From Oryzomonas sp. (GTDB taxonomy: Bacteria > Desulfobacterota > Desulfuromonadia > Geobacterales > Pseudopelobacteraceae), in the NCBI GenBank assembly GCA_031292255.1, contig JARLHN010000044.1, positions 62,001 to 126,000 on the forward strand: 64,000 bases of DNA, written 5' to 3'. Positions 1 to 64,000 of the stretch are shown here, piece by piece; the stretch's first letter is position 1, and every line of letters starts with the position of its first letter. The translations under genes and the position numbers were made by a program. Below the pieces are notes generated by a model. It was not told where the DNA came from. It searched no databases and saw only the letters and a list, made by a program, of their open reading frames with translations.

Positions 1-182
1 GACAGTCGACATGGGACCTCTTGAGGCCACCCCATCGCGTAAAGCGCAACCCAGGCGCGGGCCTCTGCATCTCCGGCCTTTGCCGCCTCGATTGCGGTCG
101 CCACGATCTGTTTCCAAGTGTCCGCGGTGAGCTGTTCCGTAAATATCCGCATGGCTTCAAACTCGCTGAATTTTTTCCCCAT
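1..182 (-). CDS. Small phage/island hypothetical protein, C-terminus beyond the window
   Basis: The minus-strand frame starts at ATG 180-182, behind the ribosome site GGGAGGAATAAAAGG, and stays open to the window edge, giving 60 visible residues (MGKKFSEFEAM...). The middle contains the string EAAKAGDAEARAWV, a helical stretch of the type seen in small phage-packaging or DUF5681-like proteins; that resemblance is only suggestive. It is the most downstream visible member of a run of short minus-strand genes (198-1713) with tight spacing and good ribosome sites, so it is probably part of the same transcript. No function can be assigned. Confidence 0.6.
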   Translation of the reverse strand, partial: MGKKFSEFEAMRIFTEQLTADTWKQIVATAIEAAKAGDAEARAWVALYAMGWPQEVPCRL

Positions 183-197
183 CCTTTTATTCCTCCC

Positions 198-653
198 TTA
201 TCTTTTTTTTCGTGGATACCGACGAGCAAGGTCATCCCAATCAACCGCGTTCGGGTCCTTTACGATCAAATCCAGAACTTCGGACGGCAGCCTGTCGTAA
301 TCGGTTCCATCATCACCAGCAACTGCGTACAGCTCAGATTCAGTCCAGAACTCCATTCCAATGCCATTGGCCTGTAGTCTTTCGATATCTTCCGGGGTAA
401 TCAATTTTGAGTGCTCACTCGCCCATTCACCGCGCCGGCGCTGGCAAGCGAGCAATTCCCCGCCAGACAGTGTTTTGAAGAACTTCTCCACTCCGGCGTC
501 ACCTTCGCGCCGCGCCGCATCGAGTGCCAGCATAAGTTCGTTGAAGCGCTCCGGCGTGACGGCCCTGGCTTCGACCTCTGTACGAGCCGCACGGCCACGC
601 TGAAACTTGGATTCTGCTTCTTTTATCCGCTTATTGAGTATTGATCTACTCAC
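198..653 (-). CDS. Hypothetical island protein, 151 aa
   Basis: The start is GTG at 651-653, preceded by GAAGGAGGGAGACC, one of the best ribosome sites of this cluster. The product is charged and helical at the N-terminus and acidic at the C-terminus (VDWDDLARRYPRKKR). Residues 1-15 (MSRSILNKRIKEAES) resemble the first 15 residues of the next upstream gene (MNRPALNKRLKEAEV), so the two neighbours seem to share a short N-terminal module. No family recognised. Codon use and spacing support a real gene; the role is unknown. Confidence 0.65.
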   Translation of the reverse strand: MSRSILNKRIKEAESKFQRGRAARTEVEARAVTPERFNELMLALDAARREGDAGVEKFFKTLSGGELLACQRRRGEWASEHSKLITPEDIERLQANGIGMEFWTESELYAVAGDDGTDYDRLPSEVLDLIVKDPNAVDWDDLARRYPRKKR

Positions 654-665
654 GGTCTCCCTCCT

Positions 666-824
666 TCAGGGTAATTGCTCACCAAACAGCTTGGCAAAGG
701 TGTCTCGTGCTTCCAACAATCGGTAAAGTTCCCTCATCCCGCCCCTTATTATGCGGGGTGCTTTATCTGTCCGGACCTTTACTTCGGCCTCTTTCAGCCG
801 CTTGTTGAGTGCCGGCCTGTTCAT
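666..824 (-). CDS. Short hypothetical island protein, 52 aa
   Basis: The ATG at 822-824 overlaps the stop of the upstream gene (ATGA), and the TGA stop lies inside the ribosome site of the downstream gene, a pattern of translational coupling. The N-terminus LNKRLKEAEVK is paralogous to that of the 198-653 product. The rest is basic and helical (RELYRLLEARDTFAKLFGEQ). No known domain. It is supported by position, coupling and the shared motif rather than by length. Confidence 0.6.
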   Translation of the reverse strand: MNRPALNKRLKEAEVKVRTDKAPRIIRGGMRELYRLLEARDTFAKLFGEQLP

Positions 825-1120
825 GATCTGCCGCCCTCAAGTTGCTTCTCGATTTCGGCAATGCGCTGCTCCAGGTCAGAATCGGCAATGACTCTGTGAA
901 GAATAGCAAGCAAGTTGCCCAGGCGTGACGCGTCCGCCACGTTGATTTGACCGTTACGTGCCTCAGCGTACAGCCGCCCCAGCTCGGCCCGGACGTGCCC
1001 CACCTTGGTAAGCACGAACTTCCGGACCTTGACCGGGGGGGGCGTCTGCGGTTGCTTGTTTTCTGAGACTTTGCGCTTTTTTTTGCCTATCTGTGGCTTG
1101 CCATTTTGCCGGTTTTGCAT
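821..1120 (-). CDS. Hypothetical island protein, 99 aa
   Basis: ATG start and TGA stop, overlapping the next gene by four bases (ATGA). The first 35 residues are very basic (IGKKKRKVSENKQ) and the rest forms two predicted helices ending EQRIAEIEKQLEGG. The layout, a basic tail plus a helical or coiled region, would fit a nucleic-acid binding or small structural accessory protein, but no family is recognised. It lies in the same minus-strand run as its neighbours. Confidence 0.55.
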   Translation of the reverse strand: MQNRQNGKPQIGKKKRKVSENKQPQTPPPVKVRKFVLTKVGHVRAELGRLYAEARNGQINVADASRLGNLLAILHRVIADSDLEQRIAEIEKQLEGGRS

Positions 1121-1145
1121 ACCTTTTATCCCCTGCTTTACGATA

Positions 1146-1442
1146 TCAACCGCGGCTCTCGTCGGCCATCTCTTTGCCCGTGCGCCGTTGCTGTTTTAGG
1201 AAGGTTCTGACCTCCCTGTACAAACGTGCGTATTCGTCGAGTAACGCCCTGGCAGGGAAAAGTTCCCCGCCTTCCAGCAACTGCACGGCTTCTTCTGCAA
1301 GGGTTGATGGTGTTGCGCGAAAAACTACAAATTCCTGCGGATTTTTTTCATCGGGGAGTAGTTGTAATTCGCATCCCAGGAAACGCGCCACGGTGCCCTG
1401 TTTCACGGTGGGAAGATCTATGTGGTTAGTACATGTGCTCAT
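1146..1442 (-). CDS. Hypothetical island protein, 98 aa
   Basis: The frame is open further upstream, but ATG 1440-1442 is preceded by AAGGAGGGCAACACTACC, so this start is preferred. The product (MSTCTNHIDLPTVKQG...) ends in a basic helix (REVRTFLKQQRRTGKEMADE). No known domain. It sits between two other short genes of the same strand and presumably the same transcript. Confidence 0.55.
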   Translation of the reverse strand: MSTCTNHIDLPTVKQGTVARFLGCELQLLPDEKNPQEFVVFRATPSTLAEEAVQLLEGGELFPARALLDEYARLYREVRTFLKQQRRTGKEMADESRG

Positions 1443-1458
1443 GGTAGTGTTGCCCTCC

Positions 1459-1713
1459 TTATGCCTGGCCTCGGGCTGCAGTTGCCCGGAACAATTCCGC
1501 ACGTAGCTGCTCGATCTGCAAAGTGGCCGTGTTTTCAACCTCCTGCCACTCCTGGAAGGCGAATGCCAGCGCAACATACGCCCGCGCTGCAACGTCGAAC
1601 GGAATCGGGGCGCTTGTGGGCTCGGCTACGGTTAATGCCTGTTTCAGCCCCTCAAGAGCTTCAGCGTGGTTGAGATATTCAGGTGTCAACGTCTGGTTGG
1701 TCATGGGTGCCAT
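1459..1713 (-). CDS. Hypothetical island protein, 84 aa
   Basis: A short acidic, alanine-rich helical protein. Two starts are possible, MAPMTNQ (1713) or the internal ATG three codons later. It is the first gene of the small-protein run and lies just downstream of the tandem repeats at 1741-1816. No family recognised. Confidence 0.5.
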   Translation of the reverse strand: MAPMTNQTLTPEYLNHAEALEGLKQALTVAEPTSAPIPFDVAARAYVALAFAFQEWQEVENTATLQIEQLRAELFRATAARGQA

Positions 1714-1740
1714 TTCTTTTTTTTGATTTTTTTACCGAAC

Positions 1741-1816
1741 TATCTTCTAACTATCCTCGAACTATCCTCGAACTGCTCTATTCAGAAGTTGAATATTGAA
1801 TATTGAATGTTGAAAA
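1741..1816. repeat. Tandem 11-mers plus AT-rich 7-mers, candidate replication origin
   Basis: Seen directly: three adjacent 11-bp units, TATCTTCTAAC (1741-1751) and TATCCTCGAAC (1752-1762, 1763-1773), followed 15 bases later by about 3.7 copies of TTGAATA/TTGAATG (1789-1816). Units of one helical turn beside an AT-rich tandem tract are the usual layout of an iteron origin with its unwinding region. The array lies immediately downstream of a RepB-like primase gene, which fits. The origin assignment is inference. Confidence 0.5.
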
Positions 1817-1847
1817 GCTTCCGCCGTAAGAGAGAGATGAGCAAGGA

Positions 1848-3215
1848 TCAAATCTTCCGCTCCTTGCCGCTCCTACCCTTTCTACCGCCTGCGCATTTCG
1901 CCGAATAGGCACGACAGGCCGCCGTCACCTCCAGCCTGGCCAGTTCATTCCAGATCCGGCCATCACAACTCTGCAACCACCCGATTCGTGACAGTTCTTC
2001 ACGGTATTGAAGCCATCTGTCTTCTTCGATGCCCCCCAACCACCGCCTCAACAGAAAGTTATCATCAGGAAGGGTTCCAGTGATGTCACGAGCCGAAAGC
2101 TCGAACAGCGCAAGCGCCATCATCCTTTCGTCAAACGTGAGTGCGCACCATAAAGGATCAATTTGCATCTCGCGAACTGGTAGGTATATCTTCGGAGCCA
2201 TCCGAAGCTCAAAAACTTCGCTCAAAGCGTCAAACGACAACCACCCTGCCCTGAGCATGCTCTTGATGTGGTCAAGCCGATCACGGCCATCACAGTGTGC
2301 ATGGCAACAATGGACAGCCCAACTGTCGTGTCCATTACCTGTATTGACAACAAAAGTCGCCATGTCGTCATGTTGTTCTGAGTGCTCGGATTCAAATGGG
2401 CAACGAATGTGCTGTTTGCCATCGGCTGTCTGTTCGCCTCGCAATACTTGAGGCGCATGTTGTTTGAGACTCCCAATGATATCAAAGTCCGAATTGGCCG
2501 CCGCCCACTTCCGAAGGTTTATGACCTCACCGGTTTTCGGAGAAACAATTTCAAAATCTTTTACGGGGGTTTCGTGTGAACATACCTCAAGGACTGTTCG
2601 AGGTATGTTCGAGGTATGTTCGAACATAGTTTCGGGTAAGAGTCCGGTCTTAATTTCGTCGAGAGTGTAAACAGCTAAATCGTCGCGGGCAGTGATCAGC
2701 TTTGTCATGACCGGCTGGTCTTTCAGATGCCAGAACCCCGGCAACCTCATCACTCGCGCAAGGTCGCAACAGGCGGAATCACCGTTGTATTGCGCTGCAA
2801 TGGCCTTCTGCATCGGCTTGAATTGTTCCAGCGGACAATCTGAAACCAGCCAGTACGCATGAAAACGCCCAGGGGAGGACTCTACGGTAATGTGAGGCTC
2901 CAGGGCGGCCACAACCGGCTCCAACGGTGCCCCGTCGAGGTCAATCCAGAGTGCTCGGACCTTGACGACATTGCCAGCTTTGCGGCCTTTGCCGTCGCCC
3001 TCGTTCGGCATGAAAAAGACACCGCCGCCCCGCTGCTAGAATTGTTTTAATTGCTGTGCACGCTCAGTAAAAGTTCCGTGAATGTACTTACTCTTTTTGG
3101 GGTCCTTCTCCGGGGTTTCGTCGAAGGTTTGGAATGTGGAAGGATCTCGCGTTACGTTGCCAAACATAGACAGGGTACGCCGGGCCTGCTCTCGGTCGGG
3201 GGTCAATTCTAACAT
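1848..3215 (-). pseudogene. RepB-like DNA primase, interrupted by an in-frame amber codon
   Basis: The long part (1848-3011) has the RepB-primase signature: RALWIDLDGA, SSPGRFHAYWLVSD and DLARVMRLPGFWHLK, then a Cys/His cluster (CPFESEH, CCHAHC) typical of a zinc-binding region of mobile-element primases. The N-terminal part of the family lies in the same frame upstream: ATG 3213-3215 behind GGGAGGGCGGAC, with STFQTFDE and a segment ending QLKQF. One TAG (3036-3038) separates QLKQF from QRGGGVFFMPNEGDG, where relatives read straight through. Translation could restart at ATG 3011 but would lack the first 68 codons. Likely a nonsense mutation inactivating the element's replication primase; amber readthrough is the alternative. 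Confidence 0.8.
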
Positions 3216-3475
3216 GTCCGCCCTCCCGCTAATCGGCCAGCTTGCAACGATTTGGCAATGGAGAGCATCTTCCGATACGAGTCCATAATTATCTTCTGCG
3301 GGATCTCCAGTTGCTTTCCCTTCTCATAATCCTCAATCAGTTTTCGCGCTCTCAGGACATCGTCGGTCGAGCCCACGCAACGCGGCGAGCAGTTTTGCTT
3401 TTCAACCGCCACCGTCAATCCTGCTGCGTCCCAAATTGCCAAATGGATGATATTGCCAGTCGTAATTTTTAACAT
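3209..3475 (-). CDS. Hypothetical island protein, 88 aa, overlapping the primase start
   Basis: ATG start with GAGG upstream; the stop overlaps the primase start codon by seven bases, suggesting coupling to the primase. The product begins MLKITTGNIIHLAIWDAAG and ends in a helical basic region (SYRKMLSIAKSLQAGRLAGG). No recognised domain. Its position between the AlpA-type regulator and the primase suggests an early gene of the element. Confidence 0.55.
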   Translation of the reverse strand: MLKITTGNIIHLAIWDAAGLTVAVEKQNCSPRCVGSTDDVLRARKLIEDYEKGKQLEIPQKIIMDSYRKMLSIAKSLQAGRLAGGRTC

Positions 3476-3517
3476 CGTTATGCCTCGCTTTGTTTTGATC
3501 GTTCGCTTCGTTACGTC

Positions 3518-3805
3518 CTATGCGTCTGCCGCTTTCGGCATTTTCCCCTTAAAGCCACGGCCCGGCCCTGGTCGCCCGCTACCAATCTCTGGGGTGTTCC
3601 CTGTCGGCGCCAAAACGGGCCGGGATGTTGCCCAACACTCCAACTCAGAGAGGAGGTAGCCCGTCGCTCGGCCATGTGGTGATAGCTTGCGACGCTTCGG
3701 AAATTCGTCTTTCTTTTCCAGCCTATGCCGCTGTGACCGCCCCAATCCGGTGATTGTGGTCGCTTCTGGGTCTCTCACTATCCTGTCAGTTCTGTTTCCG
3801 TTCAT
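3518..3805 (-). CDS. AlpA-family DNA-binding regulator/excisionase-like protein
   Basis: 95 residues. The N-terminal half carries the AlpA/MerR-like winged-helix pattern: TITGLGRSQRHRLEKK, then DEFPKRRKL and ATGYLLSELECW, matching the family's usual TGLSRST..FPKPV..GW..SEV..W layout. AlpA proteins of P4-like elements activate or assist integrase-mediated excision. The C-terminal 35 residues are Pro/Gly-rich and probably disordered. The start ATG has GGGGGTAG upstream. Gene order (integrase, toxin-antitoxin, AlpA, primase) fits a satellite or genomic island. Confidence 0.8.
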   Translation of the reverse strand: MNGNRTDRIVRDPEATTITGLGRSQRHRLEKKDEFPKRRKLSPHGRATGYLLSELECWATSRPVLAPTGNTPEIGSGRPGPGRGFKGKMPKAADA

Positions 3806-3887
3806 TTTGCTACCCCCTATTGTTTATTTCTGCTTCATTCTGTTTCTAACCGTCGCAAGGTCAGCAGGTCGGATATCGGCAATTTGA

Positions 3888-3910
3888 TGTTTCACGAAAA
3901 TGTTTCACGA
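3888..3910. promoter_or_regulatory. Direct repeat TGTTTCACGA x2 upstream of the AlpA gene
   Basis: TGTTTCACGA occurs at 3888-3897 and 3901-3910, a 13-bp period, about 80 bases upstream of the minus-strand AlpA start. Spaced direct repeats here are candidate sites for the element's regulator or excisionase. No binding evidence exists beyond position and repetition. Confidence 0.4.
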
Positions 3911-3920
3911 CTCCTGGCAG

Positions 3921-3970
3921 AAAAAACAAAAGGCGCGGGCTAACATCCGAAGATGTCAACACCGCGCCTT
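3921..3970 (-). terminator. Rho-independent terminator, minus strand
   Basis: AAGGCGCGG (3930-3938) pairs with CCGCGCCTT (3962-3970), and an inner ACATC/GATGT stem closes a tetraloop. On the minus strand the hairpin is followed by TTTGTTTTTT (complement of 3921-3929). It lies downstream of the toxin-antitoxin genes and would insulate them from the AlpA-primase transcript. The remaining bases to 4124 show no other feature. Confidence 0.7.
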
Positions 3971-4124
3971 AAAACTCTTCCACGCGGGGGTGCAAACGCA
4001 CCAACAGGCAAACTACGCCTCCCTATGTCTTTATATTTCTTATTAAATCATACAGCTTTTTTCGTTGCAAGCAGTTTGCCGGGGGTAAATACTCTTTTTT
4101 TGTCCCGGTGCTTATTGGCCTTAA

Positions 4125-4466
4125 TTACAAGAATACCCTGTAATCAGCATCCAATGCCACAGCAAGCTTCTTGGCGGTTTCTTTGCCTATGGGCCGCTTA
4201 CCGCGCTCCATTTCAGATATATGCCGCTGCGGAATACCGGTGAGTTCTGATAAACGGGTCTGTGTCATCTCCGCCTTGCTTCGGCTACCACGCAGTATAG
4301 ATGCCGGTACGCTGCCACGCCGCGCCGCCACTTCACGCCAAGGAGTAGAGCCGGACTTTTCAAGCTGTTCCACATACCTGGTAATTGTGGCAACATTCGA
4401 CGGATGTACCATAAGGTGCAACGGAATAAGATTTTCAGTACGGTGCCTTTTCGTGAGTGCCTGCAT
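4125..4466 (-). CDS. XRE-type antitoxin (HigA-like), 113 aa
   Basis: The C-terminal half is a Cro/CI helix-turn-helix: MTQTRLSELTGIPQRHISEME followed by KRPIGKETAKKLAVALD. The N-terminal half is a toxin-interaction type region. The gene starts inside the end of the upstream RelE-like toxin gene (overlap 4435-4466), giving the toxin-first order of HigBA-type modules. It probably neutralises the toxin and represses the operon at the palindrome 4729-4747. An internal ATG (LMVHPSNV) is an alternative start. Confidence 0.85.
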   Translation of the reverse strand: MQALTKRHRTENLIPLHLMVHPSNVATITRYVEQLEKSGSTPWREVAARRGSVPASILRGSRSKAEMTQTRLSELTGIPQRHISEMERGKRPIGKETAKKLAVALDADYRVFL

Positions 4467-4719
4467 ATATCACCTCAACAAGTTTTATTGTATCGTCCGT
4501 TTCTTCCCATACAGCAACATACGTCGGCCTGCCGGTCTTGATATGGCAATGGTGTCGATTCTTACCGCCTTCCAGCTTTGAATAATTTTTCCAGTTGCCA
4601 CGGACCGGGCCAGATAATTCAATCTCCGCTGTGAGCAAGTCTAGCCGGTCCTGAACAATAACCGGAAGACTATTATACTGCTTCTCTGCTTTCTTGGTGT
4701 ATGTGACGAACCATGGCAT
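4435..4719 (-). CDS. RelE/ParE-superfamily toxin, 94 aa
   Basis: The layout is that of RelE-like ribosome-dependent mRNA interferases: N-terminal WFVTYTKKAEKQYNSLP, central KLEGGKNRHHCHIKTGR (basic strand), and the closing strand KLVEVIYAGTHEKAPY. It precedes the XRE antitoxin with overlap. The ATG start follows the operator palindrome directly. Carried by the integrated element, the module probably promotes its maintenance. Confidence 0.85.
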   Translation of the reverse strand: MPWFVTYTKKAEKQYNSLPVIVQDRLDLLTAEIELSGPVRGNWKNYSKLEGGKNRHHCHIKTGRPTYVAVWEETDDTIKLVEVIYAGTHEKAPY

Positions 4720-4728
4720 AAGTCATCC

Positions 4729-4747
4729 TATACTATTTTTTAGTATA
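4729..4747. promoter_or_regulatory. Palindromic operator of the toxin-antitoxin pair
   Basis: A perfect inverted repeat, TATACTA (4729-4735), five T, TAGTATA (4741-4747), nine bases upstream of the toxin start codon. Such palindromes are bound by the antitoxin in autoregulated modules. It also abuts the integrase stop codon at 4751. Confidence 0.65.
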
Positions 4748-4750
4748 TGG

Positions 4751-6154
4751 TCAAGCCGCTTTCTTGTCGGCAGTTATCGGGATAACTTTTCCCTCACTGC
4801 TGTTGATAATGGTCAGAATTTTTCGTTCGAGAGCTTCAAGGGCAATTTGCTTTTCATCGTCGTAGTCATGCAGATTATAGATCCGGTCGAGCTTGCCAAG
4901 GCTGTGGTTTAAAACTCTCTCGCGGTGTTCCAGCGGTATCTTTATGGCTGCCATGAGCGTTGTTGCAGTGCGCCTCAGGTCGTGCGGTGTCCAGGGATCA
5001 ACCCCCAGCAGGTTTTCAGTGGCCGGTTTGCCGTCGGCGCCGAAAAGCGGCTTCCCCCTCTTGTCCTTGAGCGGCCACGCAAGGCAACGACGGACAGCCA
5101 CGGGTAAAGCGTGACCTTCGATTGCTTTATTTTTCTCTTTGTGAGGGCACGGGAATATATGGCCGCTGTATGGGTCGGTTATCGCGACTTCCGGCTTTCC
5201 CTCCTTCTGCAGCCTCAGGTTGTGCCTGATAAGACCCTGTTTAGCGTCCTCTGTCGCTGCGTTGATGATTTCAAGCGCCGTGTCGGTCAGGTACACTCGA
5301 TGTGCCCGCCCGTTCTTTGATCTCTCTGCCGGGATTGTCCACCAGTGGCCATCCATCTCTTTTGTGTGCATCCCAACCACTTCACCAGGCCGTTGTGCTG
5401 TAACAAGTATCAGCTTCAATGCGCGTTGCATTTCACCTGTCAGGGGCATGTCGTCCAGTTTGCGCCATACCGCTAGGATTTCTTTATCAGTCAAGGCACG
5501 TGTCCGTTCGTTGTCCTTCCTGGCTTTTACTCCTGTGCATGGAGTGGCCGGTACTCGCTCTTTTTCAAACGCCCAATTGAACATTTTGCGCGTGATTTTC
5601 AAGGTCTGAGCCGCGGACGAGGCGGACCTGAGGGTTATTTCATCCACCATGCTGATTATGTCTTTCCGCTGGATGCTGGCGGCCTTCAGCCTTCCCCAAC
5701 GCGACACGACCTCTTTCGTCAATATGCGTTCATCCTCCTGCCAATTTCGCTTTTCGGCCTTTGCATGAGTGGTCAGGTAATCTTCAACAAGCTCCTTGAC
5801 GGTAGGAGCTTTTTTCCGTTCGTGCGCCTCGACGATCCGGCGCTCTTTCTCTCTCTTGATCTCATCTACCGGGTCAGCTCCGTCCTTGCTACCGCGACGC
5901 AAGTCACGCACCTGCATTGCAGCCTTTTGGTACATCTCGCGTGCATCCTTCAGGGTGGTTGCCGGGTACTCTCCAAAGGTCAAGAGTCGTTGCGCACCGT
6001 CCACCTTGTACCGGTAAATAAATGTTTTTGAGCCGGATGGGTAGACAAGGACCCCGAAACCCTTTTCAGCGGAATTACCAGACATGCAATAATATTGTCC
6101 GCTTTCAGGTGTGAGGTTCCGAACAACCAGGTCACTGTTTAGGTTTGCTTTCAT
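4751..6154 (-). CDS. P4-type tyrosine integrase
   Basis: 467 residues with an N-terminal DUF4102-type arm-binding domain (residues about 15-95, SGSKTFIYRYKVDG...LLTFGEYPATTL), a SAM-like core-binding domain (about 118-200) and the catalytic domain. Catalytic residues are visible: R255 (TAQRPGE), K280, H391-x-x-R394 (HDLRRTATT), H417 and Y426 (DRIYNLHD). The gene reads away from the tRNA-Arg 3' fragment at 6337-6383, with its promoter region facing that junction, the usual layout for integrases targeting tRNA genes. It appears intact and is the likely enzyme for integration and excision of the element on its left. Confidence 0.95.
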   Translation of the reverse strand: MKANLNSDLVVRNLTPESGQYYCMSGNSAEKGFGVLVYPSGSKTFIYRYKVDGAQRLLTFGEYPATTLKDAREMYQKAAMQVRDLRRGSKDGADPVDEIKREKERRIVEAHERKKAPTVKELVEDYLTTHAKAEKRNWQEDERILTKEVVSRWGRLKAASIQRKDIISMVDEITLRSASSAAQTLKITRKMFNWAFEKERVPATPCTGVKARKDNERTRALTDKEILAVWRKLDDMPLTGEMQRALKLILVTAQRPGEVVGMHTKEMDGHWWTIPAERSKNGRAHRVYLTDTALEIINAATEDAKQGLIRHNLRLQKEGKPEVAITDPYSGHIFPCPHKEKNKAIEGHALPVAVRRCLAWPLKDKRGKPLFGADGKPATENLLGVDPWTPHDLRRTATTLMAAIKIPLEHRERVLNHSLGKLDRIYNLHDYDDEKQIALEALERKILTIINSSEGKVIPITADKKAA

Positions 6155-6174
6155 GGCACCCCCCAGGATTCAAA

Positions 6175-6194
6175 TTCATACTTCATTCATACTT
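6175..6194. repeat. Direct repeat TTCATACTT x2 between integrase and att site
   Basis: TTCATACTT occurs at 6175-6183 and 6186-6194, an 11-bp period, 20 bases upstream of the integrase start. Short direct repeats spaced by one helical turn between int and attR are candidate arm-type integrase or excisionase sites. This is inference from position. Confidence 0.4.
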
Positions 6195-6336
6195 TAAAAT
6201 GCGGTCAAACAATAAATTTCAAGAAACATTATGGACGATATAATGAATCCATTACGTTGATATGTCAATGGTTTTGTGGGGTTTTACTAAAAGGTAATGG
6301 GGGATTAAAAAACACTGCGGAATGATTAAGTAATAT

Positions 6337-6383
6337 CCCTCCTAAGGAAGGGGTCGGACGTTCGAATCGTCTCGGGGACGCCA
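6337..6383 (+). other. Attachment-site scar: 3' half of tRNA-Arg(CCT)
   Basis: The 47 bases read as the 3' half of a tRNA: anticodon loop CTCCTAA (anticodon CCT), variable loop, T arm GGACG-TTCGAAT-CGTCT, acceptor 3' strand and encoded CCA at 6381-6383. No 5' half precedes it, so this is not a complete gene. A tRNA-like terminator follows. With the integrase just upstream this is the right-hand junction (attR) of the element; the intact tRNA-Arg should be at the left end outside the window. Confidence 0.85.
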
Positions 6384-6391
6384 ATAATATC

Positions 6392-6425
6392 AAGGGCTTA
6401 CAGTTTATACCTGTAAGCCCTTTTT
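6392..6425 (+). terminator. Terminator of the original tRNA-Arg locus
   Basis: AAGGGCTTACAG (6392-6403) and CTGTAAGCCCTT (6411-6422) form a perfect 12-bp stem with a seven-base loop, followed by a T run. It lies eight bases after the tRNA CCA, as expected for native tRNA flank, which supports chromosome resuming at this point. Confidence 0.85.
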
Positions 6426-6965
6426 GCTATATTCAGCTTTTGTTGCCGTTTTGAATGTCTGCTTCCTTGGCTATAATAAACTTAAAGATGAACACACAAT
6501 CTAACCCGGCCCGTGCAACTCCGTGAACACAGGGCATGCCCTTTGGGGTGCTGAAACAGACTATGCTAATGTTACACGGTGTGTTATTGCAGGGATAAAT
6601 TTACAAGCCGCCATGTTACTGAAACGGGGGACAAGTGGTATTGAGCATTACGGACAATTTAATGTGCACAAACTAAATATGCCGTTTGGATATGTCTGCC
6701 TCGTATGCGATTTCTGTTCGTCGGGCCAGAGTTTTGCCTGCGGCTTCCTTCAGATTCCGGGTCACCCCGGACACCCTTGCTGTTCGGCTAACGGTTCCCA
6801 CAATCAGGGTCCGCAGAGGACTTGCACCTCCAAGTCACAAATCAGCTACCATGGCTGATTTGATGGGGCTTACGCCCCACGCGCCCTGCCGGGCGCACAA
6901 TAAGGAAAGGACTGAGTCGAAAATCAGCCCTTTCCTTTTAAACAATATATTCCATTTTGCTAAAT
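6426..6965. other. Non-coding stretch with four consecutive hairpins (6839-6937)
   Basis: No convincing gene was found: the two overlapping plus-strand open frames (6523-6858 and 6686-6991) lack ribosome sites and protein-like composition. From 6839 there are four back-to-back stems: AAATCAGC/GCTGATTT (6839-6861), TGGGGC/GCCCCA (6864-6879), GCGCCC/GGGCGC (6881-6896), and AAGGAAAGG plus CTGA pairing with TCAG plus CCTTTCCTT (6902-6937). The last is followed by TTA and would terminate transcripts. The density of GC hairpins suggests a structured RNA or a remnant of a mobile sequence. 6426-6685 shows nothing I can name. Confidence 0.6.
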
Positions 6966-7256
6966 CTATGCTGCAAGCTTCAGCGGTGTGATGTGCAATT
7001 TTGTATTTTGTCGGGCAACCCGCAAATCATAATCAGCTTGGAGATTCAACCAAAGTTCCGGCGACACTCCGAAGTAAGCTCCCAGACGCAAGGCGGTATC
7101 GGCAGTGATTGAGCGCTTGCCGTTGACGATGGTGCTTATCCGCCCCGGTGGTACGTCAATTTCACGCGCCAGTTTGTTAATGCTGATTCCCATCGGCTTT
7201 AAAAAATCCTCCAGCAGAATCTCGCCGGGGTGTATGGGATCAAGGTATTCTTTCAT
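6966..7256 (-). CDS. higA: HigA-family antitoxin
   Basis: 96 residues with the HigA/VapI signature: IHPGEILLEDFLKPMGISINKLAREI, then a helix-turn-helix (PPGRISTIVNGKRSI) and ADTALRLGAYFGVSPELWLNLQ. It follows higB with 12 bases between them, the toxin-first order typical of higBA. It should neutralise the toxin and repress the pair at the palindrome 7572-7588. A decayed copy of the same locus lies at 23262-23435. Confidence 0.93.
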   Translation of the reverse strand: MKEYLDPIHPGEILLEDFLKPMGISINKLAREIDVPPGRISTIVNGKRSITADTALRLGAYFGVSPELWLNLQADYDLRVARQNTKLHITPLKLAA

Positions 7257-7268
7257 CGGATACTCCTT

Positions 7269-7544
7269 CTAGTGACAATCCACGATCTCGACATCATATG
7301 CGTCGCCGTCAAGCCATTTGAAGCAGATGCGCCACTGGTCATTGATGCGTATGCTGTATTGACCGTCACGGTTGCCGCTCAGGGCCTCCAACCTATTGGG
7401 TGGTACAAGTAAATCCTGCAACGTCCTTGCCCTGTGCAGGTACATCAGCTTCCGTCGCGCTGGCCTCTCAAAAGCCTGATAACGCTTTACAAGCCGATCA
7501 TCTAAGAGCACTTCGGTGTCTTTGTCGTGGAAGCTTTTTATCAT
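7269..7544 (-). CDS. higB: HigB-type RelE-superfamily toxin
   Basis: 91 residues matching the HigB family throughout: MIKSFHDKDTEVL, the central NRLEALSGNRDGQYSIRIN, and the closing strands DQWRICFKWLDGDAYDVEIV with DCH near the end. The family cleaves mRNA on the ribosome. All regions of the family are present, so the copy looks intact. Transcribed with the downstream antitoxin gene from a promoter near the palindrome at 7572-7588. Confidence 0.93.
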   Translation of the reverse strand: MIKSFHDKDTEVLLDDRLVKRYQAFERPARRKLMYLHRARTLQDLLVPPNRLEALSGNRDGQYSIRINDQWRICFKWLDGDAYDVEIVDCH

Positions 7545-7571
7545 GTGGGATCATCCTATCTGAAACATGGT

Positions 7572-7588
7572 ATTACGCCAAGCGTAAT
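7572..7588. promoter_or_regulatory. Probable HigA operator
   Basis: Perfect inverted repeat ATTACGC (7572-7578), three bases, GCGTAAT (7582-7588), 28 bases upstream of the higB start. TTACG/CGTAA palindromes of this spacing are known as HigA-type operators. Function inferred from position and symmetry. Confidence 0.65.
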
Positions 7589-7798
7589 AGCCAGGTTATT
7601 TTGATGAAATTGTACACGCATCCCAAACACGCCCAGTAGGGGCATTATGTCAAATAGTCGTGCAAATCATTTTTATTGCGTTTACCACCTATCAGATGGT
7701 CAAGAATTTTCTGCAAGTATCATTTATCATGGATAATCATTTGCAATCTGGTAATAATACCAGGGGAAGGTCAATTTCAATCTGTTGAAAGGCGCTCT

Positions 7799-9865
7799 GT
7801 GGTAAAGCTGAACATCAAGATACGGCTCATCCGGCAGGTCGCATGCCTGTGGGCTGTCTTCGCAGTGGCGGCCTTTAATGCACCGATAACTGCCTGTGCA
7901 GAATCAGCCCCGAAGGCAAAGCAACTGCTACTGCTCGGGGATCGTGATTATCCTCCGGTCAACTTCATTGAAAATGGGGTTGCCAAGGGTGTCATGATCG
8001 ACATCGTGCGGGCCATTTCCCAGGCTGTGGGGCGTCAAGTCAAAATAGAGCTGACTGACTGGAAGGATGCCCAGGTCAGGGTCCAAAAAGGCGAAGCCGA
8101 CGGTCTGATCGGCATGAGCGTAACCGAAGAACGCAAGAAACTGTTCGATTTCACCGAACCGGTAGCAAGAAACGAATTCAGCCTGTTTGTCCGCAGCACT
8201 GAAATGAGTATCAGAGGAATAAACGACCTGGCCGGACTGACGGTCGCGGTTACCGGCGGGGGACTGCCGAGACAATTCATGGAGACCCGTTCCGGGATCA
8301 GGCTTGTCCCGGTTGACACCTACCGGGACGGATTGGAGCGCCTCACTGATGGTCGCGTCGATGTTTTCGCAGCCGACCGTTGGGTGGCGGCCTATACCGC
8401 ACAGAAAAATCACATACATGGGGTGAAGATTGTTGGCGCCCCCTTTGCTTCGTTGCCGGCGGCCATTGCATTCAGAAAAGGCAATCCGCAGTTGGTCGGC
8501 GAGTGCAACCGTGCGATAGAGGAACTCCAACGAAATGGAACCATTGGCCGGGTCCTGGATACATGGCGTCCCCAGGAGATGGTTTTTATCACTCAGGGCC
8601 GGGTTCGTGAAATAGTAATCGCTGCCGTATCCGTATTCCTGTTGATAATCGCCGCTTTCATGGCGCTTTGGATAGCGGCCCTCAAAAAACAGATCCGAGA
8701 GCGCAAAAGAACCGAGGAGTCCCTCCGATTAAGCGAAGACCGCCTGCGCGCCACGATCGAAAAGACCCCGAACGTAGCTGTGCAATGGTATGACGAGCAA
8801 GGGCGAATACTGTTCTGGAATCAGGCATCGGAACGCATTTTTGGCTGGAATGCGGAGGATGCCATCGGCAGAACACTTGGCCAGCTCATCTTTACCCCCG
8901 AGGAAGGGGTTTCGTTTCGCGATATGCTCCCGCAGATCAAGCAAAACGGGAAGACAATAGGCCCCTGCGAATTTAACTTCCACCGGAAGGACGGTACGGA
9001 AGGAGTTTGTCTTTCCACCATTTTCGATATTCCCTTTGAAGAGGGAACTTCGTTATTCGTCTGCATGGATGTGGATGTCACCGAGCGCAAGCAGGCTGAT
9101 ACTGAAATCCGGCTGTTGCTTGAACAGGTCCAACAAAATGCGATGGAACTCGAAAAACATGTTGCGGAGCGGACTGCCCAGCTCAAGGCCGCCAACGAGC
9201 AGTTGGAAGCCTTTGCCTATTCGGTCTCCCATGATCTCAAGGCGCCCTTGCGGGGGATTGATGGTTACAGTCGATTGCTTTTGCAGGACTATGCGCCTCA
9301 TCTCGACGATGATGGACGCTTCTTCATCATTACAATACGGGAGTCGGCTCAACAGATGCAACAGTTGATCGATGACTTATTGGCCTATTCCCGATTGGAA
9401 CGACGCAACATGGCAGTCGGTGCTATCCAGTTGCCGGCGTTCGCCGATGCCGTACTCGATACATTTTCTTCCCAGATGGCGTCCCGCGGAATTACCTTGA
9501 AAAAAACTATCAATCCAGCCACGATTCAGGCCGATGCAGAAGGTTTGGGGATTGCGCTGCGCAACCTCGTTGATAATTCGATAAAATTCACCCTAAACAC
9601 CCCTGAACCGGTGATCGAGATTGGCGGCAATGTGACGGAAACATCCTATGTACTCTGGGTGCGGGACAATGGCATTGGTTTCGATATGCAGTACCACGAC
9701 CGGATTTTTGAAATATTTCAACGACTGCAAAGGGCTGAAGAGTATCCGGGAACCGGTATTGGGCTCGCCCTGGTGAACAAGTCTATGGAGCGGATGAATG
9801 GGCGGACGTGGGCGGAAAGTAAAACCGGTAAGGGTGCTACATTTTATCTGGAGGTCCCACGATGA
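7799..9865 (+). CDS. PAS sensor histidine kinase with periplasmic SBP_bac_3-type sensor
   Basis: From GTG 7799 (GAAAGG upstream) the protein has 688 residues; the frame is open upstream but shows no better start. Layout: N-terminal membrane/signal segment (about 10-35), extracellular solute-binding type domain (LLLGDRDYPPVNFIENG...) to about 265, transmembrane segment VIAAVSVFLLIIAAFMALWI, PAS domain (EKTPNVAVQWYDEQGRI), coiled linker, then HisKA with H478 (SVSHDLKAP) and an HATPase with NLVDNSIKF, DNGIGFD and GTGIGLALV boxes. The C-terminal half is phytochrome-like. The stop overlaps the response regulator start, so the two form a pathway with the hybrid kinase downstream. Ligand unknown, perhaps an amino acid. 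Confidence 0.92.
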   Translation: MVKLNIKIRLIRQVACLWAVFAVAAFNAPITACAESAPKAKQLLLLGDRDYPPVNFIENGVAKGVMIDIVRAISQAVGRQVKIELTDWKDAQVRVQKGEADGLIGMSVTEERKKLFDFTEPVARNEFSLFVRSTEMSIRGINDLAGLTVAVTGGGLPRQFMETRSGIRLVPVDTYRDGLERLTDGRVDVFAADRWVAAYTAQKNHIHGVKIVGAPFASLPAAIAFRKGNPQLVGECNRAIEELQRNGTIGRVLDTWRPQEMVFITQGRVREIVIAAVSVFLLIIAAFMALWIAALKKQIRERKRTEESLRLSEDRLRATIEKTPNVAVQWYDEQGRILFWNQASERIFGWNAEDAIGRTLGQLIFTPEEGVSFRDMLPQIKQNGKTIGPCEFNFHRKDGTEGVCLSTIFDIPFEEGTSLFVCMDVDVTERKQADTEIRLLLEQVQQNAMELEKHVAERTAQLKAANEQLEAFAYSVSHDLKAPLRGIDGYSRLLLQDYAPHLDDDGRFFIITIRESAQQMQQLIDDLLAYSRLERRNMAVGAIQLPAFADAVLDTFSSQMASRGITLKKTINPATIQADAEGLGIALRNLVDNSIKFTLNTPEPVIEIGGNVTETSYVLWVRDNGIGFDMQYHDRIFEIFQRLQRAEEYPGTGIGLALVNKSMERMNGRTWAESKTGKGATFYLEVPR

Positions 9866-10287
9866 TCAGCTGTGCAAAACAGATTCTCCTGGTGGAAGAC
9901 AACCCCGTAGATATAGACCTTACCCGCCGAGCCTTTATTCGGCAGAAGGTCAGCAATCCGATTGAAGTGGCCCGGGATGGCGAAGAGGCACTCGAATGGA
10001 TACGGCGCTGGGAGGCCGGAGCGGACCGCCCCGTGGTTATTTTGCTGGATCCGAAGCTGCCCCGAGTGAATGGTCTCGAGGTGCTGCGGCAACTGAAGAC
10101 ACATCCCTTGTTTTCCACCATCCCGGTGGTCATTCTGACGACGTCATCCGAGGACTCTGACGTGAAGACAGCCTATGCGCTTGGAGCCAATTCGTATATC
10201 GTGAAACCGGTCGACTTTGACAAGTTCCAGCAGGTGGTTCAACAGGTGGAGCTTTACTGGAACGTCATCAACGAACCCCCGAGGTAA
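9862..10287 (+). CDS. Single-domain response regulator (Rcp/CheY-like)
   Basis: 141 residues, one receiver domain with no output domain. The acidic pair is in VEDN (residues 11-14), the phosphoacceptor is D63 (ILLDPKLPRVNG), the conserved Thr is in ILTTSSED and K115 in YIVKPVDF. It begins inside the kinase stop (ATGA) and ends three bases before the hybrid kinase. Such regulators usually work by protein contact, here plausibly relaying phosphate between the two kinases. Confidence 0.93.
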   Translation: MISCAKQILLVEDNPVDIDLTRRAFIRQKVSNPIEVARDGEEALEWIRRWEAGADRPVVILLDPKLPRVNGLEVLRQLKTHPLFSTIPVVILTTSSEDSDVKTAYALGANSYIVKPVDFDKFQQVVQQVELYWNVINEPPR

Positions 10288-10290
10288 TTC

Positions 10291-12651
10291 ATGCGGATAC
10301 TCCATGTGGAAGATAATCCATCCGATGCCGATCTGCTTGTGCGCGAATTCGAGCGCACCGCATCCAGCATCAAAACGGAATGGGTAAGGACCTGCAAGGA
10401 CGCCCTGGACAGGCTTGACCGGTGCAGCGCCGAAAATCCCCGCTATGACATGCTGCTGGCCGACATTAAGCTGCCCGACGGCAATGGAATGTCGCTCATA
10501 CCGTACATTCGTGACCGGCGGCTGCCAATTGCCATTGTCATCATCACTGGTGCGGGTAACGAGGATACCGCAGTAGCCGCGCTGAAAGCAGGGGCCGATG
10601 ATTACGTGGTCAAGGGTGATGCCAACGCCTATCTGAGCCGGCTTCCGCTTACCCTGGAGAACGCCCGAAAAAGGTTTCACGACGAATTTGCCCGCTATAC
10701 CCGCCCACTGCACGTGTTGTACGCGGAGTGGAATACCGCCGACATTGATCTGACCCGCCGCCACATGCAGAGCCATGCTCCCTACATCACCCTGGAAGTG
10801 GTCGGCACGGCGCAGGAGGTTCTGCAACGGCTATCGTTGTCATCGGACACCATGCTCGCCAAGGACGGCCACCCCTGTGATGTACTCCTCTTTGACTACA
10901 ATCTCCCCGGCATGTCCGGCCTCGAACTCATCAAGGAACTTCACGAGACCAGACGGCTCGACCTACCGGTCGTGCTCATCACCGGGGTTGGCGGTGAAGA
11001 GGTCGTCCAGCAGGCGATACGCCTCGGCGCCATGGATTATGTGGCGAAGAACCCCGGGTATCTCTACCACCTTCCTGTGATAATCGAGAATGCTTACAAT
11101 CGTGTGCAGATCGTCCGTGAACAAAAGGCACTCAAGGCAAAAGAAGAGCATTTTCGATTACTTGTGGAAAACATTTCCGATATTATTGTCGAACTCGATG
11201 CTCACGGAATAATCCGCTATGTAAGCCCGTCTATTGAACGGGTGTTGGGATTCACGCCCGAGCAGCTGTCCGGAAGAGACTTTCAGGATTACATCCATCC
11301 CGATGACCGGGTGTATGCCCTTCAGTTTCAAGCCCATCTACTGCAACATATCGGTGTCACGAGCCCGGTTGTCAGGCTGCGAGTTCTGCACGGTGACGGG
11401 TCATGGAGATTTATCGAGGAGATCGGCAAAGGCCTGGCGGATGCATCCGGCGGGAAGACGCTGGTGTTGAGCATTCGCGACATAACCGAACACCGTATAT
11501 TGGAAGAGCAGGTACTTCAGCAGCAGAAACTGGAGAGTATCGGGTTGCTTGCCGGTGGAATCGCCCATGACTTCAACAACCTGCTGACTCCGATCTGCGG
11601 GTATGCAGAGATGATCCGCCTGAACAGCACGTCCCAAGAACCTGTTTTCTCTCGCGCCTCGTCAATACTGGAGGCGGCAAACAAAGCGAGGAATCTGGTC
11701 GGCCAGTTACTCAGCTTCAGCCGCAAACAGGCCCTGGATTTGAAGCATTATGATCTGAACGAGCTGATAGCAAGTTTTATGGCAATCCTGAGAAGCACCA
11801 TCAGGGAGAATATCGAGATCAGAGTCATCTCCTGTCCCGAAGCCTGTCCAGTCACGACCGACAGGACCCAGATCGAACAGATACTTATGAATCTGGCAGT
11901 CAACGCCCAGTATGCCATCCATGGCAATGGCACAATCACCATCGAAGCAAATCACGTCGAGTTTGACCATGAATACAGCCTTCTTCATCCAGGAGCACAT
12001 CCGGGTCGCCATGTCCTGCTGAGTTTTTCCGATTCCGGCAGTGGTATGGACGATGCCACCCTGGCCCACATTTTCGAGCCCTTCTTTACAACAAAGCCGG
12101 AAGGACTTGGAACCGGCTTGGGTCTCTCCACTGTCTATGGCATAGTCAAGCAGCATGGCGGGTTCATCGACGTCCAAAGCGGAATTGGAAGTGGTACCGT
12201 ATTCCGGATTTTTTTGCCGGAAAGCCCTGCGGAAAAAAGCAGTGCCGGAACCACAGAACACGTACATGCCGCCGACAGGAGCAATACCGGCAGGATCTTG
12301 TTGGTTGAGGACAATCAGGTGGTGATGAAGCTGGCAGAAGAGATCCTGAAAGCACAGGGTCATATCACAGTCGCTACCAATTCCCCGCAAGAGGCCCTGG
12401 CCCTGGCACTTGATTTCTCCCGTGAACTCGATCTCCTGATCACCGACGTGGTCATGCCTCAGATGAGCGGCCCCGAACTGTCCGAAAGATTGCGGCAGAT
12501 CATCCCTGGGCTCAAAGTGCTTTTTATTTCAGGATATGCTCATGAACTCATCGTGCATCAGGGGCATATCGAGGAAGGAGTCCATTTCCTGTCCAAACCA
12601 TTCAGCATGGAGACGCTGCTCAAAACGGTCGAAAACATTCTATCAGACTGA
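10291..12651 (+). CDS. Hybrid histidine kinase REC-REC-PAS-HisKA-HATPase-REC
   Basis: 786 residues, no transmembrane segment, so cytoplasmic. REC1 (1-125, D58 in LLADIKLPDGNG); REC2 (about 138-265, LLFDYNLPGMSG), whose first acidic motif reads YAEWN rather than VDDN/EDN; PAS (about 285-400, ISDIIVELDAHGIIRY); HisKA (GGIAHDFNNLLTP); HATPase (NLAVNAQYAI, DSGSGMD, GLGTGLGLSTVYGIV); C-terminal REC3 (ILLVEDN, LITDVVMPQMSG, FLSKPFSME). Three receivers suggest integration of several phosphorelay inputs, including the adjacent regulator. It forms an operon with 7799-10287. Confidence 0.92.
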   Translation: MRILHVEDNPSDADLLVREFERTASSIKTEWVRTCKDALDRLDRCSAENPRYDMLLADIKLPDGNGMSLIPYIRDRRLPIAIVIITGAGNEDTAVAALKAGADDYVVKGDANAYLSRLPLTLENARKRFHDEFARYTRPLHVLYAEWNTADIDLTRRHMQSHAPYITLEVVGTAQEVLQRLSLSSDTMLAKDGHPCDVLLFDYNLPGMSGLELIKELHETRRLDLPVVLITGVGGEEVVQQAIRLGAMDYVAKNPGYLYHLPVIIENAYNRVQIVREQKALKAKEEHFRLLVENISDIIVELDAHGIIRYVSPSIERVLGFTPEQLSGRDFQDYIHPDDRVYALQFQAHLLQHIGVTSPVVRLRVLHGDGSWRFIEEIGKGLADASGGKTLVLSIRDITEHRILEEQVLQQQKLESIGLLAGGIAHDFNNLLTPICGYAEMIRLNSTSQEPVFSRASSILEAANKARNLVGQLLSFSRKQALDLKHYDLNELIASFMAILRSTIRENIEIRVISCPEACPVTTDRTQIEQILMNLAVNAQYAIHGNGTITIEANHVEFDHEYSLLHPGAHPGRHVLLSFSDSGSGMDDATLAHIFEPFFTTKPEGLGTGLGLSTVYGIVKQHGGFIDVQSGIGSGTVFRIFLPESPAEKSSAGTTEHVHAADRSNTGRILLVEDNQVVMKLAEEILKAQGHITVATNSPQEALALALDFSRELDLLITDVVMPQMSGPELSERLRQIIPGLKVLFISGYAHELIVHQGHIEEGVHFLSKPFSMETLLKTVENILSD

Positions 12652-12656
12652 AATCA

Positions 12657-12974
12657 CTAAGCTTGCGATGGCTCAGTTTTCAGGAGGAAGATCACCTTCT
12701 CAACACTGCTGACTTGGCCGGAACGAGTGTAATGGGGGGTATTGGCAACCGTCAAGAGCTTCGCTGTCAAAGATGGATCGGCACCAATAATTTGGGCAAG
12801 CTCCTGGAAGGTAAAATCATCTTTACGCACCAATTCAAGTATTTTAATGCAAATCAGCGGTGGTGAGGGCAGCTTGGTCTTTTCAGCCAAAATATCCGGG
12901 ATCGAATCCGCTCCAAAGCCGTCCTTATCACGTGCGCTTTTTATGGAAAACTCATTTTCTATTTTGGTCATCAT
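12657..12974 (-). pseudogene. Truncated HDOD-domain signalling protein
   Basis: Residues 30-98 match the start of an HDOD domain: LPSPPLICIKILELV, FQELAQIIGADPSLTAKLL, VANTPHY and VSSVEKVIFLL. The frame then stops after KTEPSQA, whereas HDOD domains run to about 200 residues. The break falls six bases from the end of the convergent hybrid kinase gene, so the 3' part was probably lost when that region was rearranged. A short expressed remnant cannot be excluded, since the ATG-ATG start has GGGG upstream. Confidence 0.65.
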
Positions 12975-13172
12975 AATTTCCCCTACGGTGACGTTTTGTT
13001 GTTAGCAGCACTCCGGACGTATTCCTCTCCGGAGATCACTGATGGAGCTGAAAGCCGGACCACGTGCCTATCGGCACTTGAAGGAGCCGGCGACCATATT
13101 CGCGATCCCTTTGCACGTCATCATCCCATGCCGTAATTTGCATTCCAAACATTTGGGGGGCAAGACCTATTG

Positions 13173-13185
13173 CCGGAGTTTCCGG
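13173..13185. repeat. CCGGA-GTT-TCCGG palindrome, copy A
   Basis: CCGGA (13173-13177), GTT, TCCGG (13181-13185), followed by ATGAAAACTA. It is the shortest of four related intergenic palindromes (others at 14381, 17136 and 21626); outer stem bases are degraded here. Confidence 0.55.
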
Positions 13186-13408
13186 ATGAAAACTATCTAA
13201 GGCACTGACGGTTGTCAAGACAGAAATTTGAATTTTTTAAGTTTAGTTCGGCTCGGCTTGAATACCCTTGTTCTTTGAAAGATCGGATAATTCACGCTGT
13301 CTCATGACAAAGCCGACCCTTTGGGGCCGACCTCAGGAAATCCAGTTGAATAATGCGGTCAGGTTGTATATGATCAATAAAATTAGATTAACGGCCAAGC
13401 AACGGAGC

Positions 13409-13443
13409 CTGGCATACCTCTTCATGGTGTGCCGGGTTTTTTG
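13409..13443 (+). terminator. Rho-independent terminator
   Basis: CCTGGCATACC (13409-13419) pairs, with two G-U pairs, to GGTGTGCCGGG (13427-13437) and is followed directly by six T. The nearest upstream plus-strand gene ends 760 bases earlier, so it may end an unannotated transcript beginning in this gap. Confidence 0.65.
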
Positions 13444-13543
13444 TTACCGGCCGAATTTTCTAAACGCAAAAAATGATTTGATCCGTAGTTCGGGCTGAAA
13501 ATTGTGGCGTCGAGCAAGTCATTTTACGCGGGAGGAATGAGTT

Positions 13544-13762
13544 ATGGCATGGACATCAGCAAAACCTATTGTCGCGGGAAAATACTGGTATGACCCGAAC
13601 GGACACCACCAGGCAGACCGTCAGGTACACGAATTGAGAATCGTCGCCATCCGTCCTGATGCCAATGGCAATCTGGTTGCGTTGCTGCATGGCGTTACCG
13701 ACACCATACCGATTGAAACATTGAACGGTGACTGGTTCGGGCCTTTGGCACCGCCGGTCTGA
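13544..13762 (+). CDS. Conserved-looking small protein, 72 aa
   Basis: The ATG is preceded by GGGAGGAATGAGTT. The product (MAWTSAKPIVAGKYWYDPNG...) is short, soluble and rich in beta-strand propensity (HELRIVAIRPDANGNLVALLHG), with a C-terminal WFGPLAPP. No family recognised. It precedes the nitrogenase-associated protein by 94 bases on the same strand and may be cotranscribed. Confidence 0.65.
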   Translation: MAWTSAKPIVAGKYWYDPNGHHQADRQVHELRIVAIRPDANGNLVALLHGVTDTIPIETLNGDWFGPLAPPV

Positions 13763-13856
13763 TGTGTCAAGCAATTTGAGCCCTGTTACTGCGTTTTGCA
13801 GCGGCGGTCAGTTGCAATCCTTGTCACCGTTGAGCTTTACACCCCTGGGAGGAACA

Positions 13857-14282
13857 ATGGCAAAGGTCATATTCTGGGAAAAACCGGGCTGTCAAGGAAA
13901 TGCCCGACAAAAGGAGATCCTGCTCGCCTCGGGTCACGAACTGGAGGTGCGGGACCTGCTGACCGAGCCGTGGAGCAAGGAAGTTCTGGCGCTCTTTTTC
14001 GGTGACCGGCCGGTGGCGGAGTGGTTCAATCCCGCCCATCCGCGAGTGAAATCCGGCGGGGTGATTCCGTCCGCGTTTGGGCGGGATGAGGCACTGAAAT
14101 TGATGGTGGCCGAACCGCTCTTTATCGTGCGTCCGCTTATGCAGGTCGGCGAAGAACGGCTGGCCGGCTTTGACGTACCGGAGGTGCACAACTGGATTGG
14201 ACTCGCGCTGGACAGCGTCGGCCCCCGGGATCCGAAGAACTGCCCCTGTGTCACCAGGAACCCCAAAGGGGTATGCCCTTGA
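13857..14282 (+). CDS. Nitrogenase-associated ArsC/Spx-like protein
   Basis: The start at ATG 13857 has CTGGGAGGAACA upstream. The 141-residue product matches the ArsC-like nitrogenase-associated family: KVIFWEKPGCQGNARQKEIL (thioredoxin-fold N-terminus with one Cys), LEVRDLLTEPW, FFGDRPVAEWFNPAHPRVKSG and LFIVRPLMQVGEERLAGFD. Members are usually found near nif genes; no nif genes are in the window, but amt-glnK lies 12 kb away. The Cys-rich tail (CPCVTRNPKGVCP) is unusual and might bind metal. Biochemical role unproven. Confidence 0.8.
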   Translation: MAKVIFWEKPGCQGNARQKEILLASGHELEVRDLLTEPWSKEVLALFFGDRPVAEWFNPAHPRVKSGGVIPSAFGRDEALKLMVAEPLFIVRPLMQVGEERLAGFDVPEVHNWIGLALDSVGPRDPKNCPCVTRNPKGVCP

Positions 14283-14380
14283 CATGGAGCCAATATAAAA
14301 TCAACACCCTCCTCAACAACGTAAATAGCCGAGAAAATTTCCCAGGGATCAGTCCTGGGCATGAGACGTTTTGAGCAATA

Positions 14381-14410
14381 GTTTCTCATCCGGAGTTTCC
14401 GGATGGAAAC
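14381..14410. repeat. GTTTC-CATCCGGA palindrome, copy B
   Basis: Outer arms GTTTC (14381-14385) and GAAAC (14406-14410) enclose CATCCGGA (14387-14394), GTT and TCCGGATG (14398-14405): a nearly perfect 13-bp stem. It is the most complete copy of the REP-like family, between two convergent genes, and could act as a bidirectional terminator. Confidence 0.75.
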
Positions 14411-14427
14411 TAAATATATCCACGGAA

Positions 14428-16590
14428 TTACGCCGCAATCGATTGTCCGGGCAAGATATCGATTCCGTTTTGCAACTCTATCCTGAATTCAGCGCCATTG
14501 TCGGTATTTCTCACATTTAACCGGCCACCCATGTTTTTTTCTATGATGACCTTTGACATGAACAGACCGATACCAGTGCCTTGTTGCGGTCCCTTAGTGG
14601 TAAAATAAGGATCAAAGACCTTGTTGATGATATCCTCGGGGATGCCTCCGGCATTGTCCGCAACAGTTACTACGACACACCTGCCTTCACTGCAAATCTT
14701 GATATTCACTTTAGGTTGACGTACATTTCTTTCGATGAACACATCCCTGGCATTATTCACTATATTGAGGATCACCTGAGCAAACTCGTTTGGAAAACCA
14801 TAGATCGCCGGATCATCATCAGCGATAACTTCTACATCAATCAGAGGGTTTCTCAGGCTTCCTTCCAGTAACGACAAGCTGCTTTTAATGGATTCGTGCA
14901 CGTTGAACTCGGTTTTCTCCTTATCCGGCTTGAAGTAGTTCCGAAAATCGTCGATGGTTTTGGACATGTGCTGTATGATTTCCATTGATCCTGTGACGTT
15001 ATTATCCAGAAACTCCTTGTTGAACAGTCCTAAATCATAAAACACCTGGAGTTGCTGAATTTGTAGCCCCAGGACATTCAATGGTTGTCGCCATTGGTGG
15101 GCGATATTGCCGATCATCTCACCCATTGCCGCCTGACGGCTCTGCTGGATAAGCATCCGCTCCTTTTCGCGCAGGGCTTCCAATATCTGAATGCGTTCGG
15201 AGGTCTCAATCTTCAGCATCTCCATATTTTTTGCCAGTTCATGGGTCCGTTCGGCAACGCGTAGTTCCAACTCTTTGTTCATGTTCTTTAACATCGCCTC
15301 GGCCTGTTTATTCACGGTCACATCGCGAAGTATCCCTTGCAACCGTCCGTCCGGCAATTGGCGGCCGACGACTTCGCCGATGAAGAACGAGCCGTCCTTG
15401 CGTTTGAACCGCCACTCATTGCGATCCACCGTGCCGCCGGCAAGCCGGGCCACCTTTTCCGGAAGCCGCGCCACTTCCTCCAGCGCAAGCACATCGGCAA
15501 TGCCCATCCGGCAGATCTCTTCCTGCGTGTAGCCCAGCATCTGTGCGCCCGCAGGGTTGACGTCAAGGTAACGGCCCTGAGCGTCGGCCACGAATATGCC
15601 TTCCGGGGCCTGCTCGACCAGCCCGCGGAATCGCTCCTCGCTCAAGCGCAACGCATTTTCGGCCCGGACAATCCTTTGTCCAATTCCCAGGGCTACGGCG
15701 ACTCCAAACAAAGAGAGTACGAAAGATCCAGCGACTACCCATCTCACCCATTGATATATTCCCGCCATGACGGATGACTTAGGCACCCAAACGACCACCC
15801 CCCACGAGGATTTGGCCGATCGATGAAAGCTGGCCAAGATCGGCACCCCCTCGTTGTTTGTGGTATCCACGACTCCTTCCGAGGCATAGATTATTGCCCG
15901 ATACAGCGCAGAATTTACTCTTTTTCCTACGTACTTTTCCGGATAGCCAGATCTGGCGACTACGACCGATTTGCTGTCCAAGATTGTTCCGTACCAGCCC
16001 GGGGGAAACTGATGTTGAAGCAAAACGGAAACGATGCGACTGGAAGGCAAGGTCATAGCCAGGTCGTATGCAACTTTCCCGCCACGCATGACGGGAATGT
16101 CGATGCTAATCAGCGGGGTTTTGGTGAGGGCACCGTAGAACTGATCACTGATGACCGGCTTCCCGGTTTCGAAGATACGGCGAACCGTCTCGGGGTTGTT
16201 GCGTTTTGGCAGGGGGAGCCCGTAGGGGCTGGCAGAATTGACCACCTGTTGCCCGGTTACATCGGCTACGATGATGTCCGCTCCGGGATATAACTTCAAG
16301 AGCTCAAGAGCTTGGCGGTGCACGCTGCCAAAATCGCCTGAGGCAAAGCTGGGAGAAGTGGCCAGTGCCAGGAGGGCTGCTTGGATGCTCGACAGTTCCA
16401 GGTCCACCCCCATGGAAAGTGATTGTGCCGTCTCCAGCATGTTCTTGGCAACTTGGTTGCATTTAGAATTGTAGCTATGGATTACCAGGAAGCCGGTTAT
16501 CAGACAGACAGGCAGTACGGCGACGAGAACTACGCAGGCCAGTCGAAAGCGGATTATCGAAGTTTTTTTGAGGCGCAACAGAAACTTCAT
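14428..16590 (-). CDS. Membrane PAS sensor histidine kinase with dCache-like sensor
   Basis: ATG 16590 (GGAG nine bases upstream) is preferred over the frame's first ATG at 16617. The product has about 720 residues: transmembrane segment CVVLVAVLPVCLITGFLVI, periplasmic double-Cache-like domain (about 45-285; PGADIIVADVTGQQVVNSAS), second transmembrane segment VVAGSFVLSLFGVAVALGI, PAS domain (LVEQAPEGIFVADAQGRYL), coiled coil, HisKA with H in IGNIAHQWRQPLN, and HATPase (NIVNNARDVF, DNAGGI, GTGIGLFMSKVI). The AHQWRQPLN motif marks a kinase subfamily common in Geobacter and Campylobacterota. No adjacent response regulator. Confidence 0.92.
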   Translation of the reverse strand: MKFLLRLKKTSIIRFRLACVVLVAVLPVCLITGFLVIHSYNSKCNQVAKNMLETAQSLSMGVDLELSSIQAALLALATSPSFASGDFGSVHRQALELLKLYPGADIIVADVTGQQVVNSASPYGLPLPKRNNPETVRRIFETGKPVISDQFYGALTKTPLISIDIPVMRGGKVAYDLAMTLPSSRIVSVLLQHQFPPGWYGTILDSKSVVVARSGYPEKYVGKRVNSALYRAIIYASEGVVDTTNNEGVPILASFHRSAKSSWGVVVWVPKSSVMAGIYQWVRWVVAGSFVLSLFGVAVALGIGQRIVRAENALRLSEERFRGLVEQAPEGIFVADAQGRYLDVNPAGAQMLGYTQEEICRMGIADVLALEEVARLPEKVARLAGGTVDRNEWRFKRKDGSFFIGEVVGRQLPDGRLQGILRDVTVNKQAEAMLKNMNKELELRVAERTHELAKNMEMLKIETSERIQILEALREKERMLIQQSRQAAMGEMIGNIAHQWRQPLNVLGLQIQQLQVFYDLGLFNKEFLDNNVTGSMEIIQHMSKTIDDFRNYFKPDKEKTEFNVHESIKSSLSLLEGSLRNPLIDVEVIADDDPAIYGFPNEFAQVILNIVNNARDVFIERNVRQPKVNIKICSEGRCVVVTVADNAGGIPEDIINKVFDPYFTTKGPQQGTGIGLFMSKVIIEKNMGGRLNVRNTDNGAEFRIELQNGIDILPGQSIAA

Positions 16591-16617
16591 ATTCTGCTCC
16601 GTGTAAGCAGTGAGCAT

Positions 16618-17225
16618 CCTCGATGGAGCTATTTCCCGTTTTCAGCAACGCGGCGCCTTGGAAATATCTACAACCTCATATATCATATTTTTTCAGTTAA
16701 TCAATTTAATACATTGTCGGAGCCACCATCCTGAATGTTGAAGAATAGGCTAAGAAACAGGACGATATCAATAGGGAGTTGTACTCCCCTCATTGTTTTA
16801 TTGGTCTTATCGGTACAGGACATGTCTGAATAATTTCTCAAAGTAAATAGCAGACAGATGTTGTCGGCACTTAATATAACCGTGTTTCCCGCAGGGCAGG
16901 GTCTACTGAAACGGAGATAATGGTATCCCTATAATTGCTAAGGGATCCGTTCCGGTTATGATACGGTTTTGGGTTGAATCGGAGTGAATTATCCCGAGTC
17001 AAGGGTTGATCCGGGTTAGCTTTATTATGGGAACGAAGCGATTGATGATGCATGAACCGTCAGCGTACATGCAAAGGTGGTTGAGAGGTTGCAGGGCCGG
17101 TGGACACGAGAGGTAATGGCAATTAGTTATGGCCTCATCCGGAGTTGCCGGACGGCAACTGACTCGCCAGCCGTTCTCCGGCAGCCTGATTGACAGCCGG
17201 CATGTGTGCCGGGAAGTTCATGCCA
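16618..17225. other. Intergenic region, no gene seen
   Basis: About 600 bases between two minus-strand genes. It contains a repeat copy (17136-17160) and presumably the promoter of the kinase gene. The minus-strand frame at 16871-17053 has no ribosome site or protein-like composition. Nothing else recognised. Confidence 0.5.
17136..17160. repeat. CATCCGG palindrome, copy C
   Basis: CATCCGGAGTTGCCGGACGGCAACT is a variant of the 14381 repeat with a compensated G-C change in the outer stem (GTTGCC/GGCAAC). It lies 66 bases past the stop of the radical SAM gene and may serve as its transcript end. Confidence 0.6.
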
Positions 17226-18110
17226 TTAATAATACTCTTCCGTATACTTCGGCACTGAATCCAGAAAGCCCGGAATGCGACGTACCCGCTCCAGGGCGGT
17301 ATCAACATCGACGAGCAGCCGTTCCCGATCCTTCGGGTAGCTGCCGGCCAGATTGAGAAAATTGGATACATGATTGGAGCGAAGGATTGTCTTTGCCGGG
17401 GCAAGATGCAGCAGCATCTCACGAGCCTCCAGCATCAGATCTCTGTGGGTACACTGATCCAGAGATCGTACAAAGTCATCATTGTGTCGATGAAATAGCG
17501 TCAGCAAAGAAAAAAATTCCGGGTTGACCCGGTTCACCCATGCGGCGGTAGCATGCGCATGGGACAGACTTCCCTTCCTTCCGGCAAGGCCGAGTATTGC
17601 CGTCACCGACAGCTTGATCCCTGCCTCCCGCGCCTTAATAGCCTGTTGCGCCATCCCATCGGACGTGAACCTCTTGTTGATGGCGGCCAGGGTCGCGTCA
17701 TCCCCTGATTCAAGGCCGAAATAAAGGATGCGAAGCTTCCGATTGCGGAGCTGTCGCAATTGTTCGGAATCTTTGGTCGTCAGGCTCTGAGGGGAGGCAT
17801 ATGCCCCGATCCTGGTCAACTGCGGGAACGCGGCCTTAAGGGCATCCAGTATTTCCACAAGGCCGTCAAAGGGATAGACCAATGCGTCGCCGTCAGCCAG
17901 AAAGACCCGTTCGATGGCAGGCTTATAGCGTTCCGGGATACCGGCGATCTCTTCAATGACTTCCGCAACAGGTCGGATGCTGAATTGCTTACCCTTGTAC
18001 ATGCCACAGAAGGTGCAAGTGTTCTGGGAGCAACCGAGCGTGATCTGGAAGATCAGGCTTCTGGCTTCGCTTGGAGGTCGGAAGAGCGGTTCAATGTATT
18101 GGGGCATCAT
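17226..18110 (-). CDS. Radical SAM protein
   Basis: 294 residues from ATG 18110 (MMPQYIEPLFRPPSEA); an upstream in-frame ATG at 18170 would overlap the preceding gene by 29 bases. The iron-sulfur motif is GCSQNTCTFCGMYKGK, the C-x4-C-x2-C form typical of this family, followed by the glycine-rich SAM-binding region and YFGLESGDD. Function unknown; homologous proteins are annotated only as radical SAM. It is the third gene of a tight operon with a HAD hydrolase and a ROK kinase. Confidence 0.85.
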   Translation of the reverse strand: MMPQYIEPLFRPPSEARSLIFQITLGCSQNTCTFCGMYKGKQFSIRPVAEVIEEIAGIPERYKPAIERVFLADGDALVYPFDGLVEILDALKAAFPQLTRIGAYASPQSLTTKDSEQLRQLRNRKLRILYFGLESGDDATLAAINKRFTSDGMAQQAIKAREAGIKLSVTAILGLAGRKGSLSHAHATAAWVNRVNPEFFSLLTLFHRHNDDFVRSLDQCTHRDLMLEAREMLLHLAPAKTILRSNHVSNFLNLAGSYPKDRERLLVDVDTALERVRRIPGFLDSVPKYTEEYY

Positions 18111-18141
18111 GAGCTGTTTTTCGATGGCGTTTTGTGGTTGT

Positions 18142-18750
18142 TTACGCGAAATGTACCGACAGATCGGCAAGGCTTGTTACGGCAATATCGGTGAATTGAG
18201 GCCATGTTTTGCCATCCGGGCGCCACACGTGAACAGTTGCCGTACCGGCTGCCCTGCCGGCCTGCAAGTCAAAGAGATAATCACCTACCATGACCGCTTC
18301 CGATGGTTCGGCTTTCCAGCCGGACAAGAGTAAATGTATTCCGGCGGGATCGGGTTTGGGTGGAGCTTCGCGCCGGCCAAGCACATTGCTTTCGAAAAAA
18401 TACGACCCCATGCCGATGGTTTCAAGTGTTTTCAGGGCAATGTCCTTGTCATTTCTGGTGAGGATTCCCAGTATTGCGCCCGACTGTTGAAGGCGAACGA
18501 TTGCCTCCACTGCCCCTTGTGCCGGAACGGCACTGCATGCCAGTTCCCATTCTATTTCCTGCAGGCGGGAATACCGCCTTGCGGCTTCTGCATTCGACAG
18601 AGTATCAAGATGGTCAAGGATGTCGGCAGAGCCTGGTATGTCCAGCTCTCTTCGGATAAACTCGAAGTCATGAACCGGAACCGTCAACGTACCGTCCAGA
18701 TCGAAAATCCAGTATCTTCTTGAATTGAGCGGTAGCAACTTCATGTTCAT
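18142..18750 (-). CDS. HAD-superfamily phosphatase (phosphoglycolate phosphatase-like)
   Basis: The start ATG overlaps the stop of the ROK gene (ATGA). 202 residues with HAD motifs I (FDLDGTLT), II (LTRNDKD), III (KPDPAG) and IV (VMVGDYLFDLQAGRAAG); the helical cap inserted after motif I is the class I type. Likely a sugar- or glycolate-phosphate phosphatase; with the adjacent sugar kinase it may balance a phosphosugar pool. Exact substrate unknown. Confidence 0.88.
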   Translation of the reverse strand: MNMKLLPLNSRRYWIFDLDGTLTVPVHDFEFIRRELDIPGSADILDHLDTLSNAEAARRYSRLQEIEWELACSAVPAQGAVEAIVRLQQSGAILGILTRNDKDIALKTLETIGMGSYFFESNVLGRREAPPKPDPAGIHLLLSGWKAEPSEAVMVGDYLFDLQAGRAAGTATVHVWRPDGKTWPQFTDIAVTSLADLSVHFA

Positions 18751-19640
18751 GTTAACCACGCCGCACCGAACACTCCGGCTGAATCTCCCAAACTATTTTT
18801 CAGGATCGGGGTTCGCAGATCGTCATGAAATGCGTAGCGACGGACCCGATCAATACCCCTTGTATAGAGTTCATCAATATTGGACAGTCCGCCGCCAAGG
18901 ACAATGGCATCCGGATCAAGAATGGATATCAAACCGCCAAGGCATCTGCCGAAGTCGTCAAGAAAACAGTCGAAGATTTTCCGGCAGCCATTGTCGCCGG
19001 AACGTGCATGTGAAACGATTTCAGCCATGCCGAGGGGGTGCCCGTGACTGCGGAGGTAACTGGCCTCCACTCCCGAACCGCTGATCAGGGTTTCAATACA
19101 TCCACGGTTGCCGCAATAGCATTCTGCTCCATGGGGGGCCATGCAGACGTGTCCCCATTCTCCGGCAATGCGGTGCGGCCCTTCACGCACGACACCGTCA
19201 ATACAGATGCCGCCACCGCACCCTGTCCCCATGATTACCCCGAATACCAGGCCATATCCTCGGCCTGCCCCGGCCCGGCATTCAGCTAATGTGAAGCAAT
19301 CGGCATCATTGCGTACCGTTACCGGCCTGCCGAGCAGTTGCTCGAAGTCGCGCTTCAGTGGGTGGCCGATCAGGCAGGTGGAGTTGGCATTGCGGACCAA
19401 GCCGGTTCGTTCATCCAGTGAACCTGGTATGCCGATGCCGATGGTGTAGCGCATATCTTTCCGGAGGGCGCCGGCGGCCTCCCGCGTCAGATCGGCTACG
19501 CTATGAAGCATGGCCTCATAACCGTCATTTCTGGGAGTTGCCTGCCGTTTGCGGAAGAGGATTGCTCCATCCGGGGCCAGCAGAAGCACTTCCGTCTTTG
19601 TCCCTCCAAGGTCAATGCCAATAGCTGCCGTGTCAATCAT
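18747..19640 (-). CDS. ROK-family sugar kinase
   Basis: ATG 19640 is preferred over a TTG four codons earlier. Motifs: GIDLGGTKTEVLLL (phosphate 1), NDADCFTLAE, GVIMGTGCGGGICIDG, GEWGHVCM and the ROK zinc site ECYCGNRGCIET, then LDPDAIVLGGGLSN. The motifs fit fructokinase, glucokinase or N-acetylglucosamine kinase; the sequence does not distinguish them. First gene of the ROK-HAD-radical SAM operon, cytoplasmic. Confidence 0.9.
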   Translation of the reverse strand: MIDTAAIGIDLGGTKTEVLLLAPDGAILFRKRQATPRNDGYEAMLHSVADLTREAAGALRKDMRYTIGIGIPGSLDERTGLVRNANSTCLIGHPLKRDFEQLLGRPVTVRNDADCFTLAECRAGAGRGYGLVFGVIMGTGCGGGICIDGVVREGPHRIAGEWGHVCMAPHGAECYCGNRGCIETLISGSGVEASYLRSHGHPLGMAEIVSHARSGDNGCRKIFDCFLDDFGRCLGGLISILDPDAIVLGGGLSNIDELYTRGIDRVRRYAFHDDLRTPILKNSLGDSAGVFGAAWLT

Positions 19641-19652
19641 GGCAACGTTCAA

Positions 19653-19992
19653 CCCTGCAATTGGATTTTGGGCTTTTCATCAACGATGCTTTCCTCAATA
19701 GCTTCACGGCCCCGCGATTCCTTGTTTTACAGGATTTACTCGATCACCCTGGAGTATGCGTCGGCATCTATCCGGATTTTCATCGCAGTAATCATCCCTT
19801 TGTTTTTCCTTATTTTACACTACTGCCCAGCGATTGTCATTGGTCGAGTGTGAGGGATGAACTGAAGTTATGTTCGCAATGCCGGTCTGGCAGAAAAATA
19901 TCTTTACAATTCGGTATATTGTGATATTTGAAAGGTGTATTTTCAGGCCCCCGAGTTACTGAAAGGGGGTAAGCGCTTGGAGGAAGTGATTC
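19653..19992. other. Divergent intergenic region
   Basis: Separates the minus-strand ROK operon from the plus-strand TPR membrane protein, so it must hold promoters for both. No gene or repeat recognised. A good ribosome site (TTGGAGGAAGTGATTC) at its right end decides the TTG start at 19993. Confidence 0.5.
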
Positions 19993-21624
19993 TTGACAAC
20001 TGCAACGAGAAACAATAATTACAAATCTATAATCTTGATTTGTATGGCACTGGTTATCATTATCTTAGCGGTATATATGAAAGCGGGAAACCATCAGTTC
20101 CTGGATTTTGACGATCGTGATTACGTTACGAATAATTCTCATGTAGCAAGCGGCATAACTTACGATAATATTATCTGGGCCTTTACTTCCGTTGATAAAA
20201 GCAATTGGCACCCGATCACCTGGCTCTCGCATATGGCTGACGTCCAGCTCTACGGTATGAACCCTCGCGGACATCACCTGACCAATGTCGTTATTCATAC
20301 CGCCTCCTCCGTACTCCTGTTACTTCTCCTTTTCCGGTTAACAGGTGCGCTTTGGCAAAGCTCGTTTGTCGCCTTTTTATTCGCGCTCCATCCATTGCAT
20401 GTGGAGTCGGTTGCCTGGGTGGCGGAACGGAAGGATGTCCTCAGTGCATTTTTCTGGTTTTTCACGCTTCTACTGTATGCGGCATACGTTGCCAGGCCGA
20501 AGCCTGCATTGTACCTGTTCGCCTTGTTTTCCTTTGTACTGGGCCTCATGTCCAAACCGATGCTCGTCACTCTCCCCGTGGTCATGCTCCTGATTGATTT
20601 TTGGCCTCTCCATCGCTGGCAGCATGAAAAGCTACGGCCAATTTCAGGTAGGGCATTAGCCATCATAAAAGAAAAAATTCCCTTCTTTGCCTGTTCGATC
20701 TTGTCAAGTATCATAACCATCTACGCCCAGTATCATGGCGGTGCGATGAGTAGTCTTGATGAAATGCCCTATCAGGTTCGCGTTGAAAACGCCTTGATTT
20801 CGTATGTAAAGTACATCGGCAAGACTCTCTGGCCCCACGACCTTGCCGTCTTCTACCCCCCTTCTGCTTTCTCTCTCTGGCAGGTCATCAACTCACTGCT
20901 CTTTCTGTCCATCGTGACCACGATAGTTATTCGGGCCATGCGCCGTTATCCCTATCTTCTGGTGGGATGGTTCTGGTTCCTAGTCACCCTTGTTCCCGTT
21001 ATAGGCCTAATCCAGGTGGGCGGGCAGTCTATGGCGGACCGCTACTCATATATCCCCGTGATAGGGCTTTTCATCATGGTAGCCTGGGGAATTCCGGACT
21101 TGACCGTGGGTATGAAACATCGGCAGAGCATTCTTTCCATGCTCGCTGGCGTGGTTATAATCGTATTCTCCGCACAAACGTGGCGACAGCTGGGCTACTG
21201 GCACGACAATATTTCACTCTTCCGGCATACCATTCAAGTCACTACTGACAACTATATAATACATAACAACCTTGGGGGTGCTCTTGCCGAAAATGGGGAT
21301 CTGGATGCGGCGATCCTAGAATATCAGGAGGCACTACGGATAAACCCCAATGACGTGAAAACACATAACAACTTGGGAATTGCACTTGGTAAAAAAGGAG
21401 CATTCGATGCAGCGATCAAGGAATTTCAGGCGTCACTTCGCATAAATCCCACTGACGGGGAAATACATAACAACTTGGGATTTACCCTATTCAACAAAGG
21501 ATCTATGGATGCAGCAATCCATGAATACCAGGAGGCTTTACGGTTAAACCCCAATGACACGAAAGCGTATTATAATCTTGAAATGGCTCAAGCAAAAATG
21601 AAGATACAAAATGAGGGCAGATAG
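19993..21624 (+). CDS. Polytopic membrane protein with C-terminal TPR repeats (TMTC-like)
   Basis: 543 residues from TTG 19993. The N-terminal 390 residues carry about ten hydrophobic segments with FLDFDDRDYVTNN, DKSNWHPITWLSHM and LFALHPLHVESVAWVAERKD, features of the GT-C type glycosyltransferase fold of TMTC proteins. Three near-identical 34-residue TPRs follow (GDLDAAILEYQEALRINPND and two similar). Bacterial members are common in Geobacter; they are suspected glycosyltransferases acting outside the membrane with TPRs for partner binding, but this is unproven. Single-gene unit followed by a palindromic repeat. Confidence 0.85.
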   Translation: MTTATRNNNYKSIILICMALVIIILAVYMKAGNHQFLDFDDRDYVTNNSHVASGITYDNIIWAFTSVDKSNWHPITWLSHMADVQLYGMNPRGHHLTNVVIHTASSVLLLLLLFRLTGALWQSSFVAFLFALHPLHVESVAWVAERKDVLSAFFWFFTLLLYAAYVARPKPALYLFALFSFVLGLMSKPMLVTLPVVMLLIDFWPLHRWQHEKLRPISGRALAIIKEKIPFFACSILSSIITIYAQYHGGAMSSLDEMPYQVRVENALISYVKYIGKTLWPHDLAVFYPPSAFSLWQVINSLLFLSIVTTIVIRAMRRYPYLLVGWFWFLVTLVPVIGLIQVGGQSMADRYSYIPVIGLFIMVAWGIPDLTVGMKHRQSILSMLAGVVIIVFSAQTWRQLGYWHDNISLFRHTIQVTTDNYIIHNNLGGALAENGDLDAAILEYQEALRINPNDVKTHNNLGIALGKKGAFDAAIKEFQASLRINPTDGEIHNNLGFTLFNKGSMDAAIHEYQEALRLNPNDTKAYYNLEMAQAKMKIQNEGR

Positions 21625-21625
21625 T

Positions 21626-21650
21626 TTCCATCCGGAACCTCCGGATGGAG
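21626..21650. repeat. CCATCCGG palindrome, copy D
   Basis: CCATCCGG (21628-21635), AACCT, CCGGATGG (21641-21648): an 8-bp perfect stem four bases after the stop codon of the TPR gene. Same family as the copies at 13173, 14381 and 17136; probably the transcript end of this gene. Confidence 0.7.
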
Positions 21651-21895
21651 CGCGCATCGGCTATGCACGGGTATGGCACCTTGATTTGAAATCGATATTA
21701 TGTGATAGTGCGGGTACCATTACGTAAAATCACCGGTTCAGGAAGTGCGTACTTCTGTAACCAGTTGATCTTAGCCAATCTCAATTCCATCAGAGGCGAA
21801 GGCTCAATTAAGTATGAACTTTGCCTTCTGCCCCCTGTATCGATTGCCCTGCGTTTAAAAATCCATATGGCGGAATTCCGAGGACAATATATTTA

Positions 21896-21923
21896 TTGAC
21901 AGCTGCTTTGCTTTTGCTATTCT
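21896..21923 (+). promoter_or_regulatory. Candidate sigma-70 promoter of the dodecaheme cytochrome
   Basis: TTGACA (21896-21901), 16-base spacer, TATTCT (21918-21923). It would give a leader of about 200 bases before the cytochrome start at 22135, long enough for RNA-level control. The leader has a GGGACGCAA string at 21998-22006, but I could not fold it into a known riboswitch. Confidence 0.4.
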
Positions 21924-22134
21924 CCACATTTGCCTGAATCGCACGAGCCATAGTTCCTTCATACAAACAATGTCCCCCAAGGAGAGAAACAGGCGCCGGG
22001 ACGCAATCCTCCCAACATGGGGCTGTTGACACGAAGACTTGCACCGCGGCGTTTTTCTTGAAGGTACAATTATTAAATATGACCCCGGAATTCCCACTGC
22101 TTTGGGAAAACACATGCTCAGGAGGAGAGGAAGT

Positions 22135-23007
22135 ATGAAAAATGCTGTTTCAAGGAAGTTGACAACGATTGCGTTCGGTTCCCTGCTGATAGTGCTTATG
22201 GCCATGCCTGCCGCGTTTGCGGCTAAATTAGCTACGGTAGATATTCCCGTAAGGCCTGATCTTTACAGCGTAACCCCGGAACCGCTTGCACCCGCCCAAT
22301 GCGCCCAGTGTCACGCTGGTCAGTTCGGCTCTTTGAAGGACAATGGCGGCCGGCATAGCTTTGAGTGCCAAGGGTGCCATAAGGCCTTCCACGCCTATAA
22401 TCCCAAAAAAGGCAATTATGAAGAGCTAATGCCCAAGTGTTCGTCGTGCCATACCGCCATCCACGGCCCGGCAAACAAGGACTGCAGCGCATGCCACACA
22501 AACCCGCATACCCCACGCAAGGTAGCCATGACCAACCGGCTCACCAACACCTGCCCGACCTGCCATGCCAAGCCAAAGGCAGACCTTGTGCAGTTTCCAA
22601 GCAAACATTCCCTGCTTGGGTGCGCCAAGTGCCATACCTCACACGGTTTCAAACCGTCATGTGCCATGTGCCACAAGCCGCACTATCAAGGCCAGGAATA
22701 CACGACCTGTACCAAATGTCACTCGGTGCATAAACCGAAGAAGGTCACTTACCCGGAAAATGAGCCGGCAAGGACCTGTGGTTCCTGCCACACCAAGATC
22801 TACGCCAAGTGGCAAGCGACCCCGAGCAAGCATGCCAAGGTCCTTTGCGCACAGTGCCACCATGATAAACACGGCTACATTCCACGTTGTGCCGAGTGCC
22901 ACAAACAGGTTCACCCGGCTGGGATCATGGCAAAATTCCCGAAATGCCTTGAATGCCACCTCGACGTGCACGAATTGCCCGGAATGGGTACAAAAACCAA
23001 GAAGTGA
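22135..23007 (+). CDS. Secreted dodecaheme c-type cytochrome
   Basis: The start ATG follows CAGGAGGAGAGGAAGT. 290 residues with a Sec signal (IAFGSLLIVLMAMPAAFAA) and twelve CXXCH heme sites: CAQCH, CQGCH, CSSCH, CSACH, CPTCH, CAKCH, CAMCH, CTKCH, CGSCH, CAQCH, CAECH and CLECH, about one per 20 residues. Additional His residues can serve as distal ligands, so bis-His hexacoordination is likely. No lipobox or membrane anchor, so it is probably periplasmic or outer-surface. Such cytochromes carry electrons towards extracellular acceptors; the specific partner is unknown. Monocistronic, with its own terminator. Confidence 0.93.
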   Translation: MKNAVSRKLTTIAFGSLLIVLMAMPAAFAAKLATVDIPVRPDLYSVTPEPLAPAQCAQCHAGQFGSLKDNGGRHSFECQGCHKAFHAYNPKKGNYEELMPKCSSCHTAIHGPANKDCSACHTNPHTPRKVAMTNRLTNTCPTCHAKPKADLVQFPSKHSLLGCAKCHTSHGFKPSCAMCHKPHYQGQEYTTCTKCHSVHKPKKVTYPENEPARTCGSCHTKIYAKWQATPSKHAKVLCAQCHHDKHGYIPRCAECHKQVHPAGIMAKFPKCLECHLDVHELPGMGTKTKK

Positions 23008-23169
23008 GTACATGACAGCATAAATCGGGCAACAGGCGGGGTATCAACTCGGCAATGGGTTGGTATCCCGCAAGCCACGACAAGAGCACCGGGGCAATAC
23101 CCCATAAGGGGCAAGTACACGGACCCCGGAAGATGAAATATTCTATCGATTAGGTTGTATGTTACCGTG

Positions 23170-23220
23170 GTCTGCCCTTGATACGAGACATTTTCTTGTG
23201 TCAAGGGCAGACTTTTCTTT
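23170..23220 (+). terminator. Terminator of the cytochrome gene
   Basis: GTCTGCCCTTGA (23170-23181) and TCAAGGGCAGAC (23201-23212) form a perfect 12-bp stem followed by TTTTCTTT. Confidence 0.85.
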
Positions 23221-23261
23221 GAGAGTTATGCGGCGGGTTCGGGCGGTGTGAAATGTAATTT

Positions 23262-23435
23262 TTGTTAATGCCGATCTCCATCGGCGTTAAAAAGTCTTCC
23301 AACAGAATTTCTCCGGGATTTATGGGATCAAGGCATCCTTTCAGCGACAATTCCTTTCAGCGACAATCCACGATTTCGACATCATATGCGTCACCGTCAA
23401 GCCATTTGAAACAGATGCATTGCTGGTCACTACTG
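23262..23435 (-). pseudogene. Decayed second copy of higBA
   Basis: 23262-23345 matches the start of higA at 7170-7250: it reads CLDPINPGEILLEDF but has lost the ATG and everything after the first 25 codons. 23357-23435 matches the end of higB, reading CFKWLDGDAYDVEIVDC before its stop. The rest of both genes is missing. The order is the same as in the intact locus 16 kb to the left, so this is a remnant of a duplicated toxin-antitoxin module. Confidence 0.85.
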
Positions 23436-23581
23436 CGTACAAAGGCCTTGAGGGCAGGTCTACATCCGAACAAAACAAGGAAAGTAGACGCGCCTCCTTT
23501 GGGAATTTCCCATTCAGTTGCTTTTTGCCGCCATCGCTATTATATTGAAAATATAATTAAACTTACAAAGGAGCCAGTGAC

Positions 23582-24265
23582 ATGCCTTTTCCCTCATCCC
23601 AGCACAGCACCCCGCTACCGCGCACTATTGCAACGGCGCAAAGCAATACTTTGGGTGCAGTCTATGGCTGGATGGCTGCCGGACTCTGTCTGACAGCGTT
23701 TGTCTCCATGTCCGTAGTAAGTTCTCCCGCACTGTTCAATATGCTCTATGCCAACAGGATGCTTTTCTTCGGCCTGATCATTGCTGAATTCGGACTGGTC
23801 TTCGCTATCGGCGGTTTCGCCGTCCGCATGGGCACCGCGACAGCCGCGCCCCTTTTTCTCCTCTACTCGGCACTCAACGGGGTGACACTCTCGGGGATTT
23901 TCCTGGTCTATACGGGCCAGTCCATATCTTCCGCCTTTTTTACCACGGCCGGCACCTTCGGCGCCATGAGTGTGTACGGGTTTGTAACCAAGCGCGACCT
24001 GACGTCCATAGGCTCCTTCTGTTTCATGGGGCTGATCGGCATTGTCATTGCCTCCGTCGTGAACATCTTCCTCCATTCCAACATGATTCAGTTCGTGGTC
24101 AGCGGCATCGGCCTGATCGTCTTTATCGGCCTTACCGCCTACGACACCCAAAAGCTCAAAGGGGTCAGGGGTGGTGCGGCGGTTGCCGGAGCTCTTGCTC
24201 TTTATCTTGATTTTATCAACATATTCCTCTTGATCCTCCAGCTTTTCGGCGACAGGAGAGAGTGA
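23582..24265 (+). CDS. Bax-inhibitor-1/YccA-family membrane protein
   Basis: 227 residues; ATG behind AAAGGAGCCAGTGAC. Seven hydrophobic segments and family motifs: VYGWMAAGLCLTAFVS near the first helix, LLYSALNGVTLSGIFL in the middle, and GLTAYDTQKLKG before the last helix, whose two Asp-containing segments form the pH-sensing site in YetJ. Members are calcium-leak channels or modulators of the FtsH protease; which applies here is not known. Followed by a terminator, so probably single. Confidence 0.9.
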   Translation: MPFPSSQHSTPLPRTIATAQSNTLGAVYGWMAAGLCLTAFVSMSVVSSPALFNMLYANRMLFFGLIIAEFGLVFAIGGFAVRMGTATAAPLFLLYSALNGVTLSGIFLVYTGQSISSAFFTTAGTFGAMSVYGFVTKRDLTSIGSFCFMGLIGIVIASVVNIFLHSNMIQFVVSGIGLIVFIGLTAYDTQKLKGVRGGAAVAGALALYLDFINIFLLILQLFGDRRE

Positions 24266-24352
24266 CCCGCCATAACATTCAAGGAGAGACGAACGGGGCC
24301 AGCCCCTGACATGAGTCATTTTTACTGCACCGGCAACGTTGCCACTGGAATC

Positions 24353-24391
24353 AAAGGGCTTACAGATATATTCTTCCGTAGGCCCTTTTGG
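24353..24391 (+). terminator. Terminator after the Bax-inhibitor-like gene
   Basis: AAAGGGCTTAC (24353-24363) pairs with GTAGGCCCTTT (24378-24388), one G-U pair, followed by TG. The T run is short. Confidence 0.6.
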
Positions 24392-24581
24392 TATTCTCCG
24401 GATTAATTGAAGAACACCATGGCAATTGGAATATGAAGTAAAAAATGGGCATTGAGTCCCTGTAATTTCCAAAGGGAGCTTGGGATCAATATTCGAATAT
24501 CGAGCAGTGTCCCCTCCTACTCACTTGACGCGAAAAAATGCATCTATTATGGTGGCTCTATCCCAGACAGACGAGGCATCT

Positions 24582-25499
24582 ATGAACGGACAAAGTCTTA
24601 TTGACTCAATCGGCTCAACTCCCATGGTTGAACTGAGTTCCCTATCGACAAAACCGGGCGTTAAAATCATGGCAAAATTGGAAGGAAGCAACCCAGGCGG
24701 TTCGATTAAGGACCGTCCGGCGCGGCGGATGATCCTCGCGGCCGAAGCAAGCGGCGAACTGACGCCTGACAAGGTCATTTTGGAACCGACATCCGGCAAC
24801 ACTGGAATTGCCCTGGCGATGATCGCGGCGGCACGTGGCTATCGCATCAAGCTGGTGATGCCGGCATGCGTCAGTATGGAGCGGCGCAGCGTGCTGGAGG
24901 CCTACGGTGCCGAGATCGTGTTGTCTCCCGGTTGCGAGGCTACCGACGGAGCTATCCGGCTGGCTCATAAAATCAATGGGGAGAATCCTGATCACTATTA
25001 CATGCCGAATCAGTATGCCAATCCCAACAATGTGCTGGCGCACTATGAGACGACCGGTCCGGAGATAATGAGCCAAACGGATGGCAAGGTGACGCATGTT
25101 GTGGCCGGCATGGGTACGAGCGGAACACTTATGGGAGTATCACGCTATTTCCGAGAGTATGGGCCCCAGGTGCGGGTTGTGGCAATTGAGCCGGTGTTGG
25201 GGCATAAGATCCAGGGTTTGAAAAACATGAAAGAGGCGATAGTTCCTCCCATCTATGATCCTACCGCCTATCACTCCAAGCTGGTTGTAGAAGACGACGA
25301 CGCTTTCGAAACTGCGAGAATGCTCGCTGTCCGGGAAGGGATCTTTTGCGGCATGTCCGGCGGCGCGGCGATGTCCGGCGCACTCAGACTGGCATGCGAT
25401 CTTGAATCGGGTATGCTGGTTGTTATACTGCCCGATCGAGGCGATCGTTACCTGAGTACGAATCTATTTAAATCCATGTGCGCGGAATGTCCGCCTTAG
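24582..25499 (+). CDS. Cysteine synthase (O-acetylserine sulfhydrylase family)
   Basis: The frame is open from 24480, but ATG 24582 (GACGAGG upstream, product MNGQSLIDSIGSTPMVEL) fits the family's start. 305 residues with SIGSTPMV, the PLP lysine in NPGGSIKDRPA, the cofactor-binding loop PTSGNTGIALA, GMGTSGTLMGVSRY and GMSGGAAM. Catalyses cysteine formation from O-acetylserine (or O-phosphoserine/cystathionine in variants) and sulfide, in the cytoplasm. KDRPA rather than KDRIA is a feature of CysM-like forms. No sulfur genes adjacent. Confidence 0.92.
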   Translation: MNGQSLIDSIGSTPMVELSSLSTKPGVKIMAKLEGSNPGGSIKDRPARRMILAAEASGELTPDKVILEPTSGNTGIALAMIAAARGYRIKLVMPACVSMERRSVLEAYGAEIVLSPGCEATDGAIRLAHKINGENPDHYYMPNQYANPNNVLAHYETTGPEIMSQTDGKVTHVVAGMGTSGTLMGVSRYFREYGPQVRVVAIEPVLGHKIQGLKNMKEAIVPPIYDPTAYHSKLVVEDDDAFETARMLAVREGIFCGMSGGAAMSGALRLACDLESGMLVVILPDRGDRYLSTNLFKSMCAECPP

Positions 25500-25585
25500 A
25501 TAAGAGGGTCACATAAAATATTCTAAGGTCCAGCCTCAACCCGGTTCAAAAACGGCAGACTTTCCGCCGGAGCACACAACGAACA

Positions 25586-25621
25586 GGGTAAGCCCTTGAA
25601 TCTTTCGTCAAGGGCTTACCC
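25586..25621. terminator. Perfect 14-bp hairpin after the cysteine synthase gene
   Basis: GGGTAAGCCCTTGA (25586-25599) and TCAAGGGCTTACCC (25608-25621). No T run follows on either strand, so termination is plausible but not certain. It shares the AAGGGCTTAC core with the hairpins at 6392 and 24353. The rest of 25622-26023 is AT-rich with no gene seen and should hold the amt promoter. Confidence 0.55.
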
Positions 25622-26023
25622 CGCGACATTACCCCCAAAGCGGCCCATTCCGGGCCACCGGATATCACATCGCAGATACCATCCCTCCAAGCAAATCCAT
25701 ATCCCATTTCCTGGCTGCAACCAAAGCAAAAGGTTAATATTTAATCACATAATGCATAATTTATTTGCAATTAACTGGAAATTGGGCATAGAATTCACCC
25801 GCCAAAACATACTTTTGTTTACTAATTGTGCATAATTGTGTGATGTGTATTAGAATTTGTACAATTTTGCATACCTTTCAGGTTTGCTCAATGGCGAGCA
25901 TTACATCCCGGATTTCACATGACACACCATGCTTAAATTGACGGCACATAGTACCGTTCCTCAATTGAGCAGGTGTGCCTTGATGAGGACGGATATCATA
26001 ATTTAGCAATGGGGGTAGTGCGA

Positions 26024-27624
<1,601 letters not shown>

Positions 27625-28039
27625 TTTCCAAGTTCGACCTATGCCCGCATCTCTTCGACGTCCGGCAGTTCCATGCCGGCAAAGGTTATCCTTTTGTCCT
27701 CTCCCCTACCCCGGAAATCGCACCCGCGGCCTTTTTTTCACCATCTCCTGCTCGGCAGCCATAAGACGGACAACTGCCGATCCTGCAAAAGAGCATCTGA
27801 TGTTGGATGTTCAGTCGGTTTTGGTGTTACCGTCTCCCTTAAACGTGATTAGTTTTCAGGGGATGGTCAAAATTATTCCGTTACCGTATAGTGTTGCATT
27901 TGAGACTCTTGCAAAAGTCTAAAAAGTCCCCTCCCGTCAAGGGAGGGGGAGTCCGTTCACGAGAGTTTTGCAAGAGCCTCATTTGATCGATTATTAAATT
28001 TCGCTACGTGTACATACTGGTATCGCCCAAGGAAATTTT
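27625..28039. other. Intergenic region containing a MITE-like palindrome
   Basis: No supported gene: the plus-strand frame overlapping the glnK stop (27614-27922) lacks a ribosome site and any known domain. The right half holds the 81-bp palindromic repeat at 27901-27981 and the promoter region of the MFS gene. Confidence 0.5.
27901..27981. mobile_element. 81-bp MITE-like palindromic element
   Basis: Terminal inverted repeats TGAGACTCTTGCAAAA (27901-27916) and TTTTGCAAGAGCCTCA (27966-27981), one mismatch, enclose an inner perfect stem CCCCTCCC (27928-27935)/GGGAGGGG (27941-27948). There is no coding capacity. Compact symmetric elements of this type are usually moved in trans by a transposase recognising the ends, or are large REP hairpins. 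Confidence 0.6.
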
Positions 28040-29335
28040 ATGACCGTAGCTCAAATAAAACACTCTCAGTTTGGGGCAGTTTTAAGGGTTACCAGCGGAA
28101 ACTTCCTTGAGATGTTTGACTTTTTCCTCTTTGGCTTTTATGCCACCTCTATCTCAAAGGCATTCTTCCCAGCCAACAGCGAATATGCCTCGCTCATGCT
28201 CACCTTTGGGACATTTGGTGCCGGCTTTCTTATGCGGCCGCTCGGCGCAATCCTTCTGGGTGCCTATATCGACCGGGTAGGCCGCCGCAAGGGCCTCATT
28301 GCGACTCTGGCTCTCATGGCTCTCGGTACGGTACTGATAGCGTTTGTTCCCGGCTACGCAACTATCGGGCTATTGGCGCCTTTACTCGTCCTTACCGGGC
28401 GTCTTTTCCAAGGTTTTTCAGCCGGAGTCGAACTGGGTGGGGTTTCAGTCTATCTATCCGAAATCGCAACGCCCGGTCACAAAGGATTCTATGTGAGCTG
28501 GCAGTCTGCCAGCCAGCAGATTGCGATCATGGCCGCGGCAGCAATCGGCTATGAACTCAATGTCTTGATGGCGCCGGCACAAATAGCCGATTGGGGTTGG
28601 CGAATCCCCTTCTTCATCGGTTGCATGATTGTACCCCTTATCTTCTTCATACGTCGCTCACTCCAGGAAACCGAGGAGTTTCTGGCACGGAAGCACCGAC
28701 CGGATGCGCGGGAGATTTTCCGCTCCATGGTTGAAAACTGGGGGATTGTTATTGCAGGCATGATGCTGGTTGTCATGACAACCACATCCTTTTATCTCAT
28801 AACGGTCTATACACCTACATTCGGCAAGAGTGTTCTGAAGCTCTCCGGCACAGACAGCCTGATTGTAACCTTCTGCGTGGGTGTGTCCAATTTCTTTTGG
28901 CTACCGGTCATGGGGGCCTTATCCGATCGCATCGGCCGCCGACCGATTCTCATAGCCTTTACAGGCTTAACACTTCTTACTGTCTACCCGTCACTTTCCT
29001 GGCTCGTTTCCGCACCGACCTTCCCGAAGATGCTGATGGTGGAACTCTGGTTGTCGTTCCTCTATGGCAGTTATAACGGTGCCATGGTTGTCGCGTTGAC
29101 TGAGGTCATGCCGGTAAATGTACGTACCGCAGGGTTTTCACTTGCCTACAGCCTGGCAACGGCACTTTTTGGTGGTTTCACGCCTGCTGTCTCAACCTGG
29201 CTGATAAAGTTGACTGGCGACAAAGGCGCACCTGGATTCTGGATGATGTTTGCCGCCGTTTGCGGTCTCACAGGTACGTTGATCCTCTACCGGCGCAGGA
29301 ACACGAGCATGGAATCATCTCCTGCGTCTTATTAA
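28040..29335 (+). CDS. MFS transporter, citrate/proton symporter type
   Basis: 431 residues with twelve predicted membrane segments in the metabolite:H+ symporter branch of the major facilitator superfamily. Motifs: [17 protein letters not shown] near the first helix (with the acidic residues typical of the family), [21 protein letters not shown] between helices 2 and 3, [15 protein letters not shown], and DRIGRRPIL. This pattern is shared by citrate, tricarballylate and alpha-ketoglutarate importers; citrate is the best guess from overall likeness. Monocistronic. Confidence 0.85.
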
Positions 29336-29372
29336 TACATAGGAGGTTGAATGTACCCTGCCTGGGCGCATA

Positions 29373-29400
29373 TAAAAAAAAGTGGCCTGATTGGCCACTT
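29373..29400 (-). terminator. Hairpin with T run on the minus strand
   Basis: AAGTGGCC (29380-29387), TGATT, GGCCACTT (29393-29400); the A run at 29374-29381 gives a T run on the minus strand. It lies after the plus-strand MFS gene, where the hairpin alone may still end transcription. No minus-strand gene precedes it. Confidence 0.5.
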
Positions 29401-29570
29401 AAACACATTGAAGGAGACTGTTATTCTTTTACAATAAAGTTTGCAATTGTCAATTACGACAACAGATATTATCTTGCCCATTGTCGGGGAAGCAGCCAAA
29501 CCAGGCATTAAAATATGCGCAAAAGCTGGGGTTCAAGCCTTTATTCCCCATTATTTATGAAGGAGCATCT

Positions 29571-30152
29571 ATGTTCAGAAAATTCAGGGCCGGCTGCACA
29601 TTGGTCTGTTTTCTTTTTTTCCTCTCCGGATGTGGTGGAAACACCCCCTCTCCCACCATCTCCGGCTTTTCGCCTGTCGGCGGTACAGTCGGCACAATCA
29701 TAACCATCACGGGAACGGAGTTCGATGTCGGCCCGGTCAATAATTTCGTGACGTTTAACAGTACAGCCGCGGTCGTAACCAGCAGCACACCCACCCAGAT
29801 CGTCACAACGGTCCCCCCGGGCGCGACAAGCGGGCCGATAAGCATCACCGTGGATGAAGTTTCCCGTGCAACGTCCGCAACCGGCTTCACGGTGCTCGCT
29901 TTCCCCACATTCACACCGGCAAGCGCTTCAGTGGGCATGACGGTAACCATAACGGGAACAAACTTCGATCCAACCGCGACCAATAATGTCGTGACCTTTA
30001 ACGGTACAGCCGCGGCCGTAACCAGCAGCACACCCACCCAGATCGTCACGACCGTCCCCGCAGGCGCGACAAGCGGACCGATAAACATCACCGTAAACGG
30101 TGCGAATGGGATTTACAGTTTAACGACCTCGACCAACTTTATCGTAACCTGA
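29571..30152 (+). CDS. Lipoprotein with two IPT/TIG domains
   Basis: ATG 29571 follows GAAGGAGCATCT. 193 residues: signal peptide with lipobox LFFLSGCGG (lipidated Cys about 19), then two tandem Ig-like IPT/TIG domains (PTISGFSPVGGTVGTIITI and PTFTPASASVGMTVTITG), each ending in PTQIVTTVP.GATSGPI.I. The two repeats are almost identical at DNA level over about 120 bases, so the duplication is recent or kept uniform by gene conversion. Likely an outer-membrane-anchored binding or structural protein; partner unknown. Confidence 0.85.
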   Translation: MFRKFRAGCTLVCFLFFLSGCGGNTPSPTISGFSPVGGTVGTIITITGTEFDVGPVNNFVTFNSTAAVVTSSTPTQIVTTVPPGATSGPISITVDEVSRATSATGFTVLAFPTFTPASASVGMTVTITGTNFDPTATNNVVTFNGTAAAVTSSTPTQIVTTVPAGATSGPINITVNGANGIYSLTTSTNFIVT

Positions 30153-30247
30153 CAAACCCGTTCGGCAGCCTTTGGTCGATCAGTACCTCCAGCAACCTTT
30201 CAAGAAGGAGCATTAAAGGGGGCCTGCAAAATCAAAAACGCTCATGT

Positions 30248-30292
30248 GCTCTACCCTTAGGAAATAGTCGGACGTTCGAATCCTTATCGAAA
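30248..30292 (+). pseudogene. tRNA 3'-end remnant resembling the 6337-6383 att sequence
   Basis: CTTAGGAAATAGTCGGACGTTCGAATCC... shares GTCGGACGTTCGAATC and the trailing GTCAATAAT/GCCAATAAT with the tRNA-Arg fragment at 6337-6383. The T-stem no longer pairs well (GGACG with CCTTA) and no 5' half is present, so it is not a working tRNA. A strong terminator follows 17 bases later, as after a real tRNA gene. Likely a decayed attachment-site scar or tRNA pseudogene. Confidence 0.6.
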
Positions 30293-30308
30293 GCGTCAAT
30301 AATTACAG

Positions 30309-30341
30309 TGGCCGATTGAGCAATTAAATCGGCCATTTTTT
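30309..30341 (+). terminator. Terminator after the tRNA remnant
   Basis: TGGCCGATT (30309-30317) and AATCGGCCA (30327-30335), a perfect 9-bp stem, followed by TTTTTTA. Confidence 0.85.
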
Positions 30342-30350
30342 ATTTCACGC

Positions 30351-30695
30351 GACTATCTGTCCAAACCTTTTTCCGCCGATGAACTGCTTGCGGCCGTTAC
30401 CGGCCGCATTCGTCGCCATGAAATGATAACGTCACATCACGGCAATTCCGTCTTTCATAAAGAACAAGGGATTCTCCGCACAAAGATTACCGTTCGGGAA
30501 AAAGAGGTTCTACTCATGGTAGGACAGGGTGCCACATCAAAAGAGATTGCCGAACGTTTTGGGATCTGTTTGAAGACCGTGGAGGTACATCGGGCGAACC
30601 TGATGAAAAAGCTCGACGCCGCCAACGCCGCTTGTCTTGCGCGCTGGGCCGTCATCGCGGAACAGATGGATCGTGATTCCGATAACGCTTCATAG
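30351..30695 (+). pseudogene. Response regulator lacking most of its receiver domain (LuxR-type)
   Basis: The frame from 30351 reads DYLSKPFSADELLAAVTGRIRR, the last strand and helix of a receiver domain, then a complete LuxR-type helix-turn-helix (TVREKEVLLMVGQGATSKEIAERFG and KTVEVHRANLMKKL). The first hundred or so residues expected upstream are absent; instead there are the tRNA remnant and terminator. An internal ATG (30423) could still express the DNA-binding domain alone. The truncation point marks a recombination junction. Confidence 0.7.
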
Positions 30696-30842
30696 CGTTT
30701 ACGGTTAACGATCATTATCCGGCAGAGTACAAGACAGTATTTTGTCACTCATTACCGACATTTTGAGTCCAAAAGCGTAGATCACCATACGTCATATCAA
30801 TATACATCCAATAAAACTAGTCACATAACGCATCAATGTTAT

Positions 30843-30859
30843 TTGGCATTCATATTGCT
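30843..30859 (+). promoter_or_regulatory. Sigma-54 (RpoN) promoter
   Basis: TTGGCAT-TCATA-TTGCT: the -24 GG (30845-30846) and -12 GC (30857-30858) are ten bases apart, as the RpoN consensus requires, and flanking bases fit TTGGCAC-N5-TTGCT with one change. Transcription would begin near 30870, just before the riboswitch. An enhancer-binding activator would be required. Confidence 0.75.
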
Positions 30860-30883
30860 GCCTGATCTGACAAACTGCTTACC

Positions 30884-30975
30884 ACAGACCTCTCTGTAAA
30901 AAGCAAACCTGGAGCAATCCAGGGACGCAAAACTACGGGTCCTCATTGAGTGGACAGCCGGGTTGCCGAAAAGAG
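30884..30975 (+). promoter_or_regulatory. GEMM-I riboswitch, A20 variant (probable cyclic AMP-GMP sensor)
   Basis: Core elements in order: GCAAACC (30903-30909), a TGGA-GCAA-TCCA hairpin with a GNRA loop, GGGACGCAAAAC (30922-30933) with the intercalating A, a second arm, and AGCCGGGTTGCCG closing the first stem. The base before GCAAACC, equivalent to G20 of the Vc2 riboswitch, is A (30902). In published work on Geobacter GEMM-I RNAs, A at this position is associated with recognition of 3',3'-cyclic AMP-GMP instead of cyclic di-GMP. Controls the DUF1566 lipoprotein gene at 31072. Confidence 0.85.
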
Positions 30976-31071
30976 GGCGCATAAGTCACAAATGACGCCC
31001 TTCCTGATTCAAGGAACGGGCATTTTAGTGATGCCCTCGTCATACCACAAACGCCAGTCAGAGGTGCTATT

Positions 31072-32739
31072 ATGCGAAAGTCAAATTCCCCTGGAACTCT
31101 TCCAGGATTTTCAAACCAATTCAGCGTGTTGATACAAAATATCATTGTTAAGGCGGGGCTTTTACTCGTGATATTGAGCAGTATGCTCCTTGCCGCCTGC
31201 GGTAATGGAGGTGGCGGTAACGCAACCTCCTCTGATTACGGCGCCCCGGTTCCCAATACCGTATCCGGCACCGTTCTGTTTCAAGGGGCACCGTTGCCAG
31301 GCGTCACCATTACAGTCTTCAATAATAATACAAATCCCAGTACCGTCTTTGCCACTACAACCACTGATACGAACGGCAACTACAGCATTCCCGGTCTACC
31401 GACCGGTTGGGATGCAACACCAAATTTCTCCTTCGTTGCAACCAAGACAGGATACTCGTTCAATCCTTTCATGGCGTCTAATCCAACAGGAAACCGGGCA
31501 AATTACTTATGGGATCCTGCGCCGCAAACCTGGTATGTTAATACCGGCGCCAATGCCATCAGGGCTGGTTTTAACGGTGTGTTCAGCAACCAAAATGGTG
31601 GTTCGCCTATCATATTTAACGTTATAAACTTTAATTCACTAAAAAATAACTCCGTAACCGGCGCCAATTTCAACGCATACAACGGCAGCAATCCGTTGGT
31701 TAGTTTAGCTGCTACCGGCCAGACGACCAGTTATGCCATCGGCGATGACGCTTCGCTGGCAAAAGGCGTTGCTTGGCCCGGCACGCGATATGTTGACAAC
31801 CAAGACGGAACCATCACCGACAACTTGACCGGTCTCACTTGGTTGAAAAATGCCGGTTGTTTCACCCCCACGGTGTGGACCAGCGCTTTGTCGGACGTCA
31901 ATCAACTGGCAAGCGGTGCCTGCGGCTTGAAAGACGGCTCAACGGCTGGACAATGGCGATTGCCCAACATCGTTGAACTGGAGAGCATTGTTGACGTCTC
32001 GGCCAGCAATCCGGCAATTACTCCGGGCAGTCCGTTCACCAATGTATCCAACGGTATTTACTGGTCTTCGACCGCCTATTTCGGGGGGCAGGAAGGCACG
32101 ACGAACGCATGGTCCATACGTCTTGGCGATGGAAGTTACTTGAGCGACACCATCAACAACGTCATGGCAACTTCGAACAATGCGGTTTGGGCCGTAAAGG
32201 GGACCGGCGGCGGAGCGGTCAAGCTGCAGGCAACGGGAATGTACGTCTTCTTTGCAAACGGCGACGATGGGAGCGTGGAAAGCGGCGTGCCGCTCCCTGC
32301 TCCGCGCATGATCGACAATGGCAACGGCACGGTGACCGACTCGTTGACCGGCCTCGTCTGGCTTAAGCAAGCCGACTGCATAAATGCCACGTGGGCGGGA
32401 GCCATAGGTGCCGTCAACTCCCTTGCAAGCGGTCAGTGCGGCCTGACCGACGGTTCCGCGGCCGGCAGTTGGCGAATGCCTAACCGCAAAGAAATGCAGA
32501 GTCTGGCTGACCGGATGCAAACCAATCTGGCCGACTATTTGAATGAAACGTTCTTCAGCGGCATGGCCGGCGTCAGTTCTCAGCCTGCGATATTCAACAA
32601 TTTCGTTGGGGCCCACTATTATTGGACTTCAACTACCAACGCCGCCAATCCCGGCGAGGCATGGACCGTTTACAGCTGTGACTACGGCGTGTACGACATC
32701 GCCAAAAGCAACACGGGGTATACGCTGGCGGTGCGATAG
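31072..32739 (+). CDS. Riboswitch-controlled lipoprotein with two DUF1566 domains
   Basis: 555 residues. An N-terminal signal ends in a lipobox (LSSMLLAACGN), followed by a Gly-rich linker, a carboxypeptidase-regulatory-like beta domain (VSGTVLFQGAPLPGVTITVF...DTNGNYSIPGLP), and two DUF1566 repeats (RYVDNQDGTITDNLTGLTWLK...WRLPNIVELESIVD and MIDNGNGTVTDSLTGLVWLK...WRMPNRKEMQSL). DUF1566 proteins are recurrent targets of GEMM riboswitches in Geobacter and are thought to be surface adhesion or extracellular proteins. Lipidation predicts outer-membrane anchoring. ATG behind AGAGGTGCTATT. The stop lies 19 bases from the convergent AEC gene. Confidence 0.9.
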   Translation: MRKSNSPGTLPGFSNQFSVLIQNIIVKAGLLLVILSSMLLAACGNGGGGNATSSDYGAPVPNTVSGTVLFQGAPLPGVTITVFNNNTNPSTVFATTTTDTNGNYSIPGLPTGWDATPNFSFVATKTGYSFNPFMASNPTGNRANYLWDPAPQTWYVNTGANAIRAGFNGVFSNQNGGSPIIFNVINFNSLKNNSVTGANFNAYNGSNPLVSLAATGQTTSYAIGDDASLAKGVAWPGTRYVDNQDGTITDNLTGLTWLKNAGCFTPTVWTSALSDVNQLASGACGLKDGSTAGQWRLPNIVELESIVDVSASNPAITPGSPFTNVSNGIYWSSTAYFGGQEGTTNAWSIRLGDGSYLSDTINNVMATSNNAVWAVKGTGGGAVKLQATGMYVFFANGDDGSVESGVPLPAPRMIDNGNGTVTDSLTGLVWLKQADCINATWAGAIGAVNSLASGQCGLTDGSAAGSWRMPNRKEMQSLADRMQTNLADYLNETFFSGMAGVSSQPAIFNNFVGAHYYWTSTTNAANPGEAWTVYSCDYGVYDIAKSNTGYTLAVR

Positions 32740-32758
32740 GGGGTTTTAAGATGCCATG

Positions 32759-33667
32759 TCACGGCATCATCTTCACCAGCCAGAATATGGCCGGCAGGGT
32801 GCCGAACGAAAGGACGATTCCGATACCGATCAAGGCCACTGCCAGATCGGCATCCAACCCGGCAATGACGGCCAGGGCGCCGGCGGTGACCATGGGAGGC
32901 ATGGCTGCTTCGAGGATCGAGACATCGACCACCATGCCGCTCAGACCGGACAGGCGACAGACAAGCAATGCCGACAAGGGGGCAACGAGGAGTTTGACCG
33001 CCAGCCCAAACCCGAGTGGCGCCACGACCCTGGGCGACACCCGCAGGCGAAGTTGCAGTCCTATGGCGGTCATGACCACCGGAACCAGGGTCATGGCGAT
33101 ATTTTGCAGCGCCTGGGCCAATTTTTCCGGATAGGGCCAGGAACGGGCAACGAGCCCGAACATGAGTGCGATGGTCGGAGGGAACAACAGCATTTTGCGG
33201 GCCATGGCAGAGAGGTCCAGGGCGCTCTCCCTGCCATACAGGGCAAGGACTATTGAGCCGTAGGTCGCCATGATCATCATGGTGCCGAGCTGATCGTAGA
33301 TGATGAGAGAGGAAAGGCCGACCGCTCCAAAGAAGGTCTGGATCATCGGAACACCCATGAACGAGGTGTTGCCCAACGGAACGACCAGCAGGAGCACGCC
33401 GGTGGTTGAACGCTCCCATCGCCAGAACCGCGCCGCCAGGAACACCAGTCCCGCGGAAAAGAGCAACATCCCCCACGGGATCACGGCTGCGACCATAACC
33501 TCGCGGGAAAAGACTATCTGCGGCACTTTGAGCAGGATCAGCGCCGGCAGCGAGACATAGAGGGCAAACATATTGAGGACCTGGGCCGAATCCTTGGGAA
33601 AGGCCTTGAGACGCCGAAACAGCATCCCCAGCAGGACAAACACCCCTATCAATATAAAATTCTCCAT
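32759..33667 (-). CDS. AEC-family (auxin efflux carrier) transporter
   Basis: 302 residues with about ten hydrophobic segments in the AEC two-fold layout; MENFILIGVFVLLGMLFRRL at the start, LPALILLKVPQIVF, GNTSFMGVPMIQTFFG (the conserved NTGF.G.P-like crossing) and MPPMVTAGALAVIAGLD. Bacterial AEC members export or exchange carboxylates such as malate or malonate. No neighbouring enzyme indicates the substrate. Single gene, convergent with the DUF1566 gene. Confidence 0.9.
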   Translation of the reverse strand: MENFILIGVFVLLGMLFRRLKAFPKDSAQVLNMFALYVSLPALILLKVPQIVFSREVMVAAVIPWGMLLFSAGLVFLAARFWRWERSTTGVLLLVVPLGNTSFMGVPMIQTFFGAVGLSSLIIYDQLGTMMIMATYGSIVLALYGRESALDLSAMARKMLLFPPTIALMFGLVARSWPYPEKLAQALQNIAMTLVPVVMTAIGLQLRLRVSPRVVAPLGFGLAVKLLVAPLSALLVCRLSGLSGMVVDVSILEAAMPPMVTAGALAVIAGLDADLAVALIGIGIVLSFGTLPAIFWLVKMMP

Positions 33668-34079
33668 AACGGTCGTTACTCTCCCCGGTAGTCGCGGTTT
33701 AAAAATAAGTCAAGGCGACCGTCCAGTAAAGCCGAAAATGGGCGATGCGGCAATTCGAATGAATCTGAAGAAGGCTTTCTCCCCTCCCCTGTCCATCCGG
33801 CATGTTGAGACAATTAAACATAGTAATGGCAGGGGCGGCGCTTGCTCCGCCCAATCGGGGCACGGCAAGCAGCGACCCAACATCATGGGTTGTGATGTTT
33901 ACTTGTCGGAGTAATAAAAGCACCTTTTTCGAGGCGGATAGTGTATGGTGAATACATGACAAAGGGAATAAAGAACATACTGCGCACCGCTCTCATTGCC
34001 GGTACTAGTGCCCCATGAGGTTAGTCGTGGGAATAACCGTACGGGACACTAAGGATGCGCCGGAAAGTACCGTCGCGAC
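33668..34079. other. Divergent intergenic region with a nested hairpin
   Basis: No gene recognised. Directly upstream of the acyltransferase gene is a nested stem: TAGTG-CCC (34006-34013) with GGG-A-CACTA (34043-34051), enclosing GGTTA (34019-34023)/TAACC (34034-34038). It could be a leader structure or a short repeat. The plus-strand start at 34080 (GTG) follows 29 bases later. Confidence 0.4.
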
Positions 34080-34994
34080 GTGAAACATATCGTTTGGGCC
34101 ATTCATACAGCCGTCATATATTGCCTCACCCTGTTTGCCGCTCTTCTGCCCGCATCCATAGCCTACCGACTCGGGGCACTTGCGGGACTCCTGATTCCCC
34201 ATATCGTCCCCAAACGGCGTGCCGTTATCATCGACAACATCACCCTTTCGCTTCCGTTCATGAAGGCCCACCGGCTTTGGGACTCAAAATGCGATGACGC
34301 AGCGGAACTCGCCCGGGAAACATTTAAAAACCTGGGCAGGTCGTTGATGGAGATATGCCGGCTGTACCACGGCCGAGGGGAAGCGGTCATAGAGAACATT
34401 GAGATACACGGTTGGGTAAACTACGAGGCGGCCAGGGCAAAGGGGAGGGGCCTGATCTTTCTGAGCGGCCACTGCGGCAACTGGGAACTCATGTCGCTGA
34501 CCCTCAGCAGCCTCTTCGGCAAAGAGGTTTCCGGGGTCGCCCGCCGCCAGAACAATCCCCTTCTCAACAGGATGGTAGAGCGGATGCGCTCGCGCTATAA
34601 TAGCCGGCTAATCTACAAGCAGGGAGCGCTGAGGGGGATCCTTGCGGCATTGAAGAACCGGGAGATGGTCGGCATCCTGGCCGATCAGGCTGTTTTCCCC
34701 GAGGAGGGACACCTGATCGACGTCCTGGGGCGGAAAGCCTGGGGCTCCAAGGCTCCGGTAATCATTGCCAGGAAGAGCGGCGTACCGCTCGTTCCGGTCT
34801 TCCTTCACCGTGAAGGCGAACGGCATGTGCTCTCCTTTTACCCTGAACACCTTTTCAGCGGCGACATGAGCGATGAAGGGATCAAAGAGGACACCCAGGC
34901 CCTGTCGCGCTATGTGGAAGATTTCGTGGTATCTCACCCGACCCAGTGGTATTGGGTGCACCGGCGCTGGAAGCGAGCCGGGGCGGCTGTGTAA
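34080..34994 (+). CDS. Lysophospholipid/lipid A acyltransferase (LpxL/HtrB family)
   Basis: 304 residues from GTG 34080. Signal-anchor helix at the N-terminus (AVIYCLTLFAALLPASIAYRLG), then the catalytic H-x4-E motif in LSGHCGNWELMSL, followed by AVARRQNNPLLN-like region (SGVARRQNNPLLNRM), GILADQAVFPEEG and the closing HPTQWYWVHRRWK. Family members add secondary acyl chains to lipid A precursors at the inner membrane. Isolated gene; lipid A role inferred from family. Confidence 0.9.
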   Translation: MKHIVWAIHTAVIYCLTLFAALLPASIAYRLGALAGLLIPHIVPKRRAVIIDNITLSLPFMKAHRLWDSKCDDAAELARETFKNLGRSLMEICRLYHGRGEAVIENIEIHGWVNYEAARAKGRGLIFLSGHCGNWELMSLTLSSLFGKEVSGVARRQNNPLLNRMVERMRSRYNSRLIYKQGALRGILAALKNREMVGILADQAVFPEEGHLIDVLGRKAWGSKAPVIIARKSGVPLVPVFLHREGERHVLSFYPEHLFSGDMSDEGIKEDTQALSRYVEDFVVSHPTQWYWVHRRWKRAGAAV

Positions 34995-35041
34995 TGCACT
35001 TCAGCGTAGTCTTTGCCGCAAAAACTTCAACCTTTCGTCTA

Positions 35042-36046
35042 TCAAGGCAGTTCCGTATCCGGCTCCCCGCGAAACGTCCAATAGAGGAACAGGAGCGACG
35101 GCACGAGGATGATGGTGCCGACCGCGAGGATGGCAAAATATGCGACGAGCGTGGCGTGGGGCGCCGCCGCCCCCGCCAGGGTGAGCTGCCCCGCGAGGAA
35201 GTCAGGGTACATGGCTGCCACGAAGCCGGTAATCGTCAGACCGACGGTCCCCGCGGCACCTATCTGCGCCGACAGGAACCGGCTCTTCCATAGGAGGATC
35301 TGGGTTGCGATCCCGAAGATCACGGCCAGGACAACGACGAACGCCGCTGGGGAAGCAAGGAGGCGGCCGGCAAAGAGGGGAGCATCCATCATGGCGACGG
35401 GGACCTCCACGGCGGTCAGGATGCCGAGCGCCAAACCGGCGATGATCCCCCGTGGCCTGAAATCCTCCCGCAACTCCCCGTCGGTTCGCACTGCCATGTA
35501 GATCGGCGCCAGATAGGCACAGACACCCATCCCCACCAGTCCTCCCACCAGGGTGAACGGGCTGAGCCAGAACCACGGCTCGGCATGCACCCGTCCATCG
35601 ATAAGCAAGATCTTTCCGGTGACCGATGCGGTCACCGCCATCCCCAGGGCAAAGGGGGTCAGGATACTCGATACCGCGAATATGCCGGCCATGAAGGGGA
35701 TGTGATCTCGCCCCCGTCTGCCGAAGTGGCGGAAGGCAAAGGCCGCCCCGCGGAAGTTGATGCCGATCAGAACGATCACCAGGGGGACCAAAAGGACGGT
35801 AAACAGGGCGCCAAACCCCGTGGGAAAGCAGGTGAACAGGGTCACCACCACGAAGATGAGCCAGACGTGGTTCGTCTCCCAGACCGGACCGATGGCGTGA
35901 AAAAGACTCTCCCGCTGTTCCCGGGCCAGGGGGCCGGAGGCAAAGGCGGTCCAGATGCCGCCGCCGAAGTCCGCGCCGCCGAATACCGCATACATGACCA
36001 GTCCGAGAAGAACGGCCCCGCCAGCCAGGTTCTCAAGGCTCCACAT
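35042..36046 (-). CDS. cydB: Cytochrome bd oxidase subunit II
   Basis: ATG 36046 is preceded by GCAGGAGGTCCGGC and overlaps the end of cydA by 14 bases. 334 residues with eight to nine membrane helices; characteristic N-terminal FGGADFGGGIWTAF, ETNHVWLIFVVVTLFTCFP (the conserved W-E-T-N-H-V-W of CydB) and FRGAAFAFRHFG. Subunit II binds no heme by itself but stabilises the complex. Shorter than E. coli CydB (379 aa), in line with the cyanide-insensitive-oxidase subtype. Confidence 0.92.
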   Translation of the reverse strand: MWSLENLAGGAVLLGLVMYAVFGGADFGGGIWTAFASGPLAREQRESLFHAIGPVWETNHVWLIFVVVTLFTCFPTGFGALFTVLLVPLVIVLIGINFRGAAFAFRHFGRRGRDHIPFMAGIFAVSSILTPFALGMAVTASVTGKILLIDGRVHAEPWFWLSPFTLVGGLVGMGVCAYLAPIYMAVRTDGELREDFRPRGIIAGLALGILTAVEVPVAMMDAPLFAGRLLASPAAFVVVLAVIFGIATQILLWKSRFLSAQIGAAGTVGLTITGFVAAMYPDFLAGQLTLAGAAAPHATLVAYFAILAVGTIILVPSLLFLYWTFRGEPDTELP

Positions 36047-37364
36047 GCCGGACCTCCTGCTTCGTTTCCATCCCTGTTCCCGCTGAAGACGGCCGGAACA
36101 ACAGCCACAGGAGGCCGGCGGTGAGCGCCAGGTAGACAATGAGAAAGGTGAGGAGCACGAGGCCGATGCCGCTCTGGGTCGTCACTCCCTCCGCCACGCG
36201 CATGCGGCCCTGGGCGATCCACGGCTGGCGGCCGAATTCGGTGACGAGCCACCCGCTTTCCAGGGCGATCATACCGAACGGGGAGGCAAACAGGAGCGCC
36301 CGGAGCTGCCATTTGCCCTGCGGCACCTCTCGGCGTCGCCAACGGAGCCACCAGAACCAGGCGGCTGCTCCGACCATGATAAAGGAAGAACCCACCATCA
36401 GATCGAAGAAGGGGTGGACAATTCGCGGGTCAGGGGTGGTGCCGGGGGGGAAGGCGTCCAACCCCTCGACGACGGCATCAAAATCGCGGTGGGCCAAAAG
36501 GCTCAGCAGTTTGGGAATTTTGATACCATACCGGACCGTGCCGGTGGCAGGGTCCGGCCAGCCGGCGATGACGAGTGGCGCGCCCCTGGTGGTGGTGAAC
36601 AGGGCCTCCATGGCTGCCAGCTTGGGCTTTTGCTGAACTGCAAGGATCGTGGCCGCCCAGTCCCCCGAGATCAGCATGAGCGGGAGAGCAACGGAGGCAA
36701 CCGCCAGGGACAGGGTCAGGGCACGCTTGTTGAGGTCAAGGTTGCGGCCGCGCAACATGGCCGCCGCGGATACGCCGGCCATGGCAAAGCCGGTTGCCAC
36801 ATACGCCGCCATGGTCCCATGCAGCGCCTCATGGGCCCAGGCCGGGTTGGCAAAGGCCTGCAGGGGGTGAACATCCACAAGGACACCGTTCGCAAGGGAG
36901 AAACCGGCAGGGGTATTCATCCAGGCATTGGCGCTGATGACGAAAACCGCCGAGAAGGCGGAGGCAACGGTGAGGGGAATGGTGCAGAAGAAGAGCATCC
37001 CGCGGGAGAGCCTTTCTGCACCGTAGATGTAAAGGGCGAGGAAGATGGCCTCGGTAAAGAAGGCAAACCCCTCCATGGAGAAGGCGAGGCCGATGATGGG
37101 ACCGCTGAACGACATGAAGCGGGGCCAAAGGAATCCCAGCTCAAATGAGAGGACCGTGCCGGAGACCGCGCCGATGGCGAACAGGACCCCCGCAGGGCGT
37201 ATCCAGTGGCGGGCGAGTTGGTGAAAGAGCTCGTCTCCGGTGCGCAGCGCCCGCCATTCGGCGATCATAAGCAGAAGCGGCAAGCCGATGCCGATGGTCG
37301 AGTAGACGATGTGAAAGCCGAGAGAGATGCCCATCAGGATACGTGCCGCAACAATGTGGTCCAT
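36033..37364 (-). CDS. cydA: Cytochrome bd oxidase subunit I (short Q-loop type)
   Basis: ATG 37364 has CAGAGGAGGCGCG upstream. 443 residues; heme ligands are visible as H18 (SLGFHIVYS), the His in WAHEALHG and Met in the later helix, with the quinol-side GRQPW motif (TEFGRQPWIAQG). The family in E. coli has 522 residues; the difference lies in the Q-loop, so this is the short CIO-like form. Oxidises quinol and reduces oxygen in the inner membrane, giving oxygen protection to a mainly anaerobic cell. Confidence 0.93.
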   Translation of the reverse strand: MDHIVAARILMGISLGFHIVYSTIGIGLPLLLMIAEWRALRTGDELFHQLARHWIRPAGVLFAIGAVSGTVLSFELGFLWPRFMSFSGPIIGLAFSMEGFAFFTEAIFLALYIYGAERLSRGMLFFCTIPLTVASAFSAVFVISANAWMNTPAGFSLANGVLVDVHPLQAFANPAWAHEALHGTMAAYVATGFAMAGVSAAAMLRGRNLDLNKRALTLSLAVASVALPLMLISGDWAATILAVQQKPKLAAMEALFTTTRGAPLVIAGWPDPATGTVRYGIKIPKLLSLLAHRDFDAVVEGLDAFPPGTTPDPRIVHPFFDLMVGSSFIMVGAAAWFWWLRWRRREVPQGKWQLRALLFASPFGMIALESGWLVTEFGRQPWIAQGRMRVAEGVTTQSGIGLVLLTFLIVYLALTAGLLWLLFRPSSAGTGMETKQEVRHVEP

Positions 37365-37500
37365 CGCGCCTCCTCTGCCGCGCAAGCGACATGAGCGCTT
37401 GCAGCGGTTTATCCGCACGGACGGCAACTTGAATCCGTGGCGCCGGAACTGCGGAGCGAGCGGCATGCCGGAACCAACGCCGCCCCGGATTCAGAATATC

Positions 37501-37687
37501 ATACCGATTCCACATCAAGGATGAAATCAAGGCGGCGAGGATTGAGGCGACGAAGGCGTACAGACAGTACGTTGAGGAGCCGAAGACGAGCCAACGACAA
37601 TTTGCGAAGCAAATTGGACCGCGAAGACGTCCCGTAGTGGGAGGCCGGAGGCCTCGTCAAGATAGCGCCTTGATTTGGAATCGGTAT
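37501..37687. mobile_element. 187-bp MITE-like element with 20-bp inverted ends
   Basis: ATACCGATTCCACATCAAGG (37501-37520) is the inverted copy, 19 of 20 bases, of CCTTGATTTGGAATCGGTAT (37668-37687). The interior is purine-rich with small stems (AATTTGCGAAGCAAATT; GGCCGGAGGCC) and encodes nothing convincing. A related half-site, CCTTGATTTGAAATCGATAT, occurs near 21680-21699. Size, inverted ends and lack of genes fit a non-autonomous element. The rest of 37365-37934 shows no gene. Confidence 0.7.
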
Positions 37688-37934
37688 CAGTTGAAAGTCT
37701 ATCGCCGTAACGGGTGATGTCAAATGGGCCTGCCCGCAACGCCGCCCGTGCCGTGTCTTTCGAACGATGTGGCGCCCCCCCCCAAAAGCCCCTACCCTTT
37801 CACCCTTCCTTGCCCGGAATTACCAACGTTACTCTTGACACCACACCCTCCTCTGCTACCCTTCTCCCATGACCGGTAACGCCTGCGTTCGGGTTTGTCC
37901 CAACCGGTCAGCGACATCAGGAAAAGGAGGCCCC

Positions 37935-38360
37935 ATGCCCCTCTGGAAATCTCCGGCCACACTGGAAGATCTCAGGGAACGATCGCGAAACACCCTTATG
38001 GAACACCTGGGGATAGAATACCTGGAGATCGGCGACGATTATGTGAAGGCGCGGATGCCGGTGGATGACAGGACAAAACAGACGGCCGGCATCCTCCACG
38101 GGGGGGCCTCGGCGGCACTGGCCGAGACTCTGGGGAGCATTGCAGCCGGATTGTGCGTGGACAGGGAACGGCAGAGAATAGTGGGGCTAGAAATCAACGC
38201 GAACCACATCCGCCGGGTCAAGGAGGGGTGGGTCACCGGCATCACGAGGCCGATCCACGTGGGGAAGACGACCCAGATCTGGGAGATCAGGATCTGTGAC
38301 GAGCAAGAGAAGCTCGTCTGCATCTCCCGGCTGACCGTGGCGAACATCGCTAAACCTTAA
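37935..38360 (+). CDS. Hotdog-fold acyl-CoA thioesterase (PaaI/MenI-like)
   Basis: ATG 37935 follows AAAAGGAGGCCCC. 141 residues of the hotdog fold: LMEHLGIEYLEIGDDYVKARMPVD, the catalytic-region motif GILHGGASAALAETLGS with the conserved HGG and Glu, and GLEINANHIRRVKEGWVTG. The family hydrolyses aromatic or 1,4-dihydroxy-2-naphthoyl-CoA type thioesters. No menaquinone genes are adjacent, so the substrate is open. Confidence 0.88.
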   Translation: MPLWKSPATLEDLRERSRNTLMEHLGIEYLEIGDDYVKARMPVDDRTKQTAGILHGGASAALAETLGSIAAGLCVDRERQRIVGLEINANHIRRVKEGWVTGITRPIHVGKTTQIWEIRICDEQEKLVCISRLTVANIAKP

Positions 38361-38492
38361 AACCGTTGTCCACGAAAAACTCGAAATACACGGACACAGC
38401 CGAATGCTTATGAATAAAAGTGCCCAGACCTTTCGGATGAATTGTCGATTAACCGTATTACCCGCATTTGTTCGTGTCTTTCGTGGACTCAA

Positions 38493-38528
38493 GCCCGTTT
38501 TCGGTGGTGGCTATACACGAAAACGGGC
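38493..38528. terminator. Bidirectional hairpin between convergent genes
   Basis: GCCCGTTTTC (38493-38502) and GAAAACGGGC (38519-38528) form a 10-bp stem. A further GCCCGTTTC (38543-38551) can pair alternatively with the right arm, so two mutually exclusive hairpins are possible between the thioesterase and the convergent transglutaminase gene. No long T run. Confidence 0.5.
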
Positions 38529-38579
38529 GTGCAACCTTCGCATGCCCGTTTCTATCAACACCTCTCCAATTGTACGCCC

Positions 38580-39608
38580 CTATCGCGCCGTGTAGATTAT
38601 CGAATACTTGAAGCCTGCCGGATCGAGGGAGTTGATGATCCTGTCCCCCACCCTGGCAAAGGGGTACATCAGGTAATTGACCGGGCTGCCCGGCTGGGGT
38701 GGATTGAGGGCAAGGTCCCTCCCGATGGCCAGCTTGACCCGGTAGGGGTCGATGCCGCCCCAGAAATAGGCGCGGTATTCCTTGGTCTTGGCATCCTCCG
38801 GCTTGAGGTTCTCAACCAGCATGGCCTTGCGCACATCGGCCGCGTCAACCGGAACCCAGCCGTAGCCGGGGAGGTAGAATTCGGCCCAGCAATGCTGCCA
38901 GGTAGAAACATCCTCCACATCCTTTTTCCCCATGCGGATGCCGAACGCCTCCCGCGAGGGGACGCCGGCTGCCCTGGTCAGGGCGATGAACACCGAATGG
39001 ATGTCGACGCACTTGCCTCCCGGCTTCTTGAGCAGGGCGCACACGTCGCCGGTCCCGCAGCCACAGGTCTTGGGATCGCGGTAGGTATTCTCGCAGGTCC
39101 AATCGTAGATCGCCCTGGCTTTATCCAGCACTGTTGTCTTGCCGGCGGTGATGGCTCTGGCCAGTTTGCCCACCTCCCCGTCCACCGGCCCCAGGCTGGT
39201 GGCGCCAAGATACTGGGCAAAATCGGCCCGGTTCCAGGCCCCCTCGACGGCGGGGAAGTTGCGGCGTATGACCTCGCTGCGCTCGGCTTTGAACGAGAAG
39301 GTCAGTTTGCGGCTCGTGGCCCCTTTGTCCCAGCGGGCATACAGCATGGGGGTGCTGAAGGTCGAATCTGCGTACACAGCTGAAGCAACGAAGTCGCCGC
39401 TGACCTTGATATCGGTGATCGCCTGATCCCGGTCAGAGACAGGGTAAGGTAGCCACAACTCCGCCTCCCCTGAGGGATCGTAGCCGGACAGGTCCACGGT
39501 CGTGGTGATGGTGCCGGAGTGTTTTTTGGGGGCTGCCCACGAGGCCGGGACAACGGCAAGGGCTGCGACAAAAATAATAACCGCGGCCACAGATCTGCTG
39601 GTGTTCAT
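38580..39608 (-). CDS. Exported transglutaminase-like protein
   Basis: ATG 39608 follows AAAAGGAGAAAAC. 342 residues; signal peptide (VAAVIIFVAALAVVPASWAA), beta-rich N-terminal domain, then the transglutaminase/peptidase-like fold with catalytic Cys in PGGKCVDIHSVFIALTRAAG, His in DVSTWQHCWAEFYLPGYGW and Asp in VPVDAADV. A second Cys cluster (CENTYRDPKTCGCGTGDVC) precedes the catalytic Cys. Probably a periplasmic protease or crosslinking enzyme; substrate unknown. Confidence 0.88.
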   Translation of the reverse strand: MNTSRSVAAVIIFVAALAVVPASWAAPKKHSGTITTTVDLSGYDPSGEAELWLPYPVSDRDQAITDIKVSGDFVASAVYADSTFSTPMLYARWDKGATSRKLTFSFKAERSEVIRRNFPAVEGAWNRADFAQYLGATSLGPVDGEVGKLARAITAGKTTVLDKARAIYDWTCENTYRDPKTCGCGTGDVCALLKKPGGKCVDIHSVFIALTRAAGVPSREAFGIRMGKKDVEDVSTWQHCWAEFYLPGYGWVPVDAADVRKAMLVENLKPEDAKTKEYRAYFWGGIDPYRVKLAIGRDLALNPPQPGSPVNYLMYPFARVGDRIINSLDPAGFKYSIIYTAR

Positions 39609-39808
39609 GTTTTCTCCTTTTGAGGTTTGATCAGAATGAGGCCACACTTTATACCGTGGCGCCTTGGCAAGGTCAAATTGCTAATTTCGATCAAACCGGC
39701 CACATTACGGCCATAAACCGATATAAGGCCGCGTTGACAGGCCAGCAGCATGTGGTAATCTCAACCAGATGTCCAGGTAAGCTCAACGGGGGAAATGCGA
39801 TTGGGGAT

Positions 39809-41152
39809 TCACGCCCGGTGGGTCAGGCTGTGGGATTTGTGATGATGGTGTTTACCGCTTTTTTTGCCGTACTGGCGATGGGACTTGGTGTGTGCTTCAG
39901 ATAAAGCCGCCACCATCCTGATGCGGTGTGAGGCGACCCGAATGCTTCGATGCGCGGTAAGGTGCGGTCTCGCTGGTATCCGCGAGATTTCGGGGGGCGC
40001 CGTGACGAGTGCCGCGAGCTGTTGCAGGTTGCCGGGTTGACGGAACTCTGCCACGGCAATGGTGGAGATGTCTCTGCGCAGTCGATTGAAGCTCCTGACG
40101 TCCTGGTAGTTCAGGCGGGTCGTGAGCAGTATCACGAACAGATCCTGCTTCGGATCTATCCAGATTGAAGAACCGCTGTATCCGGTGTGGCCGAAGGATG
40201 CCTCGGAGAACAATCTCCCCTTCGGCGCTGAAAAGGGGGAATTCATATCCCACCCCAAGCCGCGCACCACGGTGCCGCTGCCGCATGACAACGGGGAGGT
40301 CATCTGCTTCACCGCCTGTTCGGAGAGGATGCGTTTGCCGTCAATCTCACCTCCATCCAGCATCAGACGGGCAAACCGGGCCAGGTCCCGTGCAGAGCTG
40401 AAGAGGCCGGCATGACCCGCGACACTGCCGAGACAGCGCGCATTCCGGTCCTGAACGGTGCCGCTCGTGCCTCCCAGCGTCGGGGCGATCCGGTTCGCAA
40501 GATCCGGAGTCGGCAGAAACATGGTCTCGGGGACGACCAGCGGCGCATAGAGTTCATCGTGGCAAAAGGCGTTCAATGTCCTGCCTGAAACTCGATGGAC
40601 AAGTTCTCCCAGCAGAATGAAGTTGATATCGGCATACTTGAAGCCGTTGACCCGCTGCGGGCTCTTTTCCGACGCTGCTTTCCGGATGGCGGTTTCCATG
40701 GCCTGATCCGTACTCATATCAAAGTCGGCAAGCCCCGAAGTATGGGTCAGCAGATTGAGGATAGTGATGCTTTCCCGTTCAGAGCCTTTGAATTCGGGAA
40801 ACCAACGGGAAAGGGGGTCCGTCAGGGAAATCTTGCCCTCATCCAACAGTTTCATCACTGCCGGCGTGGTTGCAATAACCTTTGTCAGGGAGGCGAGATC
40901 GAACATGGTCTGCTCGTCGAGCAGCGGCGCATCCGGATTGGCGTTAAGCCGCCCGCGAGCCGTACTGGAGAGGATTCCGGAGTGGTCGCCGATCACAACA
41001 ACGCCGCCGGCGATGAGATTGTTGGAAATGGCCCGCTCCATGAGATAATTGATGGTCGCGACGTGTTCGTAAACCTGCGCATCGTCCGATGCGAAGATGA
41101 TCGAAGCGGGAAAAATCAGGCAGATTGCAATGAAGCCGTAAATAAGACGCAC
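39809..41152 (-). CDS. Exported serine hydrolase of the beta-lactamase/PBP family
   Basis: 447 residues; signal peptide (LIYGFIAICLIFPASIIFA), SxxK motif in FDLASLTKVIATT, the Tyr motif YADINFILLGELV and the third motif HTGYSGSSIWID, the class C/esterase-like form (HTG). It may be a low-molecular-weight penicillin-binding protein, esterase or peptidase. The last 25 residues are basic and His-rich (GKKSGKHHHHKSHSLTHRA), unusual for the family and possibly metal-binding. Single gene. Confidence 0.87.
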   Translation of the reverse strand: MRLIYGFIAICLIFPASIIFASDDAQVYEHVATINYLMERAISNNLIAGGVVVIGDHSGILSSTARGRLNANPDAPLLDEQTMFDLASLTKVIATTPAVMKLLDEGKISLTDPLSRWFPEFKGSERESITILNLLTHTSGLADFDMSTDQAMETAIRKAASEKSPQRVNGFKYADINFILLGELVHRVSGRTLNAFCHDELYAPLVVPETMFLPTPDLANRIAPTLGGTSGTVQDRNARCLGSVAGHAGLFSSARDLARFARLMLDGGEIDGKRILSEQAVKQMTSPLSCGSGTVVRGLGWDMNSPFSAPKGRLFSEASFGHTGYSGSSIWIDPKQDLFVILLTTRLNYQDVRSFNRLRRDISTIAVAEFRQPGNLQQLAALVTAPPEISRIPARPHLTAHRSIRVASHRIRMVAALSEAHTKSHRQYGKKSGKHHHHKSHSLTHRA

Positions 41153-41390
41153 GATAGACCTTTGCCGGGTGCGGGTTGGTAAGAGCGGGTGTCGGTGATA
41201 TTACCCGGAGTTCGGGGGTCACTTCAAGTTTATTGTGCCATAGAGGCCAATAAAAAAATGTGAGCGCAATCACGTAATCATGGGGAATCCCAAAGTCGTA
41301 CCCCAGTGGTGCGTGCATGTTGATTTCACGTTAAAAAATCAAGCATCGGCCGTAGCGTTATCGCCAGAAAATCACATCAAGGAGCATCAC

Positions 41391-42086
41391 ATGAGAAATC
41401 TACTTGCACTCTTGCTCGTTCTCATGGTAACGGCGTGTGCATCAAGGCACGGTTTTGACCGTGAAACCCTTCAATGCAAGATTTTCGACCAGAAACAGGT
41501 CGCAGAGGATAATATACCAAGCGGTCTTGAATTAAAACCTCGACTTCCATCTCCATTCAAGCTCGCGATCTATTTCACGTCATCCTCGACAAATCGGCGT
41601 TATGGAAGTACCTGGAGATGGCTCGATGAAGATAAAGATACGTTTCTTGCAATTGGGGCTGAACTAATAAGCAAAGGTATCATTTCGGATGCTTTCGTAT
41701 TCAGTGACCACATCGCTGAAGGAGGCGATATTAAAGCCATCCGCATTGCAGCAGCCCGTGCCGGGGCGGATGCGGTGCTGATCGTCAACGGGGTGGGTGA
41801 TATCGACCGGTATAACAATGCCCTCGGATATTACTACATCCTGTTGATTACCCCATTATTCATCCCCGGCACTCAGGCCGATGGCCTTTTTCTGGTAACT
41901 GCTTCTCTGTGGGATGTTCGCAACCAGTATCTCTACCTGTCCGTAGAGGGCGAAGGTTCCGCCAAGGAGATCAAGCCGGTTCTCTATATCGATGAAAAGA
42001 AAATCCTGAAATCGGCAAAGTCTGCTGCTCTTGCAGCCATGAAAACCGAGCTTTCCTCACGACTGGCAAAGATTGGCGCAAAATGA
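41391..42086 (+). CDS. Lipoprotein of unknown function, 231 aa
   Basis: ATG 41391 follows TCAAGGAGCATCAC. The signal peptide ends in a lipobox (LLLVLMVTACASR). The mature part has alternating strands and helices (AIRIAAARAGADAVLIVNGVGDIDR), reminiscent of a thiol- or nucleotide-free alpha/beta fold, and closes with a helical KSAKSAALAAMKTELSSRLAKIG. No family recognised. The region from 41153 to 41390 is otherwise empty. Confidence 0.8.
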   Translation: MRNLLALLLVLMVTACASRHGFDRETLQCKIFDQKQVAEDNIPSGLELKPRLPSPFKLAIYFTSSSTNRRYGSTWRWLDEDKDTFLAIGAELISKGIISDAFVFSDHIAEGGDIKAIRIAAARAGADAVLIVNGVGDIDRYNNALGYYYILLITPLFIPGTQADGLFLVTASLWDVRNQYLYLSVEGEGSAKEIKPVLYIDEKKILKSAKSAALAAMKTELSSRLAKIGAK

Positions 42087-42189
42087 ACGCAAGAGCAACT
42101 GGCCTTGATCCTTTTTTTGACTTTTTCGGGAACATCAACACCCCGGTTGCAACGTCACGGCCACACCCACCATCATCCCGGAGGCATCA

Positions 42190-42702
42190 ATGACTACCCG
42201 CTCCGTCTCGTTCGTCGCAAAATCGGGCACCGGCAAGACCACCCTGCTGGAGAAGGTTATCACCGAACTCAAGTGCCGGGGGTACCGGGTGGGGGTCATC
42301 AAACACGACGCCCACCGCTTCGACATCGACCATCCGGGCAAGGACAGCCACCGCCTGACCCAGGCCGGCGCCGACACCATGCTGATCTCGTCGCCGGAAA
42401 AACTGGCCGTAATCAAAAAGCACGATGCCTCTCCTCCTATCGAGGAACTGATCGCCGCCTATTTTGGGGACGTGGACATAGTCCTGACGGAAGGTTTCAC
42501 GAAGAGCAGCCTCCCCAAGATCGAGGTCCACCGTGGGGAATGGAACGCATCCCTGCTCTGCCGGGGCGAGGAGCATGACACGAACCTTCTGGCAGTGGCC
42601 AGCGATGAACCGTTGAACCTGGATGTGCCGTTGCTGGACCTCAACAGCCCTGCACTGGTGGCTGATTTCGTAGAGAAACGAGTCATCCGTGCAGTTGACT
42701 GA
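42190..42702 (+). CDS. mobB: Molybdopterin-guanine dinucleotide biosynthesis protein B
   Basis: 170 residues with P-loop VAKSGTGKTTLLEKVI, GVIKHDAHRFDIDHPGKDS (conserved MobB segment), ADTMLISSPEKLAV and DIVLTEGFTKSSLPKIEVHR. Binds GTP and assists MobA in making the bis-MGD form of molybdenum cofactor. The 3' end overlaps moaA by 14 bases, so the two are translationally coupled. Confidence 0.93.
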   Translation: MTTRSVSFVAKSGTGKTTLLEKVITELKCRGYRVGVIKHDAHRFDIDHPGKDSHRLTQAGADTMLISSPEKLAVIKKHDASPPIEELIAAYFGDVDIVLTEGFTKSSLPKIEVHRGEWNASLLCRGEEHDTNLLAVASDEPLNLDVPLLDLNSPALVADFVEKRVIRAVD

Positions 42703-43669
42703 CTCCCTCGGGAGAACCATAAACTACCTGCGCCTCTCGGTGACCGACCGTTGCAACTTGCGCTGTTCCTACTGCATGCCCGCCGAGGGTGTCGTCAAGA
42801 AGGGGCATGACACGGTCCTGCGCTATGAGGAGTTGCTGCTGATAGCCGAAACCGCAGTAGGTCTCGGGATCGAGAAGATCCGCATCACCGGCGGCGAACC
42901 GTTGGTGCGTGCCGGCATTATCCCTTTCCTCTCCCGCCTGGCCGGGATCGACGGTCTGCGACACCTGGCCCTGAGCACCAACGGCCTCCTGCTGGAGAGG
43001 ATGGCCGCCGAGCTGTACGCAGCGGGGGTGCAGCGCCTGAACGTCAGCCTCGACTCCCTCAACCGGGAGACCTTCAGCGCCATCACCCGAGGTGGCGACC
43101 TGGCGACGGTGCTGAAGGGGCTGGATGCGGCAGAGCGGGCCGGTTTCCCGCCGCCCAAGATCAACATGGTCGTCATGGCCGGGGTCAACGACGGGGAGAT
43201 CCTGGCGTTCGCCGAGCTGACCCGGAGCCGAGGCAATTCGGTGCGCTTCATCGAATACATGCCGGTGGTCAAGGAGGAGGGGTGGCAACGCTACTGTATA
43301 CCGGGCATGGAGATCCTGAAGCGCATCGCGGCGCACCATCCCCTGGAGCATGTGGACAAAGGGGCCTTTGCCGGCCCTTCCAGGGACTTCCGCATCCCCG
43401 GTGCTCGCGGCACCATCGGTATCATCACCGCAGTGTCGAGTCATTTTTGCGAGGAGTGCAACCGCATCCGGGTGACCTCCACCGGCCAGGCCAAGGGATG
43501 CCTGTTTTCCAATGAAAAGATCGATCTCAAACCCTATCTGCGGCCGTCGGATCCCGAACAGTTGGTGCGGGTCCTGCAAGGGATCGTCATGGCGAAACCG
43601 GAGGGGCACGGCATATCCCGCAACGGGTACGGGCACAAAAATTTTACCATGGCACAGATCGGGGGATAG
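42689..43669 (+). CDS. moaA: GTP 3',8-cyclase
   Basis: 326 residues from GTG 42689. N-terminal radical SAM cluster C22-x3-C26-x2-C29 in SVTDRCNLRCSYCMPAEG, RITGGEPLVR, and the C-terminal second cluster (CEECNRIRVTSTGQAKGC). It ends in the two glycines (AQIGG) that MoaA needs for activity. Catalyses the first step of molybdenum cofactor synthesis from GTP. Middle gene of mobB-moaA-MOSC. Confidence 0.96.
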   Translation: MQLTDSLGRTINYLRLSVTDRCNLRCSYCMPAEGVVKKGHDTVLRYEELLLIAETAVGLGIEKIRITGGEPLVRAGIIPFLSRLAGIDGLRHLALSTNGLLLERMAAELYAAGVQRLNVSLDSLNRETFSAITRGGDLATVLKGLDAAERAGFPPPKINMVVMAGVNDGEILAFAELTRSRGNSVRFIEYMPVVKEEGWQRYCIPGMEILKRIAAHHPLEHVDKGAFAGPSRDFRIPGARGTIGIITAVSSHFCEECNRIRVTSTGQAKGCLFSNEKIDLKPYLRPSDPEQLVRVLQGIVMAKPEGHGISRNGYGHKNFTMAQIGG

Positions 43670-43670
43670 C

Positions 43671-44108
43671 ATGGCACAGGTCGTAGCCGTCTGCATCAGC
43701 GAGAAAAAAGGAGAGCGCAAAACGCCGGTGGCGGAAGTCCGGGTGCGGGAGAATCACGGTATCGTGGGGGACGCCCATGCCGGCGAGTGGCACCGCCAGG
43801 TGAGCCTTTTGGCCGAGGAGAGCATCGCCAAGATGCGGGCTCTGGGGCTGGACGTTACTGCGGGCGATTTCGCCGAGAACATCGCCACCAGCGGGATCGA
43901 GCTGGTTACGCTGCCCGTGGGGAGCCGCCTGCAGGTGGGGGAAACCATCATGGAGGTGACCCAGATCGGCAAAGAGTGCCATACCCGTTGCGCCATCTAT
44001 TATCAGGCCGGCGACTGTGTCATGCCCAAGGAGGGCATCTTCGCCAGGGTCATCACCGGCGGCACGATCCGCCCGGGGGACCAGATGCAGCGCATCGACC
44101 GACCATGA
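43671..44108 (+). CDS. MOSC-domain protein
   Basis: ATG 43671, one base after the moaA stop, with GGGGGATAGC upstream. 145 residues of the MOSC fold: GIVGDAHAGEWHRQVSLLAEE, the conserved Cys region QIGKECHTRCAIYYQAGDCVMPKEGIF and a beta-barrel core. In related operons these proteins accompany moaC/mog-type proteins and may carry sulfur to molybdenum cofactor. The two Cys of ECHTRC fit such a role; not proven. Confidence 0.9.
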   Translation: MAQVVAVCISEKKGERKTPVAEVRVRENHGIVGDAHAGEWHRQVSLLAEESIAKMRALGLDVTAGDFAENIATSGIELVTLPVGSRLQVGETIMEVTQIGKECHTRCAIYYQAGDCVMPKEGIFARVITGGTIRPGDQMQRIDRP

Positions 44109-44275
44109 AGCCGCCCTGCCCTATAGGACCAGAAAATCCATAAGGTCTATAATCCCCTACGCACCCTCCCCTGGCCGGCGTCGTTGAACCACTTGCAAAG
44201 ATGCCGCGCCCGAGAGTATAAGTGATGCGTTCCCAATCCTTTGAGCATCAGGCAAACTCTCATCATGGCTTCTTC

Positions 44276-44369
44276 GGAAGCACTACGGTCGCTGGTGGGC
44301 CAGCCGGTCTTCAAAACCGGTTGGGTGGATGAGAAATTTCCCCGGTGGGTTCGATTCCCATGTGCGCCA
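44276..44369 (+). tRNA. selC: tRNA-Sec(TCA), acceptor 3' strand four bases short
   Basis: 94 bases. Anticodon arm CCGGT-CTTCAAA-ACCGG gives anticodon TCA; a long variable arm and T arm GTGGG-TTCGATT-CCCAT follow. The 5' acceptor strand is GGAAGCAC (eight bases, as in tRNA-Sec), but the 3' strand reads GTGC directly followed by GCCA, so the expected TTCC opposite GGAA is missing. The D stem is also imperfect. Either this is a pseudogene or a variant with a shortened acceptor stem. It lies after the molybdenum cofactor genes, matching the use of Mo and Sec in formate dehydrogenases. Confidence 0.75.
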
Positions 44370-44629
44370 AATTCCTTCAATAAGCCATCAGTGCGGAGCT
44401 TATGGACCATGCGAAGGGAAACATCCCACGGAAAGGCATGGGAAGAGGTATAAACCGGAAAGTGTTTCTTGAGACAATCAGCTTGATCAGGTATGGACAA
44501 CAACAGCATAACCTAGCATTTTTATTTATATAATTTGGTTTGTTTGACTTGGAGTGCAAGGGGTGCTAGATTGAATTTTTGGTCGCAATTCGAATTATTA
44601 TGCAAACCTATTCAGAAAAGGGAGGAAAC

Positions 44630-45199
44630 ATGATGGTTTCAGGACAAGCGGGTCATATCGCAAAAATGGTCGCATTGATGGTGTGCTTCGTTTTGTGGGC
44701 GACTGTTGTTATTGCTGGTGTGAATGAAGATTTATTCGAAGCAGCAAAAGCGGGTAATCTAGCTGCCGTTAAAAGTTTGATTGCCAAGGGAGTTCACGTT
44801 AATGCAAAGGATAAAAACGGCGGAGTTGCGCTGATCGCCGCCTCCTTCAATGGCCACAAAGAGGTAGTGCAGGCACTGATCGATAAAGGGGCCGACGTCA
44901 ATATCAAGGTAGGCAACACTGCGTCAACCGCGCTTATGCTGGCCTCTCAGAACGGGCACCAGGAGGTCGTGCAATTGCTGATAAATAAAGGGGCCGACAT
45001 AAACGCAAAGGACAAAACAGGCAAAACTTCGTTGATTATTGCCTCTGCGTTAGGCAAAAAAGAGGTTGTGCAGGTGCTGCTGAATAAGAAGGCAGACGTA
45101 AATGCGAAGACGAATGATGGTAAAACCGCGTTAATGGTTGCATCTGAGTCTGGCCACAAAGAGGTAAGGGAAATGCTTATTAAGGCAGGAGCAAAATAA
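44630..45199 (+). CDS. Exported ankyrin-repeat protein
   Basis: ATG 44630 follows AAAGGGAGGAAAC. 189 residues: signal peptide (MVALMVCFVLWATVVIAG), then five ankyrin repeats (for example NEDLFEAAKAGNLAAVKSLIAKG, DKNGGVALIAASFNGHKEVV, GKTSLIIASALGKKEVVQVLL). The repeats are highly regular, each with a DVN.K or DINAK turn. Likely a periplasmic protein-binding scaffold. Located after tRNA-Sec, with its own terminator. 44370-44629 shows no further gene. Confidence 0.88.
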   Translation: MMVSGQAGHIAKMVALMVCFVLWATVVIAGVNEDLFEAAKAGNLAAVKSLIAKGVHVNAKDKNGGVALIAASFNGHKEVVQALIDKGADVNIKVGNTASTALMLASQNGHQEVVQLLINKGADINAKDKTGKTSLIIASALGKKEVVQVLLNKKADVNAKTNDGKTALMVASESGHKEVREMLIKAGAK

Positions 45200-45326
45200 T
45201 CACAACTATAAACTCTTCGCTTCAAACTATTCAATCTTGCCGGTGCAGGTTTGTCCGCAAGACAGGGATGGTGCTCATAATAGTATAATTTACAACTTAA
45301 TGTCTCATGATTGGCAAACTGCTGAA

Positions 45327-45380
45327 GGGTCGCGTCACCATTTTTCATTTTTGAAGAAAGGAGACGCGACCCTATTTTGT
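45327..45380 (+). terminator. Terminator after the ankyrin gene
   Basis: GGGTCGCGTC (45327-45336) and GACGCGACCC (45363-45372) form a 10-bp stem followed by TATTTTG. The loop contains CATTTTTCAT, which also occurs in the related hairpin at 48210-48246. Confidence 0.75.
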
Positions 45381-45492
45381 TTTTCCTTTTAAGGGAATAC
45401 CGAATGGGAGAGATTTGCCGGGCTGGCCGCAACACGATCATCCCATGCGAGGAAGCGGAACCATTTACAACGGCAATGTCGCCAACAGGTAT

Positions 45493-45978
45493 TTATACAT
45501 TCTTAACCAATTCGGCATATTCTCTTTTAAGCATTTCGGTATGCTCGCGATCACATTCCTTCATGGAAGCAAACAATTCACATATTTTCTCATCGGAAAA
45601 TTCGACCAGCTCAGAGGCATGAAATTCAGAGAGACGTTCCTCGATGTCGATGGCCAGCTTCAACGCATCATGAAGGGATAACGGTGAATTTTTTACCGAT
45701 ACGTTGATAGACTTTATCCTCCCCAGTATGTGTGACGCCTTATCGGCATCCGTATTTACCGCTGACATGCCCGACCCTTGCAGGCGTTGAGCCAATTTAA
45801 ATTGTGAGGAGTGATTCTCCTCTTCACGCGCCGTTTTGTGCCATAAAGCGGCGATCCGCTCATCATGCCCGAAAAGCCCCGAAAAATACCAATAAATGCC
45901 GGCACACTCCTCTTCTATCTCGGCACAGATGCGTAATACATTGAGGTCGCTTACCGGAAGCTTTTTGAAATCGGACAC
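45493..45978 (-). CDS. Ferritin-like (rubrerythrin-family) di-iron protein
   Basis: 161 residues, four-helix ferritin-like pattern with carboxylate/His ligands: EIEEECAGIYWYF, AREEENHSSQF (ExxH), IDIEERLSEFHA and CDREHTEML (ExxH-like). No C-terminal rubredoxin domain, so it is a rubrerythrin-like short form. Probable role in oxygen or peroxide detoxification or iron handling in the cytoplasm. Single gene. Confidence 0.85.
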   Translation of the reverse strand: MSDFKKLPVSDLNVLRICAEIEEECAGIYWYFSGLFGHDERIAALWHKTAREEENHSSQFKLAQRLQGSGMSAVNTDADKASHILGRIKSINVSVKNSPLSLHDALKLAIDIEERLSEFHASELVEFSDEKICELFASMKECDREHTEMLKREYAELVKNV

Positions 45979-46306
45979 CGTTTGTCACCTCTCCATAATT
46001 TTGAACATTATTACAACACCTGCCACAGCAATTGCAACAATTGTGGCAATTGGGGCAATTTTGCGGATAATTGACTAATAAGTGATGGGTGACGATGTCC
46101 TGATATTGGTGGGTAATTGGAGGTCGATTCATGGCACTGACTGACAATCAAGTATCATGGGGCAGGCTCACCGATACGCCATCATGACCGGCAAGGCGGA
46201 GCATGACACATCGGCTGAATTTAAAGGGGCGACTTCAGGAACCGGTTCGACTTATAAACTCCATTTAGCAAGAATATTTATATGTCAATCCAGCCCCCCC
46301 GGCAGT
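45979..46306. other. Intergenic region with CAATTG-type imperfect repeats
   Basis: Separates two minus-strand genes. Around 46027-46060 the strings GCAATTGCAACAATTG, GGCAATTGG and GGCAATTTTG give four degenerate copies of a CAATTG-containing unit. The minus-strand frame through it (45863-46147) would encode a Cys/Asn-rich peptide that looks like translated repeat rather than protein. No other feature seen. Confidence 0.4.
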
Positions 46307-47935
46307 CTACTTGGCCAGTTTGAACTGACCAACTATCCCCTTCAACTCCTCGGCCAGTTTTGCGAGTCCGCTTGCAGCCTCTGATGAATCCTGAGCTCCA
46401 CAGGCCGTCTGTTGCACTACCTCACTCATCTGCAGGATGTTGTTGCTGATCTCGCTGGTGGTTGCGGTCTGTTGTTCGGCGGCGGTGGCAATCTGGTTGA
46501 CCTGCATTGTTACAGCATGGATCTGGTCGAGTATTTCCTGCAGCGCCGCACCTGACCTGCCGGCCTCCTCGGTACCGGTCTCAACCTCGCGCACTCCTTC
46601 TTCCATTATGGCAACAGCGCCTTTGGTCTCGTTCTGGATGTTCCTGATCATGTCACCGATCTCTTTGGTCGCTTTCGTCGTTCGCTCGGCCAGAGCCCGC
46701 ACCTCGTCGGCAACGACCGCGAAGCCGCGCCCCTGCTCACCAGCGCGCGCCGCCTCAATGGCAGCGTTGAGCGCCAGAAGGTTGGTCTGGTCGGCGATAT
46801 CCTCGATGGTGCCGACAATCTCGCCGATCTGGTCCGAGCGAGCACCGAGACCCTCGATGGTGCGGGCCGAGGACAGGACCTTCTGGGCGATCCTCTCCAT
46901 GACCTCGACGGTCCTCTTGACCACTTCGGAACCTTCCGTGGCCACGGTATCCGCAAGCCTGGAACCTTCGGCGGCCTGGTTGCAGTTCTGGGCGATGTCG
47001 CCGGAAGTGGCGGACATTTCCTCTCCTGCGGTCGCCACGGCCCCTGACTGGGCCGCAACCTCTTCGGAGGCGGTCGCCAACTGGTCGGCTGTTGCATGAA
47101 GCTGGGCCGATGCCGTGGCTACTTGAGCAGCTGTATCCGACAAATGGATGATGATCTTACGCAAATTATCAATCATCAGTCTTGCTGATTCATTAAGCTG
47201 GCCTATTTCGTCCTTGCGATCAACCGTGACGGATACACTCAGGTCCCCATCCGCAATCTTCCGGTTGACCTGCACGGCCTGGCCAAGAGGAACGGTGATA
47301 CTCCGGGTGATAATAAAACCAATTCCTGCGGCGAGTATCAGTGAAACCGCAAGCGCGATAATCATCTCCAGCTCTACAGCCTTATGGGTCTTTTCAATCT
47401 CATTTGCGGCTTCAGCGATCCTCTTACCCTGTAAGTTTGTCAATTTCGCCACAGACTCGAAATAATCCTTCTGCAGCGGCCGGAGTTTCTTGACCAACGC
47501 CTCTCCAGCTTCAGCTCTCTTGCCCAATCCGATCAAGTCGATAATTTCTTTCTGCACCACGGCATAGGCGGCACGGCGATCCTTAATTTCCTGAAGTATC
47601 CGTTTACCTTCACCGGTTTTTATGGTTTTGTCGAGTTTTCCCAGGATGTTAGTGATTTCTTTGCGTTCCGCAGCAACTCTATCGAGCTCTTTTTTAACCT
47701 CAGTGGCGTCATTAAGGATTATTCCGTTTCTCATTGCGCGGGCGACAACATTTATCCTGTTGTTTACATCATTCAGAATGACCGTCTTAGGCCATTTGTC
47801 ATTGGTAATATCCTCGACTTTTTTGTTCATTTTCGTGAAGCTGGTCAAGGCGATCACGGCGATCACGATCATGAAGAAGAGCATTACCAAAAATCCGATT
47901 GCGAGACGGGTCCCGATTTTTATGTTCGATAACAT
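46307..47935 (-). CDS. Methyl-accepting chemotaxis protein
   Basis: 542 residues: N-terminal membrane helix (LAIGFLVMLFFMIVIAVIAL), four-helix-bundle periplasmic sensor (4HB_MCP type, about 30-185), second membrane helix (MIIALAVSLILAAGIGFIIT), HAMP domain (RSITVPLGQAVQVNRKIADGDL), and the cytoplasmic signalling domain with the hairpin tip EIVGTIEDIADQTNLLALNAAIEAARAGE...GFAVVADEVR. No C-terminal NWETF pentapeptide. Probably signals to a CheA outside the window. The ligand is unknown. Confidence 0.95.
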   Translation of the reverse strand: MLSNIKIGTRLAIGFLVMLFFMIVIAVIALTSFTKMNKKVEDITNDKWPKTVILNDVNNRINVVARAMRNGIILNDATEVKKELDRVAAERKEITNILGKLDKTIKTGEGKRILQEIKDRRAAYAVVQKEIIDLIGLGKRAEAGEALVKKLRPLQKDYFESVAKLTNLQGKRIAEAANEIEKTHKAVELEMIIALAVSLILAAGIGFIITRSITVPLGQAVQVNRKIADGDLSVSVTVDRKDEIGQLNESARLMIDNLRKIIIHLSDTAAQVATASAQLHATADQLATASEEVAAQSGAVATAGEEMSATSGDIAQNCNQAAEGSRLADTVATEGSEVVKRTVEVMERIAQKVLSSARTIEGLGARSDQIGEIVGTIEDIADQTNLLALNAAIEAARAGEQGRGFAVVADEVRALAERTTKATKEIGDMIRNIQNETKGAVAIMEEGVREVETGTEEAGRSGAALQEILDQIHAVTMQVNQIATAAEQQTATTSEISNNILQMSEVVQQTACGAQDSSEAASGLAKLAEELKGIVGQFKLAK

Positions 47936-47950
47936 GACTAAGTTCCTCCG

Positions 47951-47965
47951 TCACCTTTAAGGTGA
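47951..47965. promoter_or_regulatory. Palindrome in the chemoreceptor leader
   Basis: TCACCTT-T-AAGGTGA (47951-47965), a perfect 7-bp inverted repeat directly upstream of the ribosome site of the chemoreceptor gene. Could be an operator or a leader hairpin that hides the ribosome site. Function not known. Confidence 0.4.
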
Positions 47966-48209
47966 TATCATACGAGTATTTAAGGATAAACAATCAAATT
48001 GCTGACATTGCCCCATAAGACTGCCCAGCATCAGGGGAACAGCTGGATAGTTTATCATATTTCGACAAAATGATCTAACGTTTTTCCAATAATTCAGCAT
48101 TTGGATGTGGTTTTGATTACATATTTCTCTGTTGTAACAATACGCTAAGATGGTGATCGAAGAATGATCCACCAGGGGTGATCCAATATCCGAGCCAAGG
48201 CTGGTCTTC

Positions 48210-48246
48210 GCGTCTCCATTTTTCATATTACGCAGAATGGAGACGC
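48210..48246. repeat. Hairpin related to the 45327 terminator
   Basis: GCGTCTCCATT (48210-48220) and AATGGAGACGC (48236-48246), 11-bp stem, with CATTTTTCAT in the loop region, as at 45327-45372. It ends the methyltransferase transcript on the minus strand; the shared loop suggests a repeated palindrome family. No T run of note. The rest of 47966-48289 holds no gene. Confidence 0.6.
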
Positions 48247-48289
48247 GACCATATCCATGTTTTCATGGATGTACCCAGCTGGCCTAAAA

Positions 48290-49108
48290 CTACTTCTTCC
48301 GGCAGACTATTACCATTTTATTCTGGAGACAAGATGTCCGTTTACTAACAACCGAAAAACCTAATTTATCCATGAGCCACAGTATCTGTCGAAGGGTGAA
48401 TATATGCTTGTGGCGAAAAGGTCGGGGAGAATAGATGGATTCGAGAAAAAGGGGATTCGATCCGTTACTTGATCTATAAGACCATTCGCTAATCCGGTAG
48501 AAAAGGGCATCCCGGCGGGGAGTGTCGAGAAAAAGCCAGCCTCCGGGTTTCATAACATTATAAGCATATTGCAGTGTTTCAACGGGGAAATTTACATGTT
48601 CAACAACGTCCCACAGAGTAACAACATCAAAGAAATTTACGTAACCCTTCTGCCAATGTTCAGAATCTATCGTCTCAGCGGCCAATGCTTTATCGAATTT
48701 TCTTTTGGAAAATTCCCGAAAAATCAATTGCGGTTCGATTCCATGCACAAATGCCCCTGCTTCGGCAAGTAGGTGCGAATACAAACCCGTTCCAGCGCCG
48801 ATATCCAAGCAGTACGCCCCGGTTAACGATAAATGGCGTTTAACAAGGAACAGATTTTTCCGGAGTTGTTTTTCATTGGCAGGGAGCCTTCCTTCAATAT
48901 AGTTCCACGATTCCTGATCGAGTGGCTTTGCGGCATCGACATGCAGATCAGGCGATAAGTTGTCCAATTGATTAATGAAATGAAAACCGCACTCATTGCA
49001 AGCATATATTGTAGTCTTTTTCAGTAGATACTTAGGGCTGGCAGCATAGGCTGCGCACAATTTACATTGGCTGAAATCGTACTTGTCAGCTTGTTTACTA
49101 GAGGTCAT
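48290..49108 (-). CDS. Class I SAM-dependent methyltransferase with N-terminal zinc ribbon
   Basis: 272 residues. Two CxxC-type pairs (CKLCAAY and YACNECGFHF) mark an N-terminal zinc ribbon; SAM motif I is CLDIGAGTGLYSHLLAEAG, post-I is GIEPQ, motif II DVVTLWDVVEHVNFP and motif III NVMKPGGWLFLDTP. The layout (zinc ribbon, then methyltransferase) is shared by many proteins linked to sugar or secondary-metabolite modification. No partner genes here. Substrate unknown. Confidence 0.87.
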   Translation of the reverse strand: MTSSKQADKYDFSQCKLCAAYAASPKYLLKKTTIYACNECGFHFINQLDNLSPDLHVDAAKPLDQESWNYIEGRLPANEKQLRKNLFLVKRHLSLTGAYCLDIGAGTGLYSHLLAEAGAFVHGIEPQLIFREFSKRKFDKALAAETIDSEHWQKGYVNFFDVVTLWDVVEHVNFPVETLQYAYNVMKPGGWLFLDTPRRDALFYRISEWSYRSSNGSNPLFLESIYSPRPFRHKHIFTLRQILWLMDKLGFSVVSKRTSCLQNKMVIVCRKK

Positions 49109-49188
49109 TTCCCTTTTCTTTCCTGCTCGATTCCGGCAGAGACGCTCAAATCGAGCGAGGTCACTGTAAATGCATATTTAAAAACCAG

Positions 49189-51969
49189 TTACTTTTGATA
49201 TTCAAACCCATCCATTACCTCACGCACTTTAGCCGTTAAATCAGGCAGTGTGAATGGTTTTTGGATAAAATGCACCCCTTCATCCAGCACTCCATGATGT
49301 GCAATGGCATCTGCGGTATACCCGGACATGAATATACACTTCATGCCGGGATGGGTGGATAAGAGATTTTTTGCCAGATCGCTTCCGTTCATCTCGGGCA
49401 TTATCACGTCTGTCAAGATCAGATGAATCTCGCCTGCATGCTCATTTGCCAACCTGATCGCCTCATGTGGGGTGTCTGCTGTCAGAACCGTGAAACCTTG
49501 CGTTTCCAGCATTATGGAAGTCATTTTCAAGATGGACGGTTCATCTTCAACCAAAAGGATGGTCTCGTGACCTCTCTGGAGGGGTGCATTTGCATCTTCG
49601 GATAAAGATTGGGATCCAGGCTCATAAAGACGCGGTAGATAGATCGAAAAGGTCGTACCCTGCCCCAGTTCGCTATAAACGTTGATAAACCCCTTATTCT
49701 GCTTGACGATACCAAAGACCGTGGCAAGCCCGAGCCCTGTGCCTTTTCCCAACTCCTTGGTCGTATAGAATGGCTCGAAGATATGGGACAAGGTTTCCTT
49801 GTCCATACCGCAACCGGTATCGCTGACGCTAAGCTTGACAAACTCGCCAGGAACGGCATCGAGATGATCCTGGCAGTAGTAGGTGTCCACTGTGCAGTTT
49901 TGCGTGCTGATAATTATCTTGCCATTGCTGCCGATGGCGTCTCTGGCGTTGACGCACAGGTTGGCGAGTATCTGATCGATTTGCGCCGGATCCATCTTCA
50001 ACTGCCAGAGATTTGCTTGAGCCTGTGAAGTAAGATTTATGTCTTCGCCAATGAGCCGCTTCAGCATTTTGAGCATTGCACTTATCGTCTCATTAAGGTT
50101 AATCGTTTGCGGCGATATGGTCTGTTTTCGAGCAAAAGCCAACAGCTGATGAATAAGTTGAGCGGAGCGTTCCGATGCCTTGATAATTTCTTCGAAAAAA
50201 TGAGAAAAAGCAGATGCAGGTTCCGCTCTATTGAAACCTAAAGTTGCATAACCACTCATAATAGTTAACATATTATTGAAGTCATGGGCTACTCCCCCGG
50301 CGAGCTGACCAATAGCCTCCATTTTTTGTGCCTGGTGGAGTTGCCCCATGGTTTTCTTTTGTTCAGTAATGTCCAGAATCACTACCAGAACACCGATAAT
50401 TTCCCCTTTACCATTCCGAAGCGGAGCATCTGTCTGGACAACCCAACCGCTACAGCCGGTTTCAGGAATGTTGAAATGGAACTCACGGGGTTCGATCTTC
50501 TCGTCTTTAAGTGCCCTTTTGAGATCTTCGCCCGCCCCGCTCTCCACCATAAACGGAAACAGATCAAAGGGTGTTAAACCGAACAGGGAAGAAGCTTTCA
50601 GTCCGGTGAGTTTTTCCATAAAAGGGTTGAAAAGTTGAATGCGCAGATCACGATCGTAAACAACTATTCCTTCCTGGGCGCTGTTTATAATGTTTTTGCT
50701 GAAGAAGAGAGCGTTATTCAGATCCTCCTCGGCTTGTTTGCGTTCGCTTATGTCGCGCATGATCCCCACCGCATGCCATGCACCGTTCTGTAAGGTCACC
50801 GATAAAGACAAGTCTACCGCAATCTCCTGCCCATCTTTTCTTTTGACCAATAATTCAAGTGTCTTACTCAGCCCATTGCCGGGACCGGTGCTTTGGAACT
50901 CCGGAAGCGCCGTTCGATAGGCGGCTTGATAGCGTTCGGGAACCAGCAGGTTAAGAAGGTCTTTCCCGATTGCTTCTTCGGGGCAATAGCCAAAAATCCG
51001 CTCTGCGGCGAGATTCCAATACGATATGATGCCGTGAGAATCCATCCTGATGATAGCATCGCGAGCTGAATCGGTAATACTGCGCAACCGTTCCTCGCTT
51101 TCACGCAATTCCCGGGTTCGGTCCTCTACCTGCCTCTGAACGGAGTCGCGCGACTCTATCAATGATTGCTCCGACTGTTTAAGTTCCCTGAACAGAGTGA
51201 TGAAGGGTTCTCTAACGCCGGAGACGAACAAGGCGCGGTATATGAAGTAATAGGCAGCAACTTTTAATAGATGTCCCGCCATGTTGGCGAAGTCATACAC
51301 GCCTATGTAGGAGGTAAAGGCAAATTCCGAGCAGATCGTGCACAGGGAAGATGCAATGATTAAGCGATATATCGTCTCGGTGAAATATGAGCGTATGCGG
51401 CGTAACATATAAAATGACGTAATAACAATGGCAATGATCAGGTACTCACTCAATATCTTGAAGCCGGTTAGACCTGTCCCCTCCCGGTAGCATTCCGGGA
51501 AATATCCGTTGAATGCAGCCCAGCCAAGCAGCAAGGCGATTGATCCATACGTTGCCAGAACGATACGAATGTTCAGTTTCTTTTTGTACAAGATTGGCGC
51601 GGCGAGCAAGCTGAGCGCCTGGAGGTAACGTGCGGCTATCCAGAGCTGTGTTGGCAGGTTGGTGTCGTAGCCTGTGACTAAATTCATACCCTTGAACGTC
51701 AATGCATGTGCCAGATCCAAGCAGGCGGCGGCGGAATAACCGGCACCGATGATCGTCAGGAAAGCGCTTTCCTGTATTTCTCTGGTATTCCATACAAGGA
51801 TCAGTATGGTGAATGCAATGATGACACTGAACAATTCAACCAGTAAATGAAAGAGAAGATAGCTGTACGTGCTGGTGATGACGAGCATGATTATTACGCC
51901 AAGTGCGATCGCCACCCACGGGAGACTGGGTATGGAATTTTCGGTCTTTTGGGGGACAACGGTGTCCAT
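49189..51969 (-). CDS. MASE3 hybrid histidine kinase (MASE3-PAS-PAS-HisKA-HATPase-REC)
   Basis: 926 residues. MASE3 membrane sensor of about seven helices (residues 15-255, YSYLLFHLLVELFSVIIAF...ACLDLAHALTFKGM), coiled linker, PAS1 (ITDSARDAIIRMDSHGIISY), PAS2 (IINSAQEGIVVYDRDLRI), HisKA with H in GGVAHDFNNMLTIM, HATPase (NLCVNARDAI, DTGCGMD, GKGTGLGLATVFGIV) and a C-terminal REC (ILLVEDEPSI, LILTDVIMPEMNGSD, FIQKPFTLPD). It resembles the 10291 kinase in its C-terminal half. The ligand is unknown; MASE3 is a membrane sensor of undetermined stimulus. Confidence 0.93.
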   Translation of the reverse strand: MDTVVPQKTENSIPSLPWVAIALGVIIMLVITSTYSYLLFHLLVELFSVIIAFTILILVWNTREIQESAFLTIIGAGYSAAACLDLAHALTFKGMNLVTGYDTNLPTQLWIAARYLQALSLLAAPILYKKKLNIRIVLATYGSIALLLGWAAFNGYFPECYREGTGLTGFKILSEYLIIAIVITSFYMLRRIRSYFTETIYRLIIASSLCTICSEFAFTSYIGVYDFANMAGHLLKVAAYYFIYRALFVSGVREPFITLFRELKQSEQSLIESRDSVQRQVEDRTRELRESEERLRSITDSARDAIIRMDSHGIISYWNLAAERIFGYCPEEAIGKDLLNLLVPERYQAAYRTALPEFQSTGPGNGLSKTLELLVKRKDGQEIAVDLSLSVTLQNGAWHAVGIMRDISERKQAEEDLNNALFFSKNIINSAQEGIVVYDRDLRIQLFNPFMEKLTGLKASSLFGLTPFDLFPFMVESGAGEDLKRALKDEKIEPREFHFNIPETGCSGWVVQTDAPLRNGKGEIIGVLVVILDITEQKKTMGQLHQAQKMEAIGQLAGGVAHDFNNMLTIMSGYATLGFNRAEPASAFSHFFEEIIKASERSAQLIHQLLAFARKQTISPQTINLNETISAMLKMLKRLIGEDINLTSQAQANLWQLKMDPAQIDQILANLCVNARDAIGSNGKIIISTQNCTVDTYYCQDHLDAVPGEFVKLSVSDTGCGMDKETLSHIFEPFYTTKELGKGTGLGLATVFGIVKQNKGFINVYSELGQGTTFSIYLPRLYEPGSQSLSEDANAPLQRGHETILLVEDEPSILKMTSIMLETQGFTVLTADTPHEAIRLANEHAGEIHLILTDVIMPEMNGSDLAKNLLSTHPGMKCIFMSGYTADAIAHHGVLDEGVHFIQKPFTLPDLTAKVREVMDGFEYQK

Positions 51970-52261
51970 GGAGTCTCCAAGAATACGGAATTGATTCCGT
52001 GCGGACTACCAATCCATGACGGGCATTGTCTACCATTTTGAAATATTTTACAATGCCGGATAAAGGAATTTTAACACGCCCGCACCACGGGGAAAACCTC
52101 AGATTCTTCATGATCTTGCAGAGCGACATGTTTGGGATGCGAGGGTATTTGCCGGGTATGTGAACCATCGGCAGGGTATTGGGTCTATGGCAATACGGGC
52201 ACTATGTGGCCCCACCCAGTTGGCGTCCTGATGGAATCGAAAATATTGCCGTGAAAGCATA

Positions 52262-52290
52262 ACAAAAGGGGCCGCTGTCTGCGACCCCTT
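52262..52290 (-). terminator. Terminator of the 52331-52552 gene
   Basis: AAGGGGCCGC (52266-52275) and GCGACCCCTT (52281-52290), one mismatch, with TTTTG following on the minus strand. Forty bases after the stop of the small membrane protein gene. 51970-52261 shows no gene. Confidence 0.65.
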
Positions 52291-52330
52291 CACCAAACTC
52301 GCTGCTGCATTGTCACCTCCCTGGTTGTTG

Positions 52331-52552
52331 TCAGGCTTTGTGCCCTTTCAGTTCGTCTTTGACGATTCCCGTTATCCCTTTTGCCATTCCAAACATGAGC
52401 AGGACGGCCGGCATGACCTGTGCGATGACGATCAGTGCACAGAAGCCAAGGAAGATCCAGACGAAGAGTCCGCTGTCATCGACGCGTGGAGTAGAAGCTG
52501 CAAATGCCGTTGCAGGGGCGATGGTTCCGATAATGGTGGCTAGAGTTTTCAT
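52331..52552 (-). CDS. Small membrane protein, 73 aa, behind a sigma-54 promoter
   Basis: ATG 52552 follows AAAAAGGAGGACGCC. The product has an N-terminal hydrophobic stretch that could be a signal (ATIIGTIAPATAFAAS) and one strong membrane helix (GLFVWIFLGFCALIVIAQVMPAVLLMFGM), then a short basic tail (VKDELKGHKA). No family recognised. A good RpoN promoter lies 50 bases upstream, so expression probably responds to a specific activator. It faces away from the small protein gene at 53127. Confidence 0.7.
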   Translation of the reverse strand: MKTLATIIGTIAPATAFAASTPRVDDSGLFVWIFLGFCALIVIAQVMPAVLLMFGMAKGITGIVKDELKGHKA

Positions 52553-52602
52553 GGCGTCCTCCTTTTTATTTGGTGATTCGTTGATCTCTTGACCATATAA
52601 AA

Positions 52603-52619
52603 AGCATCGAACGTGCCAA
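52603..52619 (-). promoter_or_regulatory. Sigma-54 promoter of the small membrane protein
   Basis: On the minus strand TTTGGCACG-TTCGA-TGCTT: the -24 GG (complement of 52616-52617) and -12 GC (complement of 52604-52605) are ten bases apart; TTGGCACG matches the -24 consensus fully. Predicted start near 52592. The -12 element reads ATGC rather than TTGC. Confidence 0.7.
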
Positions 52620-53126
52620 AGCTGATTGAATATTTTTTATGTTAACGTATCCTACTGAATAATAGTGTTTTTAAATTTGACGGCCGGAGACGGCTGACTG
52701 CTGTTTGTTGGGAAAACTGCACAGACCGTATAGGAACTTAATACACCCGTATTGGCCTCAAATATCGTAACAGACTGTAATAATGTCAGTTTAATGTTTT
52801 ATACGTATTAGTGAGGTGTATATTTTTCGGAACTATAACCAACTTGTGATATTACCACCCCCGGCCCTTTAGGCCCCAGAGGGTCAGGAAGGAGTTGAGG
52901 ATTTTTCTGCGAAAGGAGCGACCGGGAGAACGAGCAATGGTGCAACTAAGTGATCTACCCGCTCTATGTTTCCGAACCAATCCATAACATTAAAAACAAA
53001 ACCGGGACCCCATGATCGTCAACCCGTTTTTTTGCCATATTCGGGGTGCGGGATTCAGAAAAATAATGTATGCTCGAACCTAAATTCTACGCGTTTCCCT
53101 GGATTTTCCGGGGTAAGGAGGCAGGT
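52620..53126. other. Divergent regulatory region, about 500 bases, no gene seen
   Basis: Lies between two divergently transcribed small membrane proteins. It is AT-rich on the left (52620-52850) and contains a GC-rich segment near 52853-52905 (CCGGCCCTTTAGGCCC and AGAGGGTCAGGAAGGAG) that may be an RNA leader. I find no known riboswitch in it. Upstream activator sites for the sigma-54 promoter probably fall here. Confidence 0.4.
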
Positions 53127-53378
53127 ATGCACCTGATTGAAATGATATGGAACGGCCTCGGCGGCGTTGGTCCCGGACCAATGGTACTGAAAATCTGCTT
53201 CATGCTCTTTCTTGTGGTTTTGTTCTGGATTAGCTGCGAGTTTGCCAAACACATCATCACTGTCGGCTCCGGATTGTTAACGGATGCCATGCGCTATCTT
53301 GCCGTTGTAGTAAGGGGGTGGCCGGTAGGATCGGAAGGTGAACGCTCTGAAGGAAAGGAACCAGGCAATAGCTTTTGA
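53127..53378 (+). CDS. Small membrane protein, 83 aa
   Basis: ATG 53127 follows GGTAAGGAGGCAGGT, which decides the start over an upstream ATG at 53070. One long hydrophobic helix (MVLKICFMLFLVVLFWISCEFA), then a second amphipathic one and a charged tail (GSEGERSEGKEPGN). No family recognised. It sits 5' of the cytochrome c7 gene by 313 bases, on the same strand; functional linkage is not shown. Confidence 0.65.
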   Translation: MHLIEMIWNGLGGVGPGPMVLKICFMLFLVVLFWISCEFAKHIITVGSGLLTDAMRYLAVVVRGWPVGSEGERSEGKEPGNSF

Positions 53379-53691
53379 ATACCGGCGACACGTGCCGTCA
53401 CGTTCTTTTCATTATGATCCCTCGGCGACTCATTTGTTGCCTGACCACGTATTATCCCCCATTCCTCTGCCGCTCCCGCTCCTGTCTGCGGACCCGAGTC
53501 ATCCGCTCCCGCCGGCCGCCATCCTGCAGAACATGGCGCCGGCCGGCGAAATATGTTCCACGAACAGGGATATCCCCTTGCAGATGGAGTGAAAATTAAG
53601 TATATGTGAAAAAGGCAGGGGGCCAACCGTCCGCTGCCTGTTAAGCTGCGGTTCGCGCGGCACCCCAAAAAACCATGAAGGAGTCTACACC
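53379..53691. other. Leader region of the cytochrome c7 gene
   Basis: No gene supported; the plus-strand frame 53338-53592 is Pro-rich and has no ribosome site. A small stem AGGCAG (53613-53618)/CTGCCT (53634-53639) lies 55 bases before the cytochrome start, in the likely leader. No clear promoter seen. Confidence 0.4.
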
Positions 53692-53964
53692 ATGAAACAG
53701 ACCGCAGTCGCCCTGCTTAGCCTGCTTGCCATCTCAGGATCCGCCTTTGCGGCTCCCGAGGTGATCGAACTGAAGAACAAGGTATCCTTTCCCCACAAGG
53801 AACATATGGCCATAACCGGCACATGCAGCAAATGTCACATTGAGGGCGTCGGCAAGATCAAAGGGTTCGGTAAGGACTGGGCGCACAAGAATTGCAAGGG
53901 GTGCCATGCGGAGATGCAAAAAGGTCCGCTCAAGTGCTCGGGTTGCCATAAGTGGAAAGACTAA
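53692..53964 (+). CDS. Triheme periplasmic cytochrome c7 (PpcA family)
   Basis: 90 residues, typical length. Signal peptide (LLSLLAISGSAFA), then the c7 pattern VSFPHKEHMAITGTCSKCH, CKGCHAEMQKGP and CSGCH, giving three CXXCH hemes with His residues at the expected distal positions (HKEH, WAHKN). In Geobacter this family shuttles electrons across the periplasm from inner-membrane oxidoreductases to outer-membrane complexes. ATG behind ATGAAGGAGTCTACACC. Single gene. Confidence 0.94.
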   Translation: MKQTAVALLSLLAISGSAFAAPEVIELKNKVSFPHKEHMAITGTCSKCHIEGVGKIKGFGKDWAHKNCKGCHAEMQKGPLKCSGCHKWKD

Positions 53965-54065
53965 CAGGCAAAGCAGTCCCAGGATGCAGACGTGTGAGGC
54001 ATTTTTAGATTTTTTTTATAATTTACGCTTGACGTTACAATTTAATTAATGGCAAAATTTTGTTC

Positions 54066-54305
54066 ATGCTACTATTAAAGTCCAATTGCAGCCATTGTGG
54101 AACCCCCTTTGCCGCTGACGACACTGCCGACATTTATTCCATCCGCGTGAACAGCGAGGGCTACCTGCTGGAGGTCATGGACGGGGAACTGGTCCCGGGC
54201 GCGTTTCATTACTGTTCCCAGGACTGCATGTTCAAACGTGACCAGGGTGTTACCCCCGAAGATACCATTTTCAGTTATATGGGCCTCGCATGTGAGGCCC
54301 TGTAG
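54066..54305 (+). CDS. Small CXXC zinc-ribbon-like protein, about 79 aa
   Basis: The frame could begin at TTG 54060 or ATG 54066; neither has a strong ribosome site. The product has two Cys pairs, CSHCGTPF near the N-terminus and YCSQDCMF near the end, which could bind zinc or a cluster, separated by DIYSIRVNSEGYLLEVMDG. No known function; relatives would need a search to establish. Located between cytochrome c7 and a beta-barrel protein on the same strand. Confidence 0.6.
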   Translation: MLLLKSNCSHCGTPFAADDTADIYSIRVNSEGYLLEVMDGELVPGAFHYCSQDCMFKRDQGVTPEDTIFSYMGLACEAL

Positions 54306-54577
54306 TACATCTCCTGCTCCCGCCGCTTTTTCCCTTGCTCCGCTCCGTTTTTCAGATGGTCATCTCCCGCCCCCCGCGCACGCTCCACATCTATCCAACA
54401 AGACGTGCTCCTTGCGGTGAATTCGACCATTTCACGGATCGCGGCTTGATCCATGACAATGCCGCAATCTGTAGTATACTTTCATCAGTTGTTTTACCTT
54501 TTCACCATCTCAATGGTCTGGACCGGTTGCCCGGCCGGCAGCCGGCGAATCCTGATTGCAAAAGGAGAAATGACACC

Positions 54578-55261
54578 ATGGAACGAGCCCTGACCATCCT
54601 GGCACTCCTCATAGTCGCTGCAGTACCCGACATATGCCTGGCAATGCCCATGCAACTGGGTCCCTATGTCACCGGTTTTCTCGGTGCAACCATGCCCAGG
54701 CGCAACTGCAACGTGACCACGACCGATTTCAGCAGCAACCAGACGTTCGATGAACGGGTACGCTTCGACCCAGGCGTCGATGTCGGCGGCGCCGGCGGAT
54801 TTGATTTCGGTTACCTGCGCCTGGAGGGAGAGCTTTCCTACAAAGAGGCCGACATCAAGTCGATTGCGGACAATACCGGCGTCAACCAATACCGGGACAT
54901 CGACGGCAACCTGGGAGCGCTCGCTTTCATGGCCAACGCCTTTTTCGACTTCCACAACTACACTCCCGTTACACCGTACATGGGAGGCGGCATCGGGTTT
55001 GCCACCCTGCACTTGAGCAACACCTATGCAACCGACGCCAACAACAATCGACTGTTAATGTATCCCAGGGACGACAACACCGTCTTTGCCTACCAGGCGG
55101 GCGCCGGGCTGAATATCGCCCTCAACCGCAGGTACTCTCTTGACCTGGGCTACCGCTACTTCAACACCGACTGGGCCAGCTTCAGCAGATACGCGTTGAC
55201 TACCAGCAGTGTTCGCTTCGAGAGCCATAATGCAACGGTCGGGTTCAGGATAAAGTTCTGA
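54578..55261 (+). CDS. Outer-membrane beta-barrel protein (OmpA/OmpW-like porin family)
   Basis: ATG 54578 follows AAAAGGAGAAATGACACC. 227 residues: signal peptide (ALTILALLIVAAVPDICLA), then alternating amphipathic strands (GFDFGYLRLEGELSYKE, TPYMGGGIGFATLHL, AGLNIALNRRYSLDLGYRY) and the C-terminal aromatic-ended strand NATVGFRIKF typical of barrels recognised by BamA. Likely eight strands. Role unknown; such proteins are often immune-like surface antigens or small porins. Confidence 0.88.
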   Translation: MERALTILALLIVAAVPDICLAMPMQLGPYVTGFLGATMPRRNCNVTTTDFSSNQTFDERVRFDPGVDVGGAGGFDFGYLRLEGELSYKEADIKSIADNTGVNQYRDIDGNLGALAFMANAFFDFHNYTPVTPYMGGGIGFATLHLSNTYATDANNNRLLMYPRDDNTVFAYQAGAGLNIALNRRYSLDLGYRYFNTDWASFSRYALTTSSVRFESHNATVGFRIKF

Positions 55262-55295
55262 TTCCCGACATTTCCCGCGTTACTGTTCAGACGCA

Positions 55296-55331
55296 AACAG
55301 CCCCGGACCATGGATCCGGGGCTGTTCTTTT
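55296..55331 (+). terminator. Terminator of the beta-barrel gene
   Basis: AACAGCCCCGGA (55296-55307) and TCCGGGGCTGTT (55315-55326) form a perfect 12-bp stem followed by CTTTT. Confidence 0.88.
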
Positions 55332-55345
55332 GCAAATCCGTCGCA

Positions 55346-55377
55346 TCCCCCCTCTTGCCCCCCGCGGGGAGGGGGGA
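55346..55377. repeat. GC-rich palindrome TCCCCCCTC/GAGGGGGGA
   Basis: TCCCCCCTC (55346-55354) and GAGGGGGGA (55369-55377), a 9-bp stem. The C-run/G-run core resembles that inside the MITE-like element at 27901-27981, but no flanking inverted ends are seen here. Confidence 0.5.
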
Positions 55378-55535
55378 CTAATTTATGGTTGACACGCTGC
55401 CTCTGTAGTGGAAGCATGCATACAGATCATGTGATTGATGTGTTTTGAGTTTTACATCGGGGCAAGTTTCGGGTGGTTTACCGGCAGATCTAAAGGTTGG
55501 CAGACCTTGATTCTCATGTAGTCAGGAATAAATTT

Positions 55536-55949
55536 ATGAGCCAGAAAACAAAAAAATACTGGGTGAAGTATATCCCATTTCTTATTATTCCGTTACTTGT
55601 AATATCCTGGGGAATATCCAAATATAAGTCACCTAATGAAATACCTGTTATCCACCTTCAGATAAAAACCAATCTATCTCCCATGGGGCAAGAAGTACTA
55701 CCTGAACAAAGAAGAACTTATGCCTTAAAATTACAAAAAAATGAAAATCCCGATTATAAGGGTGCTGTTTTCACTACTACAGGTGATTTTCACACCACAC
55801 TCTCAATTGAGTCCAATCGGATAAACAGCAAAATGGCAACTTCAATGAGCAGCACCGGGGAACCTTTTTCTGATGTCAGGAAAATGGGTTTCAAACACTT
55901 GAAAATGTCCAATGGCAAGGAAGCATGGGATATTGATCTGAGTAATTGA
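55536..55949 (+). CDS. AT-rich orphan gene, membrane-anchored, 137 aa
   Basis: ATG 55536, with CAGGAATAAATTT upstream. N-terminal membrane helix (YWVKYIPFLIIPLLVISWGI), then a soluble part with YALKLQKNENPDYKGAVF and FKHLKMSNGKEAWDIDLSN. Its base composition is clearly more AT-rich than that of mutS next door, suggesting a different origin. No family recognised. Confidence 0.65.
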   Translation: MSQKTKKYWVKYIPFLIIPLLVISWGISKYKSPNEIPVIHLQIKTNLSPMGQEVLPEQRRTYALKLQKNENPDYKGAVFTTTGDFHTTLSIESNRINSKMATSMSSTGEPFSDVRKMGFKHLKMSNGKEAWDIDLSN

Positions 55950-56045
55950 ATAAGCGCCGGATTCCCCCCTTGGCCTTGAAAAGCCGCAGGCCGTATGCTA
56001 CAACCACCCAGCACCAATCTCACAAACGAAAAGGCCCGGACAACC

Positions 56046-58658
56046 ATGGCAGACCAGACCCCCATGATGCGGCAGTACATGGAGATCAAGTCGGGATATC
56101 CCGACGCGGTCCTCTTCTTCCGCATGGGGGACTTTTACGAGATGTTCCTGGACGACGCCCTGATCGCCTCCCGCATCCTGGATATCGCCCTCACCTCCCG
56201 CAACAAGGGGAGCGGGGACGAGATCCCCTTCTGCGGCGTCCCCTTCCATTCGGCCTCGCCCTACATTGCCAAGTTGATCGAGTCAGGCCGCAAGGTGGCT
56301 ATCTGCGAGCAGGTGGAAGACCCCAGGCAGGCCAAGGGGATCGTGCGGCGCGAGGTGGTCAAGGTGGTTACGCCGGGGCTTCTGATCGAGGCCGATAGCC
56401 TCCTGCCCGACGAGAACAATTACCTTCTCTCCCTCACCGAGGGCGCCGCCGGCACCTGGGGGTGCGCCTGGCTGGACCTGTCCACCGGCGAATTCCGGGT
56501 GACGGAGTTGGGGAGCGCAACGGCTGCCGCAGGAGAGGCGGCCTGCATCAACCCCCGGGAGGTGCTGCTGGCCGACGGCTTGGAACAGAATGCCCTCCCG
56601 GCCGACCTGCGTACCTTCCTGGCGGAGCGGATCATCTCCCGCGCACCGACTTGGGTCTTTGAGCGGGATTATGCCACCTCCCTGCTCTGCGGCCAGTTCG
56701 GGGCCGCATCGGCCGAGGCCCTGGGTCTCGGCGCCATGCCGGCAGGCCTGACGGCGGCCGGGGCGGCCCTGGACTACCTTCGGGAAAACCGCAAGTCGGC
56801 CATCCCCCACATCCGCGACATCAAGGTCTACGAACGGGCAGATCACCTGGCCCTGGACCCGGCCACCCGCCGCAACCTGGAGATCACCGCCACCATGGCC
56901 GAGGGAAAGAAGGCCGGCTCGCTCCTTGGCTGCCTGGACCGGACCGCTACCGCCATGGGCGCCCGGCGCCTGAAACAGTGGCTCAGCTACCCCCTGGTGG
57001 GGCTGGAGCCGATCCGGCAGCGGCTGGCTGCGGTTGAAGAACTGCTGGAGGCCGCAGACCTGCGGGAGGAGGTACAGGCGCAACTGCGTGAGATCGCCGA
57101 CATTGAGCGGCTCAACGGCCGTATCGGCATGGCCTCGGCCTCCGGGCGCGACCTGCGGGCCCTGCACGATTCCTTGCGCCGCGTGCCTCCCTTGCTGTCG
57201 CGTCTTGCCCCGTTGCAGGCCGGGCTCCTGCAATCCCTTGCCACAACCATCGATCCGCTGGACGACATCCGCGGCCTGGTGGAGCGGGGCATCGTGGAGA
57301 ATCCCCCTTTCTCCCTGCGGGAAGGTGGCATCATCGCCACCGGCTACAACGCCGAACTGGACGAACTGCGGGCCATCAGCAGCGAGGGCAAGGGGTTCAT
57401 CGCCCGCATGGAGGCAAAGGAACGGGCGCGCACCGGCATTTCGACCCTCAAGATCCGCTACAACCGGGTCTTCGGTTATTCCATCGAGATCACCAAGAGC
57501 AATCTGGGGGCCGTACCGGCCGACTACATCCGCCGCCAGACCCTGGCCAACGCCGAACGCTTCATCACCGATGAGTTGAAGGTTTACGAGGAAAAGGTAC
57601 TGGGGGCCGAGGAGCGCATCAACGACCTGGAGTACACCCTGTTCCAGGATATCCGCGAACAGGTGGCCGGCCAGGCCGAACGCATCTGCCGCACCGCCGA
57701 CGGTCTGGCGGTCCTGGACGTACTCACCTCTCTGGCTACGGTGGCAGGCGAACGGAACTACTGCAAACCCCAGGTGGACGACACGGACGTCATCGACATC
57801 AAGGACGGCCGCCATCCCGTCATCGAGGCCATGAATCTTGGGGAGCGCTTCGTCCCCAACGACACCCGCCTGGACGGCGACGAAAACCAGATACTGATGA
57901 TTACCGGCCCCAACATGGCCGGCAAGTCCACCTACATGCGCCAGGTGGCCTTGATCTGCCTCATGGCCCAGGCCGGCAGCTTCGTCCCGGCCGGCGAGGC
58001 CAGAATCGGCATCGCCGACCGGATATTCACCCGGGTCGGCGCAGGAGACAACCTGGCCCGGGGCCAGTCCACCTTCATGCTGGAGATGATGGAGGCGGCC
58101 AACATCCTGCGAAACGCCGGTCCTAAAAGCCTGATCGTGATGGACGAGATCGGCCGGGGCACCTCCACCTTCGACGGCGTCTCCATTGCCTGGGCCGTGG
58201 CCGAATACATCCACGACACCCCCGGCTGCCGGGCCCGCACCCTGTTCGCCACCCATTACCATGAGCTGACCGAGTTGGCCGTAACCAGGGAACGGATCAG
58301 AAACTTCACCGTGGCGGTGCGGGAGTGGAACGACCAGGTCATCTTCCTACGCACCATCATCCCCGGCGGTGCCTCCCACTCCTACGGCATCCAGGTGGCC
58401 CGCCTGGCCGGCATGCCGGCCGACGTGATCGAGCGGGCCAAGGAGATCCTGCGCAACCTGGAGAATGGCGAGTTCGAGCAAGGTGCCCCGCGCCTGGCCA
58501 AGAGCAGAAAGAGCCAGCCCAAGGAGCCCTCCCCCCAGTTCTCCCTGTTCGAGACCACGGAAGACCAGTTGCGCCTGCGTCTGAAGAAGCTCAACATCGC
58601 CACCCTCACGCCCCTGGAGGCGCTCAACCTGCTGGATGAATTGAAGCGGATGGCGTAA
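56046..58658 (+). CDS. mutS: DNA mismatch repair protein MutS
   Basis: 870 residues from ATG 56046 (an ATG at 55995 is also in frame, but [15 protein letters not shown] matches the family start). N-terminal mismatch-recognition domain with [11 protein letters not shown] (the Phe-x-Glu wedge), connector and lever domains, and the C-terminal ATPase with Walker [29 protein letters not shown] (Walker B) and THYHELTEL. The protein ends in a helical dimer tail ([16 protein letters not shown]). Binds mispairs and recruits MutL. Full length, GC-rich like the rest of the right-hand core region. Confidence 0.98.
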
Positions 58659-58754
58659 TGCCTGAATTACCGGGTCTCCGACCCTAATATGTTGAAACAT
58701 TTGATTATTTCTGTTAGAAGAATATATTACCTTTTATGAACCGATCCAATTGAC

Positions 58755-60038
58755 ATGCAAAGAGACCCAATGACCCGATCGCTTCACATTGTAATAAGCC
58801 TCGTGATTCTCTCGCTCCTCTCTTCTTTTCCCGCCGACGCGACCGGAAAAAAAGCACAAAAGACCGCTTTCAGCAATCAAACCACGGCCGCCGGCCGTCC
58901 CCTTGCCGTACTGAGTGAAGTGAAACACTGGTCGAACCCCGATTACACCCGCATCTCCCTGGAGCTGGACCGGGACGTTGCCTGGGAGGCCCATGAACTG
59001 GGCAAGGGGAGCCCCGGCAAACCAGGCCGGATCTACATCGACATCAATCGGGCCAAGCTGGGCAAGGGGGTGAAGGATATCACCATCGGCGACGGCCTCC
59101 TGAGGAGGGTACGGCTCGGCCAGTTCAGGCAGGACGTGGTGAGGGTGGTGCTGGATTCAGAAAATATGAAGGATTACAAGATCTTTTCGCTCTCGGATCC
59201 TGCACGGCTGGTCATAGACGTCCGCGGGGGGCGCCGCGCCGAAATATCCCGACTGGAAGAGACCATCACCGCCAGACAGGAACAGGCGCCGGAGCTAAAA
59301 CCGAAACCCGAGGCGCCGGCCATCGTGGAAAAGAAGGCCGGGGCCCGGAAAAAACCGCTTATCACCAAGATCCGCCGGATCGTCGTCGATCCGGGCCACG
59401 GGGGGCATGATTCCGGCGCCGTGGGTCCCGACGGCGTCAAGGAGAAGGATGTAGTCCTGGCCATCGGCCTGAAACTCCGGGATCTGCTGAAGGAAGAGTT
59501 GGGGTTGGACGTGGTCATGACCCGTTCGACCGATGTCTTTATTCCGCTGGAGGAGCGCACCGCCATAGCCAACAAGGTGAATGCCGATCTGTTCGTCTCG
59601 GTGCATGCCAATGCCGCCCTCAACCACGGTGCCTCCGGGATCGAGACCTATTACCTCAACCTGGCCAAGACCGAAAAGGCCGCACAACTGGCAGCCAAGG
59701 AGAACGGCACCACCCTGGAGAAGGTCAGCGTCCTCCAGGCGATTCTCTTCGACCTGATGGCAAACTACAAACTAAACGACTCGGCCCACCTGGCGGACGA
59801 AGTGCAGCGGTCGCTGCACGGCAGGATCCGCGGCAGCTACGCCGACGTCAGAAACCTTGGGGTCAAGCAGGGCCCCTTTTATGTCCTGGTAGGTGCAACC
59901 ATGCCCAGCATCCTGGTGGAGACGGCCTTTGTCAGCAACCCCCAGGAAGAGGCCCGCCTCACGAACCCCACCTACCAGGACCAGACCGCGGAAGGCATCA
60001 TGGAGGGTATCCGCAGCTACATCTCCAGCCTGAAGTAA
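58755..60038 (+). CDS. N-acetylmuramoyl-L-alanine amidase (AMIN plus Amidase_3)
   Basis: 427 residues from ATG 58755 (58770 is an alternative). Signal peptide (IVISLVILSLLSSFPADA), AMIN domain about 45-150 (VKHWSNPDYTRISLELD) that targets the septum, a Lys/Pro linker, then the Amidase_3 zinc domain with VDPGHGGHDSGAVG, LEERTAIANKVNADLFVSVHANAA and ILVETAFVSNPQEE carrying the zinc ligands and catalytic Glu. Cleaves peptidoglycan stem peptides for daughter-cell separation. Followed immediately by rsmI (TAAATG). Confidence 0.95.
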   Translation: MQRDPMTRSLHIVISLVILSLLSSFPADATGKKAQKTAFSNQTTAAGRPLAVLSEVKHWSNPDYTRISLELDRDVAWEAHELGKGSPGKPGRIYIDINRAKLGKGVKDITIGDGLLRRVRLGQFRQDVVRVVLDSENMKDYKIFSLSDPARLVIDVRGGRRAEISRLEETITARQEQAPELKPKPEAPAIVEKKAGARKKPLITKIRRIVVDPGHGGHDSGAVGPDGVKEKDVVLAIGLKLRDLLKEELGLDVVMTRSTDVFIPLEERTAIANKVNADLFVSVHANAALNHGASGIETYYLNLAKTEKAAQLAAKENGTTLEKVSVLQAILFDLMANYKLNDSAHLADEVQRSLHGRIRGSYADVRNLGVKQGPFYVLVGATMPSILVETAFVSNPQEEARLTNPTYQDQTAEGIMEGIRSYISSLK

Positions 60039-60881
60039 ATGCCGGGCACCCTCTACATTATGGCCACCCCCATCGGCAACCTGGAGGACATGACCTTCCG
60101 GGCGGTCCGTATCCTGGGGGAGGTTGATCTGATCGCCGCCGAGGACACCCGCCACTCCCTCAAGCTGCTCAACCATTTCGGCATCTCCAAACCGCTCACC
60201 TCCTATTTCGACCACAACCAGAAATTCAAGGGGGAACGTATCCTCCAGGCATTGCGCGGGGAAAAGAATGTTGCCCTGATCTCGGACGCCGGCACCCCCT
60301 GCATCTCCGATCCCGGTTTCAACCTGGTGCGCGCGGCCGTAGCCGAAGGGATCGCGGTCATCCCCATACCCGGCCCCTGCGCCGCCATAACTGCCCTCTC
60401 CGGCTCAGGCCTCCCCAGCGACACCTTCACCTTTGTCGGTTTTCCGCCAGCCCGCCAGGGCAAGCGGCGCACGTTTCTGAACGCAATGGCCCCCTTGCCG
60501 GGAACCCTGGTGTTCTACGAGGCCCCCCACCGGCTGGAGGAGACGCTGCGGGATATCCGGGAGGTGATGGGGGAGCGGCAGGTCGTGGTGGCGCGTGAAC
60601 TGACCAAGATTTACGAAGAGTTCATCCGGGGCACGGTCGGCGAGGTGCTGGCAGAAGTTGCCCAAGGCAAGGTACGGGGAGAGGTGGTCATACTGGTGGC
60701 GCCGGGTGAAGCGCCGCAGGAGAACGCCCTGCCGTTGCCCGAACTGCTTGAGCGCCTGCTGAACGACGAGGGGTTGACGGTGAAGGACGCCGCCAAAAAG
60801 GCTGCCGAAATAACGGGCGTCCCCAAAAATGCGGCCTATGCCGAGGCCCTGCGAGTGCGAAATGGTGGAACAGAGTGCTGA
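60039..60881 (+). CDS. rsmI: 16S rRNA (cytidine-1402-2'-O)-methyltransferase
   Basis: 280 residues of the tetrapyrrole-methylase fold: LYIMATPIGNLEDMTFRAV, LIAAEDTRHSLKLLNHFGI, ALISDAGTPCISDPGF (SAM-binding) and FVGFPPARQGKRRTFL, then VVARELTKIYEEFIRGTVGE. Methylates the ribose of C1402 in 16S rRNA. The ATG directly follows the stop of the amidase gene. Confidence 0.96.
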   Translation: MPGTLYIMATPIGNLEDMTFRAVRILGEVDLIAAEDTRHSLKLLNHFGISKPLTSYFDHNQKFKGERILQALRGEKNVALISDAGTPCISDPGFNLVRAAVAEGIAVIPIPGPCAAITALSGSGLPSDTFTFVGFPPARQGKRRTFLNAMAPLPGTLVFYEAPHRLEETLRDIREVMGERQVVVARELTKIYEEFIRGTVGEVLAEVAQGKVRGEVVILVAPGEAPQENALPLPELLERLLNDEGLTVKDAAKKAAEITGVPKNAAYAEALRVRNGGTEC

Positions 60882-60950
60882 TTCTGCTGGAATTACGGGT
60901 GGATAATGTGCTATAGAATACCAATTATTCTGACCTTCCGGAGAAAATGA

Positions 60951-62309
60951 ATGAAGATCTGTATCTTTGGTGCCGGCTATGTCGGCTTGGTGGCAGCGGC
61001 CTGCTTTGCTGAGAGCGGCAACAGCGTTATTGCCGTGGATGTGGACAAATCCAGGATAGAGGGGCTCAAAGAGGGCATCATCCCGATCTACGAACCGGGC
61101 CTGAAGGAAATGGTGCTGCGCAACCATGCCGAGGGACGGCTCTCCTTTACCACCGAGATGGCCGAAGCGGTGCAGGCGTCCCTGGTCTGTTTCATCGCCG
61201 TGGGCACCCCTCCGGGCGAGGATGGTTCGGCCGACCTGAAATACGTCCTGGGGGTGGCCCGGGATATCGGCCGCGCCATGAACGGCTTCAAGATCATCGT
61301 GGACAAGTCCACCGTCCCGGTCGGCACGGCCGACAAGGTCCGCGAAGCCGTCAGGGACGAACTGGCAACCCGCGGCACGGGCTTCGAGTTCGACGTGGTC
61401 TCCAACCCCGAATTCCTCAAGGAGGGGGCGGCCATCGACGACTTCATGAAACCGGACCGTGTGGTTATCGGCACCGACAACGTCCGCACCGCCGAGATCA
61501 TGAAAGAGCTGTACGACCCCTTCATGCGCAAACAGAACCGCATGATCGTCATGGATATCCGCAGCGCCGAGATGACCAAGTACGCCGCCAACGCCATGCT
61601 GGCCACCCGCATCTCCTTCATGAACCAGATCGCCAACCTGTGCGATTGCATGGGGGCCGACGTGGCCGCCGTTCGCGAAGGGATCGGTTCCGACTCACGC
61701 ATCGGCTACGATTTTCTCTTCCCGGGCCCCGGCTACGGGGGCTCCTGCTTTCCAAAGGATGTGAAGGCCCTGATCAGGACCGCCGAGGAATGCGACTACG
61801 ATTTCCTGCTGCTCAAGGCAGTGGAGGACGTCAACGAACGCCAGAAAGAGGTCCTGGCCCACAAGCTCATTAGGTTGCTGGGTTCCCCAGACGAGGAACT
61901 GCCGCTTACCGGGCGCACCGTGGCCTGCTGGGGGCTTTCCTTCAAGCCGCGCACCGACGACATGCGGGAGGCCCCCGCCATTACCGTCATCGAGCGGCTG
62001 CTGGCGGCCGGCGCCACCGTTCGCGCCCATGATCCGGAAGCGCTCAAGGAGGCCAAGAAGATCTTCGGCGACCGGATCGAATACAGCACCAACCAGTATG
62101 CGATCCTGGAAAACGCCGATGCTCTGGCCATCATTACCGACTGGAGCGAATACCGCAACCCGGACTTCGACCGCATCAAGGCCTCCCTGAAAAACCCGCT
62201 CATCGTCGACGGCCGCAACCTATACAAACCGGACCGCATGAAGGCCGGCGGATTCAGCTACATCCCCCTGGGACGTTGCGGTGTCGGAGTCTGCGGAGAG
62301 GTGAAATAA
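60951..62309 (+). CDS. ugd: UDP-glucose 6-dehydrogenase
   Basis: 452 residues. N-terminal Rossmann motif [23 protein letters not shown]-type linker, catalytic Cys in [16 protein letters not shown], and the C-terminal [16 protein letters not shown]. Converts UDP-glucose to UDP-glucuronate with two NAD+. The last base overlaps the start of the decarboxylase gene, so the product is channelled to the next enzyme; together they supply UDP-xylose for lipopolysaccharide or exopolysaccharide. Confidence 0.96.
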
Positions 62310-63244
62310 TGCGCATCCTGGTCACCGGCGGCGCCGGCTTCATCGGTTCGCACCTCTGCGAACGGCTTCTGCATGAGGGGCACGACGTCATCTGCCTGGA
62401 CAACCTCTTCACCGGCAGCAAGGACAACATCATCCACCTGATGGACAACCACCGCTTCGAACTGGTACGCCACGACATCGTCGAGCCGATCCTGTTGGAG
62501 GTTGACCGCATCTACAACCTGGCCTGCCCGGCCTCGCCGGTTCACTACCAGTACAACCCGGTCAAGACCGTCAAGACCAGCGTCATGGGCACCATCAACA
62601 TGCTGGGCATGGCCAAACGGGTCAAGGCCCGCATCCTCCAGGCATCCACATCGGAGGTCTACGGCGACCCCCAGGTGCACCCCCAGACCGAGGCATACTG
62701 GGGCAACGTCAACCCGATCGGCATCCGCAGCTGCTACGACGAGGGGAAGCGGGTGGCCGAAACCCTGATGATGGACTACCACCGCCAGAACAAGGTGGAC
62801 ATCCGCATCATCCGCATCTTCAACACCTATGGCCCCAGGATGGCCGAAAACGACGGCCGCGTGGTGTCCAACTTCATCCTCCAGGCCTTGCGCAACGAGG
62901 ACATCACGGTCTACGGCGACGGCTCCCAGACCCGGTCGTTCTGCTATGTCTCCGACCTGGTGGAGGGGATGTGCCGCATGATGGAGTGCGATGACTTCAT
63001 CGGTCCGGTCAATCTGGGAAACCCGGTTGAAAACACAATCCTTGAGTTTGCCGAAAAAATCATTACAATTACAGGATCGAGATCAAAGGTGATCTTCAAA
63101 CCCCTGCCCCAGGACGACCCCAAGCAGCGTCGGCCGGACATATCCCTGGCCGGGGAACGGCTGGGGTGGCAACCGCTGATCGGGCTGGAATCAGGACTGG
63201 CAAAGACGGCCGAGTATTTTGCCGCTCGGATCGGCAAAGGATGA
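62309..63244 (+). CDS. UDP-glucuronate decarboxylase (UDP-xylose synthase)
   Basis: 311 residues from ATG 62309, sharing one base with the ugd stop. Extended SDR fold with [47 protein letters not shown], the catalytic Ser/Tyr-Lys set ([20 protein letters not shown]) and [10 protein letters not shown]. This exact set of motifs marks UXS enzymes, which turn UDP-glucuronate to UDP-xylose. Length fits the soluble bacterial form. Confidence 0.94.
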
Positions 63245-63248
63245 CCAC

Positions 63249-63578
63249 GTGAAGCTCCCCTTTCAGAAAAGGATGTATTTCTTCCCGGCCGGATGCCTCG
63301 CATTCATCCTTTTCTTTACCGTGTTCGGCGACAAGGGGTTGCTGCGCATCTATGAACTTCGCCAGGACATCGCCGGCGTCGAGGAGCGGCTGAGCAGTAC
63401 CGGTCTCGACAACGAAAAACTGAAGCGGGAGATCATCGCCCTCAAGTCCGACCGCCGTTACCTGGAAAGCATTGCCCGCAAGGATTTCGGGTTTGTGCGC
63501 TCCAACGAGGTGATCTACCAGTTCCCCCAGGAAAAGAAACAACCCTTGCCCCAGGGTAGAGGCGAAGAACCGAAATAA
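63249..63578 (+). CDS. FtsB/DivIC-like septum formation initiator
   Basis: 109 residues from GTG 63249 (AAAGGATGACCAC upstream). One membrane helix (FPAGCLAFILFFTVFG) followed by a leucine-zipper-like coiled coil (YELRQDIAGVEERLSSTGL...LKREIIALKSDRRYLESIA) and the family's closing RKDFGFVRSNEVIYQF. Probably part of the divisome FtsB-FtsL-FtsQ subcomplex. Lies between uxs and argS in the usual Geobacter order. Confidence 0.88.
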   Translation: MKLPFQKRMYFFPAGCLAFILFFTVFGDKGLLRIYELRQDIAGVEERLSSTGLDNEKLKREIIALKSDRRYLESIARKDFGFVRSNEVIYQFPQEKKQPLPQGRGEEPK

Positions 63579-63607
63579 CAGGCTGACCGTAAGGAAACAC
63601 CCCGAAC

Positions 63608-64000
63608 ATGATGCGAAACCGAATTGCCGCCCTTGTCGAATCCGCCCTGCAGAGCTCTGCCGCAGATAAAGAACTCCTCTCGTCCCCTTTCCCCGCTGTC
63701 ATCATCGGAACTCCGGACAACCCGGACCATGGTGATTTTTCCTGCAATATCGCCATGCAGATGGCCAAGGGTGAGCGCAAGGCGCCGCGCCAGGTTGCCG
63801 AGATCATCATCAGGCACCTGGGCGACGGCAAGGGCCTTCTGGCCAAAACCGAAATCGCCGGACCCGGCTTCATCAACCTGTTCATCGCCCCGGCCGCATG
63901 GCAGTCTGCCCTCTCGGAGATCGAGGCACAAGGCGAGGCTTTCGGCCGCACCACCTCCGGATCCGGGCAGAAGGTGCAGATCGAATTCGTCAGCGCCAAT
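63608..64000 (+). CDS. argS: Arginyl-tRNA synthetase, N-terminal part, cut by window end
   Basis: 131 codons visible from ATG 63608 (ATG 63611 also possible). N-terminal additional domain of ArgRS with NPDHGDFSCNIAMQMAK and GPGFINLFIAP, and the last visible residues VQIEFVSAN start the conserved EFVSANPTGPLHVGHG motif that precedes the HIGH signature. The rest lies beyond the window. Confidence 0.95.
   Translation, partial: MMRNRIAALVESALQSSAADKELLSSPFPAVIIGTPDNPDHGDFSCNIAMQMAKGERKAPRQVAEIIIRHLGDGKGLLAKTEIAGPGFINLFIAPAAWQSALSEIEAQGEAFGRTTSGSGQKVQIEFVSAN

Follow-up and report, generated by a model that had tools for sequence, protein, structure and literature searches.

The described systems closest to the leader studied here are of two kinds. 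The 3',3'-cGAMP (GEMM-Ib) riboswitches of Geobacter, such as Gmet_0970 pilM and GSU1761 pgcA, act as ON switches: in Geobacter sulfurreducens every gene behind a GEMM-Ib riboswitch was transcribed less after gacA had been deleted (PMC6456294), and in the pilM ON switch the terminator overlaps the aptamer and sequesters the C that pairs with the ligand (PMC9262584). In Gmet_0970 an A20G exchange converted cGAMP selectivity into c-di-GMP selectivity (PMC6456294). The second kind is represented by Cd1, the c-di-GMP-I OFF switch of Clostridioides difficile, in which the terminator is separate and is accompanied by an antiterminator (PMC9262584).

The leader lies on the forward strand of a 64,000-nucleotide stretch of Oryzomonas sp. 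DNA (the window), ahead of a gene for a surface lipoprotein. It is like the Geobacter GEMM-Ib riboswitches in its GEMM-I fold, in A20, A47 and C92, in the presence of a Hypr-type cyclase in the genome and in having a surface gene as its target. It differs from them in that their terminator overlaps the aptamer while its own is separate, which is the OFF layout, and in a putative sigma-54 promoter. With Cd1 it shares the order of the P, A, T and H strands and, as we read it, a response in which ligand leads to the terminator (PMC9262584); it departs from Cd1 in having A at base 20, in its host bacterium and in the sigma-54 promoter site. We put at about even the chance that the leader is a two-input element, a gate of the form 'sigma-54 activator AND NOT cGAMP' for the surface lipoprotein. 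Our search of the literature on GEMM-I with RpoN, sigma54 or DUF1566, whose scope left most subscription papers outside, found no paper describing the pairing; a survey of sigma-54 regulons has the word 'riboswitch' once, in its reference list (PMC12316311).

Aptamer, candidate ligand and expression platform

The aptamer spans 30893..30971 and scores 71 bits against the Rfam covariance model RF01051 (cut-off 35) and 68 bits against RF03167, c-di-GMP-I-GGC (cut-off 59, E 5.9e-14), which bears out the GEMM-I core claimed in the initial annotation. Its P2 is capped by GCAA, a GNRA tetraloop, and the P strand (CCTCTCTG, 30889..30896), recognised from the sequence and from aligned leaders, forms the 5' side of an extended P1. 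In the Rfam alignment the ligand-specificity base (PMC6456294), at the position of Vc2 G20 and just before GCAAACC, is A (30902), as had been claimed. The next base, G21 (30903), has C46 (30928) as its partner at the base of P2, where the crystallised cGAMP-bound aptamer has C:G instead, its C15:G40 pair adjoining A14 (PMC6274999). The equivalent of A47 is at 30929; its base is stacked between both ligand bases (A41 in PMC6274999). Clan competition keeps the Rfam label c-di-GMP-I-GGC for this RNA, a label that we rejected as a description because the window has A at 30929 where the consensus has G after GACGC. We read the 'GGC' in the family name, by our own assumption, as bases 20, 47 and 92; the window has A20 and A47. 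From the J1/3 sequence (G74-C75) we take the C at 30966 to be the equivalent of C92. In the pilM-type aptamer that base, C75, pairs with the G of the ligand (PMC6274999).

RF01051 detects 14 aptamers above the cut-off in the host genome and one below it (L029, 28.8 bits), which was left out. By bases 20 and 21 the 14 comprise four A20/G21, six G20/C21, two A20/C21 and two G20/G21 copies; the window copy has the top aptamer score of the four A20/G21 copies, and both A20/C21 copies carry TACTAAACC, with A and then C, like the crystallised cGAMP aptamer. Judged by sequence, the A20/G21 group has the core of the G20A mutant of the classic c-di-GMP aptamer. Such a G20A GEMM-I served as a cAMP-GMP sensor (PMC11352751), and a cGAMP-bound crystal structure of it exists (PMC6274999).

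At the Hypr position, the GGDEF domains of Hypr-type cyclases carry Ser or Thr (PMC6456294). We found 34 GGDEF domains in the host genome and read 30 of them; three (L177, L178 and L182) are of the Hypr type, with Ser/Thr and GGDE[F/Y]. The whole frame of the first (L226) begins with a part that matches receiver domains, and its GGDEF part has as best PDB match 6d9m, an endolysin fused to a response-receiver diguanylate cyclase (1.3e-66), ahead of the diguanylate cyclase 2wb4 (4.9e-41) and PleD 9g85 (5e-41). 6d9m is, we presume, the structure of the GacA (Gmet_1914) fusion described in PMC6456294. The genome thus appears to encode a GacA-like Hypr cyclase, of the sort that the initial annotation had suggested looking for; its activity is predicted. 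Because of this cyclase cGAMP is probably made in the cell and its sensing by the window RNA is plausible, as is a preference of the window aptamer for 3',3'-cGAMP. A20 as proof of cGAMP was rejected: in a scan for the A20/G21 pattern that examined 80 of at least 118 stretches, the pattern was found also in Firmicutes, Chloroflexi, Omnitrophota, Planctomycetota and others (among the matches listed), and because it occurs across so many unrelated phyla A20 alone is not diagnostic of the ligand.

Beyond the aptamer, folding energies and aligned leaders define a platform of mutually exclusive helices. The A strand, GAGGGCG (30973..30979), is both the 3' side of P1 and the 5' side of an antiterminator, while the T strand (30996..31002) either pairs with 30973-30979 to complete the antiterminator or opens a terminator. 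The terminator-like hairpin GCCCTTCCT-GATTCA-AGGAACGGGC (30997..31021, -13.1 kcal/mol) is followed by a weak U-run, ATTTTAGT, where an OFF switch would have a strong one. P1 is formed by CCTCT and AGAGG; it and the antiterminator therefore exclude each other, and ligand should favour termination; the antiterminator and the terminator likewise exclude each other by sharing one strand, as in an OFF switch. The folds also contain an extra hairpin, GGGCATTTTAGTGATGCCC (31018..31036, -9.7 kcal/mol), which overlaps the 3' arm of the terminator and, on inspection by eye, has no counterpart among the 16 other leaders of the platform alignment.

That alignment comprises 17 leaders with GAGGGC (11 with A at base 20, five with G and one with C). 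The GAGGGCG:CGCCCTT antiterminator is paired in 94.6% of 112 cells, against 37 to 73% when the partner is slid by one to three columns, and the pairing of GCCCTTC with the terminator 3' arm stands at 92.9% of 112 cells, against 33 to 63%. Both counts are without L059, which MAFFT misaligned; by eye its GAGGGCTA pairs with TAGCCCTC. Compensatory changes are scarce (one cell for the antiterminator, attained by 99 of 500 shuffles, and two for the terminator, attained by 24 of 500), and because two-sided changes are so few the argument for an OFF layout is carried by conservation, not covariation.

The position of the terminator points the same way. An ON platform would have it over the 3' strand of the aptamer, and the window terminator does not lie there; it begins 26 nt past the aptamer. 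In an automatic terminator search of 149 aptamers (all counts among the matches listed), 20 of 22 A20/G21 leaders had a terminator, which overlapped the aptamer in none of the 20 and started more than 15 nt after it in 18; the two leaders for which none was found are the window and L045. G20/C21 leaders had a terminator in 41 of 45 cases, 40 of the 41 overlapping the aptamer, and G20/G21 leaders were mixed (66 of 77, with 19 overlapping and 43 starting more than 15 nt away). The window hairpin at 30997..31021 was detected by neither of two automatic searches of the forward strand.

Among the four own A20/G21 copies the window has the most stable antiterminator (-12.5 kcal/mol, against -10.1 to -10.2 in the others), and the terminators of the other three, L017, L018 and L024, have -16.0, -16.3 and -10.1 kcal/mol against -13.1 in the window. 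The run of T after the window hairpin is four long, the shortest of the 17; the other 16 leaders have 5 to 8, and L017, L018 and L024 have 5, 7 and 6. Because this U-run is the weakest of the 17, the direction of the window copy is less certain and its OFF response may be weak.

The initial annotation had suggested folding the leader. Plain MFE folding does not retain P1, and forcing P1 in ligand-free folds costs about 7 to 13 kcal/mol. As the RNA grows in these folds, the antiterminator appears with ends at 31000-31015 and gives way to the terminator hairpin with ends at 31020-31040, for which P1 is not needed. As the ligand and tertiary contacts are left out of them, these folds do not decide the direction. 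In a shuffle test of the complementarity between P1 and the terminator, five of 20 A20/G21 leaders had p <=0.05. On the layout and its conservation we consider OFF more likely than ON for the window leader, in a copy that is possibly weakened. The idea of two locks, with cGAMP needed for expression, is thus probably wrong, the layout common to the 17 leaders being that of a ligand-OFF switch.

The promoter site and the missing rpoN

A -24/-12 (sigma-54) promoter-like site, TTGGCATTCATATTGCT, lies at 30843..30859, with GG at 30845-46, ten bases and GC at 30857-58; the GG-N10-GC site noticed at the outset is thus present, and it recurs in all four own A20/G21 leaders. It agrees at 12 of 17 letters with TTGGCACGGTTTTTGCT, the -24/-12 consensus from the RpoN regulon of Geobacter sulfurreducens (PMC2725144, a paper whose main text does not contain the word 'riboswitch'). 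A sigma-54 transcript would be expected to start near 30870. The score of the site, 20.5, is the best in the window leader and was attained by none of 3000 base shuffles; the two strands of the 64-kb window together contain 12 sites scoring at least 19, or 0.094 per kb. No sigma-70 match was found in 30696-31100, against 1.0 expected from shuffles, and the window has the lowest sigma-70 score (4.7) of the 14 own GEMM-I leaders. For the remaining three A20/G21 leaders of the genome the sigma-70 scores are fair (7.2 to 8.0), so a second promoter is possible there.

With a threshold of 19, picked after the four own scores were known, a sigma-54 site is found in the 75-nt leaders of four of four own A20/G21 copies and of none of the 10 other own GEMM-I copies. 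L018 and L024 are apparent paralogues, which brings the independent count nearer to three. When the four A20/G21 leaders were shuffled, their sigma-54 scores were attained 0, 6, 6 and 7 times per 3000. This recurrence makes sigma-54 control of the window leader a well supported prediction.

Outside the host genome the site is scarce. We read 135 GEMM-I leaders of relatives out of the best-scoring 141 listed, leaving out six (two tandem neighbours and four others). Among these matches three of 135 reach 19: one of 18 A20/G21, one of two C20/G21, one of 75 G20/G21, none of 39 G20/C21 and not the single A20/C21 leader; of the same 18 A20/G21 leaders, 16 have a sigma-70 score of at least 6, and eight have an exact TTGACA. 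Named genomes contributed 81 A20/G21 leaders, of which at least three, in G015, G047 and G055, had entered the counts before; one of the 81 (L333, 19.5) has a sigma-54 score of at least 18. Further loci of the family held no A20 leader at 19 or above, apart from an own copy met again. With all loci pooled under one pattern and duplicates removed, the threshold of 19 is reached by five of 99 A20 leaders (the four own ones and L333), one of six C20, none of 69 G20 and not by the one T20 leader. A homologous leader from another genus (L452 in G085) with C at base 20 carries TGGCATGAGAAATGCT, with a sigma-54 score of 20.0 and, by eye, the same platform. At five of 99, the sigma-54 site is ruled out as a general trait of A20 aptamers; on the present counts its coupling to GEMM-I is rare, with most of the cases in this genome.

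The profile for rpoN, PF04552, was not found in the host assembly (3.72 Mb in 44 contigs, completeness 88.46%), while rpoN is present in all 11 other genomes searched. In a sister genome (G005) it sits in a block with LptC, LptA-like, ABC, S30AE, HPr kinase and RapZ genes. This 11-kb block gives four matches in the host assembly, each of at most 90 bases, a comparison that is weak on its own because it was run without another block of the sister genome as positive control; HPr kinase is likewise absent from the assembly. Sigma-54 activator domains remain, with 27 of 30 matches above 150 bits. We rejected a true loss of rpoN, given that the block is essentially unmatched and HPr kinase is missing too; an assembly gap that took rpoN and its neighbours is most likely.

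Proposed mechanism and its rivals

In the gate that we propose, an enhancer-binding protein would open the sigma-54 holoenzyme and give rise to a transcript from near 30870, and the nascent RNA would fold into an A20 GEMM-I aptamer preferring 3',3'-cGAMP, a preference that we infer from A20 together with the GacA-like Hypr cyclase. With ligand bound, P1 (CCTCT:AGAGG) would hold the A strand, leaving the T strand free, and the terminator would form; with ligand absent, the A strand would pair with the T strand and polymerase would read on.

A possible objection is that the leader is a cGAMP ON switch behind the sigma-54 promoter, requiring both the ligand and an RpoN activator. Loss of gacA lowers the expression of all GEMM-Ib-controlled genes of G. 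sulfurreducens (PMC6456294), pilM belongs to the ON switches (PMC9262584), ligand-free folds show the terminator hairpin in the absence of P1, and the HD-domain targets found in four genomes (below) would make for a sensible negative feedback were their products to cleave cGAMP. We nevertheless hold this to be unlikely, since the pilM terminator sequesters the ligand-pairing C (PMC9262584) while that of the window is 26 nt beyond the aptamer, and since in the window leader the A/T antiterminator competes with P1. As to the ligand, it is possible, if doubtful, that the aptamer still prefers c-di-GMP or accepts both, A20 with G21:C46 being only a mild change. A20/G21 aptamers occur in many phyla (among the matches listed), changes in lower P2 influence selectivity (PMC9262584), and one and the same platform carries A, G or C at base 20 in its 17 leaders; set against this are the function of G20A GEMM-I as a cAMP-GMP sensor (PMC11352751) and its cGAMP-bound crystal structure (PMC6274999).

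The window copy may also be a decaying switch, with a working promoter that alone sets expression and a terminator too weak to matter. Its four T in a row, the failure of both automatic searches to find its terminator, the extra hairpin over the terminator arm and the apparently degraded frame (by eye) behind the sister copy L225 all speak for decay, but none of the other own A20/G21 copies matches it in aptamer score or in antiterminator stability, so that we regard decay as rather doubtful. That the -24/-12 match arose by chance and that another promoter is in use we consider improbable. A bare GG-N10-GC is indeed common (48 of 149 leaders of 130 nt, among the matches listed), rpoN is absent from the assembly and the sigma-70 scores of the remaining three own A20/G21 leaders are fair; however, the contrast of four of four with none of 10 own leaders argues for the site, and the unmatched sister block, the absent HPr kinase, the presence of rpoN in the 11 other genomes and the 27 remaining activator domains argue against a real lack of sigma-54.

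If the gate of a sigma-54 activator and not cGAMP is right, one lineage might, more tentatively, have a small regulon of cGAMP OFF riboswitches behind sigma-54 promoters, the platform staying constant while base 20 changed among G (c-di-GMP), A (cGAMP) and C. The cGAMP riboswitches that we found described are ON switches, and a cGAMP OFF switch, if true, would mean that the messenger also represses; the sigma-54 coupling, if true, would connect the output of cGAMP with an enhancer-binding protein and the signal to which that protein responds. A platform with G, A or C at base 20, including FIST orthologues, would offer a natural series for ligand change in evolution.

The lipoprotein and other genes behind the leaders

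The gene behind the window leader (31072..32739) follows a likely ribosome-binding site, AGAGGTG (31060..31066), and encodes a protein of 555 aa with a CarboxypepD_reg domain (37.7 bits), two stretches of Lcl_C (PF07603, formerly DUF1566; 143.6 bits) and, read by eye, a lipobox, LAAC with Cys43. The DUF1566 surface lipoprotein of the initial annotation therefore stands. A PDB sequence search with it gave no matches, and its likeness to the surface adhesin Lsa25 is weak (38.8 bits, below the cut-off of 260); we regard it as a putative surface protein with adhesin-like Lcl_C domains. It is like other Lcl_C surface proteins in this domain and unlike them in its N-terminal part: all matches in the other 56 genomes (E up to 1e-20) begin at residue 168 or later, so the part before 168 is not shared there. 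Some matches outside the host genome span both Lcl_C domains (for example G001, residues 213-544 at 38%).

The layout of this target had been called unusual; it is less so than supposed, since alignments to other proteins cover both Lcl_C domains and two further genomes have a GEMM-I RNA ahead of an Lcl_C gene. Among 30 Lcl_C loci examined, a GEMM-I RNA lies upstream at the window locus and at L257, with two weak matches (L240 and L258, E 0.26) left out of the count; a third such locus, L269, was found by the aptamer pattern. L269 is A20/G21 and L257, by eye, G20/C21, and the Lcl_C genes were confirmed at both.

Other own A20/G21 aptamers precede a pro-kumamolisin-type protein (L223), a 131-aa protein that matches no Pfam family and behind which lie a receiver gene and an HD-domain (HD-GYP-like) gene (L224), and an apparent degraded frame of the 131-aa protein, recognised by eye, with a resolvase gene (L225). 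HD-domain genes stand behind A20/G21 aptamers also at L078, L091 and L102, making four genomes with the host's own L224, and the HD-domain proteins of L078 and L224 are 43% identical over 324 positions; HD-GYP enzymes have been named as cGAMP-degrading (PMC11352751). Orthologous FIST genes are also found behind the platform, with G at base 20 in one species and A in another.

GEMM-I aptamers ahead of HD-domain and FIST genes

HD-domain (HD-GYP-like) genes lie behind A20/G21 aptamers in four genomes, at one further locus of the window's own genome (L224, 3801-5919) and at loci L078, L091 and L102 elsewhere; the arrangement suggests feedback on cyclic dinucleotide breakdown. At FIST-domain genes, the same GEMM-I platform is found ahead of two 74%-identical orthologues (loci L046 and L106) from congeneric species; one aptamer carries A20 and the other G20, a naturally occurring exchange of the specificity base. 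A third base, C20, is seen in aptamers at L443 (two), L444, L445, L452, L048 and L055; four C20 aptamers come from the single genome G084.

Unlike aptamers in tandem

Two unlike GEMM-I aptamers stand in tandem before one downstream gene in five of the six loci compared: in the window's own genome (G000:C42:77295-77533; L229, 796-1034) and at L030, L031, L032 and L033; among these six, the tandem was not found in L034. An A20/C21 (cGAMP-type) aptamer comes first and a canonical G20 c-di-GMP-I aptamer second. The terminator of the first aptamer overlaps the aptamer itself, as computed for the own copy only, and by eye an AGTACCT after the tandem could base-pair with an AGGTACT located further downstream, close to the start codon (own copy, L030, L031 and L033). 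The tandem is possibly a two-messenger gate.

Aptamers facing a convergent gene, and other window features

At loci L153, L048 and L088 a GEMM-I RNA has its terminator directed toward a converging zinc-ribbon gene, into that gene's 3' end. We take the gene to be FmdB-like, and its frame ends 77-116 nt past the aptamer; the RNA may be an antisense-acting riboswitch. Locus L044 was placed with these three by similar letters. Base 20 is A in L153 and L088, C in L048 and G in L044.

Within the window, a stand-alone 90-aa LuxR-type HTH protein (30423-30695, plus strand; GerE, 60.4 bits) is encoded upstream of the sigma-54 site. A selenocysteine tRNA gene (44276-44368, plus strand, 55.2 bits) and a group II intron D1-D4-3 match (6665-6771, minus strand, 54.2 bits) were also detected.
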